From: Cordylochernes scorpioides
Lineage: Eukaryota > Arthropoda > Arachnida > Pseudoscorpiones > Chernetidae
NCBI GenBank assembly: GCA_030710605.1
Contig: CP092886.1
Location: 161,804,000 to 161,867,999 of the forward strand
Length of the DNA stretch: 64,000 nucleotides
Direction: 5' to 3'
The notes beneath the pieces are model-generated. The model did not search any database and was not told where the DNA came from. It was given only the letters and a program-made list of their open reading frames with translations. Numbering within the stretch: the stretch's first letter is position 1; each line of letters opens with the position of its first letter. Both the position numbers and the translations under genes were made by a program. Positions 1 to 64,000 of this stretch are shown here, piece after piece.

Positions 1-460
1 AAATTGCAGCAAATACCAAAAAAGAGTTCGATCGAACATTTTAGCGTTTTTACGGAGAGCGGTAGAGATGCGGGCTCGGCGAAATGAAAGAACGACATAA
101 GAGCTCGATATTCAAAGAACCGCAGCCAATATCAATTGACAAAAAGTGCGGGCGGGCGGACGGCGTGAAGGCCGATAAGCGGGGGGAGGGGGCTAATTGA
201 AAAGCGGGAGGCAGAAGAAATAAATTGCGACGAAGATAGGCGCTCCCTAATGAAGCGCCCGTAATCAGAGAGGACATTTATTACTTTAATAATCTTGTTT
301 ACAGCGCCGGGGGCCTAATTTACTCGGCGCAACCTCCCGTCTCTAATTGACTTAGCATGATGCGGTTTGGTATGAATGACTTCGCGGAATCTTACTATAC
401 GAGAGATTAATTGTATTTCCTGTGATCTATTTACTCCCTAAACTAATTTAAAATTTGTAT
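1..460. other. GC-rich non-repetitive non-coding stretch
   Basis: Around 60-330 the base composition is clearly richer in G and C than the surrounding AT-rich DNA (for example a GGGCGGGCGG run near 150). No ORF with recognisable protein features is present and no similarity to the repeats elsewhere in the window was seen. It may be regulatory or simply single-copy DNA; nothing in the sequence decides. Confidence 0.4.
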
Positions 461-464
461 CTCA

Positions 465-1075
465 ACAAATTCTGCGTTCACATCATCATGTCAAAGCGTG
501 ATAATGTGGCTTATTACCTCGCCTTGGGTTGTGCGCAACTGAATGCAACGTAAGACTGCCACTGCGTTCATATCATGCCAGAGTGAGATAATGTGACCTT
601 GTCCTGGATAGTGTGCAGCTGAACGTAATGTGAGACCAAAACTGCCTTCACATCATCATGTCAGAGTGTGATATTGGGACTACTCATCTCTACCTTGATA
701 TTGGATTCTGTGCAGCTAAACGTAATGTAAAACCACCACTGCGTTTACATCTTCATGTCAGGGTGAGATAATGTGACTTGTCCTGGATAGTGCGCAACTG
801 AACGCAATGTGAGACCACAACTGCCTTCACATCATCATGTCAGAGTGTGATATTGAGACTACTCACCTCTACCTGGATTGTGGATTCTGTGCAGCTAAAC
901 GCAATGTAAAACTACCACTGCGTTCACATCATGTCAGGGTGAGATAATGTGACCTTGTCCTGGATAGTGCGCAACTGAACGTAATGTGAGACCAAAACTG
1001 CCTTCACATCATCATGTCAGAGTGTGATAATGTGACCTCGCCCTGGGCTGTACGCAACTGAACTCAATGTCAAAC
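465..1075. repeat. Tandem repeat with alternating ~80/97-bp subunits (~178-bp period)
   Basis: The block ACTGC[G/C]TTCACATCATCATGTC recurs at about 561, 641, 738, 820, 917 and 997. Spacings alternate 80, 97, 82, 97 and 80 bp, so the higher-order unit is about 178 bp. Each unit carries GAGATAATGTGACC or a diverged form, and CTGAACGTAATGTGAGACC. Six to seven subunits are visible, diverged from one another. No coding potential is seen. Confidence 0.85.
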
Positions 1076-1404
1076 CAGAGAAACTAGTTCCATCATGATT
1101 GAACTAGTGCAAGGCTCCAGCGGGCATGATGGTGCTTTGTTGATGTTAAGTGGAAAAATTTCTTCAAGTAGCAGCATAATTTCACCATGGAAAATTCTGA
1201 ATGAAGCACTCTATGCATTATAAAAAACGTTATAAAAATTAATTTATTCAATTATAGTTAAAATAGCCGATTATAGTAAACCCATTTATATGGTCAGATT
1301 CGTTTATTAAACCTATTTTGTATTCTGGTATAAATGTTTTAAAACGCACGCGGGCAGGATTTTTCACTTGGTACAGTTGATATATTCATGATAAAATTGT
1401 GAAA

Positions 1405-1575
1405 AAAGTTTTAAAATTACAAATATTTTCTCATAATGAGTTTCTTTTTATTAAAAAACGCTAGCTAAATAATCGCTCTTCAATTCGCCCGTTGAAGAGC
1501 GATTATCGCTTGAAGGCTAGCGTTTTTTAATAAAAAGAAACTCATTGTGCGAAAATATTTTGCAATTTTAAAACA
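1405..1575. repeat. Foldback (inverted-repeat) element
   Basis: Two long arms face each other. The left arm (about 1421-1482, containing AAAAAACGCTAGC and AATCGCTCTTCAA) is the reverse complement of the right arm (about 1492-1560), with only a few mismatches and a ~10-nt centre. Flanking TTTTAAAATTAC and GCAATTTTAAAA extend the pairing. It is a non-autonomous foldback repeat with no ORF. Confidence 0.8.
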
Positions 1576-1933
1576 GTTGATATATGTATAGGCCTCAAGC
1601 AATTCTAGGTTTGTGACTAAAATTACTTTATTCTAGACAGGTTGAAAGACAGTTTCAAAGATTCCCCAGATTATTTTCAAATTATTCGATCTTGAAATAA
1701 ATATCAAAGAGACTGTGAAGCTCCGAATACCCTGAATTTATGCTTCAGGCGTTAACAAATCTCACCCTACCTCAAGGTCGCCGGTAATAATGGTGCATAA
1801 ACAATATTGCTAATGACATCTTCAACCTTCACAAAATGTTCATAAACATGCGATATAATTTTTCTTGAGTGTTAGCAGGATTATAGATTATAAACACAAG
1901 CTAATAAGACCAAATCCAAATAAATGAATAGTG

Positions 1934-1973
1934 TGTGACGTTTCGGTAACAACGTTGTTTCCTTCTTCAGACA
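1934..1973 (-). ncRNA. Hammerhead-ribozyme-like motif (left arm)
   Basis: On the minus strand, CTGAAGA (1964-1970) is followed by an imperfect helix II whose 3' side ends TTGTTACC, then GAAACGTC. Helix I is only about 3 bp (TGT with ACA after the GTC). Helix II is weaker here than in the facing arm. The motif is as expected for a decayed Penelope-type hammerhead; activity is uncertain. Confidence 0.45.
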
Positions 1974-1989
1974 AAAGTACTGAATACTT

Positions 1990-2029
1990 TGTCTGAAGAT
2001 GGTAACAACGCTGTTACCGAAACGTCACA
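1990..2029 (+). ncRNA. Hammerhead-ribozyme-like motif (right arm)
   Basis: CTGAAGA at 1993-1999 matches the CUGANGA core. GGTAACA and TGTTACC form a 7-bp helix II with one extra T at its base. GAAAC follows at 2019-2023 and GTC at 2024-2026 is the cleavage triplet. Helix I is short (TGT 1990-1992 with ACA 2027-2029). The core is complete but helix I is minimal, so self-cleavage is possible but unproven. Confidence 0.5.
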
Positions 2030-2379
2030 CACTATTTATTTATTTGGATTTTGTCTTATTACCTTGTGTTAATAATAATACATTTTCTGTGTGTAAATGA
2101 AGAGCATTAGAATAAGAGGTCATGTGATCAGGTTCATATTAACATGTTTTAGTAACGCACATTCAGATATTAAATTTTATAAGAATTATTCATTCAAAAT
2201 ATAGTATAATAGTGTGTGTGAAAGCTTACGTTCAAAAATAGTATAATGAAAAATAATGCATAGTGTATCTTGAGAGAAAAGGGACATTTTATTTGGTGCA
2301 ACAAGCTTAATAATATAAGAGAGGTAAATGAAATAGATTTGTTAAATATATATAATAGCCGTTAACACCAGCATATGTC

Positions 2380-2920
2380 ACCAACAATCTGAGTAAAGCC
2401 ATATGTAATTACGGTATCTTAGCCGTAAATGCGCAAATCTACATATGCAACTCATTGTTCTATGCAAATCGATACGTTCTCATACTTCTTTTTAACGTCC
2501 CGAAAAAGTGGTATTCACAGGCACTTAAGCCGCGGATCTATAGAGTGGATGTAGTAGAAGTTCTCATCCTTAACAAACAATAAGTTGTAAGTGTGGCTGT
2601 ACGGGGTCTAGCTTTGTCCTGCAACAGCACCACTCCCTCTGATGTCCTGACTGCTTGTTAATGATAGTCCCACCTAAACGATCTAGAATTTGACAGTATT
2701 ATGAGAGAAGCTGTGATCGTTGAACCCTTCAATAAGAATCAACAATAGGCCCTTGTAACTAAAGAAGAAAATCAATATGATTTCAGATGAAGCACTTTGA
2801 GATAGGCTCTCCACTCAATCGCCATTCTTTTCTATCTCGTACATGAAATACATGAAACACCAGGTTTCAGCAACAGTAACTATCCGTTCAAGAAGTTCTG
2901 GGCCAATACGATTTCGAGCT
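2380..2920 (-). pseudogene. Possible mariner-family transposase relic
   Basis: Minus-strand reading just below 2915 gives a segment like RIGPELLERIVTVAETWCF. This resembles the mariner stretch around the first catalytic Asp (consensus LERIVTGDETW), here with A in place of D. Further downstream a short hydrophobic run and relics such as YKGLLLILIEGF follow in the same order as in mariner proteins, broken by stops and frameshifts. Terminal repeats were not found. The match is weak and could be chance. Confidence 0.35.
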
Positions 2921-3864
2921 GGAAATTCTGGGATAATTTCTTTTCTTAAAAGCCGTCAATGAGACAAACACGTGCATATTACCTTCTGTAAATGCAAGTT
3001 TCACTTTACCATTCTTACGCAACGAACCTTTAACAACATCTGCTATAAGCTGCAGTGAAATGGAATTTTTATTACAATGGCTTAACATTCGCTTAACACA
3101 CGCTCTGCTTAACGATACCAAGTTATTTGGTGGCCAAGAACGCTCCTAGTCCTCCAGCGACTATACACTGGCATGTTTCAACAGGGGCGTGCTAAAACGA
3201 AGTAAAACATGTTTTTTAAACATTAATTCACACAGAAATGATGTGACATATACTAGTTTATTAAAAATTGTAGAATTCTCGAAAGTGAAGAGTATAAAAT
3301 TGGATTGAAAAATTTAAAAAAAAATGTTTTAAAACACGGAGAATTAGAATGAAAAATTCTATGCAAATGTGCAGAGTGCTGCAGGTATTCGCGAGATTCA
3401 AATACCGACGGGCATAAATCCTGCGCCGTGAGGGGCAATAAGTGGCGGCTAATTTCTGGAAGGATCGTTAATTTTATTCTTCCCCGGTCGGAGCCAAATC
3501 AAATCATCTGGGACAGAATTATGGTCGCGGAGTCAGCAGCGGCCTGAGACTGACGGCGGTGATTCACCAGGGTCTGTCTGCTGGGCGGGGGTCTTTGCCC
3601 GGTCTTCTCGGGGATACTTTCTTTTAGCTTTTGTGATATAGTTGTAAATAATTCAGAGAATTTAAAAGAGTAGTTATCTTCATGTTTGTTTATGCTTTTG
3701 CATAGAGACAGCTCGAGTTAGGATATATATAGATAATTGGAAGCCATTAGTTAGAAAGTTCCGGCTCTTAAAATAAATACTTGTTCATCTTCATATCCTG
3801 ATTTCTTGGATAACAGGACATCTTTGGACATTTATATCGCACACAATAAATTATTCAAACTATA
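2921..3864. other. Non-coding DNA with a GC-rich patch
   Basis: No ORF with recognisable features is present. About 3420-3610 is markedly GC-richer (TGGCGGCTAATTTCTGG, GGGCGGGGGTCTTTGCC) and does not resemble other repeats in the window. It could be a conserved non-coding segment. The remainder is AT-rich with simple A/T runs. Confidence 0.35.
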
Positions 3865-4075
3865 CACTCATGGACAAAACGTAAGGAAGTGGAACGTCTT
3901 TGTTGTCGCCGGTCGTCTGTTTTTTTTTTTTTTTTTTTTGGCAATTTTGCTCACACTTGGTTATTTCGTGTGTCTTCAATAAAGGTCACTGTGTATCAAA
4001 TAACTTTCAGAGTTATTCTCTGAATTCCGATATACATACTAAAAGGTAAAACTTCCTCAAGTTATTCCATGAGTG
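3865..4075 (+). mobile_element. TA-flanked MITE, family 1 (copy A)
   Basis: The ends are CACTCATGGACAAAAC and, inverted, CCATGAGTG, flanked by TA on both sides. Internal landmarks shared by all copies are a poly-T tract, CACACTTGGTTAT, TTCAATAAAGGTCACTGTG and TCCGATATACAT. The length is about 210 bp with no coding capacity. The TA duplication and short inverted ends point to a non-autonomous Tc1/mariner-type element. Confidence 0.85.
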
Positions 4076-4079
4076 TACT

Positions 4080-5735
4080 TTTAAAACAAAATATATTATA
4101 ACACGTAAAAGAGACATTTACAAGTTGTATAAATGTTGAACAATTCTTTTGTTTTAATATTTATAATATTTCGGTAAATTTTCCTTTTCACAAATATATG
4201 AGATACAACGTCATTTCCTTATAAAGCTTATCAATTGAAGATTCTACTGTGTAAAGCTTACATGACATCACGAAAAATTATAAAATATGTCGATTGAAGA
4301 AATAAAATATAAAACGAAATTACTTTATAATTGCAAAATATAATTTCGATATGGTTAAATTGGGAATCGTCTTGTATTCTATTATATCAGAATATATTAA
4401 AGTTTAAAAAAAACGCCTAATCCTCTTCAGGGGTTTATTTAAAGTTGCCTTAAATGTCTCGGAAATAAAGTTTTCTGAGATTTGTTCAATAATGTTGCTA
4501 ACCTCGTTGTGTCTCTCTCAGTACAGAATGACACGAGAGAGAAAACCTGAAGGTCACAGCACGGGGAACAGGACTGTAGTTCATTGTGCCTGCATTGATC
4601 ACAGGCGACTTTCTCTATTCCAAATTCGAAACAAAGTTAAAGTCCACTAGGAACTTTGATTCTCTAATTTTGAATATCAACCACATTGAAATTGATTGAA
4701 ATGACAGATATTTATTAGACAAAATGAGCTTCCGAGTCTCTTGGATCCTCCTCGGACCTGATATACTCGTTTCGGAATAAACGTTAACATTAAAATGAAA
4801 TTTCCTTTTTTTTTTGTCGATTTTCTCATTTTCCTATCGCGTGGACTCATGTTTCACGCTTCTGAAAAAGTGTTTATTTACATTCTAAAAGCCACTAATA
4901 AAACGCGAGCCTTCGAGTCGGATTACTACGGGCGTATTGGAAAAATCTGTTACGATATCTGGATCGTGTTTAATAGGACACACTAGGTACGATATATCGT
5001 TACTTTTGGTTTCAAATACGACCTTAGAAGAGTTATCCGACTTATACATCTTGAGTTTTATTAGTGTTTTTGATAATTTAAATAAATAAACCTTTTTAGA
5101 GCACTACCATCACCGTAAGTGACAACGGTGCGATTGAATTGTGGCAAGCGGAGAATCAACCAGGTGACAAAAACCTCTTGTAGAAATGATCCATATTAGT
5201 AGATTATTGATGGACAAGGAAGGCAATGGAACCTTGGTATTGATTCCAATAAAAATGACGAGTGAGCTATTGAATTTAAATTTACCGTTGAATGAGTAAG
5301 TAATAAAATAACTAATTAGAGTTGAAAGAGTTAAATGCGAGACTTAAATAAAACAAAAGGTTTATGAGATATATCTATACCTTAATTTCAACGAGTTGTA
5401 AATAAAATATAAATGAATAAATAGACCAATAGCAAGCTCACTAATAGCAATAATATTCAAATCAGTCACTTCTATTAGACGCGTGATTAAAGTAACCTAG
5501 TTGTTATAGCTACCAATTTCCCATAGGTAGGTTTGTATGGATAGAATTTGTTCATAGTAGTACAGAGATCGTGGTTTAATTATCCTATGGGAGTTGGTGA
5601 GGTTTTGGAAGACTATAAGACACACAATCTACTACTGAAGTAACTCAGTGCATGGGCCACTCTCAAGGAACATGTGAGACCAGGCGTATGGTGTAAAGCG
5701 AACATTTATGGTATGCCTTACGTAAGGTTATTGCA
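4080..5735. other. AT-rich non-coding DNA
   Basis: The stretch is largely AT-rich with short low-complexity runs. The longest ORFs are under 70 codons and have no recognisable domain. No repeat family of this window was identified in it. Confidence 0.4.
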
Positions 5736-5737
5736 GA

Positions 5738-5905
5738 GATTCAATCTCCGGTCGTGGTTGTGTAAATTTGTCAGTGTATGCTATTCTTTCATCAAGTCCT
5801 CCAGTTCAAATAAAGTTCAATAAAGTTATTTTGGAGTGGAACTGGAGGGTTTGGTGAAGGAATGGCATACGCTGACGAATTTCGACAACCACGACTCGAG
5901 ATCTG
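5738..5905. repeat. Foldback element
   Basis: The left arm (GTCGTGGTTGTGTAAATTTGTCAG, split by mismatches, about 5738-5806) is matched in inverted form by the right arm (about 5838-5905, ending in CAACCACGACTC). The centre is a short AT-rich spacer containing AATAAAGTTCAATAAAG. No ORF is involved. Confidence 0.75.
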
Positions 5906-7090
5906 TTATGTATGTGCTACAAGTGTTTATGTTGCCACTGCCAGTCCGCGCTACCATCGGTAATTATTACATCATACACGCTAGTGGCGCTGTCTGGCAG
6001 TGGCGACATGACACTTGTAGCGCTTCAGCAGCGCAACATCCGATATTAGCCCTTGTTGAAAAGACACGTCAAGATCGAATCCCCCATTGAGCACTTTTCT
6101 GCTCTAATAGCCTTCGATTTTTGCACAACTCCAGCCCCAACAGTAAATCCGAGGCGCAATTATTGCTAGTTGAAAACTTTACCCAATATCCCAACAGTAA
6201 ATGTATATAAGCGAACGAGACTCTGGCACTTTCTAAGTGCTGAGGTCAAACTGATTTCTACATGTGATTCACTTACAGGGGAGCATTCGCCAACTACCCA
6301 CCATGGTTATCATGATCCGTGTATCACGTGTACTACGGAGAAGTAAATATAAAGGTTGTTGCAATATATACTCGAACCTCTCCACACCCTTACAAAAACT
6401 CAAAATACGACCGATATGAATGACAATTATTGTCCATCTCATCAATGGATCACTTGATTGAAGGCATGACTTGAGAAGCAAGTATCACACTCAAAGGAGA
6501 TCACACATTCGATATTAAGACCATTTTATTTAAAATAACTCAATTTTGAATTTATTTTAAATAATATATAAATTAATGCTAATTTATTTATTCAATTAAA
6601 AATATATATACTATAAAATAACTGGAGGGTTTTGAGAAATGCCATTAGGTCTCAATCCCAATGAATGGATGGAAAACTCTTATTTATATCTCCCAGTTTG
6701 AGTACAACTCCGGTAGATAGCGGGTAATTGGAATGGCTAACACAAAACGGGACCGAATGAATGCCGGGATTAAACTAAACGGGGGGGTGGGGGAGAAAAT
6801 CGCCCCAAAAGGCGGAAGAACCGAATTTATTAGGTAACGGCATAGATGGAAGAAGGCACTGGCAAACCACTTCTCTATCAAGCACTACTGTTGAAACTCT
6901 ATATAATTCAAATATCAGATCAAATTGGAGAGTTTATTTGTCATATGGTCACTAAACGTCGAACTCGACTTGATGGACGCTCCCAACAACAACATATATA
7001 CTTACTATTTCGGTCCTTCTAAAATACCTCTTGACAGATTGAGTTAATTTGATAACTCTCTTTCTCGTGGTGGACGCCACCAATGAAAAC
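5906..7090. other. Non-coding DNA with a short dispersed repeat
   Basis: Around 6910-6985 the sequence (CAGATCAAATTGGAGA, then GTCGAACTCGACTTGATGG) is also found near 44465-44530, so a short dispersed repeat is present. A GC-richer patch at 6700-6860 looks single-copy. Small ORFs carry no recognisable domains. Confidence 0.4.
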
Positions 7091-7094
7091 ATTG

Positions 7095-7905
7095 TAAAAT
7101 TATATGTATATGGTAATTTAAGCCAACAACCCCATATTGTATATAACTTATAACAATATTTTCATGTTGTATAATAGAAACACATCTGTAAATGATTATA
7201 CGCATGATTGACATGTGTCATTACATCATCATATGTATTGTACTTTGTACAAACTGAGGATAAATAAATAAAACTCTGTAATAGATTAAGAGTTGAGCTG
7301 AAGCAAGAGATAGAAGTCATAACGTCTAAAATCGAGATAGATTTAGAATTCCCACAACAAGGTCTAAAAATGGAAACTGCCACGGCGCCAGTGTCCAATT
7401 TCACCCGTGATCCACCCTCGTGTGCATCTGTTGAAATTCAACACTCCCTTTCTCGGAAAATATATAAAAGGCCCCGTCTTTAGCCAAATATACAGTCACT
7501 TGACAGTCAGTTCACCATCTGCGTGAGCCCTCGTCGGTTGTACCCCAGGTCCACCTCATCGACCATGTAGCCCAGTAATAACTCTTCTATCTACATCTTT
7601 CGCTCCTAGCTCAACTTTTATCTGTTCACGGAACTTTCCTAGTGCAACTGTGTCTTCGTTTTTGTGTGGACATTCCCAAGCTTTCCATTCTGCCTCGACC
7701 ACGACTGCCTGTACTTTGTGAGAACTTTTATAGGTCTCCCAAGGTGCAGAGAGGTACTGGAAAACTCCCCATCCTGACTGTTCCTCTCGGTCAACACACT
7801 ATAGCGAGAGTCGACAGGGACTCACACCATAGTTTAAGTCGACTGGATCACTCATCACAGATTTAGTCGAGAAGATTCTACAAGAGTCAACAGGACCTCA
7901 CCATA
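7095..7905 (+). repeat. LTR-like dispersed repeat with core promoter, copy 1
   Basis: This ~800-bp block is repeated with divergence at 25430-26290. It contains AATAAATAAAACTCTG (about 7265), then TATATAAAAGG at 7461 and an arthropod-type initiator TCAGT/CAGTCACT about 30 bp later. The 3' end carries diverged copies of a TTAAGTCGACAGGATCAC unit. A TATA plus initiator in a long non-coding repeat suggests a solo LTR or similar promoter-bearing repeat. Exact ends, target duplication and primer site were not identified. Confidence 0.55.
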
Positions 7906-7934
7906 TATATTTTTTTAAATCAATTTTATATATT

Positions 7935-8050
7935 TATATCGTGTGTCTTCAATAAAGGTCACTGTGTATCAAATATCTTTCAGAGTTATTGTCTGAATCC
8001 CGATATACATGCTGAAAGGTATAACTTCCTTAAGTTTTGTCCATGTGTGT
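7935..8050 (+). mobile_element. MITE family 1, 5'-truncated (copy B)
   Basis: Only the right half of the family is present: GTGTGTCTTCAATAAAGG, CAGAGTTATTGTCTGAAT, CCGATATACATGCTGAAAGG and a terminal GTTTTGTCCATGTGTGTA. It abuts the end of the LTR-like repeat. Confidence 0.7.
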
Positions 8051-8384
8051 AGTCTTATCAACTTCCATATCTCCCTTCCACAATCTATTCAGTCTTTATG
8101 GCTTCGGTATTTACGATCTTAATAAACGCTGAGATATAGACCAAACGCTTGTGAATTAATATCTTCAGCATTGAGTAAGCATTAAAACGCTGCCTCTCAA
8201 TGCCTGTCTTGGAATCTAGTTTTTAAGCTGGTATATGATACATTATTGAAGATGTCGTTTTACAACATGTTCTCTATATTATTTATAAACCTAATAACAC
8301 ATACTTTTGAAGATCATCTGTTGGTTGGAAGTTTGTTTGGTAAATATAGGGCTAAATCTCAACCAATTTGTTATTTAGTTCTAG

Positions 8385-8475
8385 ACCTTTCAGTGAATCC
8401 CTGTTACTCTCCTCAGGGGAATATGACCATTCTCCTGAGGAGAGCGACAGCTAAGTCACTGAAGTATCGGTAACT
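8385..8475 (+). repeat. Degenerate hammerhead-type foldback fragment
   Basis: CTCCTCAGGGGAATATG and its inverted partner CATTCTCCTGAGGAG face each other. The right part reads CTGAGGA, a spacer, then GAAGTATCGGTAAC. This corresponds to the intact motif at 22566-22606 but with GAAG instead of the required GAAA. It is read as an inactivated relative. Confidence 0.45.
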
Positions 8476-8645
8476 GAATAAAGCCATATATTTACCAACA
8501 TATACGTTGTATAAATGACTAGAACTATTCAAACTTTCATAGGGTCACATTTATAAATTCTAACGTACAGATCTGTTTCGTAGTTCTTTCAGGTGACTGA
8601 GATATTTGCGCACCTTTTAATATTCGTACAGCGTTTATTAGGGAA

Positions 8646-8925
8646 TACACCTTTCCCCCGATTTACACGGTACTTGTTTTACACGTTTTCGCTTTTACAC
8701 GGTTTTCCAAATAAGTTTATTTTTGTTTTTATCGCACTATACTAAATGCTACTGTGATTGAACACATGCGCTGTGTACACATCTCACGAGGAATCCCGAG
8801 CTTATGTGCTGACTTGCTGCACACGCACACTGTGTCTGTATTTCTAATTTTAAAAAAATTTTAATTTTCGATTTACACGTTTTTCTCAGGAACGTATCTA
8901 CCGTGTAAATCGGGGGATAGGTGTA
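8646..8925. mobile_element. Pogo/Tigger-like MITE
   Basis: The terminal inverted repeats are about 27 bp, TACACCTNTCCCCCGATTT running into ACACGGTA at both ends. TTTACACG motifs recur internally. Lack of an ORF and ~280 bp length make it a non-autonomous element. CCCCGATTTACACGG-like ends recall the pogo/Tigger group; that assignment is inference. The hAT element begins just after its right end. Confidence 0.6.
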
Positions 8926-8933
8926 CTCTAAAG

Positions 8934-11229
8934 CAGGGGTCTCCAAACTTTCCAGCCTTAGGGCCATACTGATGGGGTCTTTCCAGCCTTAGGGCCATAC
9001 TGATTACTCCAGTTAGTTCCGAGGGCCAAGATGGCAACACTGCATATTATTAATTTTCCTGTATTAATTGTTATGTTTATTTGTTATTAAATGTTATTAT
9101 TAATTGTTGCTTTTGTGTGTGATTTAGCAGAATGGAAAAGAAGCGAAAAATTGATAGTGAATGCAGAAAATTCAATGATCAGTGGAACATTCAGTATTTC
9201 GTAATTGAGTCCAGTAACAAGGCGCTATGTTTGATTTGCAATGAAAGCATAGCCGTTCTCAAAGAATATAACATGAAACGTCATTATGAAACAAAACATT
9301 CTCAAAATTACTCAAAATATACAGGAATTGTGCGGACAGAAAAATTCGAAGCTTTGAAGCGCGGATTGAAATCGCAGCAATCTTTATTTACAAAAGTCAA
9401 AACTGAACAAGAGGCGGCAACTCGTGCCAGCTTTCGTGTGGCTCTTGAAATTGCAAAACGTGGAAAACCATTCACCGATGGAGAAATGATCAAGGAATGC
9501 ATAATTGCAGTAGTCGAAGAAATGTGCCCTGAAAAGGTAAATTTATTAAAAACTGTCAGTATGTCAGCAAACACTGTGGCTCGAAGGGTAGAAAACATCG
9601 CTGAAAATATATCCTCTCAACTGTTCGACAAAAATGGACATGTTGAGTGGTTTTCTTTGGCCTTGGATGAGTCAACGGATGTGTCAGATACTGCTCAGGT
9701 GTTGATTTATATTAGAGGAGTAGATAAAAGCTATGAAGTGCACGAAGAACTTCTTGATATGTATAGTATTCATGGCACAACTTCTGGTACCGATATTTTT
9801 AAAGGAGTTGAAATGGCCATTAATAAAAAGAACCTTCGATGGAAAAACTTGAAATGTATTACAACTGATGGAGGCAAAAACATGAGTGGGAAAGATAAAG
9901 GAGTGGTCGCTCTTGTGTCAAAGGCTGTAGAAAATGACGGCGGCTCAAAACCATTAGTCTTACATTGTATCATTCATCAACAGTCTTTGTGCGGAAAATG
10001 TTTGGATATGTCTGACGTTCTGAAACCAGTCATATCAACTGTTAATTTCATCAGATCTTTTGGGCTGAATCACCGACAATTCCGACAATTTATTGCATAG
10101 ATTGGAGAAACAGACTTACCTTATCATACTGCCGTACGCTGGCTTAGTTGTGGGAAAGTCCTTCAGCGCTTTTTTGAACTTCGAGCAGTGATCGAAATTT
10201 TTTTTAATGAAAAGCACCGCCCTCTTACTGAATTACAAAACAACGCATGGCTATGGAAGTTAGCATTCTATGTTGATTTGACAAAACATGTGAACGAATT
10301 GAATTTGAGATTGCAAGGAGAAAACCAGCATCTTCCTGATTTATACACTAATATCAAGTCATTCCGGATGAAATTGATACTGTTTCAATCACAACTACGA
10401 AGTAAATGTTTTTCACATTTTAAAACATGTGAAATATTCAGCCACACTACTGAGACTGAGTTTCCTATCGATTTTGCAATCGAAACTTTGAGTGCTTTGA
10501 AGATAAATTTTGATACTCGTTTTTCGGACTTTGATGCCATTGCGAATCAAATTAAGATTTTTCAGAATCCTTTTGATGCTGACATTGAAACCCTAGCCCC
10601 GGAACTTCAAATGGAAATGATTGATCTTCAGTGCAGTGATATAATTAAGAACAAATATGAAAACTCATCTTTGTTGGAATTTTATAAGAGTCTTCCACTG
10701 ACACAATTTGATAATTTGCATAAATTTGCTCGTGGGCTGTTTTCCGTTTTTGGTACTACTTATTTGTGTGAGAAAACCTTCTCCAAAATGAAGTACACAA
10801 AAAATGTATACAGATCTAAATTAACTGACGAGCATCTTAAATCTCTTTTAATAATTGGTACAAGTAAAATTAGTCCACAACTACAAACTATTGTCGGTGG
10901 AAAATCTCAATTACATACATCTCATTAGCATTTCATATGTCATGTTATAAGGTATGTGTTGTTCATTACTTACAATGTATAAAATGTAAGTTGGATTCAT
11001 TTCAATAATTTGTTAGTTATTATATGCTGAAGTTAAATTTACTGCATAAATTATACATGTCTTTACTCATTACCATTCTGTGTTTCTTTATCCAACTTAT
11101 CACAAACATTTTATTTGCTATAAAAAATATTTGTTCTCTAAAAGGAGTTTTCAAGTATGTCTCCGCGGGCCGGACAAAATCTGTCTGCGGGCCGGATGTG
11201 GCCCTCGGGCCGTAGTTTGGAGACCCCTG
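8934..11229 (+). mobile_element. hAT transposon, 2,296 bp, with 8-bp target duplication
   Basis: The element starts CAGGGGTCTCCAAACTTT and ends GTTTGGAGACCCCTG, giving ~15-bp terminal inverted repeats. It is bounded by a perfect 8-bp direct repeat CTCTAAAG at 8926-8933 and 11230-11237. The 8-bp duplication and CAGGGGT ends are hallmarks of the hAT superfamily. The subterminal sequence near 11167 (GCGGGCCGG, GCGGGCCGGATGTGG) is also typical of Charlie-like hATs. The good match of the two duplications argues for a fairly recent insertion. Confidence 0.95.
9132..10928 (+). pseudogene. hAT transposase with one in-frame stop
   Basis: The frame runs 599 codons from ATG 9132 to 10928 and is broken only by TAG at 10098-10100, about codon 323. 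An N-terminal BED-type zinc finger is visible (CLICNES then HYETKH, residues ~30-57). LDESTDVSDTAQ (~residue 178) carries the first catalytic Asp and TTDGGKNMSG the second. TAVRWLS follows the stop. The C-terminal dimerisation region includes FSKMKYTKNVYRSKL. The protein resembles the transposase group that gave rise to vertebrate ZBED5/GTF2IRD2-like proteins. It would bind the element ends and catalyse cut-and-paste transposition. The stop separates the DDE region, so this copy should not make active full-length enzyme unless read through. Confidence 0.93.
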
Positions 11230-11639
11230 CTCTAAAGTAAAGATCGTCACATTATGTTCTAAAACTGAGCATATCAATACAATATCTATAATAAAACAAT
11301 AGAAAAGGGTTTAATTCACTAATCGAATCATGCATAAATGATTTTGACAAAGTTTGCAGAGGAATTCGCATGAAAGCTCCTTTATGAACAAACAGTTATG
11401 TAAAAGAAAATTCGTTTTATTTTTTCCCTAAGCGAATTTTATTTTTTATAATTTTTTACCGAAGGGATTATATTAGTAACAAACAGTTATGTAAATTGTT
11501 GACAGAAACGAATTGTGTTTTGGTGGTCCTAATGTAAACATAAGCAATATTAACCTATTTGGTTAAACATTTATTCCGAAAGATGGCGCAACCTAATAGT
11601 AACTTTCAGATACACAATACAAAAAATTAAGTGGCACTA

Positions 11640-11800
11640 TATATGAATAATATGTCTTTTTGGAATATATATATCATTTATTATAAAGTAAATAAAGCTT
11701 CCAGGGTTAAGTTTCTTGTTCAAATTTTTATTTTCAAGCTTTCGGACTTGTCAGTCCTTCTACAGGAGTATCACGATAATGAATTGATGATATATATACT
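11640..11800. repeat. Fragment with variant hammerhead-like sequence
   Basis: On the minus strand, CTGTAGAAGGACTGACAAG and then TCCGAAAGCTTG (about 11732-11765) form a hairpin GGACT/AGTCC between CTGTAGA and GAAA. This is the same layout as motifs near 14.8, 23.1, 35.0 and 40.3 kb. The core differs from a true hammerhead by U at position 6. The flanking AAATAAAGCTTCC belongs to the same repeat group. Confidence 0.5.
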
Positions 11801-11984
11801 ATTTTTTATACACACAAATTAATTTTTACATAATATTAATGATATTGAAAGGGGAAGAAAATATATATTACCTTCTTTGTGTGTTATAAACAATTTTTGA
11901 AAATATATACGTGCATGGGTGGAGGCTACGTGCTACTGGTCGAATGATATCTCGAGATCTCAAGTTAAACCCAATAAGTTCGTG

Positions 11985-12205
11985 AACTATTATTCAATAT
12001 ACAGTTACGTGCGTCATGCGTTCATCTCTTAATTCATCAGTTTTTATCTCTGTCACCGTTTGCTTTTTTTTTTTTTGGGATGGCGCTCTCCTATTGGTTG
12101 GCTACGATCACGCCACCTTTGCCCCCCCCCCCCCATCATGCCCCCCCACTCGCTTTTTCGTTTTTGTAACTATTGTGTTGGAGCGGGTCGCTCCTTAAAT
12201 AAATG
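11985..12205. repeat. Dispersed repeat with poly-T and poly-C tracts
   Basis: The segment from TATACAGTTACGTGCGTCAT to GTCGCTCCTTAAATAAATGC recurs at 63797-64000 at the right edge of the window. Both copies contain a poly-T run, CTATTGGTNGGCTACGATCA, a long poly-C run and AACTATTGTGTTGGAGCGGG. Identity is high outside the homopolymers. The element type is not clear; here it sits between AT-rich DNA and a palindrome leading to a Helitron end. Confidence 0.7.
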
Positions 12206-12206
12206 C

Positions 12207-12426
12207 ATATATTAGTTAATAACTAAATGGAATCCTCTCTTTCTTTTTCCCAGTAAGAGACGCCTACGGAAGCCAACAGTACATAGACAGATAAAGCACA
12301 TAGGCTATAGTTATTAACTAATATATGCATTTGTTTAAGGCGCCAATTTATAATTGTAACAAATAGTATTTGAACAAAAACATTCAATCGGGTAAAACAC
12401 GGGCGTTACCCGGGTCATTCGGCTAG
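12207..12426 (+). mobile_element. Palindrome plus Helitron 3' end
   Basis: AAATGCATATATTAGTTAA (about 12201) is inverted at TTAACTAATATATGCATTT (about 12312-12332). Then GGCGCCAATTTATAATTG leads into a GC hairpin CGGGCGTTACCCGG and terminal CTAG at 12423-12426 followed by T. A hairpin about 10 bp before CTRR is the diagnostic Helitron 3' end. The last ~90 bp match those of the Helitron ending at 24166. A matching 5' TC end was not found. Confidence 0.65.
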
Positions 12427-12899
12427 TGGTATATATAGAAGACTGCTTACATTTATGGGGTAGTATTTGTCAATATTGTTAGGTATGTTTCTGATATTTC
12501 TATGCATCTGTTTGTGCTTTTTTGTCGTTTGGTTATCATAGATTATATTAAGAGTCTTTGGTATTTACTATGGATATTGTCATAATGCACTATGGGTTGA
12601 GATAAGTTAAATGTATGACTTGTTTCTTTTATATGTTGAACTATTAAAGATCTAGGGTCACTCTCTCTATTGTTAATATTCCTATTATGTTCAGCTATTC
12701 TATTATGGACTTTTCTCCCAGTCTCCCCTACATATTTGGAACTACAGTTATTGCATGATATGAAGTATATGGCTTCTTTTCTATTGAATGGAATATTGGA
12801 ATGATTCTTTGTTAATGGGTTTCTAATTATATTGCCTAAATTTGGAGAATTATTGTACATAGTTTTAATACCATATTTTCTAAGTGTTCTAGCTAGGGA

Positions 12900-12915
12900 T
12901 ACTGATTGAAGGGAA
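12900..12915. repeat. Target-site duplication of LINE (left)
   Basis: TACTGATTGAAGGGAA here is repeated exactly at 13547-13562. The 16-bp direct repeat brackets a LINE ending in (TTG)n. It is the target duplication made on insertion into the Penelope-like element. Confidence 0.93.
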
Positions 12916-13546
12916 AAACAGCGGCAGTCCAATCTATACAAAACGACCTTACAAGAATGGATAAATCTAAGCTATACTCTCACTACAAAGACATTCACAT
13001 ATCTTTCATGACGGAGGGATACCTTTTAGGGGATTTTCCTTTCCCGGTTGTAAGACTACTCGCACAAGTTAGAATACTTTCAAGTTTTTTTAGAGAAAAC
13101 CACACCAAGATGCTCTGCGGTGAGGACCCGATTTGTACCTTCTGTAATTCAAAACTAAAAAATGAAATCACTCACTATATTTTTGATTGCTCTGCTCTGA
13201 AAGAAGAAAGAAGAACCCTTATGCTCAAAACTGGGCAACTCTGTACTTCACTTCCATCAATAATTGACAATATGACCCAGAATAAGTATATTGCTATGGC
13301 GTTTTATGGTTTCCACAAGTCCATATCTGAGAAGAAGGCCAAGTGACACTCACTCCTCACTTTCTTACTGCTATTCTTTTTGTGTTGTTTTTCTTGCTTC
13401 CCTCTTTCTCTTTCTTATTTTTTTTCCTTTTTCTACTGTATATATCTTTATTTCCTTTGTCTCACTGCTTTGTTCTTGTGCATACCTCTGGTGAATCCTG
13501 TATAGGGTTAGTGACCCTAAATAAAGGCTTTTTGTTGTTGTTGTTG
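12916..13546 (+). mobile_element. 5'-truncated LINE with (TTG)n tail
   Basis: The insertion keeps only the C-terminal coding end (12916-13346) and a ~200-bp 3' UTR ending AATAAAGGCTTTTTGTTGTTG. The coding part has CTFCNSK then HYIFDC, a Cys-X2-Cys-X7-9-His-X4-Cys knuckle like the C-terminus of the LINE at 41247 (CTLCNGG, HYMFYC). Both share AATAAAGGCT before the TTG tail, so they belong to one family. Severe 5' truncation and the long duplication are typical of target-primed reverse transcription. Confidence 0.9.
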
Positions 13547-14141
13547 TACTGATTGAAGGGAATATGGGATGATACATAATGTTCTATAAATTTCTGCTTT
13601 TTGAGTTATTGTTTTGGTATTTTCTGCAGTCGGATGAAAATGTCGTAGAATGAAGGATTTTGAGTAACCTGATGATGATAAGTTTTTGATAATATTTTGC
13701 GTTTCTTCTGTTTTTAATTGAGGTAAAGAACAATGTGTGAATACTCTTTTAGATAATGTTTTATAGTATTGATCTTATGGCTGAGAGGACAGAATGAAGA
13801 ATATTTAATGTAGTTCGGGATAAAGGATGGCTTATAATATACACCTGCATTTAATTTATCTTCTATCCTCATGATTCTAATATCTAAAAAGGGGAGGATA
13901 CCATTCTCTTTTTCTACTGTAAAATTAATATTTGTATGGTAACTATTCAAGGAGCCTAGGATATGGGAAAGTTGGCTGTCTGTACATATGCAAAAGATAT
14001 CGTCTATATATCGTCTATATATAATAATGTCTTCAGGATATAGAGATGTAATCCACGTGTCTTATAGTACGCATTACTATTTCAGCTATAGGGGAGGATA
14101 ACGGACTTCCCATGGGGGAACCTTTAACCTGTTTATATTGT

Positions 14142-14335
14142 AACATAGTATTTCTTAATTTTATTATTTTTTATTTAACAGAGTGGTCATTTTTATGTTT
14201 TATATCTTGTGACTCTGTAAATTTCCCCTCGTGGCTTATCTTTTGTTTACCTTGGATAGTTTGTCCTTCCCTGAAATAAATTTTGTTTCCTCCTGAAGTT
14301 TTTGTCTTCCCTAATTTTCCACGTGACAATATGTT
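14142..14335. repeat. Short dispersed repeat shared with 32040-32142
   Basis: TGTAACATAGTATTTCTTAA, then AACAGAGTGGTCATTTTTAT and GACTCTGTAAATTTCC, recur almost identically at 32040-32142, where the first 20 bases are also locally duplicated. Here the block adjoins the 5' break of the Penelope-like relic. Its parent element is not known. Confidence 0.65.
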
Positions 14336-14689
14336 TTGAATTAAATGTGAATAATTAACAAAGGCCTAGATACAGAAAGTAGCAATATATATTTTAAAAT
14401 GAGTTAAGCTGACAAGTTTCTGCGTACGTAATATTGTTCAATATTGAAGAAAAACACAAGTCGGAGAGAATAGCTTCTTTTATATGAGGACGATGGTACA
14501 AGCTTTGGGCAAGACGCCCTCGTAACTTGCCCTCCTCGTATAAAACTTCTCCCCGACTTGGGTATCTTCTTCTATACCTAATAGGAAGATTATCGGTGTC
14601 TTAATTGGTGAATATTGTTTAGCACCGAACCCAATGGTTGAAGATATTTGTGGTACAATTAAAATAGTTATGCGAGACATAATATTTGT

Positions 14690-14870
14690 TGTTCAAATCA
14701 ATAAGCTTGAGGGATAAGTATCTTTCAAATAAATTTATTTCAAGCTTTCGGGCACAACCGCCCTTCAGCGTAATATATTTTTCCTGTCGAAGGGCGGTTG
14801 TGCCCGAAAGCTTGAAATAAATTTATTTGAAAGATACTTATCCCTCAAGATTATTGATTTGAAATTCTAT
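14690..14870. repeat. Foldback element with variant hammerhead-like arms
   Basis: The arms pair almost perfectly for ~75 bp: AATCAATAAGCTTGAGGGAT on the left is inverted at ATCCCTCAAGATTATTGATT on the right. Each arm holds GGGCGGTTGTGCCC (hairpin) followed outward by GAAAGCTTGAAATAAA. The right arm has CTGTCGA before the hairpin, matching the variant core CUGUNGA seen elsewhere; the left arm is reduced to CTGAAGGGC. Confidence 0.8.
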
Positions 14871-14879
14871 TAGGGGGTT

Positions 14880-17400
14880 AGCCTATTAATTGTAAGACAT
14901 AATATTTCCCAATTGTTTGTATTTGTATTGTGCCAAGCGCTCACAGTGTTGAAATATGGATTGGAAGTTCCAATTTTCTCAAAGTTCTTCTCAGGTAGTA
15001 ACAACCTATTCGGACTATCTTGTGGTTCCATGTTGTTTATTATTTGTGATTCTTCTGTGTGATCTGGATGTTATACGTGTTTCCCAGCAACATCCTGGAG
15101 TTGGAAGGATACAGCAGACAGTGCGGAAGAATACCGCTACATTCTGAAGACAATGCGCTAGTCGCTGCTGCAGAAAGAAGCTTCTCTCCATCGACCCTGC
15201 CGCAATGCGGATCTCATTATTGGCTCCAATATTCCGTCGACTTGATGGATCGGCGTCCAATAGGCGTGTGCCGATAATTGGCGCCGTGGTTTAATCCACT
15301 TCTAAACGTCCCCAGATCGATGGCGCGGAACGCCCCTCCATGTCGTGGGCGGGCGCAGCGGACACTGAAAGGGCGGGGCCTGACCACGCATTCGGCGTGT
15401 TCCGCAATCAGAGAGCCCCGCTCATGTTTATTTATTCCCAAGACTATTTTTCAAAGAGACAAAAGGCCTCTGATTGGTGGTTTCGTCGAGCGATTCTTTA
15501 GAGACGTAATAAGCCAAAGCGTTTCTCCGCAGCCTCAATGGAGAATGCTCGATATTCATACTGGGAGATATTCTGAGATCCCCAGACCATTTAAACCCCT
15601 GTCGGCATTACCCAGGTTGATGATCTCACTGCTCCATTAGGGGATCTCTAAATCGCCAAGCACATTGCAACGGAGCAACAAATAAGTGAAGTAGACAGCC
15701 AATATTCTATTTGGCGTCATCCTGAAATATAGGGAGATTTTTGAATTTCAGGAGCATTCTATAGAGGCTTATTCTTCTCACATGTTTTACAAGTATTATA
15801 TATACCTGGCTCTACATAATAGTCGAAATATTGATTTAAATGCTTAATATTTTAAAATTGAATGAGAAGAATCTTCAAGTTATTTCGATTCAAAATTGTT
15901 GTATTTGATATATTCTTGAAAATGGCCGAAGTGTCTTTTATTAAGAAAAGAACTGCTAAAATATTCTATAGAAATAAAATACACCTCTCCCGTCAAATTA
16001 GACGACAGTAGCCGAAAAATAGCGGCCTTGGGTCGCTGACAAAGCCACAACACAAGCTGTGGCAAACTGAGAAGCACTCAACTGGAGACCATGATTTCGG
16101 GTTATGGCTCTCGTCAGTTTAGGGCGAGCTTTATTCCATTAGATATATAAGGGATCAAATTAAATATTCGCAGTCCGCCAAAGAGGTGTTTTAGCTGACA
16201 AAGTGACTAGGCCATATTTATAGCCAAAATATAAATGAAGATTTTGCCCGGAAGATAATTCTATATAAAAATAAAGATGGTTTCCCGTCAAACTAGACGT
16301 CATCTCTCAATGATACAGTCTTGTTATAACTTAGTTCCTTGAATAGCGCGATTATTAAATGACATCTACGTTTACCATAGTTTCCTGAAGCGATGCTTAT
16401 AAAGCGAATTGCAGAATATTTTCTAATCATACCTGCAATTTCAGTACAAATGCTTAGTTTATCATAATTTAGTTGATATGCGATTTACCCGTCAACGTTG
16501 TTTCAAATCAGAAATTTGTCGTAGGACCTTGCCAGAACATCGCCGCATTTGAAGCATCATCTTTCCTATGCTGAAGAATTTACAGAAATGATTTCAAGTC
16601 GAAGGTTGAAAGAAGCGTTCAGTTCTGCCAGACGCCGCATCGCTGCCTCTCACATCTCGTAGTTTTGAAATGCTAAACGTTTATTGTGTAAGTTCGGGCC
16701 TTTGGGAAGCCCTCGTCTTAAGGACGACAATGCTCATAGCCGCTGCGCTTTGCATTTACTCGTTTTTTTTTTAGCTGGCTCACTTCACATTTCTGGTTAT
16801 CGTCCAGTTTTTGTGGAGATTTGACGAGCCGAAAATGGCAATGCTGATATCTGAAGCAAAGCCATTTTAAAATCATTCTAGAGAAGTAAATCGATGAAAA
16901 TTTCGTAAACAAATTCAGAAACACCTTTCTTACAGGTGGCACCTAAACCTAAGAAACTGAATTAGGACCATCGATGGCAAACTTCTACGTAAGGATGTTA
17001 AATGTTTGTCCCGCCTCAGAACAGGACAAACGAAGAGTGAGTGAAAGTCATTCCAACTTGCACTCTATGCAATAGGGCATGCAACCCCAGACCGTCTGCA
17101 CTCATGTATGAGAGCCAAGAAGCACACACTGCTTGGTACAATAGTTCACAATTAATAGTTGGCAATTCATATAAATTGTAAATTTGGTATAATGATGGGT
17201 TTGTATAGCAATTATATCTGACCAGCAGCTCATGTAATCGGCTATAAATTATAAATAAGCTAGATAAAAACGGTGCTTTACCTTTATATAAATATCTCAG
17301 AAATAATAAATTAATTATAAATTCAATATATATTATATAAATAAGCTGAAGCTATTAAATATTTGGGCTCCATTTGAAATATGGCAAGAGAGTGTATATT
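14880..17400. other. Single-copy-looking non-coding DNA
   Basis: The stretch 14950-15660 is GC-richer and has several overlapping short ORFs on both strands, none with a recognisable domain or codon signal. 15880-16660 and 16680-17100 are mixed sequence with GTCAAATTAGACG-like blocks at ~15993 and ~16289. No window repeat family was recognised. The region may contain regulatory DNA but shows nothing definite. Confidence 0.4.
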
Positions 17401-17404
17401 AATT

Positions 17405-17595
17405 ATACAAATATGAGCCCCTCAATGCACAGATAGATTAACTCCATAAATAATCGGGAAAAAAATGTTTAATTTTTGTTGAAAGTCTAAAAATCTATAT
17501 GTCATATAGATTTTTAGACTTTCAACAAAAATTAAACATTTTTTTCCCGATTATTTATGGAGTTGATCAATCTGTGCATTGAGGGGCTCATATGT
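17405..17595. repeat. Long near-perfect palindrome
   Basis: The arms extend outward from about 17495 for ~90 bp each. ATATGAGCCCCTCAATGCAC on the left is inverted at GTGCATTGAGGGGCTCATAT on the right, and the arms contain AATAATCGGGAAAAAAATG. The centre is CTATATGTCATATAG. High arm identity implies a young insertion or gene conversion between arms. No ORF is present. Confidence 0.9.
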
Positions 17596-17599
17596 AGAT

Positions 17600-18250
17600 G
17601 TAAGGATGAAATTAGCCACAAAACATTATTTTTCAATTTGTTTTAATATATAGCGAATCTTTTTCTTTCATCGTGTCTCGCGCGTTTATCCTTCTAATGA
17701 TCTTTTTATTCACCCTGAAAAAAAAAAACACTTTGATAAATATAAAAGTCCTAACATATCTCTGTCAGCTATTTTCAAAAACCCTTTTCTATTGAAGAGC
17801 TTTAAATACTTATTTTTATTTATGCAAAATGTCTCACATCTCTGTCGTCTATGTGCACTAAAGCCCTTTTCTCTTGAGGGTGTTTAAATCCTCATCGGTA
17901 TTTTAAAAAGCGCCTCAATAAATTCACATTCCTATGTGCATTCATGGCTCTACAAGGTATTTTATCTTGCTTTTACAGAACCTACAGAAGCTTCTCATTT
18001 ATTATTTTTTGTGTTCACACATTTTGTTTCTTGGTTTTGTTTCTTCGTCTCTTTGACTATAAAGCCCACTCATGCTTAGAAAAATTCATTTGCGTCTTTT
18101 TTAACACACACTTACAACACACATATCATTCAAAATTATTTTCTTATCTATTTCATTAAATTAAGCTAGCTTCTCCTTGCTTTTCTAACCTGCGAGTTGA
18201 CACTTTTGTTTTTTCTTCTTTAATTTATACTATACTTGGTATAAAATAAA
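17600..18250. other. AT-rich non-coding DNA
   Basis: T-rich sequence with short repeated phrases (for example AGCCCTTTTCTCTTGA and ACCCTTTTCTATTGA). A 71-codon ORF at 17944 is Phe-rich because of base composition and shows no domain. Confidence 0.35.
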
Positions 18251-18253
18251 ATA

Positions 18254-18370
18254 GGTCTATAATACAGTAATAGAGCTGCTTGGAGATTAAAATGGCGAAA
18301 CCGCTATGAGGGTTCAGCACTGATGAACCATGTCCTCTCTCTTTAAATTTTGAATCGTTGAAATATAAGA
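18254..18370. mobile_element. MITE family 2, partial
   Basis: It shares with the full copies at 23.4 and 35.1 kb the block GGCGAAACCGCTATGAGGGT, then CACTGATGAACCATG and CCTCTC. Terminal parts are missing. Confidence 0.6.
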
Positions 18371-18815
18371 GGTCTAGAAATGACTTTTAATTACACATTA
18401 ATACACGTGTATTAATAAGTATCAATAAATACATGTGTATTAATACAATGTATTTAAAAAGAAAAGTATCTACAAATATATATTCCTAATTTCCAAAGCT
18501 AGATGAAGCTAAGTTGAGAGAGAGATGATGGTATTTTTATTACACACAACAAATACACACACTTCGTCTATTATTACTTTGAAAACTCTGAAGAAGGAAA
18601 AACAGCAAGTTTAAAAAGTTTCTTTTGTCCCAATTCTTTCTTTTATCCTCACTAAGATGATATGACGTTTGTATTTTATTTTAAAAGTATGTTGGGGCTC
18701 AGATATCTACGTGTGACTGGCTAAACCTAGGATTAAATTGATTTTGGTGTAAATATCCTGGCGTTTATCCGCCGCATATGTGACTGAATATTGCTAATCT
18801 TATATATTATGTATA

Positions 18816-19017
18816 CACTCCTAGACAAAACGTGAGTAAGTGGAAAGTTATTAATGTCTCAGGTTGTCTGTTTTTTAAGGATACAGAGGCAATTTTGTTC
18901 ACACTTGGTTATCTCGTGTGTCTCCAATAAAGGTCACTGTAATATCTTTCAGAGTTATCGTCTGAATCCCGATATACATGCTGATGGGTACAACTTTCTT
19001 AAGTTTTGTCCATGAGT
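18816..19017 (+). mobile_element. MITE family 1 (copy C)
   Basis: It begins TA-CACTCCTAGACAAAACG and ends AAGTTTTGTCCATGAGTAA, with the internal CACACTTGGTTATCTCG, AATAAAGGTCACTGTAA and CCCGATATACATGCTG landmarks. It is diverged from copy A, with part of the centre deleted. Confidence 0.8.
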
Positions 19018-19577
19018 AAGTTTAATCTCTGTGGGTTATATAATGCTTGAATTGTGGTCTCCGATGGACTTCAGGAAAGGAAAATTCTAAAGGTATTTGC
19101 GCCCAACCCTCGCGGTAATTCTGCGTCCACAACAGGCTGCCGCCTAAATACCCCACGTTTCCGCTAACGAGGCAATCGAAAAAACTGACTAACGTCACCA
19201 AACTTCTGGAACTTTCCACAAAGCGCGAGAAGACAGAGCTAGGCAAACATTACCACGTGATTCTACCTTCCCTCGTGGACAGAAACTTGGTTTCTACAAC
19301 GTGCTGGATGTTATTTGATCTTCTGGTTCGCCTCCAGACTACCTCCTTCTGGCTCATAACGCCTTGTTTTTCTGTCTTTTCATCCAACTTGTGGGATGGC
19401 TAGTGCTTGATGCACTATCCATCCCCGCTACATCAATGCTTGTACGAATAAAGCTTTTTCTAAGCATCAAGACATTATATACCACTTAAAGCAACACGTC
19501 TGATATTTCATTAAATTAATATATACCTTGTTTATATTTTATAATTAAAATGAATATTAAGCCATCCACAGGATATA

Positions 19578-19768
19578 TCATAGACAAAACCTAAGAAGGT
19601 GGGAAGTCTTTGTCTTTTTTAAGGAGACAGAGACAATTTTGTTCACACTTAGTAATCTCGTATGTCTTCCAAAGGTTACTGTGTATCGAATATCTTTCAG
19701 AGTTATTGTCTGAATCCCGATAAACAAACCCAAAGGTACAACTTCCTTAAGTTTTGTCCAAGAATGTA
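19578..19768 (+). mobile_element. MITE family 1 (copy D)
   Basis: A diverged left end (CATAGACAAAACCTAAGAAG) is followed by CACACTTAGTAATCTCG, CAGAGTTATTGTCTGAAT and a right end CTTAAGTTTTGTCCAAG. It lies 35 bp from an oppositely oriented copy. Confidence 0.75.
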
Positions 19769-19803
19769 TTTAAATGTTTTGTACTTTTTTTTTCACTGAT
19801 ATA

Positions 19804-19993
19804 CACTCATGGACAAAAGTTGAGGAAGTTGTACCTTTTAGCATGTATATCGGGATTCAGATAATAACGCTAAAAGATATTTGATACACAGTGACCTTTA
19901 TTGAAGACACAGGAGATGAACAATTGTGAACAAAATTACCTCTGTCTCCCCAGACGACAGTCGACATCAAACACTAAGTTTTGTCCTTGAGTG
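19804..19993 (-). mobile_element. MITE family 1 (copy E, inverted)
   Basis: This copy reads in reverse relative to D: CACTCATGGACAAAAGTTGA, GCATGTATATCGGGATTCAG, GTGACCTTTATTGAAGACAC and the end TTTTGTCCTTGAGTG, flanked by TA. The D/E pair is oppositely oriented, which gives the locus foldback potential. Confidence 0.82.
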
Positions 19994-20959
19994 TATATCT
20001 TGAAAGAATATGTTTTTTTTTTTTATGTTATAATATATTTTTTCAGCACTGTTTGACATTACACTTTTGGAGGAGCAACTGACACAAAGAATAATTTAAC
20101 CACATCATCTCCAGCGAGGAAATAAATAAATTGGTTATATTGAAGGGTATTTATATATATCTACATTTTTCATGATGGAAACTCGATATGAAAGGGTATT
20201 GAGTAAAATAATTCGTCCTCCAGGAAAAGTATCTTTTCAAGTTCACCCATTCACAGAAACGATTGAAACCCAGATGACATCTCCACTTCGCTAGCTGCAA
20301 ATAATTTTTGTGGATCTGATTTAAGTAAAAATTGATTTGATTTGGCGATAAATTTATGGTTTACTTGAGTTCACAATTCAAATATTCCCTGGAGGCCTGA
20401 TATATTACTCAATATTGATACAAGGTATTCTTTTTTTTTTTGAATGGAAAGGTATGTAACTCAATATGTGTGTGTGAAAGATGCACAATATGTATGAAGA
20501 TAAATTCTGGTTGACAAACCCGCCAGACAGCAACTTGATGTGACAATGTCGTACTGAAGGTCAGACGATTGTCCTGAGCTGTCTTGGGCAGCGCGGTTGG
20601 CGGCAGCAGATCAATAGGACCGCCTCGCCACTCTCTCATCGGCCGGAACTTTGAAATCATTCCTAATACACTCAACATTTTGTTATACATGTATAACACA
20701 TTATATACGATGGCATTCCACCTATTAATCAATTTCAGGGACTATTAAAACACGTTATTTTATTATTAAAATGTTTTTTTTTTTTATATAAATAAAATTT
20801 ATATTTGTTATGAAAACATATTTTGCGGAAGAGCTTTTCTCGATGCAATACCTTGAAATTATATGCATGTTCCTCTACAGACCTATAAGCTTATGTCCAT
20901 AGTTCACTAAACACCCCTAAGCTGCCTTCCATAGAAAATACAGGGTATATTCCAAACCA

Positions 20960-21085
20960 ATCCAATACAATAGTAGAGCGGTCTAGAGATTAATTTGGCG
21001 AAACCGCTGAGAGGGTTCACTACTGATGAGCCAAGCCCTCTCATTCAATAACTCATATCATTGCAGTAAGGTCTGTAGAGATAAT
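20960..21085. mobile_element. MITE family 2, partial
   Basis: It contains GGCGAAACCGCTGAGAGGGT, TCACTACTGATGAGCCAAGC and ATTGCAGTAAGGTCTGTAG, matching the internal part of family 2. The outer terminal repeats are lost. Confidence 0.65.
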
Positions 21086-21688
21086 ATTTGATGATATTTA
21101 AAAGAAGCGCATTGCCAGTAAATTTATATGTGTAAAACAATTTCCTTTTGCCCTTTTTATGATAGAAAATTTATTCGGAGGAAAAACCTCTAAGTCGGAC
21201 AACAGAGAATTGGCATACCTTTCTCGTGCAGACATCTATTCGAGAGCTGGTTCCCCGCGTAGAAAGTTTTAGCCAACGTCCTTTAGCTTTCCGCAAGTAT
21301 TTCTAAATTTGTGAGCCTCTCAACCAGATTTATTAATCATTTATTTGTAATTTACATGTTTATTTTTATTTTATAATTTCATTACGATTTTAATTGTTTT
21401 TTTTCTCTATATTCTATAATCAATCTCATTTATAAAATAAAATGTGAAAAAAGTGTAAATTTCTATTGATTTCTTCATATAATCAACAAAAATATCTCGC
21501 TTCACGAACCAATAAAGACCGTATTTGAAAATTATGTAACTCATCTGATTTTTTTTTAAAACACCCTCTCCTCTGTCCATCCGGCAATCTCTCTTTGTTT
21601 GCCCAACTAGTAAGATAATGTGTAAGTTTCATGGTGTATGCTTCATGGTGTCGTCCTTGATCTGTTCTTACCTCGCGTAAATAAAACA

Positions 21689-22140
21689 TGTACAGGGTGG
21701 GAAAAGAAGGTGCATTTTAAAATTCTCAAAATAATCTTATGATAATTAATCATAAATTGTTTATTTGGATATCAAATAAAGCAAGTTTTGAAGAATCAAT
21801 ATGGTAAAATTCACAACTTAAAAGAAGAAAAATCGATGAATTTTATTTTGATATAATAATTCCTCCATCGTTCTGACACAGAGCGAATATAAGACATCAT
21901 GGGGAAAGAAAACGACCCTCAAGAATGGTGTTGATTAGTGTGGTTATTTTAAAAACAAAGTCTATAACAACAACCTAAAACCTATCCAACAGCTAAAAAA
22001 CAATTTCATTGCTGAAATTCCTGTAAAAAGTCCAGGTACACTTGATAGATATATGACACATGAAGCAAAATCAAAGTCTCCGCGCGCGCGTAGATATAAT
22101 CTATGCAAAATTGAAAATGAGCATCGTTTGCTGGACATCA
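21689..22140 (+). pseudogene. Mariner/IS630-type transposase C-terminal relic
   Basis: TA-CAGGGTGGGAAAAGAAG at 21693 looks like a transposon end. Downstream, the plus frame from about 21944 reads CGYFKNKVYNNNLKPIQQLK, then NFIAEIPV. This resembles the C-terminal WGYLKDKVY...LEELK...I segment of mariner/IS630-type transposases. The rest of the transposase is missing and an in-frame stop precedes the segment. No right terminal repeat was found. Confidence 0.5.
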
Positions 22141-22235
22141 ATTTTCATGTCTAGACACTTTTATAGAATGACATATCGGAGAATATCTGTACATTTATTG
22201 GCTGTTATTTTAGCGCGGGATTTTCTTTTATAAAT

Positions 22236-22350
22236 AAAACCACTTTCTACTACCCTTTCTGAGATGGAAAAAATTGAAGAACCTGATTCATCATTGGTGA
22301 ACTCTCCCAGCAATTTCGTCAGTTCAATCTTTCAGTCCGTCTAGCTGTCA
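22236..22350. mobile_element. MITE family 2, partial
   Basis: TTTCTACTACCCTTTCTGAG, then TCATTGGTGAACTCTCCCAG and TTTCGTCAGTTCAATCT match the family-2 left half with substitutions. Confidence 0.6.
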
Positions 22351-22449
22351 AAAGAAAGGTCCGCGCTTAAAATACTTTCAAACATCATATAGATTGACCA
22401 TTTATTTTCACATTTGTACATTTTATTTAGAAAAAGATAATGGTTGCAT

Positions 22450-22612
22450 CAACTAATTTTTTATTTAGTTCCCGACGTTTCAGTAACTCGCTGTCACACT
22501 CCTTAGTTGAATGGTTATTTTCGAATCCTATTTTATCAGAAAATATGATTTAAAAAATAATAATACCCCCTGAGGAAAGTGATAGTGAGTCAGTGAAACA
22601 TCGGGAACTAGA
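22450..22612. repeat. Foldback fragment with a hammerhead core
   Basis: TTTAGTTCCCGACGTTTCAG on the left is inverted at CTGAAAC-like sequence and GGGAACTAGATAAAAC on the right. The right arm keeps a full hammerhead core (next entry). The left arm has CTAAGGA in place of CTGAGGA. Confidence 0.65.
22566..22606 (+). ncRNA. Hammerhead-ribozyme-like motif
   Basis: CTGAGGA at 22570-22576 matches CUGANGA. GAAAC follows at 22595-22599 and the cleavage triplet would be ATC (22600-22602). Helix I is CCC (22567-22569) with GGG (22603-22605). Helix II between the core blocks is weak, so activity is less likely than for the motifs at 22.9 and 36.2 kb. Confidence 0.45.
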
Positions 22613-22873
22613 TAAAACATTGGTTAATGTAGACATGTAATAATGATAACTGCAGCCTAATTATGTATTCCTTGCTTCCTTGGTTTTTCTAGTAGCCTGT
22701 ATTTATTCATTTGTTTGTCCTCTCATATATTTTCAAAATATTTTGTCTCAATTTTTAAAAAATAATATTTTTATATCTTCATAAAAATATGTAAAATAGT
22801 ATCCGATTATATTTAACTCGTGTTCTATTTATATAAAAAAATAGACACTTCGGCCAGTTGGAGTTTTTTATTC

Positions 22874-22914
22874 TCTCAACGTTTCGACAAAATCTTTTGT
22901 CTTCGTCAGGAGAA
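22874..22914 (-). ncRNA. Hammerhead-ribozyme-like motif (left arm)
   Basis: On the minus strand: helix I 5' strand TTCTC, core CTGACGA (22903-22909), helix II GACAAAA/TTTTGTC (7 bp), GAAAC, cleavage triplet GTT, then GAGA closing helix I with 4 bp. All required core bases are present and helix III is minimal. This architecture matches the short-helix-III hammerheads reported in Penelope-like elements. Confidence 0.62.
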
Positions 22915-22961
22915 GTAAATAAAATTTTTTAATGCCTTGCCAAATGTTTATTTTTATTTAC

Positions 22962-23003
22962 TTCTCCTGACGAAGACAAAAGATTTTGTCGAAACGTTGA
23001 GAA
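22962..23003 (+). ncRNA. Hammerhead-ribozyme-like motif (right arm)
   Basis: Helix I 5' strand TTCTC (22962-22966) pairs with GAGAA (22999-23003) over 5 bp. The core CTGACGA is at 22967-22973, helix II is GACAAAA/TTTTGTC, and GAAAC at 22991-22995 leads to GTT. It is the inverted partner of the motif at 22874-22914, with a slightly better helix I. Confidence 0.65.
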
Positions 23004-23104
23004 AATAAAAAACTCCAACTGGCCGAAGTGTCTATTTTTTATATAAATATGAATGCCGGCCAGGCAACCTCTATCTTTTCGTGTTCTATTGGCGTATCAT
23101 TATA

Positions 23105-23165
23105 CCATGTTTTCTCCTGTAGAAGGGCGTACGTGCCCGAAAGCTAGAGAACAATAAAAATGTTT
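23105..23165 (+). repeat. Variant hammerhead-like motif
   Basis: TTCTC precedes CTGTAGA. The hairpin GGGCGTACGTGCCC follows, then GAAAGCTA and GAGAA. Helix I would be TTCTC/GAGAA (5 bp) and helix II GGGC/GCCC. The core base that should be A at position 6 is T, as in other members of this variant group. Confidence 0.55.
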
Positions 23166-23374
23166 TCAAAAAGATACTTTTCCCTGGAGGAATGATTGAT
23201 TTTACTCAATTTAGACATATCTTTTTCTAAACAAACTTCAAACCAAAAATATTCTTCTTATGCATTTTATATTATTCAAAAACTTTGTCATCAGATTTTG
23301 ACAATGAAGAAACTCTTCACACTTCACTGTCCTGGTCCACCCATTATATATAATAAACTGTCATACATTAGCGC

Positions 23375-23645
23375 GCCATCTGTCATGAAAATTAGAAACT
23401 ATTATAGACACGTATGATTCTTTTAAAAATTAAACCATTTTCTACTTCCCTTACTGCAATGAAAAATTAATGGGAGAGCCTGGGTCATCAATGGTGAACT
23501 CTCTCAGAGGTTACGATTGGGAGGGTTCACCACTGATGAGCCAGGCCCTTCCATTAATTTTTCATTGCAGTAAGGGCAGTAGAAAATTGTTTAATTTTTA
23601 AACAATCATAAGGGTCTATAATAGTTTCGAATTCTCATAATAAAC
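23375..23645. mobile_element. MITE family 2, near full-length palindromic copy
   Basis: The left end has AGCGCGCCATCTGTCATGAA. An internal inverted pair CTTACTGCAATGAAAAATTA / TAATTTTTCATTGCAGTAAG brackets GGTTCACCACTGATGAGCCA. The right arm mirrors the left for most of its length. No ORF is present. The outermost right repeat is worn. Confidence 0.8.
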
Positions 23646-23657
23646 TGCATACGCATT

Positions 23658-24166
23658 TCTATATATATATATAAATGAATGTTTGTATGTTTGTTTGTAT
23701 GTCCGGTATACAAATTCGCAGTAGTTCACTAATTCAAACCAAAATTTCCATACATAGGTAAAAAAAATACGGGTAAGACGATAGGCTATTTTAAAAATAT
23801 ATAAATCAATTATTAAAACTATATATTTTTAGTCAGAAAATGATGATGACGATATTGCTGTATCATGTTTGATTATCAGATATAAAATTATATCGGGAAA
23901 AATTCCAAAAAGCAGAGACCACGGGTGAAACCAGTTCATTATTTTGTACGCAGGAACAAAATTCTAACAGAAAAACATTCATTCGAGCAGAAAACAAAAG
24001 CCAGATCATCTTTCTATAAAAATATCGCTTCTCAGACACAAAGTTTGGAGCGGGACGTTTCACAAGAGTGACATCCACGGCGCCAATTTATAATTGTAAC
24101 GAATAGTATTTGAATAAAAACATTTAATCGGGTAAAACCCGGGCGTTGCCCGGGTCATTCGGCTAG
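23658..24166 (+). mobile_element. Non-autonomous Helitron (~509 bp)
   Basis: The 5' end TCTATATATATATATAAATG, followed by GTTTGTATGTTTGTTTGTAT, is a familiar Helitron 5' end. The 3' end has a GC hairpin CCCGGGCGTTGCCCGGG about 9 bp before the terminal CTAG (24163-24166), followed by T. There is no target duplication, as expected for rolling-circle elements. No Rep/helicase ORF is present, so it depends on another copy. Its last ~90 bp match those at 12336-12426. Confidence 0.82.
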
Positions 24167-24722
24167 TATTAAATAAATATGAGATATGATCCACATTTAC
24201 ATTCTGGCGATGAAATGTAAAAAAGCAAGCGCTACTGTGACCACGTGACAGCAGGGATGTCCAGAACGGCGGTCCTATTGTCCCCGACCCACCCCGCACC
24301 ACCCCCCAAAGAAGTGATAAGGCTTATTACATCCGAGTCTTTCTTTTGTTAATGAAACAGATTGGATCTCGTGTTTGACACATTTTATCACACTCTTTTA
24401 CCGTTTGGCTTTTTTTTTCTTTCTCATTGTATCTTTTCATGCGAATTTTGTTATATATTGTTTCGTCTGTTTAAAATATGTAAGGAAATAAATATATAGG
24501 GCCACAAATAGAATCAATATCCATAATTGATGATTAATCAATATGTTTATTTAATATATTGATATTTTGGTGTTTATATATTAAAACATTAAGATTCTAT
24601 TATAAAACTACACTTTCGAGTTAATTAAGACACACTTTTGCTATGTGATATTTATAATCCATTTTAGAAATAAAAACTTCGCAGACGTTTCACGTTGAAA
24701 TATTTTGTTTCAATTCTAATTA

Positions 24723-24931
24723 CACTCATGGACAAAACTAAGAGGTCGAGAATCTTTGATGTCCGTTTTTTTTTAAGGAGACAGAGGCAATTTTCCTCAC
24801 ACTTGGACACACTCGTGTGTCTTGAATAAAGACACTGTGTATCAAGTGTATCAAATATCTTTCAGAGTTATTGCCTGAATGCTGATATACATGCTGAAAG
24901 GTACAACTTCCTTAAGATTTGTTCATGAGTG
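24723..24931 (+). mobile_element. MITE family 1 (copy F)
   Basis: TA-CACTCATGGACAAAACTAA marks the left end and TTGTTCATGAGTG the right. A local duplication (GTGTATCAA twice, near 24836-24851) is specific to this copy. Confidence 0.83.
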
Positions 24932-25429
24932 CATATGTCACATTTTGTATATAATACCTATTAAATTCAATAAATACTTTTATTGGTTAATTAAGTAGAT
25001 ATATATCGTTTTTTTTTTTTTTTTTTTTTTATGTTTAAAAAAATATATGTGTTTTGCTTTTAATTCTTTATTTTAAGATAGCACCTTTTTCTAAAGCTAT
25101 AGAAAATATATTATATTGATTTATAAGTTAATTTCACACATTTTGCTAATAAATCGAATAAATACTTCAAATATTTTAAAATATCGCTAAGACCTCTAAA
25201 CTGTGTACATAGCCCCTGAGAGGAGCGTATTACCACGGGAGCACGCGCTGATCACGTGACTCCGTGCTTCGAACAGAATTCTTCCACTTAGACTAGAATG
25301 TGTTCGCTGTTTTATATTTCTTACGTTTAGAGAGACAATATAATCTTGCCACTCGCCCACTGCCTTTTTGTTTACAAACAAACACTTCTTCGAGCGTAGG
25401 TGAATAGTTTTGCGGGGGAAAAAGACTGT

Positions 25430-26290
25430 CGTAAATATATATGGTAATTTAAACCAACAACATAATATTGTATATAATATAACAAGATTTTCATGTTGTA
25501 TGATGAACACTTCTTTGAATAATTATACGCATGATTGATATGTATCATTACATCATCATATGTAATGTACTTTGTAAAATCTGAGGATAAATAAATAAAA
25601 CTCTGTAATAGATTAAGAGTTGAGCTAAAGCAAGAGATTGAGATAGAATTCCAACAGTGTCTAAAAGATGTAGAAGATGTCAGGGCGTTGCCAGTATACA
25701 ATGACACTTCTTCCGATCCACGCCCTTGTTTCATCCGCTGAAACTCAATACTTCCTCTCGGCAAAGATATATAAGACCTCCGCACTAGTAGAAATATAGT
25801 CACTTCACCATCAGCGGGAGCCCTCGTCGGTTGTGTCCAAGGTACACCTCATCGACCATGTAGAACAGTAAGAACTCTTCTATTCTCCATCTTTCGCTCC
25901 CAGCTCGACTCTATCTGTTCACGGAACTTTCCTAGTACAACTATGTCCCTTCGTGGTTTGTGTGGAAATGCACAAGTCTTCCACTCTGCCTCGACCACGA
26001 CTGGCTGTACTCTGTGACAACTGTTAAAGGTCTTCAAAGGTGCAGAGAGGTACTGGAAAACTCTCCACGCCCTGACTGTCCCTCTCGGTTACTACAGGTT
26101 TGCCTCTCTCGGTTACCACAGCACAGCGCGAGTCGACAGGATCTCGCGCACATCATAGCTTAAGTCGACAGAATCACACACCATAGCTTAAGTCGACAGA
26201 ATCACACACCATAGCTTAAGTCGACAGGATCACACACCATAGCTTAAGTCGACAGAATCACACCATAGAATAAGTCGACAGGATTCGACA
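25430..26290 (+). repeat. LTR-like dispersed repeat, copy 2, ending in a tandem array
   Basis: It matches 7095-7905 along its length, including GGTAATTTAAACCAACAAC, ATTATACGCATGATTGA, TAATAGATTAAGAGTTGAGC, a TATATAAG box at ~25768 and an initiator-like TAGTCACTT about 30 bp later. At 26157-26285 a unit of ~29 bp (AGCTTAAGTCGACAGAATCA) is repeated four to five times. That array is expanded relative to copy 1. The Tc1 element starts immediately after it. Confidence 0.6.
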
Positions 26291-26292
26291 TA

Positions 26293-27701
26293 CACTGCGT
26301 GACATTGAAAATGGAACACCAAGAAATAGTGGCCAGAAAGTGATGAAACTCGGCAGACAGAGAGAGACAGGGACGAACAATAAGTGATCTTTATTTCAAA
26401 ATGATAGTCATAATACAGAGCGAGAACGGCGTCGGCTTAGTAGCAAGTAGGACCACCGCGGACGGCGATGCACGCAGCAACACGTCTAGGTAGAGAGTCA
26501 ATCAGAGTACGGATGGCGTCCTGAGGGATGGCTCTACATTCCCTCTCAACCATTTGCCACAGTTCGTCTTCTGAACGCGGCTGTGGCAAGGCATGCAAAC
26601 GGCGTCCAATGATGTCCCAGACGTGCTCGATTGGTGAGAGATCAGGAGAGTACGGTGGCCAGGGAAGCATCTGTACACCTTGCAGAGCTTGTTGGCTAAT
26701 GCGAGCAGTGTGCGGTCGGGCGTTATCCTGCTGATAAAGGGCATTGGGTACCCCCTGAAGGTAGGGGAGTGTCACCGGTCGCAGCACATCATCAACGTAT
26801 CGTTGGGCCGTCATAGTGCCCTGAATACGAAGTAAAGGTGACCTGGAATCATACGCGATTGCGCCCCAAACCATGATTCCACGTTGTCGCACGGTGGGGC
26901 GTTCCACAATTGCTGCCGGATTGGACCTTTCTCCACGTCGACGCCATACGCGTACACGGCGACTATCACTGGACAAGCAGAACCGCGACTCATCTGAGAA
27001 CACGACCCTGTGCCATTCCGTCATCCACGTCGATCTAGCCCGGCACCATTCCAAACGTTGGCGCCTATTCGGTGGGGTCAATGGCAGTCTTCTTAGCGGA
27101 CGGCATGAGTGCAAGCCATTAGCAACCAATCGACGGGAAATGGTTCTGGTCGAGATGGAATGATCTAGGGTGTCTTGCACATGTTGCAGGATGGCGGTAC
27201 AAGTGGCTTGTGGGGCCGCCACTGCTTGTCGAAGGATACGCCGATCCACACGTGCTGACGTCACTCTGGTTTCACCGACATTCCTATAAATTGCCACATT
27301 TCCTTGTTCCAACCATCTTCTCCACAGTCGGTGCACCGTGGACGCACCAAGGTGTGTATCAGCTGCGATTTGACGTATGGACCAACCTGCCCTTTTCAGT
27401 CCGATCACCGTGCCCCGTCTGTCTGCTTGAACTGCCTCCGTTTACGATGACCTGGCATTCTCTGTTATTACACGTGTCTTTTGACACAATAACAAAATTT
27501 CTACAATGATTTTCCTTGAAGAAATAACGACACGAATACTGTCTTTTCTGCAAGTTCCTTCCCTTATATCTTACTCCATGTGCGCACGAGAGCTGCGCAT
27601 TTTACATCATTTGCATAACTCGGTTAGGCGCGTCTACCCTGAAATTTGCATAATTTTCTGGCCACTATTTCTTGGTGTTCCATTTTCAATGTCACGCAGT
27701 G
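26293..27701 (-). mobile_element. Tc1-family transposon, 1,409 bp
   Basis: Inverted termini of ~46 bp start CACTGCGTGACATTGAAAAT and continue AACACCAAGAAATAGTGGCC at both ends. TA lies immediately outside each end (26291-26292 and 27702-27703). Length, TA target and the transposase identify a Tc1/mariner element. The two ends are nearly identical, so it is young. Confidence 0.95.
26437..27458 (-). pseudogene. Tc1 transposase with one N-terminal frameshift
   Basis: The plausible start is ATG at 27456-27458, giving MPGHRKRRQFKQTDGAR. The frame then slips near 27409 by one missing base and continues as VIGLKRAGWSIRQIAADTHL to a stop at 26437. That makes ~340 codons in all, normal for Tc1. An N-terminal paired helix-turn-helix DNA-binding region is followed by the DDE domain: FSDESRF (first Asp), QQDNARPH (second Asp), and SPIEHVWD (Glu). 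I count 32 residues between the second Asp and the Glu, against 34 in standard Tc1. The C-terminus is ARRGGPTCY-like. The remainder from a GTG at 27408 is uninterrupted for 323 codons. The defect removes the start of the DNA-binding domain. Confidence 0.93.
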
Positions 27702-27703
27702 TA

Positions 27704-28805
27704 TATATGTTGTAATGTGGGGAGCCGATATCGTTGCAGCGGGCTCCTCATCCAATATGCAGTCATGGGCCAGAGTGGGAGCGTGCGCACCATGCAGGCT
27801 ATGCAGATAAATGAAGACCGGACGCAAAGGAACAAGGTTACCTCGGTTTAGAGGGGGCATTATCCAGGGAGTGAGGTGGACTATGAGAGCCCTGGGATTG
27901 CTGGTTAATCTGGCAGTCTGGCGACCTGGCTGCTGTCTATACTGTGCTCTTGCTGTGGGCACAGAAGGCACACAGCTTATGTTAATGATGACGTTAGAGA
28001 GAGCGGATCTTTTTGGGTGTCCGTGTTCAATCAAGTAGTGGCCTGCTCTGTTTTTAGGTTCTCTTAGCTTCTTAGATACTGCCAATGATCTGTTATTCGA
28101 CCTTACTGGGTACCGCGCCCTTTTTTCCCGTTGGTATCTTTATTGAATGCCATTTTGAAGTTTCATCAGGTTTGGTATATCTATGGGAAACATTCATATT
28201 TACAACCTTGTTTATACACAACAAATATAATACGACATGTATTTAAAACATTAAATGTGTGAAACCACATTTTTAAATATATTATGTAGTTTTTTTTTTG
28301 GGTGAGATGTCAACTTACTTGTCACCCCGTCAAAGAATCAGATGAAGTCCCTGGGATGAGTTGCACCATAAACAGGCCTTGACCAGGGCAATCAATCAGC
28401 GACACGGCTCGAGGTTTGTACGAGGAAATTGCTGCTCCGCAACAATTGGAGAAATAATTGAATCAAGGCCGACTCGCCAGTCACTGACTTGGGATAAATG
28501 AAGGTTTCTTCGCAACGTTCCGCTGGTCATCTACACCACAACGGAAGAACTGGAATCAACATCAGCCTTTGTACAGATTGTAGATACAATGGAAAGTCTT
28601 TATAACAAACTTGGATGGACCCATCAATGTTCAGGTTATAGACTTTCCCATATATGGAGGGAGATAAAAAAAAACAATTCAACTTTAAAGTATATGACTA
28701 TAAGTATTTTACTCGTTAGGAACAAATTATATCAGTCAGTTATTTTAGTTTGTGCTCGTTTAATTTACTAACATTGTTTTCATTTCTCGTCCATTATATT
28801 CTCAT
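27704..28805. other. Non-coding DNA
   Basis: 27710-28090 is GC-richer and open on the minus strand for ~150 codons, but that ORF runs into the Tc1 terminal repeat and has no recognisable domain. 28320-28560 (CATAAACAGGCCTTGACCAG, GAATCAAGGCCGACTCGCCA) looks single-copy and could be conserved non-coding DNA. Nothing more definite is seen. Confidence 0.4.
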
Positions 28806-28808
28806 ATA

Positions 28809-29000
28809 CACTCATGGACAAGACGTAAGAAAGTAGTATTATTTATCATGTATATCGGGATTAAGACAATAACTCTGATAGATTTTGATGAACAGTGACT
28901 TTATTGAAGACAAACGAGATAATAAAGTGTAAACAAAATTGCCTCTATCTCCTTAAAAAAAAATAGACCACCAGTGACATCAAAGACATTCTACTTTCTT
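28809..29000 (-). mobile_element. MITE family 1 (copy G, inverted)
   Basis: The left end is TA-CACTCATGGACAAGACGT. The internal landmarks appear in reverse order (CATGTATATCGGGATTAAGA, GAACAGTGACTTTATTGAAG). The right end is degraded. Confidence 0.75.
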
Positions 29001-29229
29001 CTGTATTTAGATTGTTGTGAATCATCCTCATGAAACAAAAAAAAATTATTCAATTTATTAAACTGAGACATAAATATTGTGTGTATACGAAAAAGTGGCG
29101 CAGCACTCATTCTTCCTTTGTTCCTCCTCACATTTTATCACAAATAAAGTATTTCTTGCTTACGGAATGGCACGGTTGTTGCCAAGGTCTATTGTAGTCA
29201 TGTTACTCAGCCAGCAGTTAGGGGATATT

Positions 29230-29500
29230 CACATATTCATCTCGGACTTATCGATACCAAGTATACGTGGTACAGGCAGTGACAATCATGGTAGATAGTT
29301 AGTGGCAGACTTTTGCTGTAAGTGAACTTTTGTCGACAAATGTAGAAAGCCGCTCGACTTTTGCAAGGTGCCAGAACACCCCTGATAGAATCGGGGGGTC
29401 ATTGATGCAGAAAAAGTGTCCAATGCGGTATTTGAACCTGAGTTCGAAAATCGACGGGGTGTACCATTCTTCGACCAATTCCCGCGCCTCTACCTTCATG
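29230..29500. repeat. Dispersed repeat related to 34708-34870
   Basis: ATACGTGGTACAGGCAGTGA, CAATCATGGTAGATAG and TGCTGTAAGTGAAC are shared, with divergence, with 34710-34780. Both strands show ORFs of 60-80 codons here, but no protein family is recognised. Confidence 0.5.
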
Positions 29501-29971
29501 ACCATAATTTATATTGAGGCGGTGTTTAAACTTCACCAACCATCCTTCGTAGCTTTGACATCAGTGGCGCCATGTTGTTAGGCGAACTCCTCAGCTCTAA
29601 CCGAAAAAGTGTTAGGTTTAAGTTATTTAATCAACAAAAAATTACAATCTTGCAATTTAAAAATGTCCAATTTTATAACTGTGAGCTATTCGCATTACCT
29701 CTTTCAGACAATAGGCGTTGAGTTAATAACCAAAAGAGTATGCGAATTTTAATTAGAGCTTTTGGTAATCATAAGCACCAATATATATTATCTAATGGTG
29801 CATGGGTTCCCTCCCTATCACCGAATTATTATTACTACTTAATAAAATATCATCTGGTTGATAAACAAGGTCAGACAGCCAGAATGGACCCCAACAGACT
29901 CCCATACAAAGCCTTATAAACCCCGACAAGCTTTCTTAAAAATCTCTAAATAACATAAAAAAAAAAAAACG

Positions 29972-30360
29972 TCAACAAACTCCCACACAAAGCCTTACAT
30001 AAAAGAAATAACACCGACAGACGCCCACACAAAGCCTTACATAACAGAAATAATACCGACAAACTCCCATACAAAGCCATACATAACAGAAATAACACCG
30101 ACAAACTCCCACACAAAGCCTTACATAACAGAAATAATACCGACAAACTCCCATACAAAGCCTTACATAACAGAAATAACGCCGACAAACGCCCATACAA
30201 AGCCATACATAACAGAAATAACACCGACAAACGCACATACAAAGCCATACATAACAGAAATAACACCGACAAACGCCCATACAAAGCCATACATAACAGA
30301 AATAACACCGACAAACGCCTATACAAAGCCTTACATAATAGAAATAACACCGACAAATCC
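29972..30360. repeat. 42-bp minisatellite, about nine copies
   Basis: The unit ACCGACAAACGCCCATACAA plus AGCCATACATAACAGAAATA repeats every 42 bp with few substitutions (T/C, A/C variants). Because 42 is divisible by three, two minus-strand frames stay open for ~130 codons and would encode a 14-residue repeat (SVLFLLCMALYGRL). There is no promoter or start context supporting a gene. Confidence 0.92.
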
Positions 30361-30832
30361 TCATGCTGAGCTTAACGGAATGGATGTGATTAGGTTACAA
30401 GGAACCAGCTGGATACTAATTATTACAATAACTGCTAATCTTGGTGCGAACAATGGACGTTACACCAAATAAATAGAACAGTGGATAACCTCTTAGCAGA
30501 GAACTCAACCCATCTTTGACGGAAGGGGATAATTCAATACTTTAAATGCTTTTTGAAAGTGGTTTTTACATCGGAGCTGTGTTTATTTATGAATCTAATC
30601 AATGTAAATTTATTATTATCAAGATACGAATTTGAATTCCTTAATGTGTAATAGGAACTCTTGACGGCGAGGATTACATGAACTGGCTTCGTTTTAAATC
30701 TAAGCACCCTTTCTTATCCAGCAACCGTCTCGAGTTCCGGCTCTCCTTACCATGGGAAGACTTCCTTTTGGATTCTTAATGAAAATAAAAATGAGTTTAA
30801 TATTGAAATGCAAAATAGTTATTTTTAATATA

Positions 30833-31016
30833 CACTCTTAAACAAAACTTAAGGAAATAGAAAGTCTCTGATATAGCTAGTCATTTATTTCTCTGAAGGA
30901 GAAAGAGGCAAATTTGCTCATACTTGGTTATCTCGTGTATATCAAATATCTTTCAGGGTTATTGTCTGAATCCCGATATACATGCTAAGGGTAAAACCTC
31001 CTTATGTTTTGACCAA
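30833..31016 (+). mobile_element. MITE family 1 (copy H)
   Basis: It starts TA-CACTCTTAAACAAAACTTA and keeps CATACTTGGTTATCTCGTG and GAATCCCGATATACATGCTA. The right end (CCTCCTTATGTTTTGACC) is diverged, and the usual AATAAAGGTCAC block is lost. Confidence 0.72.
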
Positions 31017-31470
31017 TTTATAATACTAAAGTTTATATTTTAATGTCATATCTGTTCAAATATTGCTGACAATTTCAATGTGAAAATTTTAGTGTGATGA
31101 CTGGTGAAGAATGAATTCCTTCCTAACTAGGAGCGGCGAGCAGGAATTGTGCGCGCGACCACGTCGAGGGTGGCAAACAAGGGAAAGGATGACAAAGGGG
31201 GGAGGATGTGGAAAGAGGAAGTTGAAGGTCAAATTAAGATGGAGCATCGAGAGGGGTAAGTTTTCACAGGACAAGGTGTTCCGACTATAACGTTTGAAAA
31301 AAGAAAACCAAAACCAACTAAAAGAAATATGATATTGTTTGAAAATATTAACATTTAGCGCAATACAGCACCTGTCTGTGAAAATGTTAAATTATAACCA
31401 GCATTGGCATTTTATTATTTTTATACCACAAAATTCTACAATCATAGTGAGCGCAATAATAATGTATATA

Positions 31471-31953
31471 CATTCTCTCACGGACAAAAACCTAAGGAAA
31501 TGGAGTCGCCGGTCGTCTGTTTTTTTTTTTTTCTAAGGAGAGAGCGGCAATTTTGTTCACACTTGGTTATCTCGTTTGTTTTCATTAATAGCCACTGTGT
31601 GTGTTTCAAAAATCTTTCAGAGTTATTATCTGAATCCTGATATACATGCGTCCGAATTTTGGGCTTTCGACAATAACAAAATGGGAAAATTTACACCGCA
31701 ACCTTTTTGTTTAAGTTATGAACAAGAAGTTTTCGGGCATGCGCATTCATTAGCTTTAATTTAATATCATTCTTAAATGTAGATGATGAAGGAGCATGCC
31801 TGAAAGCTTCGCTAAAATAATAAAAGTTTCGGCATAACCTTTCGTTTTTTGAACCTGGTGATGTAGAAGATACTGATGAGCCTGATTATTGGTGAAGCAA
31901 TAAGCGATGAGAGACCAGCAGAACCTTTTGCAGCAGTTTTGTCCATGAGTGTA
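31471..31953 (+). mobile_element. MITE family 1 (copy I) split by an inserted fragment
   Basis: Family-1 sequence runs from ~31471 to TCCTGATATACATGCG at ~31650. The missing right end GTTTTGTCCATGAGTGTA reappears at 31936-31953. The intervening ~285 bp contains TTTTCGGGCATGCGCATTCA and, inverted, GAAGGAGCATGCCTGAAAGC, a foldback like those with the variant hammerhead motif. Confidence 0.65.
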
Positions 31954-32019
31954 CATTAAAACCATATGGTGTTTTTTTATTTAAAGAATATCATTTATTT
32001 ATGATGATGATATTGTAAC

Positions 32020-32142
32020 ATAGTATTTATTAATTTTATTAATGTAACATAGTATTTCTTAATTTTATTATTTTTTATTTAACAGAGTGGTCATTTTTAT
32101 GTTTTATATCTTGCGACTCTGTAAATTTCCACGTGGCAATAT
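32020..32142. repeat. Dispersed repeat, second copy of 14142-14335
   Basis: TGTAACATAGTATTTCTTAA and AACAGAGTGGTCATTTTTAT recur here. The first ~25 bp is present twice in tandem (32014 and 32042). Confidence 0.65.
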
Positions 32143-33790
32143 AAACAAATATGTATAAAATTTATAAATATTCTATAATATTATATAAATATTTATTGAT
32201 AAAATGTGTTATTAAAAAGAAACAATTTATAAACCCCCGCACTTGTTCCGTTGGCCATTTGAGTCATCTTATTCCCCCGCCATGGGAAGAAGGATGTGGG
32301 ACCCCAGATTGAGTTCAACTACTCCAACCAGCCAATCTTGGACCGGAAAAACCTTGTTGACACGAGCCTTACTCCAGCTGATTTGTGTGTAATCTGGTCT
32401 TCTCCTCAATCCTGACTAAATCCTCGATTTGAAAATGAAACTTCGAATTTTTTTTTTTCAGTTTCCATCATGATTCGATTCTCAACATTTCTTTAAAATT
32501 GAAGAAGATATTTCTATGAACAAAATTGTTTATTAATTTTGCGCGCATTTAACATAAAATAAACTTCCACAACTGAAGAATAAATCAATAGCTTAGATAA
32601 GAAAAATTGAAATCTAATGTCCTAATTAAAAGATGGCCATGAGTTAGTGGTTCTGACTCGTTTGGATCTAAACTGAGCACATCAATGTGAATGTAGAATT
32701 AATTGGCCGGCTCCAATGTGAATTATTGCCTTCATTAGTTCTTTGGAATCGAACGGCGAAGATCCACACATTTCGACCACAGGGTTTACCTCACACAAAT
32801 TCTTAAAGGATGTACAATTTTTTAATAACAGGACGTCATAGGCATATCTAAAAGTTGAGTTATTTCTTCTGTTAACCCTGCTGCAGAACTATCTTCAACT
32901 CTCCTCTTTTCACGCAAATCAGAAGAACCACAATACGGTGCTGCTTAATAACAAATCTTGCGAAGCATGGACGCTGATGTTCACAGATTTCTGAAGTCAA
33001 TGTAGAATGCCCATGTCACAAATAACCAGATGCCAGTACTAGAAAGGGAAATACGCGAATGGCCCATTAAAATTATATAACGAAACGAAGACTGAATTGT
33101 AAGGCCATGTGCTAAGATAATCAAAATATTGGTTGAAGAACGTGTTGAAGGCACTATATGAAGAGGATACCATTGTACGACATATGTGGATTAACTGAGA
33201 AAATAAATCAAAAGTGATGTCTTACCACCAGTTGAAACTATGGATCGATCATATAAGCGGAGTTTGTTGAGGAGGCACACACCGGCCTTCAGACTGGATT
33301 CATCTGAATAAAAAAAGCGGTCGAAGAGTTACACTAAATATAAGTCATAACGGGTCAGCGTCATACCGAAGGACTGAAATATGATAAAATGTAATGAAAT
33401 TTGTATGAGCAATAAGTTGAGAACGGTGCAACTCTGATTTTGGGGATTGCTGCATAGTGGAAACGAATGTTATAAAGCAAATTCAAGATGAAGAGGTCCT
33501 CTTTCTCCCGCACTTGATTCGCCTCTTTTTGAATACTGAGGGCAGAGAATTCCTTTTTGGAGTAGTATAAAGGAGTAGTAGCGCTGTAGTATGAATAGTA
33601 GTAGAGTGTAGATAGAGATAGAACATGATAACTTAGATTATGTATACGCCTAGAGTTTATTAGGCACATGTGTAGATGGTATTCAATGGTCCTTTCCCCA
33701 CAACCCTCCCCCCCCCCCCTCCCCGCTAGGTATATATCACTCATCCTTAATCACCCGATATTTCTTATGTAAAGAGAGTAAATCGTTGGG
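32143..33790. other. Non-coding DNA
   Basis: 32220-32420 and 32640-32760 are moderately GC-rich and unlike the repeats in this window (TTAATTGGCCGGCTCCAATG). 32880-33360 resembles decayed transposon coding sequence on the plus strand (short blocks only), but no family could be assigned. A poly-C/CT tract lies at ~33703-33722. Confidence 0.35.
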
Positions 33791-33794
33791 TGGA

Positions 33795-33945
33795 GCATGT
33801 ATTTTATTGGTGGATAAATCGCAAACTTTCGAGTACATTGCGTTTCTATTAGCTAAAAGAAAAAAAAGCGTATTTTCCTTTAGCCAATAGAAGAGCATTT
33901 TTATTCTCCAAAGCTTGCGATTTATGCACCAATAAAAGACACACT
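33795..33945. repeat. Foldback element
   Basis: TTTTATTGGTGGATAAATCG with CAAACTTTCGAG is inverted at CAAAGCTTGCGATTT and TGCACCAATAAAAGA. The inner part TTCTATTAGCTAAAAGAAAA pairs with TTTCCTTTAGCCAATAGAAG. It is short, with imperfect arms. Confidence 0.75.
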
Positions 33946-34029
33946 TCTATTAACTATTTATTATCATTATTTAATTATGATATATATTCATTTTTGGAAT
34001 ACATCATATCTCATAATAAAATATATTAA

Positions 34030-34262
34030 TATGATGTATTAGCGCGCCATCTATTATAAGAAATATAAACTATTTTGACGCGTATGATCTTTTTGAATTA
34101 AAACAATTTCTACTGCCCTTACTGCAGATATAAAATAATGGGAAGGTTCACCACTAATGAGCCAGGCCATTCCATTTATTATTATTTTTTTAATGATTGC
34201 AGTAAGGGCAGTAGAAAATTGTTTTAATTCAAAAATTATCATACGTGTCAAATATATATAAT
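34030..34262. mobile_element. MITE family 2 (palindromic copy)
   Basis: The left end is AGCGCGCCATCTATTATAAG. CTACTGCCCTTACTGCAGAT is mirrored by ATTGCAGTAAGGGCAGTAG. The centre has GGTTCACCACTAATGAGCCA. The outer right repeat is diverged. Confidence 0.82.
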
Positions 34263-34379
34263 AAAATATATATATTCAATATTCCAGGCTTTCCATATTA
34301 ATTTAGAGAAGGCATTGATGCCCTAAACTAAAAATAAGTAAAATGTAGGGTGCGCTGAAGAATGGAAAAGTGCTAGCAC

Positions 34380-34690
34380 CAATTTAAAGAAGAAGGTCTA
34401 TTCTCAGATTTAAAGATCTCAGTAATAGTAAACGTGTCCCATCGTAAAGTGCTCGGGAAGAAAAGGTCAAATAAGCAAATCCTGGCAGACGGTGGTTAGA
34501 GGCAAATAAATATCTCGAGGAGGCCATTGTAAGAAATTGTTCCTCAATAAAATACCAGGTCAGCGGCCACCCCGGCAATTTGAGAGGTTTCATCTAACGC
34601 CGTTTCATTTATGGCGGATCTCGCTCTGAAGCCTTGCGTGGAAGTCGCCAGAAAAAGTTTCAAAATATTTCTTACAAAATTCTTTTTTTT
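34380..34690. other. Single-copy-looking non-coding DNA
   Basis: Mixed-composition sequence (GGAGGCCATTGTAAGAAATT, GAAGCCTTGCGTGGAAGTCG) with no repeat match and no convincing ORF. A poly-T run ends it at ~34683. Confidence 0.3.
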
Positions 34691-34944
34691 TTTTTTGCTT
34701 ATCCCTAGTACACGTGGTACAGACCATGATAATCATCGTGGGTAGAAGTAGGCGAGTGCTTTTACTGTAAGTGCACCACATGTCTACACATGTAAAAAGC
34801 AGTTCAACTTTACACTTACAAATGTTATCAAGTAAATAAACTTACAAATGTGCCAGGGCCTCGTTCGGCTTCTTGCACTCACTGGTGGGGTTAGACTTTG
34901 GCAAGAATTGGGGGCCATGATGAGTTTTTTTTTTTTTTTTTTAC

Positions 34945-35092
34945 ATTTTATTATTGCATTCTCAAGCTTTCGGGCATCTCTACTCTCTTACAGGAGTACA
35001 AAATGTACAATAATGAACGCGTTCATTTTGTACTCCTGTAGACAAGTGGAAATGCCCTAAAGCTTGAGAATGTAATAATAAAATGAAAAGAA
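34945..35092. repeat. Foldback with variant hammerhead-like arms
   Basis: TTTTATTATTGCATTCTCAA with GCTTTCGGGCAT is inverted at ATGCCCTAAAGCTTGAGAAT with GTAATAATAAAATG. The centre is a symmetrical ACGCGTTCATTTTGTACTCC region. The arms contain CTGTA[A/G]GA and C[C/T]GAAAGCTTGAG-type blocks of the variant group. Confidence 0.8.
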
Positions 35093-35124
35093 ACTCATCT
35101 TTAGAAACCTGTTACATTATTTAT

Positions 35125-35412
35125 TTAACTATATATTTACTTCATCAAATTACAAAACTATTTTAGACGCGTAATATTCTTTTTAAAATAAAACAATTTC
35201 TACTGCCCTTACTGCAATGGAAAAATTAAAGGGAGGGCCTGGCTCATCAGTGGTGAACCCTCCCAGCGGTTTCGCCAGTTTAATCTACCATACCGCTGTT
35301 ATATTGCATTTTTGGAATTGCAGTAAGGGCAGTAGAAATTGTTTTATTTTAAAAAGAATATTACGCGTCTAAAATAGTTTTGTAATTTGATAACAGATGG
35401 CGCGCTAGTACA
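35125..35412. mobile_element. MITE family 2 (best full-length copy)
   Basis: The arms ATTACAAAACTATTTTAGAC with GCGTAATATTC and CTACTGCCCTTACTGCAATG are mirrored on the right, ending GATGGCGCGCTA. The asymmetrical centre holds GGGAGGGCCTGGCTCATCAG, TGGTGAACCCTCCCAGCGG and TTTCGCCAGTTTAATCTACC. About 280 bp, with no ORF. Confidence 0.85.
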
Positions 35413-36014
35413 TCGAGATATATATATATATATTTATTTCATATTTGAGACAATTACTTGCCTAGCAGAAGTTAAATATTGAAAGTGTTCCTATTGTGTT
35501 CAAACCTCCATTGAGAATTTTTCGACATTTCATGTTTTTGGGTCACCTCCGGTGATTGTAACGTACTGATATTCAAAGTTTAGTTTGTCTAGCTAGATTA
35601 TTTGGTATAGTTTATGTGTAGATTGTAAATTTTTCAGCTATATTATGTTACAGAGATACCAGGTTTTCTAAAGGTTTATTGGAATGAATTAATAGCAATA
35701 AATATGTGCCTATAAGTTTCATGTTCTAGACGCCTCGCTGTTTTGTTATCGCTCATTCCTGCGCTGTCTATTGACGATATATTGTTTAAATATGTGTGGG
35801 AGTGGTTTAACGGCATTTTTGTCTCTTGCCCTGCTCGCTAACGATCAATATGGCATATGGCAGGAAGGATGGATGATAAGCAACAGTTCTTCGCCATTTT
35901 TCACAACTTGACAAATTTATTCACCCTGCTCTCTCTTCATGAATTTAATATAAGGACCCATTTATAAAGGGAGAATTAAGTATTCTTAAAATTACATATC
36001 TACACATAATAACA

Positions 36015-36285
36015 AATAAAGAAAAAGGCATCTCCTTATCGTGCAACTGAAAGTTGCTGATGGCTTGCGCCATCTATCGGAATAAATATCAACTATTCTC
36101 GTTGATTTTTAATTATTTCAGAATTGGCCAAATACCCATTCTTGATTAATCAAGAAAAGCTAACCACGGACGCGTTTCGGGCTGTTGGCCCTCATCAGCG
36201 TGGTGCAAACTGTACCTTAACGACCAAAAAATTGGTCATTAAGGCATCCAGAAAAATCATGAAAGGAGATGCCTTTTTCTTAATT
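36015..36285. mobile_element. MITE-like repeat containing a hammerhead motif
   Basis: The ends AAAAAGGCATCTCCTTA and AAGGAGATGCCTTTTTCTTA are inverted repeats. GCGCCATCTATCGG at 36068 recalls the ends of MITE family 2. Inside, a GACC...GGTC and AAGGCATC...CTTAACGACC set of short inverted repeats surrounds the canonical hammerhead motif on the minus strand. Confidence 0.65.
36162..36204 (-). ncRNA. Canonical minimal hammerhead ribozyme
   Basis: Reading the minus strand: helix I ACCACG, core CTGATGAG (36191-36198), helix II GGGC/GCCC closing a CAACA loop, then GAAA (36175-36178), CGCG, and the cleavage triplet GTC (36169-36171). CGTGGT then pairs all six bases of ACCACG. Every invariant core base (CUGAUGA, GAAA, NUH) is present. 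Helix III is reduced to about two pairs, as known for hammerheads in Penelope-like elements, which may work best as dimers. Predicted self-cleavage is after C at 36169. Structure is inferred by hand, not computed. Confidence 0.78.
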
Positions 36286-36949
36286 TATGCACCTTATCCC
36301 AGTACAATATTACATTTGTACTATTTTTCACAATAACAAATATATAATGCAAAAACATAAATATATATTCATATTTATAATAACGTGTTAAATTGTTTAG
36401 TATTTTATATATCAAAGATATACAATAAATTATATATCTCTCTCAATGAACAACCATAGTTTTACAAAGCTTGTTAGTGCAACAATAAAGAAATAGGCAT
36501 GTTGTAGAGATTTTAGTTTGAAAGCTAGCCGTATGAATCTAATAAGATACTAATTGCAAGTTTAATTTAAATAATCTTAATAAATATGTCTTTTGAAACT
36601 TTAATCATACATAACGTTTATTGTTTTGAGAACTCTTTTAGAAGCCTAATAATAAAGAAGCCGTCCAAACGCTAAGGAGGAATCTTTCGGGTTTTATATA
36701 TCGACAATACCTCCATTGTTTCGATGGGTGTTGTTTGTTCTGCAACTTCCTTCATTTTTATCGTCTTTTTTAGAAAGTGAATATAAGAAAATCTCAATTT
36801 ATTTATAACAACAAAAAACTTAAAATATAGAAATTTAATACATTTTCAAATACAATAAAAAGAAAAGTAGTAACAATAAAAATATTTGAACTTTATCTAG
36901 GTTTTATAGAGGGGAAAAAATAGATGATGATATATTTTTGCATCTCATG

Positions 36950-37300
36950 AGCCAGCAAACCTACAGCAGAGTGTCCAATCAGCACAATTAGCCTTCCGCC
37001 ATATTCAGGAGCTGCCCGCACCTTCTGTGGCATCAATAAAGAAGGTAGAAGAGATTCGCTGAAACCAAGGGGCGCGATCACGTGGTGCCCACCCCTGGCC
37101 ACGCCTCCCACGTGTGACGCAGAGAACGCGGCGCAGATGACGTCATCGGACACCAGCCCAGCTGCCATGGAGGCCTCGGAGCCAAGTCCCGGGTAAGTCC
37201 GCCGCTGTGAGGTCCCGGCCCCGCTCACCCGCCTGTGCAGCAAGATGTTCATCGGAGGCCTCAGCTGGCAGACTGCCCCGGGTGAGTTCTCCCTCCCTCT
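36950..37300 (+). promoter_or_regulatory. CpG/GC-rich promoter region with E-boxes and a CRE
   Basis: Base composition rises sharply here compared with the flanks. CACGTG E-boxes lie at 37079-37084 and 37109-37114, a CCACCCCTGG / CACGCCTCCC pair of CACCC-type boxes lies between, and a perfect palindromic TGACGTCA is at 37138-37145, 22 bp upstream of the Rbp6-like ATG. No TATA box is seen. The transcription start is not determined. Confidence 0.6.
37167..37281 (+). CDS. Rbp6: Musashi-family RNA-binding protein (Rbp6-like), first two coding exons
   Basis: Exon 1 (ATG 37167 to 37192) encodes MEASEPSPG, the last codon being split. It ends at GG|GTAAGT. Exon 2 (37241-37281) follows CCTGTGCAG, encodes KMFIGGLSWQTAP and ends at G|GTGAGT. 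KMFIGGLSWQT is the RNP2 strand opening RRM1 of Musashi proteins; Drosophila Rbp6 has this form, whereas Drosophila msi has KLFVGG. Splicing restores the frame (GG+C gives Gly), and a separate ~41-nt exon carrying this strand matches my recollection of vertebrate MSI genes. Musashi proteins bind UAG-containing mRNA sites and regulate translation. The 48-nt intron is very short and read-through would stop at TAA 37194-37196, so exon 2 might join another upstream exon. The remaining exons are outside the window. Confidence 0.8.
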
Positions 37301-37319
37301 CTCGGGTTCTTGGGGATCG

Positions 37320-38290
37320 ACACTTTAGTGCTCGAATGGGTCAAGTTTTACTTTTGTTTCTCCCTTTCACTTTACTATTCACTCCTAAGGCTATCTTTCA
37401 GAACACTGAAATAACGGTGAAAATAGGGAACCATTGGTTCACAACACTATAATGCTTTTTGGTGATCAAACCCCTAGTACTCTAATGTGTCAAGTTTTAC
37501 TTTTGTTTCTTAATTTTACATCCTTATTTACTCTTAAATGTACCTTTCAGAACACTGAAATAGCAGTTGAAATACGGAACCATTGGTTCACAACACTAGC
37601 ATGCTTCTTGGTGATCAAACCATTAGTACTTTTATGTATCAAGTTTTACTTTTGTTTCTTACTTTCACTTTCTTATTTATTCATAAATATACCTCTAAGA
37701 AGACAAAAAGCGTAAAAACTATAATGCTTCTTGGTGATCAAACCCCTAGTACTCTAATATGTCAAGTTTTACTTTTGTTTCTCCCTTTTACATTCTTATT
37801 CAGTCCTAAATGTACCTTTCAGAACACTGCAATAACGGTGGGAATAGGGAACTATTGGTGGACCACACTATAATGTTTCTTGGTGATCAAATCACTAGTA
37901 TTTTCATGCATAAAATTTGACTTTTGTTTCTTAATTTCACATTCCTATTTACTCCTAAATGTACCTCTAAGAAGACGGAAAAGCGTAAAAATAGGAAACC
38001 ATATTGGTTGACAAAACTATAAGGCTTCTTGGAGATCAAATCATTAATATGTCAAGTTTTACTGCCGGTTCTTCCTTTCACATTCTTATTTGCTTCTAAA
38101 TGTGCATCTCAGAATATTGCAATAGAGAATCTATAATTGTATTCTATAATGCCTTTTGGTGATCAAACTATTTGTACCTTTATGGTTTAAGTTTCAGTTT
38201 TGTTTCTTCATTTCACACTCTTATTCAATCGTAAACATATATTTCAGAGCAGCTAAAAAACCGTAAAAATAGCGAACCATCTGTTGACAT
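37320..38290. repeat. ~149-bp tandem repeat, about seven diverged copies
   Basis: The phrase TCAAGTTTTACTTTTGTTTC recurs at about 37341, 37490, 37639, 37762, 37911, 38052 and 38186. Spacings are 149, 149, 123, 149, 141 and ~135 bp. Each unit also carries CTTGGTGATCAAACC and TTTCAGAACACTG. The array begins ~40 bp after the donor site of the Rbp6-like exon 2, inside its presumed intron. Confidence 0.9.
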
Positions 38291-38451
38291 GGCTACACAT
38301 TTTTATATGTGTAAAGGTTCGCGGGGAGCCTTGTATCTTTATTATCCGTGGAGTAATTTTGCAAGTATTTAATTAATGAAAGATTCAGGGTAAAACAAGG
38401 TACTCAGGTATTCAGGGTACAACAATAATTTAGCGCTATTCTTTTTTCAAA

Positions 38452-38575
38452 ATTGAATAACTTTTACACTCCCCTTACTACGATGGTATACTAGTGGGAG
38501 GGCCTGGCTAAATATGTTCTAGAGGTTTGATATACCAGATGCCTTTGATATTGTAATGGGATCATTTGCTTATAT
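38452..38575. mobile_element. MITE family 2, partial and diverged
   Basis: CTCCCCTTACTACGATGG and GTGGGAGGGCCTGGCTAAAT match the left centre of family 2. The remainder is worn. Confidence 0.55.
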
Positions 38576-38601
38576 AGCCGGTAAATTATAGGTAAATGCG
38601 C

Positions 38602-38810
38602 TCACAACATGGACAAAACCAAGGAAGTAGAAAGTTTTTGATGACGCCGGTCGTATGTTTGTTGAAGGAGACAGAGGCAATTGTTCATACTTGGTTATAT
38701 CGTGTGTCTTCAATAAAGGTCACTCTTTATCAAATATCTTTCAGAGTTATTGTCTGAACCCCGATATACATTCTAAAAGGTACAACCTCCTTAAGTTCTG
38801 TCCATGAGTG
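38602..38810 (+). mobile_element. MITE family 1 (copy J)
   Basis: The worn left end (CAACATGGACAAAACCAAGG) is followed by CATACTTGGTTATATCGTG, TTCAATAAAGGTCACTCT and the right end AAGTTCTGTCCATGAGTG with TA outside. Confidence 0.78.
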
Positions 38811-38812
38811 TA

Positions 38813-39830
38813 TGTTTAAGGAAACTCTCTCTCTTTATGGATGGCGCCTTAAGGACAGTAGAATACAAGCTATTCTCATCTAGCGTTCTGCTTCTTATCC
38901 TGTGCTCTGCTGAAAACAGGAGCTGGTGGACAGTAGTAAAAGTTACAAAGTTCTCCGTACATATGGAAAGTTTCCATGGTCCACCACCGACGCATCAGAA
39001 CATAAGATACCATAGAAGTTTCCCGTCGCAATTCAACCTCCGCGGATATGTTGATACACCCATCTACAAGGACGGCCAATACCCAGTCGTCAGTGCTCTA
39101 TCAGCGTTACCAAAACTCTACCTCAAGATGTTGGTATTTGACTATGAAAGACTGCGTTCCCATTGACAACTCTCCGAGTGATCATTTATTGATCATTGAA
39201 TTGTACAGTAAGAAACAAATCCTTTACCAGCATGTTTTGACAGTGGCGCGCATAGTTCGCGAGGCGACAATGGTAAGCGTGCGCGCGAAGAATAAATGTA
39301 TTTAAATTGGAACTAGGAAAGAGAGGAAGAGAGATATGTGACAATATTTACCTCCCTCTCAAAAGATATTTCAAATATATTTAGAGAAAAAAATAATTGC
39401 AACAATGTTCAAGGTTTTGCTCGTTTTGAGGTCGAATTGAATATTAGAAGCATCAAATGTATTTTTAAAAATGCTATATTTCATTATACATACAGAATTT
39501 TAAGTTAGAGCTTCCAGTGGGTGGAAATTTTAGAAATACATAAAAATAGGCACATTATAAAAGTCTTCATATGAAATTTACCGACTTAGCTAATCTACAA
39601 ATATTCGAAATATTTGCTTTTTTCATAATCTATTCAACTGTTTTATCGAAAATTAGTTAAGAGCTTTATTTAAATCAAAGAAATAAACAGATTTAAAATT
39701 ATTTAATTCGGCATTTTAAAAACTTTATTCCAACGTTTCGGTGACCTTTTCAAGGGAAACTATTTTAACTTATTTATAACAAAGATATGAATACTTTGAT
39801 ATTTAAAACTCAAGTAAGAATTTACACTCG
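38813..39830. other. Non-coding DNA
   Basis: 38840-39310 is GC-richer and open for 120 codons on the plus strand (from 38804, starting inside the MITE), without recognisable domains. 39720-39770 has AACGTTTCGGTGACC and TTTTCAAGGGAAAC, a degenerate relative of the hammerhead-type repeats. The rest is AT-rich. Confidence 0.35.
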
Positions 39831-39834
39831 TAGA

Positions 39835-40046
39835 CAAAACTTAAGGAAATTTTACCTTTAAGCATGTATATCGGGACCCATACAAAATAATAACTCTGAA
39901 TCATATTTGATACAAAGCGACCTTTATTGAATACACACCAGTTAACTAAATGTATATAAAATTGTCTCCTTCAGAAAAAAAAAAACAAAAAACAGACGAC
40001 CCGTGACATTAAACTATGATACTTCCTTATGCTTTGTCCATGAATA
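39835..40046 (-). mobile_element. MITE family 1 (copy K, inverted)
   Basis: TA-CACTCGTAGACAAAACTTA begins the copy. Reverse-order landmarks follow (GCATGTATATCGGGACCCAT, GCGACCTTTATTGAATACAC, an A-rich tract), and it ends TATGCTTTGTCCATGAATA. Confidence 0.8.
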
Positions 40047-40196
40047 TAGTTTTCCTTGGAGAAAGGGCGTCAGCGGATAACCGAAACTTAGAAATAAAGT
40101 TTTAAAAAGGTTAAAGTATATATATATTAAATAATAATGATAAAATATTAAACGTTTATTTCTTGAATATTATTTAATAATATCTATAAGAAATTC

Positions 40197-40313
40197 CTTC
40201 GACAGGACCATCTAGAAGTATAACTAACTAACTATACACGGCGGAAACTATACACTGCGAGCATAGTTAGCTGGAAGTCATACTTCTAATTGATCCTGTT
40301 GAAGGGCATGTTG
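40197..40313. repeat. Foldback with variant hammerhead-like end
   Basis: CTTCGACAGGACCATCTAGA with AGTATAACTAACTA pairs in inverted form with TAGTTAGCTGGAAGTCATAC, TTCTAATTGATCC and TGTTGAAGG. The right end leads into CCTGTTGAAGGGCATGTTGT and CCTGAAAGCTATAG, the variant hammerhead layout. Confidence 0.65.
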
Positions 40314-40320
40314 TCCTGAA

Positions 40321-40655
40321 AGCTATAGAAATTAAAATGGTTCAAGACATCTAACCCTGGATATTGCTTGTTGATATTATTAAATAATGGTACTCTAAAT
40401 GATGAACTATTTCATGATATACATGCTTATGATAGCTATAGAAATAAAAATGGTTCAAGACATCTAACCCTGGATATTGCTTGTTGTTATTATTAAATAA
40501 TGGTAATCTAAATGATGAACTATTTCATGATAAACATGCTTATGATAGCTATAGAAATAAAAATGGTTCAAGACATCTAGCCCTGGATATTGCTTGTTGT
40601 TATTATTAAATAATGGTACTCTAAATGATGAACTATTTCATGATAAACATGATGA
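40321..40655. repeat. 113-bp tandem repeat, ~3 copies
   Basis: Units begin AGCTATAGAAAT at 40321, 40434 and 40547, exactly 113 bp apart, and differ at only a few positions (TGATATT/TGTTATT, GGTACTC/GGTAATC, ATATACA/ATAAACA). The unit start coincides with the 3' part of the variant hammerhead-like motif. Confidence 0.93.
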
Positions 40656-41096
40656 TGATACGTTGTGTAGAAAACAATGTTATTACCGTATTTAAAATCT
40701 CTATTTGTACTTCAAACTCGACTCTGTATTCCCTCGACGCGGTGATGGAGGGCCCCCACGCTAATTGATCCCGAAGGATCTTGATTAGCTCCTGGCGGAA
40801 CAAGAGCCACTCGGCGCCTTTTGAATAAGTCGTTGGGCTATTCAAGGACTCCGCGGTAAAATTGAGCATCAGAGAGAATTTGTTTATATATGAAATTATA
40901 CTTCAAACTTTTACTTTTTTTGCTTTATTCCGTTGCGGCGATTAAATTTCAACAGTTTTTCCTTAAAAATAAGAAATAACGCTAAGGTGTTTATATATTA
41001 TGACTTTAAATGTGATTTTTTTTACTCTCTCTTAATGCGAACTCTATAAAGGTGACAGAGCTGCAATGTACATATTCCATTATACATAGTATTCTT
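40656..41096. other. Non-coding DNA with a GC-rich patch
   Basis: 40690-40870 is GC-richer and looks single-copy (CTCGACGCGGTGATGGAGGG, ACGCTAATTGATCCCGAAGG). No ORF with a domain is present. It may be conserved non-coding DNA near the Rbp6-like gene. Confidence 0.35.
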
Positions 41097-41115
41097 TTGA
41101 TAATCTAATATATCA

Positions 41116-42474
41116 ACAACAACAACAACAACAATAGCCTTTATTGGGCACACGTGCCATACAGGATTCTCTCTGTAGGACAAAATAAATAAATAACAAA
41201 TTAGCATCGTAGTTATATACAAGTATTGGGTATTGGCCTCGACCAATTATCGAGTTGGATCCAGTGTCTGTGCTAAATATTTTGATTGAGATGATTTCCA
41301 GTATTTATAAAAAGCGAATGCAAAGGGTCTGGATTTTACGACTTTTGCCATTATAACATAAGGCGAATTGCTATTATAGCCGGTCTCTTGACGAAGAATT
41401 TCTCTTTCTTCTTCCATTGCCGTACAGTAGAACATGTAGTGTGGAAAATCGAGACTAAATCCACCGTTGCATAAGGTGCATTTTATGGTCTTAGTTTTCA
41501 ATAGTGAAACATGATTAATTCTCTGTACTACAAAAAGGCTTCTTACTTGTACAATGATTCTCTTTAAGGTTAGGGGGATATTGTCATTCAGATAGCATTC
41601 CATTGTAGGTGATGAATGAAAGTATTTATAGTGACAGTAGAGTACTGATTTTCTTATTCTTACATAATCGAGCTGCAAGGACTGATCGGTTGCCGTTCTA
41701 ATAATTAGGGGGATGTATCTTTGTAGAATATTGAAGTCTGTACATCCAACAAGCCATGAGAAGCCGGTGTTATTAAGTAGCTCTGTTATACTTTTTACCA
41801 GTCCGATATTCTGTTTTGAAGAAATTGAAATGTCCCACAAATGTGCCAAACATATTGAAGGTATCCTGCTGCCGTCCATTTTCAGAATTCTAGTCCAGAA
41901 TTTTAAAGTTAGTTTTTTCACTGTGATATCAAGAGAGTTTTTTCCTGTTTCGGCCCTCAAAATATAGCCCGGAGTATAGCTTGGAAGGCACAGAAAACGT
42001 CTGAGGAAGGTATCCTGGATTCTATCTAAGATTAAGGCTTGATCATGTGCCCAGATTGGAGCCGCATAGAGTAGGACTGTCAAGATCATAGAATCCAACA
42101 ATCTCATACTTGCATGGAAAGATTTGAGCTTGGACTTCAGAATAATCTCCCCCACAGCACCCATCGCGGCCATGGTCCTGCCTCTATAATTTAAGGCAAC
42201 TTGAGTGAAAGAAATCGAAGGGGTTAGCGGGTAGCCCAGGTACGTATATTTTGAAGTAACACTTAAAGGACTTTGACCCCAATACCATCTTTCTGAACGC
42301 GCCACCTTTCCTCCATTACGGAAAACCATTATTCTTGACTTGTTTTCGTTCAGAGTTAGTAAGTTAGTTTCTAGATAAGTTTTCAGTATATTGATTTTCA
42401 ATTGAAGGTTTATTTTAGAATCACCTATCAGAACAATATCGTCGGCATATAGGAGGAGGTGTATGTTTCCGAAA
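41116..42474 (-). mobile_element. 5'-truncated LINE with 19-bp target duplication
   Basis: The 19-bp direct repeat TTGATAATCTAATATATCA lies at 41097-41115 and 42475-42493. Between them a minus-strand LINE begins inside the RT palm and ends with AATAAAGGCTATTGTTGTTG, then more TTG units. The 3' structure matches the LINE at 12916-13546. Confidence 0.93.
41247..42474 (-). pseudogene. LINE ORF2 C-terminal part (RT palm/thumb and knuckle)
   Basis: The frame is open from the truncation point to the stop at 41247 (~409 codons). It starts with LLLYADDIVLIGDS, the RT catalytic box with its two Asp, then LTLNENKSRIMVFRNGG and YTYLGYPLTPS (RT thumb landmarks). A long C-terminal region follows, with CTLCNGG and HYMFYC forming a Cys-Cys-His-Cys knuckle (~residues 350-375). 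The endonuclease and most of the RT are missing through 5' truncation, so the copy is dead although its reading frame is undamaged. The family is an endonuclease-bearing non-LTR clade, not further assigned. Confidence 0.92.
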
Positions 42475-42892
42475 TTGATAATCTAATATATCATCATTAT
42501 TGTAATTTTTTCATTATTATTACTTAATGTGAGAACTATGTACACTTGATTGATTGACAAGTTGTCAATTAAAATTGTCAATTTGGACAATATCTTCCTT
42601 TCTCCATAGGTCTCTCTTATGTTCGACCCCGTGTTCCATCTATAGGATCTCTAAGAAACATCACTCCAGTTTGTAAATGTTCTGTGTTTCAACCACACAT
42701 ACTACGTCCCAGGTGATCCGGTTTGCACTGACAACATATGAATTCAATGCGCGGAAAATATAGGAATAGAAGAAAATAGAAAATACTATTTATTTAAAAT
42801 GCCTATCTTGAATCAAATATTTATATTGTTCCAATATTTCGTATGGCTACACGCTGAACTTCATCAACGAACAAATATGTTTTGAGAGGCTC

Positions 42893-43035
42893 GTTTATTA
42901 CTTCACGTACTTATACGCTGCTATGAAATCTTTTGAATAGGTAAAACCTACAAAAAATATCTTAAACTTTTATTTTTGTAGGTTTTACGTTTTTTTTTTT
43001 TTAGATTTCATAGCAGTGTGTGAAGTAATATGTGA
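42893..43035. repeat. Foldback element
   Basis: ACTTCACGTACTTATACGCT with GCTATGAAATCT is inverted at AGATTTCATAGCAGTGTGTG with AAGT. Internal GTAAAACCTACAAAAA pairs with TTTTTGTAGGTTTTAC. Confidence 0.78.
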
Positions 43036-43039
43036 ACTT

Positions 43040-45058
43040 TCAAAGCAGCTTTGTTCCCCAATGAAGTTTGGCGTGTAACCGTAAGAAATGTTGAAACAAT
43101 AAAAGTATTTGATACAATATTAGCCCTTTTACAATAAATGAAATATGGATTGGTTACAGTTTTTTCAACTAGAGAAGAATAGTCGACACTAGTAAAGGGA
43201 GTTCTGGTTAGGAACAATAGGTTGAAATTTGAGACGATAGCTATTTAAGAGATTAGTAAAATCATAAGTTGAGTTCATTCATGTGATAGATGGTTGACAA
43301 TTCTGGGACACAATAAGATAACAAATAAAAATAAACAAAAGAATTTGAAGGAATGCATATGTAACGTGCAGGGGAGACTGTGAGCTTGTACCGGCACGCG
43401 CAGGTTTATCAGAACATTCCCCAGTAAACCAAAATACTCTTGCGATTGCTACGGCGATTTTGCTGAAAGACTCTTAGAAGACCTTCTGTAGAGAGACTGA
43501 ATTTTGAAATTCTATTTGTAGAATTTAGCGTTTCAATTAGCATGGCGCTAATCATTAGAAAGGCTATCAAGCAATATTCGATTAAACTTTGTTACATTTT
43601 CCTTTATCTTTCTATTCGTCAAATGAGTGTATATAACATGTGTTTTTTTTTCTGATGCTCCAATGCCTTTGAAGAGTAACCTTTAAGATTCAGTTTTATT
43701 CAAAAATTCTCCAAGAGTAATATATAGCCATGCGTTGGCCTGTTATTTAGCTAATAAGTGAAAATGTAAAAGCTATTGCGCTTAATATACAATTTACAAC
43801 TGACTTAGGATGATGGGCTATGTATCGCATTCGATAGATTTCACTGAAATGTATATCGACGAATGATTATGAAGATCGTTTTCAGTTTGGATCTAAAAGT
43901 CAGCCACAATAAGCAGACAGCAAAGGAGGGAAAGATCCCGGAACTACGGGGAAATTGGGAGCACCGGCTGGTGTCACGTTCCTCCGCTGACAAGCATTTC
44001 TTCAAGAAGTCTGCGCATTTCTCCTGAATTTTGTATGACTTGAGATAAAAAATCTCGTGGTTTAGTTTAACAAAGTATTTGTTCCTTCCTAATCACTTCG
44101 ACATTACTTCTGATATATACGTGGCTATTTTGATGCTATTCCTTCATACCTGGAAATCAATCTATTTTCCACACAGAACTCCATTATAAGATCTGAAAAG
44201 AGAGAGACCTCAAATCTGTATAATTTAATAAAGAACACACACCACACGGTAAAATATAGTGTTATGTCGAAATATAATATATCATATAAATTTCAATGGA
44301 TGAATACAAAAAGGATCTCAAGGAACCTGGAGAACCAACTAAAATAAATAATAAAATATAAATAGGAAACACTTTTTTCGTTAGAGAGTTAGGAGTGTTA
44401 TAATAATTTATTGGAACCTCTATTTAAGATGCTCAAAAATAAAGGGGGAGTGATGGTTATTAACAGATCAAATTGAAGAAATTTTGTCCATATACTCACC
44501 AAAAGTCGAACTTGACTTGATGGCGCTAACAACATAATATAGACGATGATGTGGTTTAAAGTAATTAAAATCAGTTTGAAGTTTCGTTTATATGAAAAAA
44601 TAGCATTTTAATTTTGGATGTGTAATGAAGTTCCTACCACACAGAATATTGGAAAGTTTCTCAATTATTCCTCACGCTTTATTTAAGCAATATTGTAATA
44701 TTTAATGGCTACACTAATTCCGTGTTGCAAGGAATTTTCAAATATGGTTTACAAATATAACATAGCAAGAAACTCGTGGTAACATAATACAATCGAATTG
44801 TCCTCACGCCACTAACATATTTCATAATAAAATAACGAGCTTAAGCCTCTGAGCTATATAATTCAAATAATAAATAACGTTAATGTCAGAATAATTGATA
44901 TACAACTTTAAAAATAAAAAGGACATATCCTAACAACTCCCATGAACATTTTAAATGACAGAGCGCAACACAACTCTCTGTGTGTAAACTCTTATTTTTC
45001 AAAAGTACAAATAGAAGGACATGAAATTGAAATATTTTCTATATAACAAAATTATATA
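43040..45058. other. Non-coding DNA
   Basis: AT-rich with scattered mixed segments. 43370-43480 and 43900-44000 are GC-richer and unassigned. 44460-44540 repeats, with divergence, the block at 6910-6985 (TCGAACTTGACTTGATGG). No gene was recognised. Confidence 0.35.
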
Positions 45059-46836
45059 TTAATAGAACTTCATAGAATCGAGCCTACAATCAAAGTGCCC
45101 TAAGATTGGGGGATTTATCAATGCTACTTTAAGGGTTTGAAATGCTTTTTCTTGATTTTCTGTCCAGGTAAAAGGTACATTCTTTCTTATAAGACTGGTT
45201 AATGGATCGGCAATTTTTGAAAAACCTTTGATAAATTTTCTATAATATGAGCACATTCCTAAAAATGATTGAACTTCTTTTATCTTTTTGGGCCGAGGAA
45301 AATCTCTAATAGCCTTGATATTATGCTCCGCTGGTTTTATACCATGTTGATTAGTTATATGGCCAAGAATCTCCAGTTCTTCGAAAGCAAATTGGCATTT
45401 TTTGTTGTTCAATTTTAAATTAGCCTCGCGAAAACATTTTAAAACAGCTTCTATTCTTTTGAGATGTGTTGAAAAATCCGAGCTATAAATGATTACGTCA
45501 TCTAGATAACATAAGCAAATTTGCCATCTAAGATTACCAAACATATTTTCCATGTTCCTCTCAAATGTAGCAGGGGCATTACATAGACCAAAGGGCATTA
45601 CGTTGAACTCATATAGGCCATGTGCTGTAGTGAAGGCTGTCTTTTCTTTATCTTTCTCCTCAACCTCTACTTGCCAATATCCTGATTTAAGGTCAATTGC
45701 TGAAAAGTATTTGGATCCTTGAAGTGTATCCAATACTTCATCAATTCTGGGAATTGGGTAAACATCCTTCACTGTTACATCATTCAATTTTCTGTAGTCA
45801 ACGCAAAATCTGTACTTACCATCTCGCTTCTTGACCAAGATTACAGGGAAGGACCATGGACTCGAGGATGGTCTAATTATGCCGTCTCTGAGCATTTCAT
45901 CAATTTGTTCTTTTATGATTTCTCGCTCTTTCGCGCTCACCCTATACGGCTTGTGTTTGATCGGTTTCGCGCCTTCTGTATCGATCCGATGTTTCGCTAA
46001 GTTGGATCTTCCTAATCCCGACGAAAACAAATCCTCGTACCTTTCCAAAACTTGTTTCAATTGCTCCTTTTCCTTATATGCTAAATTTTCGTTTATCTGA
46101 AATTGGGGTTCTTCATGCTCTTTTTGTTCACTTTCTTCCATAAGATTCACTTCGGCTGGCTGGCTTCCAAAGCACAATGTTTGGTTTTTAAATATTTTTA
46201 ATGGTCGAGGGTAAGGGTTTGTTATCCAGATATATGTTTCCTTATTCACAAAATTTATTAAGCTTCTCGCTAGTCGAAGTCCATTTGTTTGAAACATTTT
46301 ATGGTTCTCCTCGATGATGTATTCGCCATCCTCTGCTTCTACAAATGCATTAATCAATTTAATAGAAAGTTCTGGTATAATGGCATCCTTTGCACTTTTT
46401 ATTTTCTTCTGTTGATATTTGATTACGTCACGATTTTCTGTCAAGTCATATTTGATTATTTCACGCTGACAATCAATTTTTGCGTTCATTTTCTTAAGAA
46501 AATCACGTCCAAGTATAAATATACGCAAATGTGTTCTCATTATCACAAATTGATGTGTAATTGTTTTGTCATCAAATTTTATATTTAAAATAATATTTCC
46601 TACGATATCTAATTCTTTGCCATCGAGTCCGGAGCACATTTTATCAGGATTTATTATTTCAAGACCTGTGTTAAGAGCTGTACTAAGGTCGACAACTGAA
46701 AGATCGGCGCCTATATCAATCAAAGCTTCGCAGATACCGATTCTATCCACGTTAATGTTCATTTTATATTTGGGGTCCAACTTTTTAATTCCATTTATGG
46801 TCGACTTGCTTTGATTGACGGACTCAGGCGCGATGC
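45059..46836 (-). pseudogene. Ty3/gypsy pol: protease and reverse transcriptase, 3'-truncated
   Basis: This frame is -1 relative to gag and overlaps its end. Near the start is an aspartic protease segment ALIDIGADLSVV, where the catalytic triad DTG reads DIG. RT motifs follow in order: VDYRKLNDVT, FSAIDLKSGYWQVEV, FNVMPFGLCNAPATF and YLDDVIIYS (catalytic YLDD), then GHITNQHGIKP and FLGMCSYYRKFIKGFS. The reading ends in FTWTENQEKAFQTLK and ILGHFD, at the RT/RNase H junction. RNase H and integrase are absent. The RT frame itself is uninterrupted for ~570 codons. Confidence 0.92.
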
Positions 46837-48000
46837 TTAGTTTAAATCTTCTAATGCGGCATATCTATTCCTTGTAGGGATACTCGAGTACGGGCTATTA
46901 CTTACGTCAGCGTAGAGCAGAGGTCTCGACTTCTCAATTCCATTATCCATTCGGATTTCTTCTTCGACCTTGTCTTGTGTAACTATGGGGTCCTCTTCCA
47001 CAATTCTTACAAACCTGACTCTGCAATACCGCGCTACGTGTCCTGGCTTGTTACACTTGAAACATATTGGTCTCCCGTTTTCTGTCCTATTCCTATTTGA
47101 ATTTGGATTCTTATTGTATGTTTTACTTGGGTAGACCGGTTTTGGCTCAGGATTGGGAGTGTAAGATCGTCTAGGAGCAGATACCTGGGGCAGAGGCTTG
47201 TTCTGGTAGTACCTCGGAGTGGGGGCCTGGGGCTTGGAGGTGTTCTGGTAGTACCTCGGAGCGGGGGGCCTGGGGCTTGGAGGTGTTCTGGTATGGTCTT
47301 CTGAACGACGGAGCGCTCTTCCATTGCTCTTGATGATGGGGACGAGGAGAGCGTGGTCCATTATATAGAGCTTTTGATTTTTCTAAACGTTCTTGGTAAT
47401 TCTTTTCGAACAAATCCAGCTTTTTACAATTTTCTAGAAGTTCATTGGTATTTTAGGAGGGTTTAGGTGAAGGGCAAAAGAGTATTCTTTCTTTAACCCT
47501 CCAATAACCCAGTTTATTTTAGTCTCTTCTTCCATTTGGAGGTCGACCTTGTTGCACAGTACAAGGATATCCTCTGCGAACCTGATTGCAGGTTCATTCC
47601 ACTGTTGCATCCTGTTTAGTCTGATCTTCATTTCTTCTTTGTTGGCGTCTGAGGCAAAATCCTCAATTAGGCGGCTCTTGAAATTTTCCCAGCTGGTGAA
47701 ACTTATCTTTTGTAGGTTCAGCCAGGTTTTGGCGCTACCAATCATATTCATGGCAGCATAACGAGAGATAATGTAGTCTGCCCAATGGTACAGGAAGCCA
47801 ATTTATTCAAGAGATTCAATCCATGGGCGAGGGTCTTCCGTTCCATCATACTTGGGGATGTCGATGTTGGGATTCAGGACAACTGGGTCGGAACTAGCAT
47901 CTCTACCAATTGTTGCACCAGGTTGCGGCTTGGCAGACTCTTCAGCCATGATTCTCTCCTGTGCTGGGTCTTGCATCTTACCAGAACGTGTTTCAACCAT
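46837..48000 (-). pseudogene. Ty3/gypsy gag with one stop and two frameshifts
   Basis: The likely start is ATG at 47998-48000 (MVETRSGK). The capsid-type region includes KTWLNLQKISFTSWENFKSR and INWVIGGLKKEYSFALHLNP. A proline-rich tandem stretch (PSPRPPAPRYYQNTSKP) precedes a zinc knuckle CFKCNKPGHVARYC (Cys-X2-Cys-X4-His-X4-Cys). Breaks are a TAA at 47803-47805 and two compensating frame changes near 47445 and 47300. Gag would assemble the retrotransposon particle and bind RNA. The frame ends at TAA 46837-46839. Confidence 0.9.
46840..46846 (-). promoter_or_regulatory. Programmed -1 frameshift heptamer UUUAAAC
   Basis: Gag codons end GAT TTA AAC TAA. The heptamer T TTA AAC fits X-XXY-YYZ exactly in the gag frame and sits directly before the stop. 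A -1 slip leads into the pol frame, which is open from here. UUUAAAC is one of the well-known efficient slippery sites. Confidence 0.8.
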
Positions 48001-48296
48001 CCTACAAATTTATATATTATATAAGGGAATAATGAGATAAGTCTACTTTAAGTAGCCTCCAGAATAATTTATTTATTTTCTCACATCAAAGAGAGCAGTG
48101 AAGTCACACGTGTACCTAAATACAAATGATGATTCTATAATACATATATTCTGTTTATAATACATATATTCTGTTTAATAAAATAAATATAAAAATAAAA
48201 TATAATTTTGAATTTAAAATATATGAAAAATAATATTACTAATTAAAATAAAATAGGTTCATTAGCCATGATGCAACAATATCATATTTAATATAG
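48001..48296. other. AT-rich DNA upstream of gag
   Basis: This should correspond to the leader and possibly part of the 5' LTR of the minus-strand Ty3/gypsy element. I could not identify LTR ends (TG...CA) or a primer-binding site. A short duplication TACATATATTCTGTTTAATA-like lies near 48140-48180. Confidence 0.35.
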
Positions 48297-48740
48297 AATT
48301 TTTCCGTTCGCCATTACTCTTCATATTTTCACCCTTTCATACTTCATCCAAAAAAGTTAGAAATAATAAATATTTCTCTTTGAAATAAATATTGATTTTT
48401 CACAGAAAAGAAACTTATGCGGTGAAACTTTAAGTGTTGTTTATAATCATACGCCGCAGTCCTTTATAATGTATTATAAGTTACTTTAAATATTATTTAC
48501 GAACGGAAAAATACGTCCAGCGTAGCCTAGTGGACATGGCATTTGCCCGGTAAGCGGAACGTTGTGGGTTCGATTCCCGCCCCTGGACACTTTTGTTTTT
48601 CCGTTCGCCATTACTCTTCATATTTTCACCCTTTCATACTTCATCCAAAAAAGTTAGAAATAATAAATATTTATCTTTGAAATAAATATTGATTTTTCAC
48701 AGAAAATAAACTTATGCGTTGAAACTTTAAGTGTTGTACG
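48297..48740 (+). repeat. tRNA-derived repeat (SINE-like) with a duplicated ~140-bp body
   Basis: A ~140-bp block beginning TTTTCCGTTCGCCATTACTC and ending ACTTTAAGTGTTGT is present at ~48300-48440 and again at ~48597-48737, about 97% alike. Between them is a tRNA-like sequence (48516-48588). One reading is a SINE with a tRNA head (48516 onward) plus body, preceded by a headless copy. Another is a small element with 140-bp direct terminal repeats. Confidence 0.7.
48516..48588 (+). tRNA. tRNA-like sequence, probably a SINE head or tRNA pseudogene
   Basis: A 73-nt cloverleaf fits: acceptor TCCAGCG/CCCTGGA with one C-C mismatch, T8-A9, D stem GCC/GGC with GTGG in the loop, anticodon stem TTTGC/GCGGA, loop CCGGTAA with anticodon GGT, and T arm GTGGG-TTCGATT-CCCGC. 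Box A-like TAGCCTAGTGG and box B GGTTCGATTCC are intact. C in place of U33 and the mismatches argue against a working tRNA. Confidence 0.6.
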
Positions 48741-49515
48741 TTGCACGTTGATTGGATAATGAACTGAACGCTGATTACCTGATTATAGTTATGTAACAAT
48801 GGAGATCCAATCAAATATCTTAACCCTAGTAGTCCGGGTTACGCACAGTTAGTAGTAGTAGCCAATCAGAGCGCGAATAAAACAGATATAAAAGCATATC
48901 ACTTTTCCTACTGCTTCCTTTGAGGCCCTAATGAGGACGCTGCAGAATTGCACTTTCCTGCCTTGACTGAACTATCTTGAATTGTGGGGAGATTCTAGTT
49001 AGGAACTAATCTTGATCGATGTCGCTCTTGAAGATGTGTCTATTTCGATATTTGGATGGTATTGGGTATTGGTAGTTCAGTGATCACGATGATATGGGTC
49101 AGTGATTGGTGGAGGCTGGTGATTGTTGGTCTTCAACATCAAATGGTGGTTGGAGACTCAAGTTGGAACAGGAATTGTCTCGGTCTGATTCTGGACTGAA
49201 CTACACCAGCATAATAATTTGTAACATGTTTAAAGGTTGAATTGTCAAATGTTTTATCAAAGGTTTAATTTGAGAATATTTTCGAATGAACATATATTTT
49301 ACGTATAGGTGATTGTGGGATTTGCTGTAGAATTTGGTTTCCACTAATTTTTAGTTGTTTCTTGTGTGACCGAGCAGTCGTGACCCAACCTGGGGCGGGT
49401 ATAGGTCAGAATTCGTCGAAATGTGGTTTGTAGGTTTGAACCTTATTTTAGAGACTCAGCGGACTTTTTCTACCAATAAATGCTAGAAGCCCGTTCCCCC
49501 GATCTAGGTTTGGAA
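48738..49515 (+). promoter_or_regulatory. Promoter-like segment and unassigned sequence
   Basis: GCCAATCAGAGCGCG at ~48861 (a CCAAT box) lies ~25 bp before GATATAAAAGC at 48885, a TATA-like box, with CACTTTTCC about 16 bp further on. The downstream DNA to 49515 has no gene that I recognise. A related CCAATCAG-rich patch occurs at ~51180-51270. It may be the promoter of an unidentified mobile element. Confidence 0.35.
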
Positions 49516-49519
49516 TCAT

Positions 49520-50000
49520 AATTTTATTTTAACATGAACCTTTTAGGTTAGGGTTTGGTCAAGTATTACACCTAGGCATTTAACTTATCTGCCTCGATGA
49601 AATAGGTTGTTCAAAGAAACGTACCATTTGGTTAGTTGGAATGTTTTATTTTTCACTGCACTGTTCTTGAAGAAGATAACCTGCGTCTTTTTTGGGTACA
49701 TCCTGACCTTCCAGGTTGTTCACGACTTTTCAAATTCATCAGCAGAATTTTGTTGTTTCTTTAGAATTTGTTGATGCTCTTGGAATGATTTGTAATTGCA
49801 GTATCATCTGCACAGAGTTGAACCAGGTCTGTAGGGGATGTTGGATGTCATCAATGAAAATATTGAAGAGATCGGAGCTCCGAGGAATTAACCCTGTGGA
49901 ACATGTGCTGTTAACGGTCTTGCAGTTGAATAGGCCGTTTTCCATCGGACACTTTGCATTTTCTATCTTCAAGATAGTTTGTCAACAGCTGGACCAATTC
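49520..50000 (-). pseudogene. LINE RT fragment, degraded
   Basis: Minus-strand frames give LFNIFIDDIQHPLQ, then CADDTAITNHSKS (RT catalytic box as ADD), KVRMYPKKTQVIFFKNS and VKCLGVILDQTLT. These are RT palm and thumb landmarks in the right order. At least two frame changes and a stop separate them. It is a different LINE family from the TTG-tailed one (ADDTAI versus YADDIVL). Confidence 0.75.
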
Positions 50001-50234
50001 TTTGGATATAACACCTATAATATACGCCCTAACAACAATTATTTTCCCGCATATATCCATTCACTCTACCATACACACCGCACATAAACGCCTTAGTGTT
50101 TTATGTAGGTATTGTCACGTAATACTCTGCAATTGTCTTCCTTGGTGAATTATCATCAGTAACGTGACATTACATCAGCGCGCTTTATTTTCAAGTATTT
50201 TGTTCAGATATATCCCTTGTTCGAGCCCGTAGTT

Positions 50235-50640
50235 AGCAGTATTCACTCCATCTTTGGAACGAACTCTTTGCCACAGATTACTTCGCAAGAAACCTCAGGA
50301 GAATAGCTGCATCCCCAAACACTCTCATTGCGATCCTACCCGAAATAAAATATTCCGGCACCACCTCCACAATCCTCACAAGTTACGGCTTTGTTAAAGC
50401 CGATGCTGCAAAAATATCAAAAGACGACCTCACCTGCCCACATTGTCACCAGGAATATATCAAACTGTCGACCACCTTCTCTTCAGATGTTCCGCCTACC
50501 TCTTTAAACGGTTCCAAACAGCCACCCTCCTAGGAATAAGTATATTTACCCCCGAAGACATACAGAACATTCCCAAGTACAAATCAGCCTGGCCATATCA
50601 GATAAACTGGATGTCCACCATTATACGTGAAGTCTAAAGA
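50235..50640 (+). pseudogene. LINE C-terminal fragment with Cys/His knuckle
   Basis: The frame begins LWNELFATDYFARNLRRIAA, continues LTCPHCHQE, then shifts by one and continues YQTVDHLLFRCSAYLFKRF. CPHC with HLLFRC gives the Cys-Cys-His-Cys knuckle typical of LINE ORF2 C-termini. The stop is at 50638-50640. The 5' part is missing and the frameshift is near 50465. Confidence 0.7.
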
Positions 50641-50734
50641 CCAACACGGATAGTTGGCGACTTCAGTAAGCTCCAAGAATTCGGATTACATCTAGAGAGA
50701 GTGATATATATCTCTGGCTACTTTCGATAATCTG

Positions 50735-51015
50735 GAAAAGTTAGTAAATACCTTTTTGTGAAAATAAATTTGTTTATTTGATGAGATTACACGCTCTGGT
50801 CTTGCCTACAATATAGCCATGAGCAATCAAAGTCGAGGTGAAACCAACCCCCAAGGACAATGTAACATCTGGCGGAGACACTGGATTTGATGTTGCACCG
50901 TCCTGGGGGGTTGGGTCACGTAGACATTTGATTGCTCATGGTAATATTGTAGGCGCAAGACCAGAACTTGTAATCATCGTGTGAACAAGAAGGTATTTAC
51001 AAACTTTTCCATATT
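50735..51015. repeat. Palindromic element
   Basis: TTAGTAAATACCTTTTTGTG on the left is inverted at AAGAAGGTATTTACAAAC on the right. Inside, GCTCTGGTCTTGCCTACAAT with AGCCATGAGCAATCAAA pairs with TTTGATTGCTCATGG and ATTGTAGGCGCAAGACCAGA. About 280 bp with no ORF. Confidence 0.82.
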
Positions 51016-51134
51016 AACAAAAACAGCCAGAGAGCAAAACAAAATATTTACAGATAAAGCGCTTATATAATGTCACGTGACTAATGATGATTCGCCGAGT
51101 AGACAATTGCAGAGTACCATGTGACAGATTGTCC

Positions 51135-54100
51135 GATTAATTCGCGCAATGAAAGCCTGTTTACGGTCACGTGACAGAGAAATGATTGGTTCCTATTTTC
51201 TGTTCACTTTCACATGACCTTGATAAATCAATCAGCGTTGAGATCATTATCCAATCAGAGTACAGTGATTCTTTAGCTCAGAAGCATTAACCATCGAAAT
51301 TGTATATTGAATCATGTTCCATTCTAGGAAGTTATATCTTTTTCATTTTTGTGCTATAGTAAAATTAAGAATATTTTAATTTGAATCTGTACTTTCTTTT
51401 AAAAACAAATTTATATTGAGATACATTTATGAGTCCCTTTGACGTTAGGGATTGTTATTTTTTTATTTAGATTGTTATTCTTCATATTATAGGGATCTGA
51501 CACACGCTTGTGATCTCCTTATTCTGTAATGGACACTTTTAGTGGCTTGAGAATAGAATGTTCTATTGTGTACGCACAAACATTAACGTATATATTGTAA
51601 TTGGGTTTCTTTATATAAAAATTCATTAGTGTCGTAATTTCTATACGAAATTTCATAAAAATGTAGATACATTAAATAATACATGATGATAGTAGAAACA
51701 AATCAATAAATATTCACAGAGTTTCACGACAAACTCCTGTGATACAGTCGGACACACGGGGGAATTATATATCGCCAGACATGATTAGAATGTCAATGAA
51801 GACGTTATGTCGTGCGTTAAGGGTCGAGTGTGAAAATGTGGGCGAGATAATTGAATTAATCCCAAACAGATATTTAAGAACTGGTAAAATATTAAAACGG
51901 CATTTCACTCGTTTTTTAAAGCATCTTTAATCGCTTAAATTTCTATTCATTAGAAACAAATAACTAAGTTTGTTTAAAAAGTTTTAATAACCTACCAAAT
52001 TTATGTATAATCCTCTTATCGATAAACGTTCTTTATTAAGGTCTTCACAAATATTTTGTTGCTTCGGAATCTAACAGAAACAACGAATTGCTACATATTG
52101 TTTCAAAATGATTTCTCTCTGGAAGTAAAGACATTGTGTGTGTGAAGGTGAATTCATTCCCAAAAGGAAGAGTGAAGTTGAGAGGCGCATTATTTAATAC
52201 GTTTGACCTTCACAAATAAACATGTTTTTCTCCAAATAGGCATTTTAACCGATATGGCATAAATAAAGATTTTCTTGGATATCTTTCTGAGAATTTCTAA
52301 ATACTTAGTAGGAAGAAGACATATTTTGTTTTGAAAAAAGAAACCTAATATTGGGAGAATAACTGGGAAAGAGAAGAAACAAAAGCCGTCGTGATCGGTG
52401 GTTATATTACCAAGGAAGAGATTGAGGGTAAATGGACCAAATTACTTCCACTTATCCCAATCTGGACAGTTGAGGCCTGGGATGACCCCCACCCACCGCT
52501 AGGAACATCCCACCCTGTGTCCCCCCTTCGCTGATCAATTCCCTCCATTTTTTTCCGCGGCCTTGTTCCTGTCTGTCCCCCTTATTGATCACTTTTTTTC
52601 CACTGACTCTCATTATCCTCCTTTCCGCCCCTTCCAGATTGCTTCGGTGTTTAATCCGCATAGGATCACTCGTCTTCAATTACCCTTTTTGCATTAGGAC
52701 CCGGTGTCATTCAATATAAGCGAACTTGAAGCTGAGGTTAGCTTAAAGATTTAATTCTTTCGTTTTTATATTATTTTATGCGTTGCATTGGACATGTTTT
52801 TTTACGTGTTTTATATAATTTATTTTTGTTATACACAAACTATATTTCATATATTAAAACTTTATTTAAACCATTTTTAAATGCATGTGTATTTCCTCAC
52901 GTCAGCCTCCACGAAGTACAGTATTTCTCGTCGAATGTGAATACATCTCTCATACGTCTGAGATTTTTGTAAGAGCAACTCACAACAATCTAATTTTCAC
53001 TATGGAGTATTTTGATATATTTCATCCTGAGGGTAGTTGGCGATCTACAGATACGCTCCAGGAGCTCGAGTTTTACCTATATGTTACTACTATTATATTT
53101 CTTGCTCATTTTGAAAATGTGTAAAAATCGCTTTGAAACATCAAATTTTTATATAGAGGAACTTTTTGAAAATATCGATGCATTATATTTCGCCATATTC
53201 ATACATTCACAAGTAATAATGTTGCGAAGCATTAGTTTCAATCACACAATCTTGTGAAAATGTATTTATGCGCCCATCTAAAGACGAAATTATGATGATA
53301 AATAATTGATAATAAAAACATTTTTGAGGTAAAACTTTGTTCAGCGTCATGCTGAGCCTATTCGTAGAACGGACATTCATCAATCCATTTATAAAATTAA
53401 ATTCCATCCGGTTGGTTGTTCCAATGTATATGAACCGAAAACCTCCATCTCAGATAATAAAGATTATAATGACAAATTATATAAGTTCAAATTCAATTAG
53501 CCTATTTGATATTTTATTTTCAAAAAGGTTATTGTTTTGTATTCACGCTCAGGAGAAATCTGATCCCTCGGTATTATAAGGAAGTTTATTCATCGTGCAA
53601 CTAAAATATAAGTTTGCATGACATCTATGGGAGTTCACTTCGCCTAGGCGCTCTTTGAGGCAGACTGTAAAAGAATGTTCGGAACAGACAAACGCGATCC
53701 TGTTAGGACGCAGTGTCATAGCTCGTGAACTCATGAGTTAATCTGAATTTTGTCACAAGTTTATTCAGAGCGGGTCTACGTGTCCGGGCCTACAAACGAG
53801 AGAAAATTAATCTTCCCACGCAAATTTTGGAAATTCTCAGAGACACTAAAGAAAAAGAGGAGTGCTGATAACTGGCATTTCAATATCGAGGAGGATTTCA
53901 ATCGAAAGGGTATATGAGCATACGTCTAAGGAAGCTTCCATGATTTCTTCAAACGATAAAAATTACTAGGCTTACATCTTGTTCTCAAAGTGAAGCCGTT
54001 GACCAATACTCTCTCTAAAGACAAAACAATAGGGGAATCAACAGGATTCAGCCTCTTCCCATAAAAGCAAGAATTACACAATAGTTCCGCTAGCCCGAAT

Positions 54101-54205
54101 GGTTCTCTCTCTGCTAAAAAAAGATAATAAAAACAATGATAACCATAATGATGATGAATCCAAATAAATAACAAGGATTATTCTAATAGAGATGATGATT
54201 TTGAT
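51135..54205. other. Non-coding DNA
   Basis: AT-rich with GC-richer patches at 52380-52700 (CCCACCCACCGCTAGGAACA) and 53640-53880. Small ORFs under 85 codons show no domains. Only the CCAATCAG patch near 51240 was recognised as recurring elsewhere. Confidence 0.35.
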
Positions 54206-54212
54206 ACCAATA

Positions 54213-54345
54213 TAATAAAATATTTTAGAGGCGTAATATTCTTTTTAAAATAAAACTATTTCTACTGTCCTTACTGCAATGGAAAAATTAAAGGGAGGGC
54301 CTGGCTCATCAGTGGTGAACCCTCCCAGCGGTTTCGCTAGTGCAT
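54213..54345. mobile_element. MITE family 2, left half only
   Basis: ATTTTAGAGGCGTAATATTC, CTACTGTCCTTACTGCAATG, GGGAGGGCCTGGCTCATCAG and AGCGGTTTCGCTAGT match the 35.1-kb copy closely. The right arm is absent and the sequence switches abruptly to unrelated DNA at ~54345. Confidence 0.78.
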
Positions 54346-54349
54346 CATA

Positions 54350-56930
54350 ATAAAATATGATGAAGGTTAAACTTCAACACGAGAGCCTGACGTTCTATAA
54401 TATCGTTGGTAGAAGGAGTCCAGTAAACTGCCCCAGAATACAAAGATCTCTACGAGCAGGATTACAAAGCATTATGAGCAATACATACAATAGCGTTATA
54501 AACAGGGGCGGTATAACCAAGTTTTTACATTATTAATTATATCGCATATATATATTTAACGAATACACACAAAATATATTCATAACCTTTTATAAACAAG
54601 CCACTATTCTCAAAATCAATATTTCCATATTACTTCCTGACTGCCTCATGGTAATGTCTAAGTATAGAAGTAACAGCTCAAATATTTTCTCTTTACAAAG
54701 AAAACAGAAATTTGGATTTAATGATAGTTTTTTTTTGCGTATACTATAGTCAAATTTAAATGACTTTCATAATTTATAAAATAAATTAGCTAGTTTTGCA
54801 CTAAAGGTTAGGAAAAATATTCCTATTGAACATCCAGATAAAATTTTGAATTTAAATTTGCTATATTTAACTTAAATTATAATAATTAAGATTATACACA
54901 CTGTGTATGAGATGAAACGTCAAAAATTATTTTGAAAATGTATTTTAAAAAAACACAGATACTTAGTTTTCTCAACTAGGAGGTCCGGGTTCGATTAGTG
55001 TTTTACACAACAACAATAACTATTTTTATAAATATTTTTAAAATGGAATAGTTTTATCATTTCAGTCACCAGCCTCCACCAGTCATGTTTACTGAACCAT
55101 CAGTAACGATTTCGTCTAAAAAATCGAACAATCGATTCAAATATTCTCATCAATAGCCAACTTGGTACACGGCCTAACCAATATCTCCCACAAATCAAGA
55201 TAAGACAGGACAGAAATGTAATCTTACTGAATTCCCATCAAACCGCCAAATGAATAATGCGTCAATTGCAATAAAAGTTTCAGCATCAATGGTGTTTTTT
55301 CAACAAATATACAAGAATATTTATTATTACAAGAAAAATTCGAGAGGACGACCTTTTTTTTTTATTCGTAGAACTTCGTTAACATTCTTTTGGTAATATT
55401 ATCTTTCCTGCAGTGTTAGGCAAAATGTAATCATGATATTACATTTTCTATAATTACAAGTAAATGATAAGGTACAATTTGTAGTTAGATTAGAGTTCTA
55501 GTGTGGAGTTCGCATAAAGCGAATGGTGCACGCGGGACAAATAATTTGTTGTCGTACTCAGCTAACTGATGTGAATACTGTACGATATAAATGCGTAGTG
55601 TTGAGTTGGACGGTTTTCTATTTTTCCCTCCAGCCCCATCGTCCAGTGTGGGGCGAGCAGGACGTGAGGAGGAACGTTGTGCTGAATCACGCGGGGACAT
55701 TATAGCCCGGCACGCACAACATCAGGCCGGGAATTCGAGAGTGAATTAGCTCGACTTCCGCCGCCAACCTGGCAGACTCCTCTCTTCAATTAGCACCTCC
55801 TTTATCGGCCATCAATCAAACCTCCCCATGGCCCAATTTCAAAGACAAAAGTTCTAATTTTCCTCCTACACGCAACAATCCAGTTCCTCTTGATGTCTTC
55901 TTCCTATTTTAATGATCGCCCTTTATCTGATTCTTATATTTCTCAATTCTTTCTGGGATCGAAAATCATACACTTTGGTTAGTGCCCGTAAAACCATATT
56001 CTCTCTCAATTCTTCCGCCTAGTAACCTCGGCGCCAGTTTAGCCTCTACAAATCGGTGTTAGTTTAACCTATTCAAATTGGTGACAGTTTAACCTCTTCA
56101 TATTGGTGACAGATTTACCTCTACAAATCGGCGCCAAATCAAATCCTGGTGTAATTATATACACATTGATTAATGTTCAAACATTTTAAATTTTGTCAGT
56201 AACACATTGCTCTACATTGAATCATGATTATTTTGGTTGTACCTAGATTGTGCATATTATAATCAATTGAAAAAAACACTAGGACACTCGGTTATACTGA
56301 GACGTAAGAATTGAAATTACCATTTGAATATGGCGAGATGAATAGAAAAGTAATAAAGGCATAAGTTAGAATTAACACGCACACATACTACAGCATTTAA
56401 TAAAACAACAGTTCTTTTTAAACACATCAAAACATTGCATAATGCAGATATAAAGTATATTATTTACGCACATTTATTCTATCAAATTACCTCATATTTA
56501 TAAATCTAAAACACAACACACTCTCAAATAATCAAGATACCGAAGCATAAAACTCTGTGTGCTCTTGGATATTTCAGCACTCAAAACAAAGCAATCAATT
56601 ATCACACAAATTCATCGCAACCTTAACAGAAATATTCAATGCTTAAACAGAAAGTTCTTTCCTTCAAATTGGAAAACCATCAAATATATAATCACGAAAA
56701 AAGTCCAAAATATTCTGAAGACTACAATTCTAACATGCCGCTACCAGACTATGGAAAATACCAGGAAGCCTGTTATCCAAAAAGCTTTTCAAAAGAGCCT
56801 TGCAAGACATCTTCCCGCTAAGAGATGAACAAGATATATATAGAGAAGGAGGATTAGCCATGTAACAGATATCAGTGTTTTGATAAGCAAAGCAAGATAA
56901 AATTATAAATACTGTAATAAGTACATTTTT
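54350..56930. other. Non-coding DNA
   Basis: AT-rich DNA with one GC-richer, single-copy-looking stretch at 55480-55860 (GTCCAGTGTGGGGCGAGCAG, CACAACATCAGGCCGGGAAT). 56030-56130 holds a short triplicated phrase (GGTGACAGTTTAACCTCT-like, ~35 bp). No gene was recognised. Confidence 0.35.
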
Positions 56931-56934
56931 AACC

Positions 56935-57235
56935 TGTCAAAAGCTTTGACATGGTGCGGTATGCAGCAATGCTACCCAAAATGTTCGATCGTTGCCTACC
57001 AAATACAGAGAACTCTCTGTAAACTAATTTTAAAACCGAATTTTCAGAGAATAATGGAGGATGAGGCTTCAGACGAACATGAAATTTCATCAGGCATTTC
57101 TCATGGCTCTGTTCTCTCTCTTGACTACTTTTAAATTTACTTAGATAATTTGCATGAGCAGGAAAATATCAGAATCCATTCTCACGCAGACGACACAGCA
57201 ATCATGTCCTCATTTGAAATTCTTCAAAGAGACGG
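56935..57235 (+). pseudogene. LINE RT relic
   Basis: The plus strand at 56937 reads LSKAFDMVRYAAMLPKMFD, the RT motif LSKAFD with the first catalytic Asp. After a deletion and frame change, HADDTAIMSS at ~57180 is the ADD box. ADDTAI links it to the family at 49520-50000. Stops and deletions make it a relic. Confidence 0.7.
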
Positions 57236-57259
57236 GATATGTCTTTCGACAGTATCAGT

Positions 57260-59550
57260 TTTTCTTATCATCTCTCATATATTATGCATAGTCATATTTG
57301 AAGATAGTGTTTTTGGCAAGTTTTCTGTTTTTGAACTGTTGAATGTTTGATCTTGAGTAAACGCATGCGTTTGTATCAACAATAATTGCGAGTTCCCTTT
57401 TTTGCGGCGCTACAATATATACAAGCTATTTATACACTTTACATTCAAGTAGCAGCAACAAGCATTAATAAGGAAAAATGATATATCTAAATATAAAAAT
57501 TGCTTAGCCTAAATAGATACGATAATGTGATAAATGATATAAAATAAGATTAAATATATTTTAATATCAAATCGATATATTAGCTATTAATATGAGTGAT
57601 GTATGTTAAAATGCTCACTCATTTTCACGTTCGCTCCAAGGATTATATCTATATAGTCGAATATACACGTCTTGATATACTTTCAAGGAAGTTTTATGTT
57701 TACTTTAGAGTTTTCTGTCCTCTGTATATAGCCGAAGTTTCAAATTATTGCACTTTATCTAATAACGTCTGTTCTTTATGGAAGATTATTCCATAAACTT
57801 TATCAGCCAAGGAAAATGGCCAGTGTGCTTGAACTGTTCTAAGGTATGCGAATAAATTGCGCTTGACGTCATATAGAAATCTCCAAGAATGCGTCAGAAA
57901 AATGACTGCACTACTAGTTCTATAACCAATGGTAATAATGCCTAGTGGGCTTATAAGGAATATAAACTAGAGTGTATCACCCGTGATGACTCCCGCCCGA
58001 CACAAGCATCCAAGACGAAGGAGTGGGATGAGTTTCTTTAACGAGGCGCTTTCTAGTGCGTTGTCCAACGTTCGCCAGACTAAACCTTATTGTACTTACC
58101 TCAAGTTGAAATGGAAACTTTTTGAGAATATTTTATTTTCGAAATCCTCGACTTCTAGTGCCGTCTTGCATCGCATCATGAAAATCTTTGGAGCAGAAAA
58201 TAGCGGTTCTTTAGAACAACAATAGCAATGTTATGACAACGTCTATTTTGTTTGAAAGAGAGATATGAAAGTCCCATATCTGAAATGTGACAAATTATTT
58301 AAGTAAAAAAATGATTACTTAATATACAATCTCCTGACAAATCTTCCCGTATCTCTCGAAGCCCACCCCTGTGTTCCCGTTGGTATTCAGCATTGTCTAT
58401 GTTCTCGCTAGCCCTTGCACATATTGCCTTGAATGGCGCTCACATGTGAAATACCTGAGTGATATCCAAAAGTTTAGTATTTCTAGAATCATTTCCTCTC
58501 AGCTTGTGACAACAATAACTGACATGTCGCTTAATACCAAGAGTGAGGCAATACTAATTTTTCCGAAATCCAAAGTTTGAGGCATTTAAATTACACTATA
58601 TTGAAAATCGTTTATTCCAATTATGAAACATCTCTCTCATTTTCATTATTATGTACAGCTCTCAAACATCTACAACTTCTTTTCTTGTGGTGCTGCAATT
58701 ACAATGTGGAGGACCCCAACAACTTGAAGTGTGATATTCATGTGAAAGATAGGCGCCTTTCAATGTCAGTGTAAAGACAGCGCTCAAGTAGATTAAAGTA
58801 GGAAATTTTACATATTTGATTTACATATTCTCTCATTCATAAACTTGGTGAAAAACACGGGAATTCCTGATGGTCGGTACTTCACAATATTATTTGTTTT
58901 CTGTAAAATAACGCATTATTGATATATTCTAAGAGAGATGTTTTGTAAATCGTTATTGTCATTCATTCTGTGTTAAGACATTCTCTGGTAAAGTTTTCTG
59001 ATTACTTAGCTAGGGTATATCCTTGGTATTCGTGATGAGTCTTGAGTTGCTAATAAGTGGTTTTGGGCTTTTTGAAGGATGGACATGTGTTGGTCGTGTA
59101 GAAGAGATGTCTTGACATATCTCTTTATAAATTTAAGTAAGGTGTCATGTTTCAATTACTTGAAGATGCATTCTCTTATTTCAAATGTAATATAATATTC
59201 TATGTCTCTTATATTTAACACAAGAACTTTGTGATTTTCTATTATTGAGATTTATTCGTGTTGGTTTAAAAGGAAATACGAGTTATTCGACACCTATAAG
59301 TTAATATAGACTTTGTCATTGATTTCAAAACATTAAATTCAGATTCACTGACTTTGTCGAGCAGTGAATGTATCAAGTCGTATTTTGACCCCTATAGATT
59401 TGTTCATTTGTTGCTCGATATGATCTAACATGTTTAGTTTCGGATATGGAGGATTTACTCTTTGATAGTTAATTTGTAAAAAGTATAATTTGAGTTTTGT
59501 GTGTGTGTGTAGCTCATTGTATGATTACTTGGTATGTCGTTTTTCTTTTT
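57260..59550. other. AT-rich non-coding DNA
   Basis: No repeat family of this window or protein domain was recognised. An 80-codon ORF at 57983-58225 is isolated and unassigned. A short (GT)n run is at ~59499. Confidence 0.35.
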
Positions 59551-59559
59551 ATTATTCTG

Positions 59560-59850
59560 GTTTGAATATTATGGGGTTGATTTATAGAGATTTAGTATAA
59601 CACGCGCCAGGTGTCATACTATTTCTTAGCTTCGTTTGCCACTTACACCAAGGTTTTGCTATTTTTGATGCAATTTACACTAGGTCGTGATCTAGATCGT
59701 CTGTGTAAAGGAATATTCTGTAGTTTTCAGTAAAGTGGCTACAGAAAGAACCCCTATTGAACGCCTGCTGAAATTTCCAGTTCGTCTGAAAGGCTAATCT
59801 TCCATTTGACTCTAAAAATCGGGGTTCAAAGTGTAGTTTTGGTTATCAAG
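59560..59850 (-). pseudogene. Possible LINE RT relic
   Basis: Minus-strand reading near 59790 gives LEISAGVQ, stop, GFFL, stop, PLY, resembling the RT GVRQG..LSPLLF box. About 40 residues later comes LYTDDLDHDLV, an RT YxDD-like box. Spacing is short and stops are frequent, so this is tentative. Confidence 0.35.
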
Positions 59851-59976
59851 TCTTTTGGTAGCCAGCGAGTGGCATTTTGTGTATCAATGCAGTAGGCTAC
59901 ACATTCTAAAAAACTCAATATCTAAAAATAAGGCGCCTGTTCCGATTCTATTATTTTTCATTTGCTTTTTATACAA

Positions 59977-60149
59977 GAATGGGCAATCCTTTCAGTAGGC
60001 GGGCCATATTCAATAAATAAAATTTTATTTCCGAACCACGCACCTATTTTATTGTTCTTTTGAAAATGTGTAGAATGAGGTTGATAGTTATGTTTTTTGA
60101 CCTAGCTCTGAGGACCGCATGCGTCCCGCGGACTATGTAGGCCACCCAT
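59977..60149. mobile_element. hAT (Charlie-like) non-autonomous remnant
   Basis: AATGGGCAATCCTTTCAGTA with GGCGGGCCATATT on the left and GCGTCCCGCGGACTATGTAG with GCCACCCAT on the right are the subterminal and terminal signatures of Charlie-like hAT elements (consensus GGGTGGGCAA and GCGGGCC). Only ~170 bp remains. Confidence 0.55.
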
Positions 60150-60993
60150 GATTTATATAGCATAGTCAGTCATATATCTTTATCATCATGCTATTATAAT
60201 TGTTATAAGGCCCATCCTTCTTCACTATGCGCATATTGTGCCCCTGTTAACGAATATCTTGCAGGACTCCTTTTCAATTTTTTCTATAACAGAACTTTTT
60301 TGGAATTTCACCAAGGTCTGGCAACAAGTTGCTTTAGACGTTTGTTTTCCACTTTTGGAAATATCATAACCTTTTTTGAAATTGTAAGAAAGTATTCGAT
60401 TGTAAGTATGAAATTTCAAAAAAAAAAAAAATTTATTAATGCTTCTGTTATCTATGTATTTAATGAGAATTGTTGTTTAAAATTCCATCGAGGTGAATAT
60501 GCTGAATCTGTAGAATTTGTGGAACTTTTTTCTAGGAGAAAGTGTAATCATTCTAATTGCTTTCCATATTCTCTTCGTTCCTTAGTTGAACTCTATTTCT
60601 CCTAGTTTATTATTTATCTTAATTTGTTCGCACAATTGTGTGTATTCTTTAATCAATTTCTTTCTTGCTGCGCTATATTTTTTCAAGTCATTTTATGAGC
60701 TCTTATTTTTTGCTTTATTATCTAACCCTATATCTTGAATTTATTAACTTTTGAAATGCTTATTTATACTACCTAAAACGCTAGCTAATTTTCACACTTG
60801 ATCACTCTCGATTAAAATGCAATTGTACAAAATATCCGAATTCTAGGGGGTCGGGAAGTATGTTAAGTTGAAGAAGTCAAAAGATGCAGAAATCCAATAA
60901 AATGAGATTTCGAAATAATGCATTTTTTTAAAATAACGAATAGACAAGCAGAAATAAATATTTAGAGAAATCTAAAAACAGTTATATATTATA

Positions 60994-61155
60994 CACTCAT
61001 GGACAAAATTCAAGCAAGTTGTACCTTTAAGAACGTATATCGGGATTCAAACAACAACTCTATACATAGTGACCTTTTATTGGGGACACACGAGAAAACC
61101 TAGTGTGAACAAAATTTTTCTCTCTCATTTAAAAATCTCTCTCTCTCTTCATGAG
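60994..61155 (-). mobile_element. MITE family 1 (copy L, inverted, internally deleted)
   Basis: TA-CACTCATGGACAAAATTCA opens the copy, then GAACGTATATCGGGATTCAA and GTGACCTTTTATTGGGGACA. The distal part is replaced by a CT-rich run before TTCATGAGTATA. Confidence 0.75.
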
Positions 61156-61984
61156 TATATATATTTTATAAAGAACATTTTCAAAAAGCTTTCTTTCTGC
61201 TACCACCGTTAAACTATCAGATCGGCTGGGGCGCTCATTATAGGATAAAGGGGAAAATAAGTGAAATATAAGAACTTGCTAACCTCCATGTTTATTTGCA
61301 TACATGTGAAGAATCATTATAAACGCCCCGCTCCGTTTAAGTCATATACATTTAATTATTCAACGATGTTAACTGAAAAAGGTATTTTTCATCATATATA
61401 TAGTTCACATTTTAAATATTTTAAAACTATATATAAATTTATTTATTATATTGGGAGTAGCGCTGAAATTGTGATTATCTTTCTCGCTTTTCTTGTATGT
61501 TATGGAGATATTTTTTTCTCAATTTGAATGTTTCTTCTTTCTTATTTTCAAAGGTTTTGTGTGAAGGAAATTTGTTATATGCGTTTTTATTTACTTTTAT
61601 TTATTAAGGCTTCTTTTTTTAGTTTCTAAAATTAGTTCTCTTAGTTGTCTATTTTTTATTTGTTTTTAGCTTGGGTATATTTTCCAGTTTGTGTAAAGAT
61701 ATAATTTTAATTTGTAAATATTGTTTTTGTTGAAAAGGGTGTGTCAGCAATATAATGAGTGGATAGTGGTTAAAAGAAGCTTTGAAATTTGGCCATATTG
61801 AAGTAAGTAAGCAGGTCTGGAAGTAGTTAAAAAGTAGCTGAATAACTTACTACGTTTTATTTTTTTTACCGCAAGGTTGGTGTATAAAGCTATGTCTAAG
61901 ATGTCTGGGTTTAGAATGTATGTTGTCTGGCGATGTAGGTGCGCTAATATTTGTAGGTCCACTTTGTCTACTATTCTTCAAACC

Positions 61985-62140
61985 AAAGATACTTCGGTCA
62001 ATACTTCGGGAACGAAATTGGTCTTGATTATCGCAAAGATAGAGGCTGCCTGGCCGGCATTCATGGTTCTTCAAATTTGGCCGAAGTATCTTTAATCTGA
62101 AGAACTATGAATGTGCCGGTCAGGCAGCCTCTATCTTCAC
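61985..62140. repeat. Foldback element
   Basis: GATAGAGGCTGCCTGGCCGG with CATTCATGGTTCTTCA pairs with TGAAGAACTATGAATG and CCGGTCAGGCAGCCTCTATC. The central GGCCGAAGTATCTTT is also present inverted at ~61986. The GCCGGCCAGGCAACCTCTAT block also flanks the foldback at 22.8-23.05 kb, linking the two. Confidence 0.78.
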
Positions 62141-62149
62141 GATTTGTGT

Positions 62150-63796
62150 ACTATGTTTTTTTAAAGTACTTCGTTTGTTTTGAAGGCCTCTGATCCTCAA
62201 ATTTAATGTTTCCTAGTTTGTCTCTAGCTAGTAATGTTGGTATCTACCCGTGTTGGATGTAATCTGTATATCAATATTTCTTATTTTACATATATTTATT
62301 ATAGTAAACTTAGTTAATATTCAATTGTTTATAGCTCGTGTTAAAATATATTCGAATTGTTTCAAGTATTCTGGTTTGGAAACGTACTATAGTGTAAAGC
62401 TTGATTATATTTTAATAATATTGTGGCACATCTTGTGATTTCTATCGTTTCTCTATGTGTGATAGACCTTGTATTGTTGCTTTATCTCTGAAATTTATAA
62501 ATGTTTCCGTTATTTAAAAATTGTCAACATTAGGTGTCTATACAAAAAGTCTTGCTTCATTTAGCAAATTATTGATGTTGTGTGCCTTTCCTCCAATGTA
62601 TGCCATACGAAGATGTTTAATATTTGGTCCAGTTTATATTATGTTATTTAATAGTTGCTTACATAAGTTTTTACTTTTTTTAATTCGATTCGATAAGGGT
62701 ACTAATTATTTTATTTTTGAGGTTGAGATTGCTCTAACGTTTACTGTGAGTTTTTCTGCAGTGCTAAGTGACTAAATAGCTTGTTAAATGCGCTTACCTT
62801 TGTGCTTATATTTGTTTGGGTGTTTTTTGTCTTTTGAAGATTTCGCAGTTTCGCATTTCTAAAGTAATGTGATCCGCCTCAATTTAAATATTCAGCCTCT
62901 AATTTTCTTTGTTTTTTAGCGCCAACTACTCGGATTTCTTCAGCCCGTGACTACCCTTTGTTTATTATTTCAGGGCTTGAATTTCTTATCAGTTGCGTTA
63001 TTAGCAATACTTATATGATACCATTTTATATGCATAAAATTACAAATATAAAAACGATGCGAGATTTATACAGGATATATAGGAAATATACAGTATGCAA
63101 ATATAGAATTTCAAAGAGCCAGTGTAAGTGGTGATAAAAGGTATAAGGCTAAGAATATATCGAATGAAATTATTTAAGGAATTCCTGAGGTTTCTATCAC
63201 TTTTAACTTTAAAATAATTATATATAGTGCCCTTTTCAGCGGAAATTTCGGAAATATCGCTCATGTATTTCTGGAAGTGTTTTAATCGGCTGTAGAAAAG
63301 GAGTGCTTGGTAATGTAGGAGAGAAATATGTTGAAGGTTCAACCATATAAGCTATTTATCTCTTTATATAATATATGTGTGTTGTGTGTGTGTGATTCAT
63401 ATATATATATAAATATATTATATGAATTTATAAAATATTTTAATATCTCCCCAATAAGCGTAATAGTTTATCTTATTTTTATCTTGATAGTTTATCTTTG
63501 ATGAGGAATACAAAATTGTATATTGTTTAATAATCACTACCATGACAGAGGAAATTATTCCAAAAACTACCAAGAAAAAAATATTAAAACAATATATACA
63601 AGAAAAAATCTTATAAATTCTCCACTTTTTTCTGTGGTTAAAAATTAAACGATATTTAAGACAAAGGAATCTAGGGAGAAATAGGTATTCTATCATATTT
63701 GTAAAAATGCAATGTGTAAAAATGTAATCTGTATGCATGTTTTTCCTACACAAATATAAATTTATAAGTATTAGAACCACGATGCCAGTATTCTAT
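62150..63796. other. AT-rich non-coding DNA
   Basis: Strongly AT-rich with TA dinucleotide runs (for example near 63400). ORFs of 100-120 codons on the minus strand are rich in Ile, Tyr, Phe and Lys and reflect base composition. No domain or repeat was recognised. Confidence 0.4.
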
Positions 63797-64000
63797 ATAC
63801 AGTTACGAGCGTCATTCTTCATCTCCTAATCTCCTAATCAATCAACTCTGTCACGGTTTGCTTTTTTTTTTTTGGAATGGAGCCCTCCTATTGGTCGGCT
63901 ACGATCACGCCACCTTTGCCCCCCCCCCCCCCCCCCCCACTCGCATTTTCGTTTTTGTAACTATTGTGTTGGAGCGGGTCGCTCCATAAATAAATGCATA
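63797..64000. repeat. Dispersed repeat with poly-T/poly-C, second copy, cut by window end
   Basis: It matches 11985-12205 from ATACAGTTACGAGCGTCAT to CTCCATAAATAAATGCATA. The poly-C run is longer here (~19 C). Sequence beyond the window would show whether the following palindrome and Helitron end are also shared. Confidence 0.75.

Follow-up and report, generated by a model that had tools for sequence, protein, structure and literature searches.

A 64,000-nucleotide stretch of DNA from the pseudoscorpion Cordylochernes scorpioides (contig CP092886.1; hereafter the window, in which all positions are numbered) contains a short repeat with inverted ends and, inside it, letters resembling a hammerhead ribozyme. 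The locus raises two questions: whether the motif is a hammerhead by descent, and what kind of element carries it. The motif was read from the letters and with a structural descriptor, and its parts are as follows.

36163-36204, minus strand: type I hammerhead motif, 42 nt
36199-36204, minus strand: 5' arm of helix I, ACCACG
36192-36198, minus strand: core, CUGAUGA
36179-36191, minus strand: helix II, GGGC/GCCC, with loop CAACA
36175-36178, minus strand: GAA and A15.1
36171-36174, minus strand: palindromic tetraloop CGCG
36169-36170, minus strand: U16.1 and C17
36163-36168, minus strand: 3' arm of helix I, CGUGGU
Between 36169 and 36168, minus strand: cut site after GUC, predicted from the motif
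36149-36214, minus strand: extended hammerhead with a putative internal loop in stem I (5' UUGC, 3' UAG) and loop II CAACA, from the alignment to Hammerhead_HH9

From 36204 to 36163 the minus strand reads ACCACG-CUGAUGA-GGGC-CAACA-GCCC-GAA-A-CGCG-U-C-CGUGGU. All hammerhead core positions are present without interruption, the cleavage triplet is GUC, and the type I core pattern CUGANGA ... GAA(A) ... UH with G10.1-C11.1 is satisfied. Helices I and II can form with 6/6 and 4/4 pairs, and helix I is the open helix. In these respects the initial annotation, which had described a canonical minus-strand hammerhead with a 6-bp helix I and a 4-bp helix II, was correct; its span of 36162-36204 placed the motif rightly, with 36162 as one extra flanking base. 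It had further given the motif a helix III of two pairs, as known from Penelope-like elements, and this part has to be revised. Helix III consists of one A15.1-U16.1 pair closed by the CGCG tetraloop, since a second C-G pair would leave a loop of 2 nt, and this layout is instead the one printed for the axolotl HHR_Amex1. The additional pair came from a word list in which two G's were counted twice (CTGATGAG and GGGC; CGCG and GTC).

The descriptor, which was written after the motif had been seen, comprised the core, a helix II of at least 4 bp and a helix I over 6 nt. It matched the window once, at the motif, and found no ribozyme on the opposite strand of the element. Among 80 random 64-kb sequences of similar dinucleotide make-up, a helix I of at least 4/6 pairs occurred in 1 and of at least 5/6 in none; in a further 800 (51.2 Mb, both strands), the counts for at least four, at least five and all six pairs were 6, 2 and 0. 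For comparison with real DNA, a prokaryotic genome collection was searched for the pattern CTGATGAG-N(6-20)-CGAAACGCGTC. It occurred in 19 stretches, and in none of them did helix I or helix II exceed 3 contiguous pairs, the spacing between the words being too short for a longer helix II in some of them. These stretches were rejected as relatives (longest contiguous run 3 pairs in each of the two helices) and retained as a control. Four scans of viral contigs with core patterns and an element-specific 20-mer, as exact patterns only, gave 0, 0, 0 and 1 match, the last without helix I, and a search of a plasmid collection in distant mode (E up to 0.01) gave none. A regular-expression match at 16095-16117 (minus strand) was rejected by eye, with helix II incompletely paired and the U-H layout missing after GAAA.

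At curated thresholds Rfam reported no hammerhead in the window. At permissive thresholds the top ribozyme match was Hammerhead_HH9 (RF02275), with 25.9 bits at 36149-36214 on the minus strand, half the gathering score of 52, so a covariance-model match above threshold, which had been proposed as a check on the motif, was not obtained. The E-value was 0.0003 over the 501 bases searched and 0.038 over the full window, in which HH9 was outscored by numerous chance matches of microRNA type. The core and the letters of loops I and II align with the model (UUGC, UAG and CAACA in the motif versus UUAC, UAC and CAAAAA in HH9), whereas helix III of the motif is shorter and the outer helix of stem I is weak.

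Folding energy by itself does not set the motif apart from shuffled sequences: the z-score was -1.39 for a 43-mer (17/200 shuffles equally good) and -0.09 for a 66-mer (88/200). A competing fold of the 42-mer that pairs the core GAUG reached -14.3 kcal/mol, against -13.1 kcal/mol when just helices I and II are formed. In the lowest-energy fold of the entire element both helices persist, together with the competing GAUG pairing, and helix I is lost in the fold of the 225 nt between the arms. When two 42-mers were arranged as a double hammerhead of nested form, joined by a 6-bp helix III (ACGCGU), the energy was -33.9 kcal/mol. Two separate monomers restricted to helices I and II gave 2 x -13.1 kcal/mol, and a single monomer with its lone helix III pair gave -7.2 kcal/mol; the best predicted fold of two 42-mers (-34.4 kcal/mol) uses the competing core pairing. 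Overall, the motif is almost certainly a true hammerhead by descent.

The one-pair helix III with a palindromic tetraloop is shared with the axolotl HHR_Amex1, a ribozyme whose cleavage is poor in the monomer and good in the dimer (PMC7229834), and a 2011 survey regarded palindromic stem and loop III sequences as suited to dimers (PMC3088659). Newt satellite DNA and HHR_Amex1 resemble the motif in helix III layout and dimer-favouring geometry, but differ in unit sequence and loop, a comparison made by description only. A weak helix III has been described for amphibian retrozymes, whereas most invertebrate ones are more stable (PMC7229834, PMC7761336).

The second question concerns the carrier, whose ends and internal segments are listed here.

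36014-36037, plus strand: inverted terminal arm at the 3' end of the ribozyme-sense strand, 23/24 complementary to 36263-36286
36263-36286, plus strand: inverted terminal arm at the 5' end of the ribozyme-sense strand, 23/24 complementary to 36014-36037
36020-36281, minus strand: 262-nt unit delimited by the stretch over which the arms match perfectly; predicted to fold as a closed rod carrying hairpins at its sides
36008-36018, plus strand: left candidate target-site duplication AATAACAAATA, touching one arm
36332-36342, plus strand: right candidate target-site duplication AATAACAAATA, about 45 bp past the other arm
36017-36019, plus strand: TAA on the left, one copy of a 3-bp direct repeat, next to the symmetric end 36020; short and AT-rich, may be chance
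36281-36283, plus strand: right TAA of the same repeat, abutting the symmetric end 36280; may be chance
36037-36087, plus strand: 51-bp segment with GCGCCATCTATCGGAATAAAT, 82% identical to 11619-11569 and antisense to the ribozyme

The carrier is a strongly self-paired, non-coding repeat of about 0.26-0.31 kb, which the arms confirm as the small repeat with inverted ends of the earlier description, and it is likely to be mobile. As a linear RNA, the 312 nt of 36019-36330 fold with -110.9 kcal/mol (z -7.89), and 36020-36281 folded as a circle reach -96.1 kcal/mol (z -7.96; 0/100 shuffles) with 70% of bases paired. The G+C content is 0.40 in the 262-nt unit and 0.38 in 36019-36331. BLAST found no second full copy or tandem neighbour within the window.

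The two sets of candidate ends compete, and neither is proof. They give a unit of 262 or 313 bp, in either case within 150-450 bp, of low G+C and with a type I hammerhead. The boundary drawn by the 11-bp duplication leaves about 45-50 bases at one end unexplained. In an AT-matched control, 90/3000 pairs of window segments shared an 11-mer and 5/3000 did so with the same edge placement; a composition-blind control gave 9 of at most 2000 pairs, close pairs being skipped uncounted. No duplication of at least 5 bp abuts both arms, where the symmetric 3-bp TAA at 36020/36280 is present, and nearby boundaries show several other 2-3-bp matches. The roughly 50 nt outside one arm share GATAAGG with the 3' end, but reading them as its diverged copy was abandoned, the arms being nearly perfect.

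We consider it about an even chance (roughly 0.5) that the carrier is a single-unit metazoan non-LTR retrozyme, or a SINE-like derivative of one, that is non-autonomous and bears a type I hammerhead. This reading is favoured because the motif is complete and unexpected by chance, all 19 prokaryotic core-letter matches and the one viral match lack the helices, and the ribozyme family that scores best in Rfam is itself a hammerhead, with similar letters in loops I and II. The double-hammerhead pairing, which outdoes that of two monomers, points in the same direction. In addition, size, G+C, self-pairing and a possible duplication of more than 4 bp fit published animal retrozymes, and a Penelope-type GIY-YIG domain and minimal hammerhead-like motifs share the window, as both kinds of hammerhead are reported to co-occur (PMC7229834). 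The retrozymes of coral, mussel and axolotl are similar in their type I hammerhead, their unit of about 170-400 nt, their low G+C and highly self-paired RNA, and the lack of a visible LTR (PMC7229834). Since retrozyme-like repeats have already been stated to occur in insects and crustaceans (PMC7229834), the element would be a new member rather than a new kind.

Several observations count against the retrozyme reading. The published family consists of tandem repeats, whereas the carrier is a single unit within the window, and its 24-nt inverted ends set it apart, as such ends are not among the retrozyme features described in the available text of the same paper (PMC7229834). The literature surveyed (titles and abstract openings of top-ranked records, with few subscription journals) likewise describes no hammerhead in an inverted-end element. 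The score lies below the Rfam gathering threshold, the competing GAUG pairing turns up in the lowest-energy folds of the 42-mer, the 42-mer pair and the entire element, and the fold between the arms is without helix I. At the DNA level, the 11-bp duplication leaves bases over and an 11-mer is common to 3% of the AT-matched pairs, and the symmetric TAA flank suits a DNA transposon instead. The AT-matched control and the TAA flank therefore weaken the retrozyme reading and strengthen its main rival.

That rival is a MITE that holds a hammerhead captured from a retrozyme or a Penelope-like element, with the ribozyme uninvolved in its movement. The 24-nt inverted ends with 23/24 matches agree with it, as do the symmetric ends 36020-36280 with TAA on both sides and the absence of any coding frame of at least 120 aa across the repeat. 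Duplications of 3 bp with the form TWA are typical of PIF/Harbinger elements, and the TAA flanks would suit that type. Yet three bases in AT-rich DNA, with other 2-3-bp matches at nearby boundaries, make a weak signature, and RNA pairing is strong inside the arms too (36038-36262 without arms, z -5.0). We regard a MITE as possible but on balance unlikely.

A solitary piece of the pseudo-LTR of a Penelope-like element, with its minimal hammerhead, would be another source of the motif, and such elements do carry minimal hammerheads (PMC7761336, PMC6155905; also PMC11167929). At 12543-12971 (minus strand) Pfam identified a Penelope-type GIY-YIG domain, and pieces upstream of this frame, at 14170-13714, show -PMGSPLS- and -YIDDI- motifs by eye. 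With E up to 1, Pfam assigned none of three putative reverse transcriptase pieces to a reverse transcriptase family and gave one irrelevant weak match, so the Penelope identity rests on the GIY-YIG match and the motifs seen by eye. Together, 12543-14170 (minus strand) looks like a decayed Penelope-like element. The 51-bp segment of the carrier adds to the case, as its counterpart at 11619-11569 follows, at a distance of 117 nt, the minimal motif at 11736-11765 (minus strand), which is itself 3' of the GIY-YIG domain.

The pattern CTGANGA-N(6-24)-GAAA occurred 11 times in the window against 3.64 expected, and 0/100 shuffles had as many. A scan for minimal motifs (one bulged base before helix II, helix II of at least 5, helix I of at least 3, and an assumed 2-nt loop III), designed after such motifs had been seen, found 5 in the window, some of them copies of one another, and 0 in 400 random 64-kb sequences. 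Comparison of the motif families shows changes in both strands of helix I (TGT/ACA, CTC/GAG, TTTC/GAAA), and likewise of helix II. The Penelope-like pieces have on their 3' side the motif at 11736-11765, with 2 helix I pairs, and on their 5' side an inverted pair, 14742-14768 (minus strand, imperfect) and 14784-14813 (plus strand). These minimal motifs agree with what the reviews cited above state for Penelope-like elements, and the motif at 36163-36204 is of the other, canonical kind. It shares the core letters and a short palindromic loop III with Penelope-like minimal hammerheads, but in the Penelope-type motifs of the window one base bulges out ahead of helix II and helix I runs to no more than 5 contiguous pairs, whereas the motif here is unbulged with a full 6-bp helix I. 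The 51-bp likeness is moreover on the strand opposite to the ribozyme, and no Penelope-type reverse transcriptase or GIY-YIG frame was found beside the carrier, Penelope-type coding pieces being found in the window only more than 20 kb away, at 12543-14170. An origin as a Penelope fragment is accordingly rather improbable.

Minimal hammerhead-like motifs also form three head-to-head inverted pairs with a spacing of a few tens of bases or less (1941-2026, 14742-14813 and 22878-22998), one member being imperfect in each of the first two. Three motifs have U at core position 6 (CTGTNGA), at 23117-23146 (plus strand), 14784-14813 (plus strand) and 11736-11765 (minus strand), with 5, 4 and 2 helix I pairs, respectively; helix II and GAAAGCT are kept, and they are possibly a decayed or altered Penelope-type ribozyme family. 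A tandem array of three 113-bp copies at 40296-40660 (plus strand) starts beside a hammerhead-like CTGTTGA...GAAAGCTATAG (40296-40325), and its unit contains a related TGATAGCTATAG stretch. The sequence GCGCCATCTNT occurs five times, at 11579-11589 (minus strand), 23373-23383 (plus strand), 34044-34054 (plus strand), 35393-35403 (minus strand) and 36067-36077 (plus strand); two of these copies lie downstream of a same-strand hammerhead-like motif, at a distance of 100-250 nt, and the copy at 36067-36077 is opposite to the ribozyme strand. A family of self-inverted repeats is found at 35144-35391, 23369-23640, 34013-34256 and 54217-54341, the listed copies being 69-96% alike and one of them 0.6 kb from the ribozyme repeat. 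The window further contains Ty3-like, Tc1-like and RVT_1-bearing pieces and a zinc-finger/DUF4371 frame, in which DUF4371 scored under its curated cutoff. A tRNA-Thr (anticodon GGT) was identified by ARAGORN at 48515-48590 (plus strand), with a tRNA match in Rfam too, less than 1 kb from a Ty3-like gag frame.

A chance likeness with no role in cleavage would accord with the score under the Rfam gathering threshold and the unremarkable z-scores of the isolated folds, but it is very improbable when 6/6 helix I pairs with a helix II of at least 4 occurred in 0/800 random sequences and the pairing in 0/19 prokaryotic core matches. The least probable explanation of all is that an independent circular RNA agent, viroid-like or delta-like, has left an integrated copy here. 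The closed rod of the 262-nt unit would suit such an agent, but the descriptor found no opposite-strand ribozyme and the viral-contig scans gave one match without helix I, although those scans, with exact patterns only, weigh little.

If the carrier is a retrozyme, its mode of movement may be outlined from the motif and from published models. Transcripts of the minus strand of the window would be cut after GUC, between 36169 and 36168. Cutting of a single unit is expected to be weak because helix III has only one pair, and would become efficient once two copies pair through ACGCGU, either in a tandem unit or between two RNAs. A host RNA ligase may then close the cut product into a rod-like circle, following the published model (PMC7761336), and a reverse transcriptase acting in trans, perhaps from a Penelope-like element, could copy the circle into new sites. 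A distinctly doubtful extension is that the inverted ends are the two halves of a terminal hairpin in the rod-shaped circular RNA rather than the ends of a DNA transposon. Reverse transcription would then start and stop at the hairpin loop and yield single-unit copies that resemble MITEs, and if this were true, some elements filed as MITEs would be retrozymes.

If the ribozyme is active, C. scorpioides would possess a newt-like hammerhead of the dimer type alongside the Penelope-type hammerhead-like motifs of its genome; otherwise the locus would be a retrozyme-like repeat of an ordinary sort, or else a MITE that has captured a ribozyme. An active element would also offer a compact system in which to ask by which reverse transcriptase retrozymes are moved, and a test case for whether an RNA rod can yield inverted ends.
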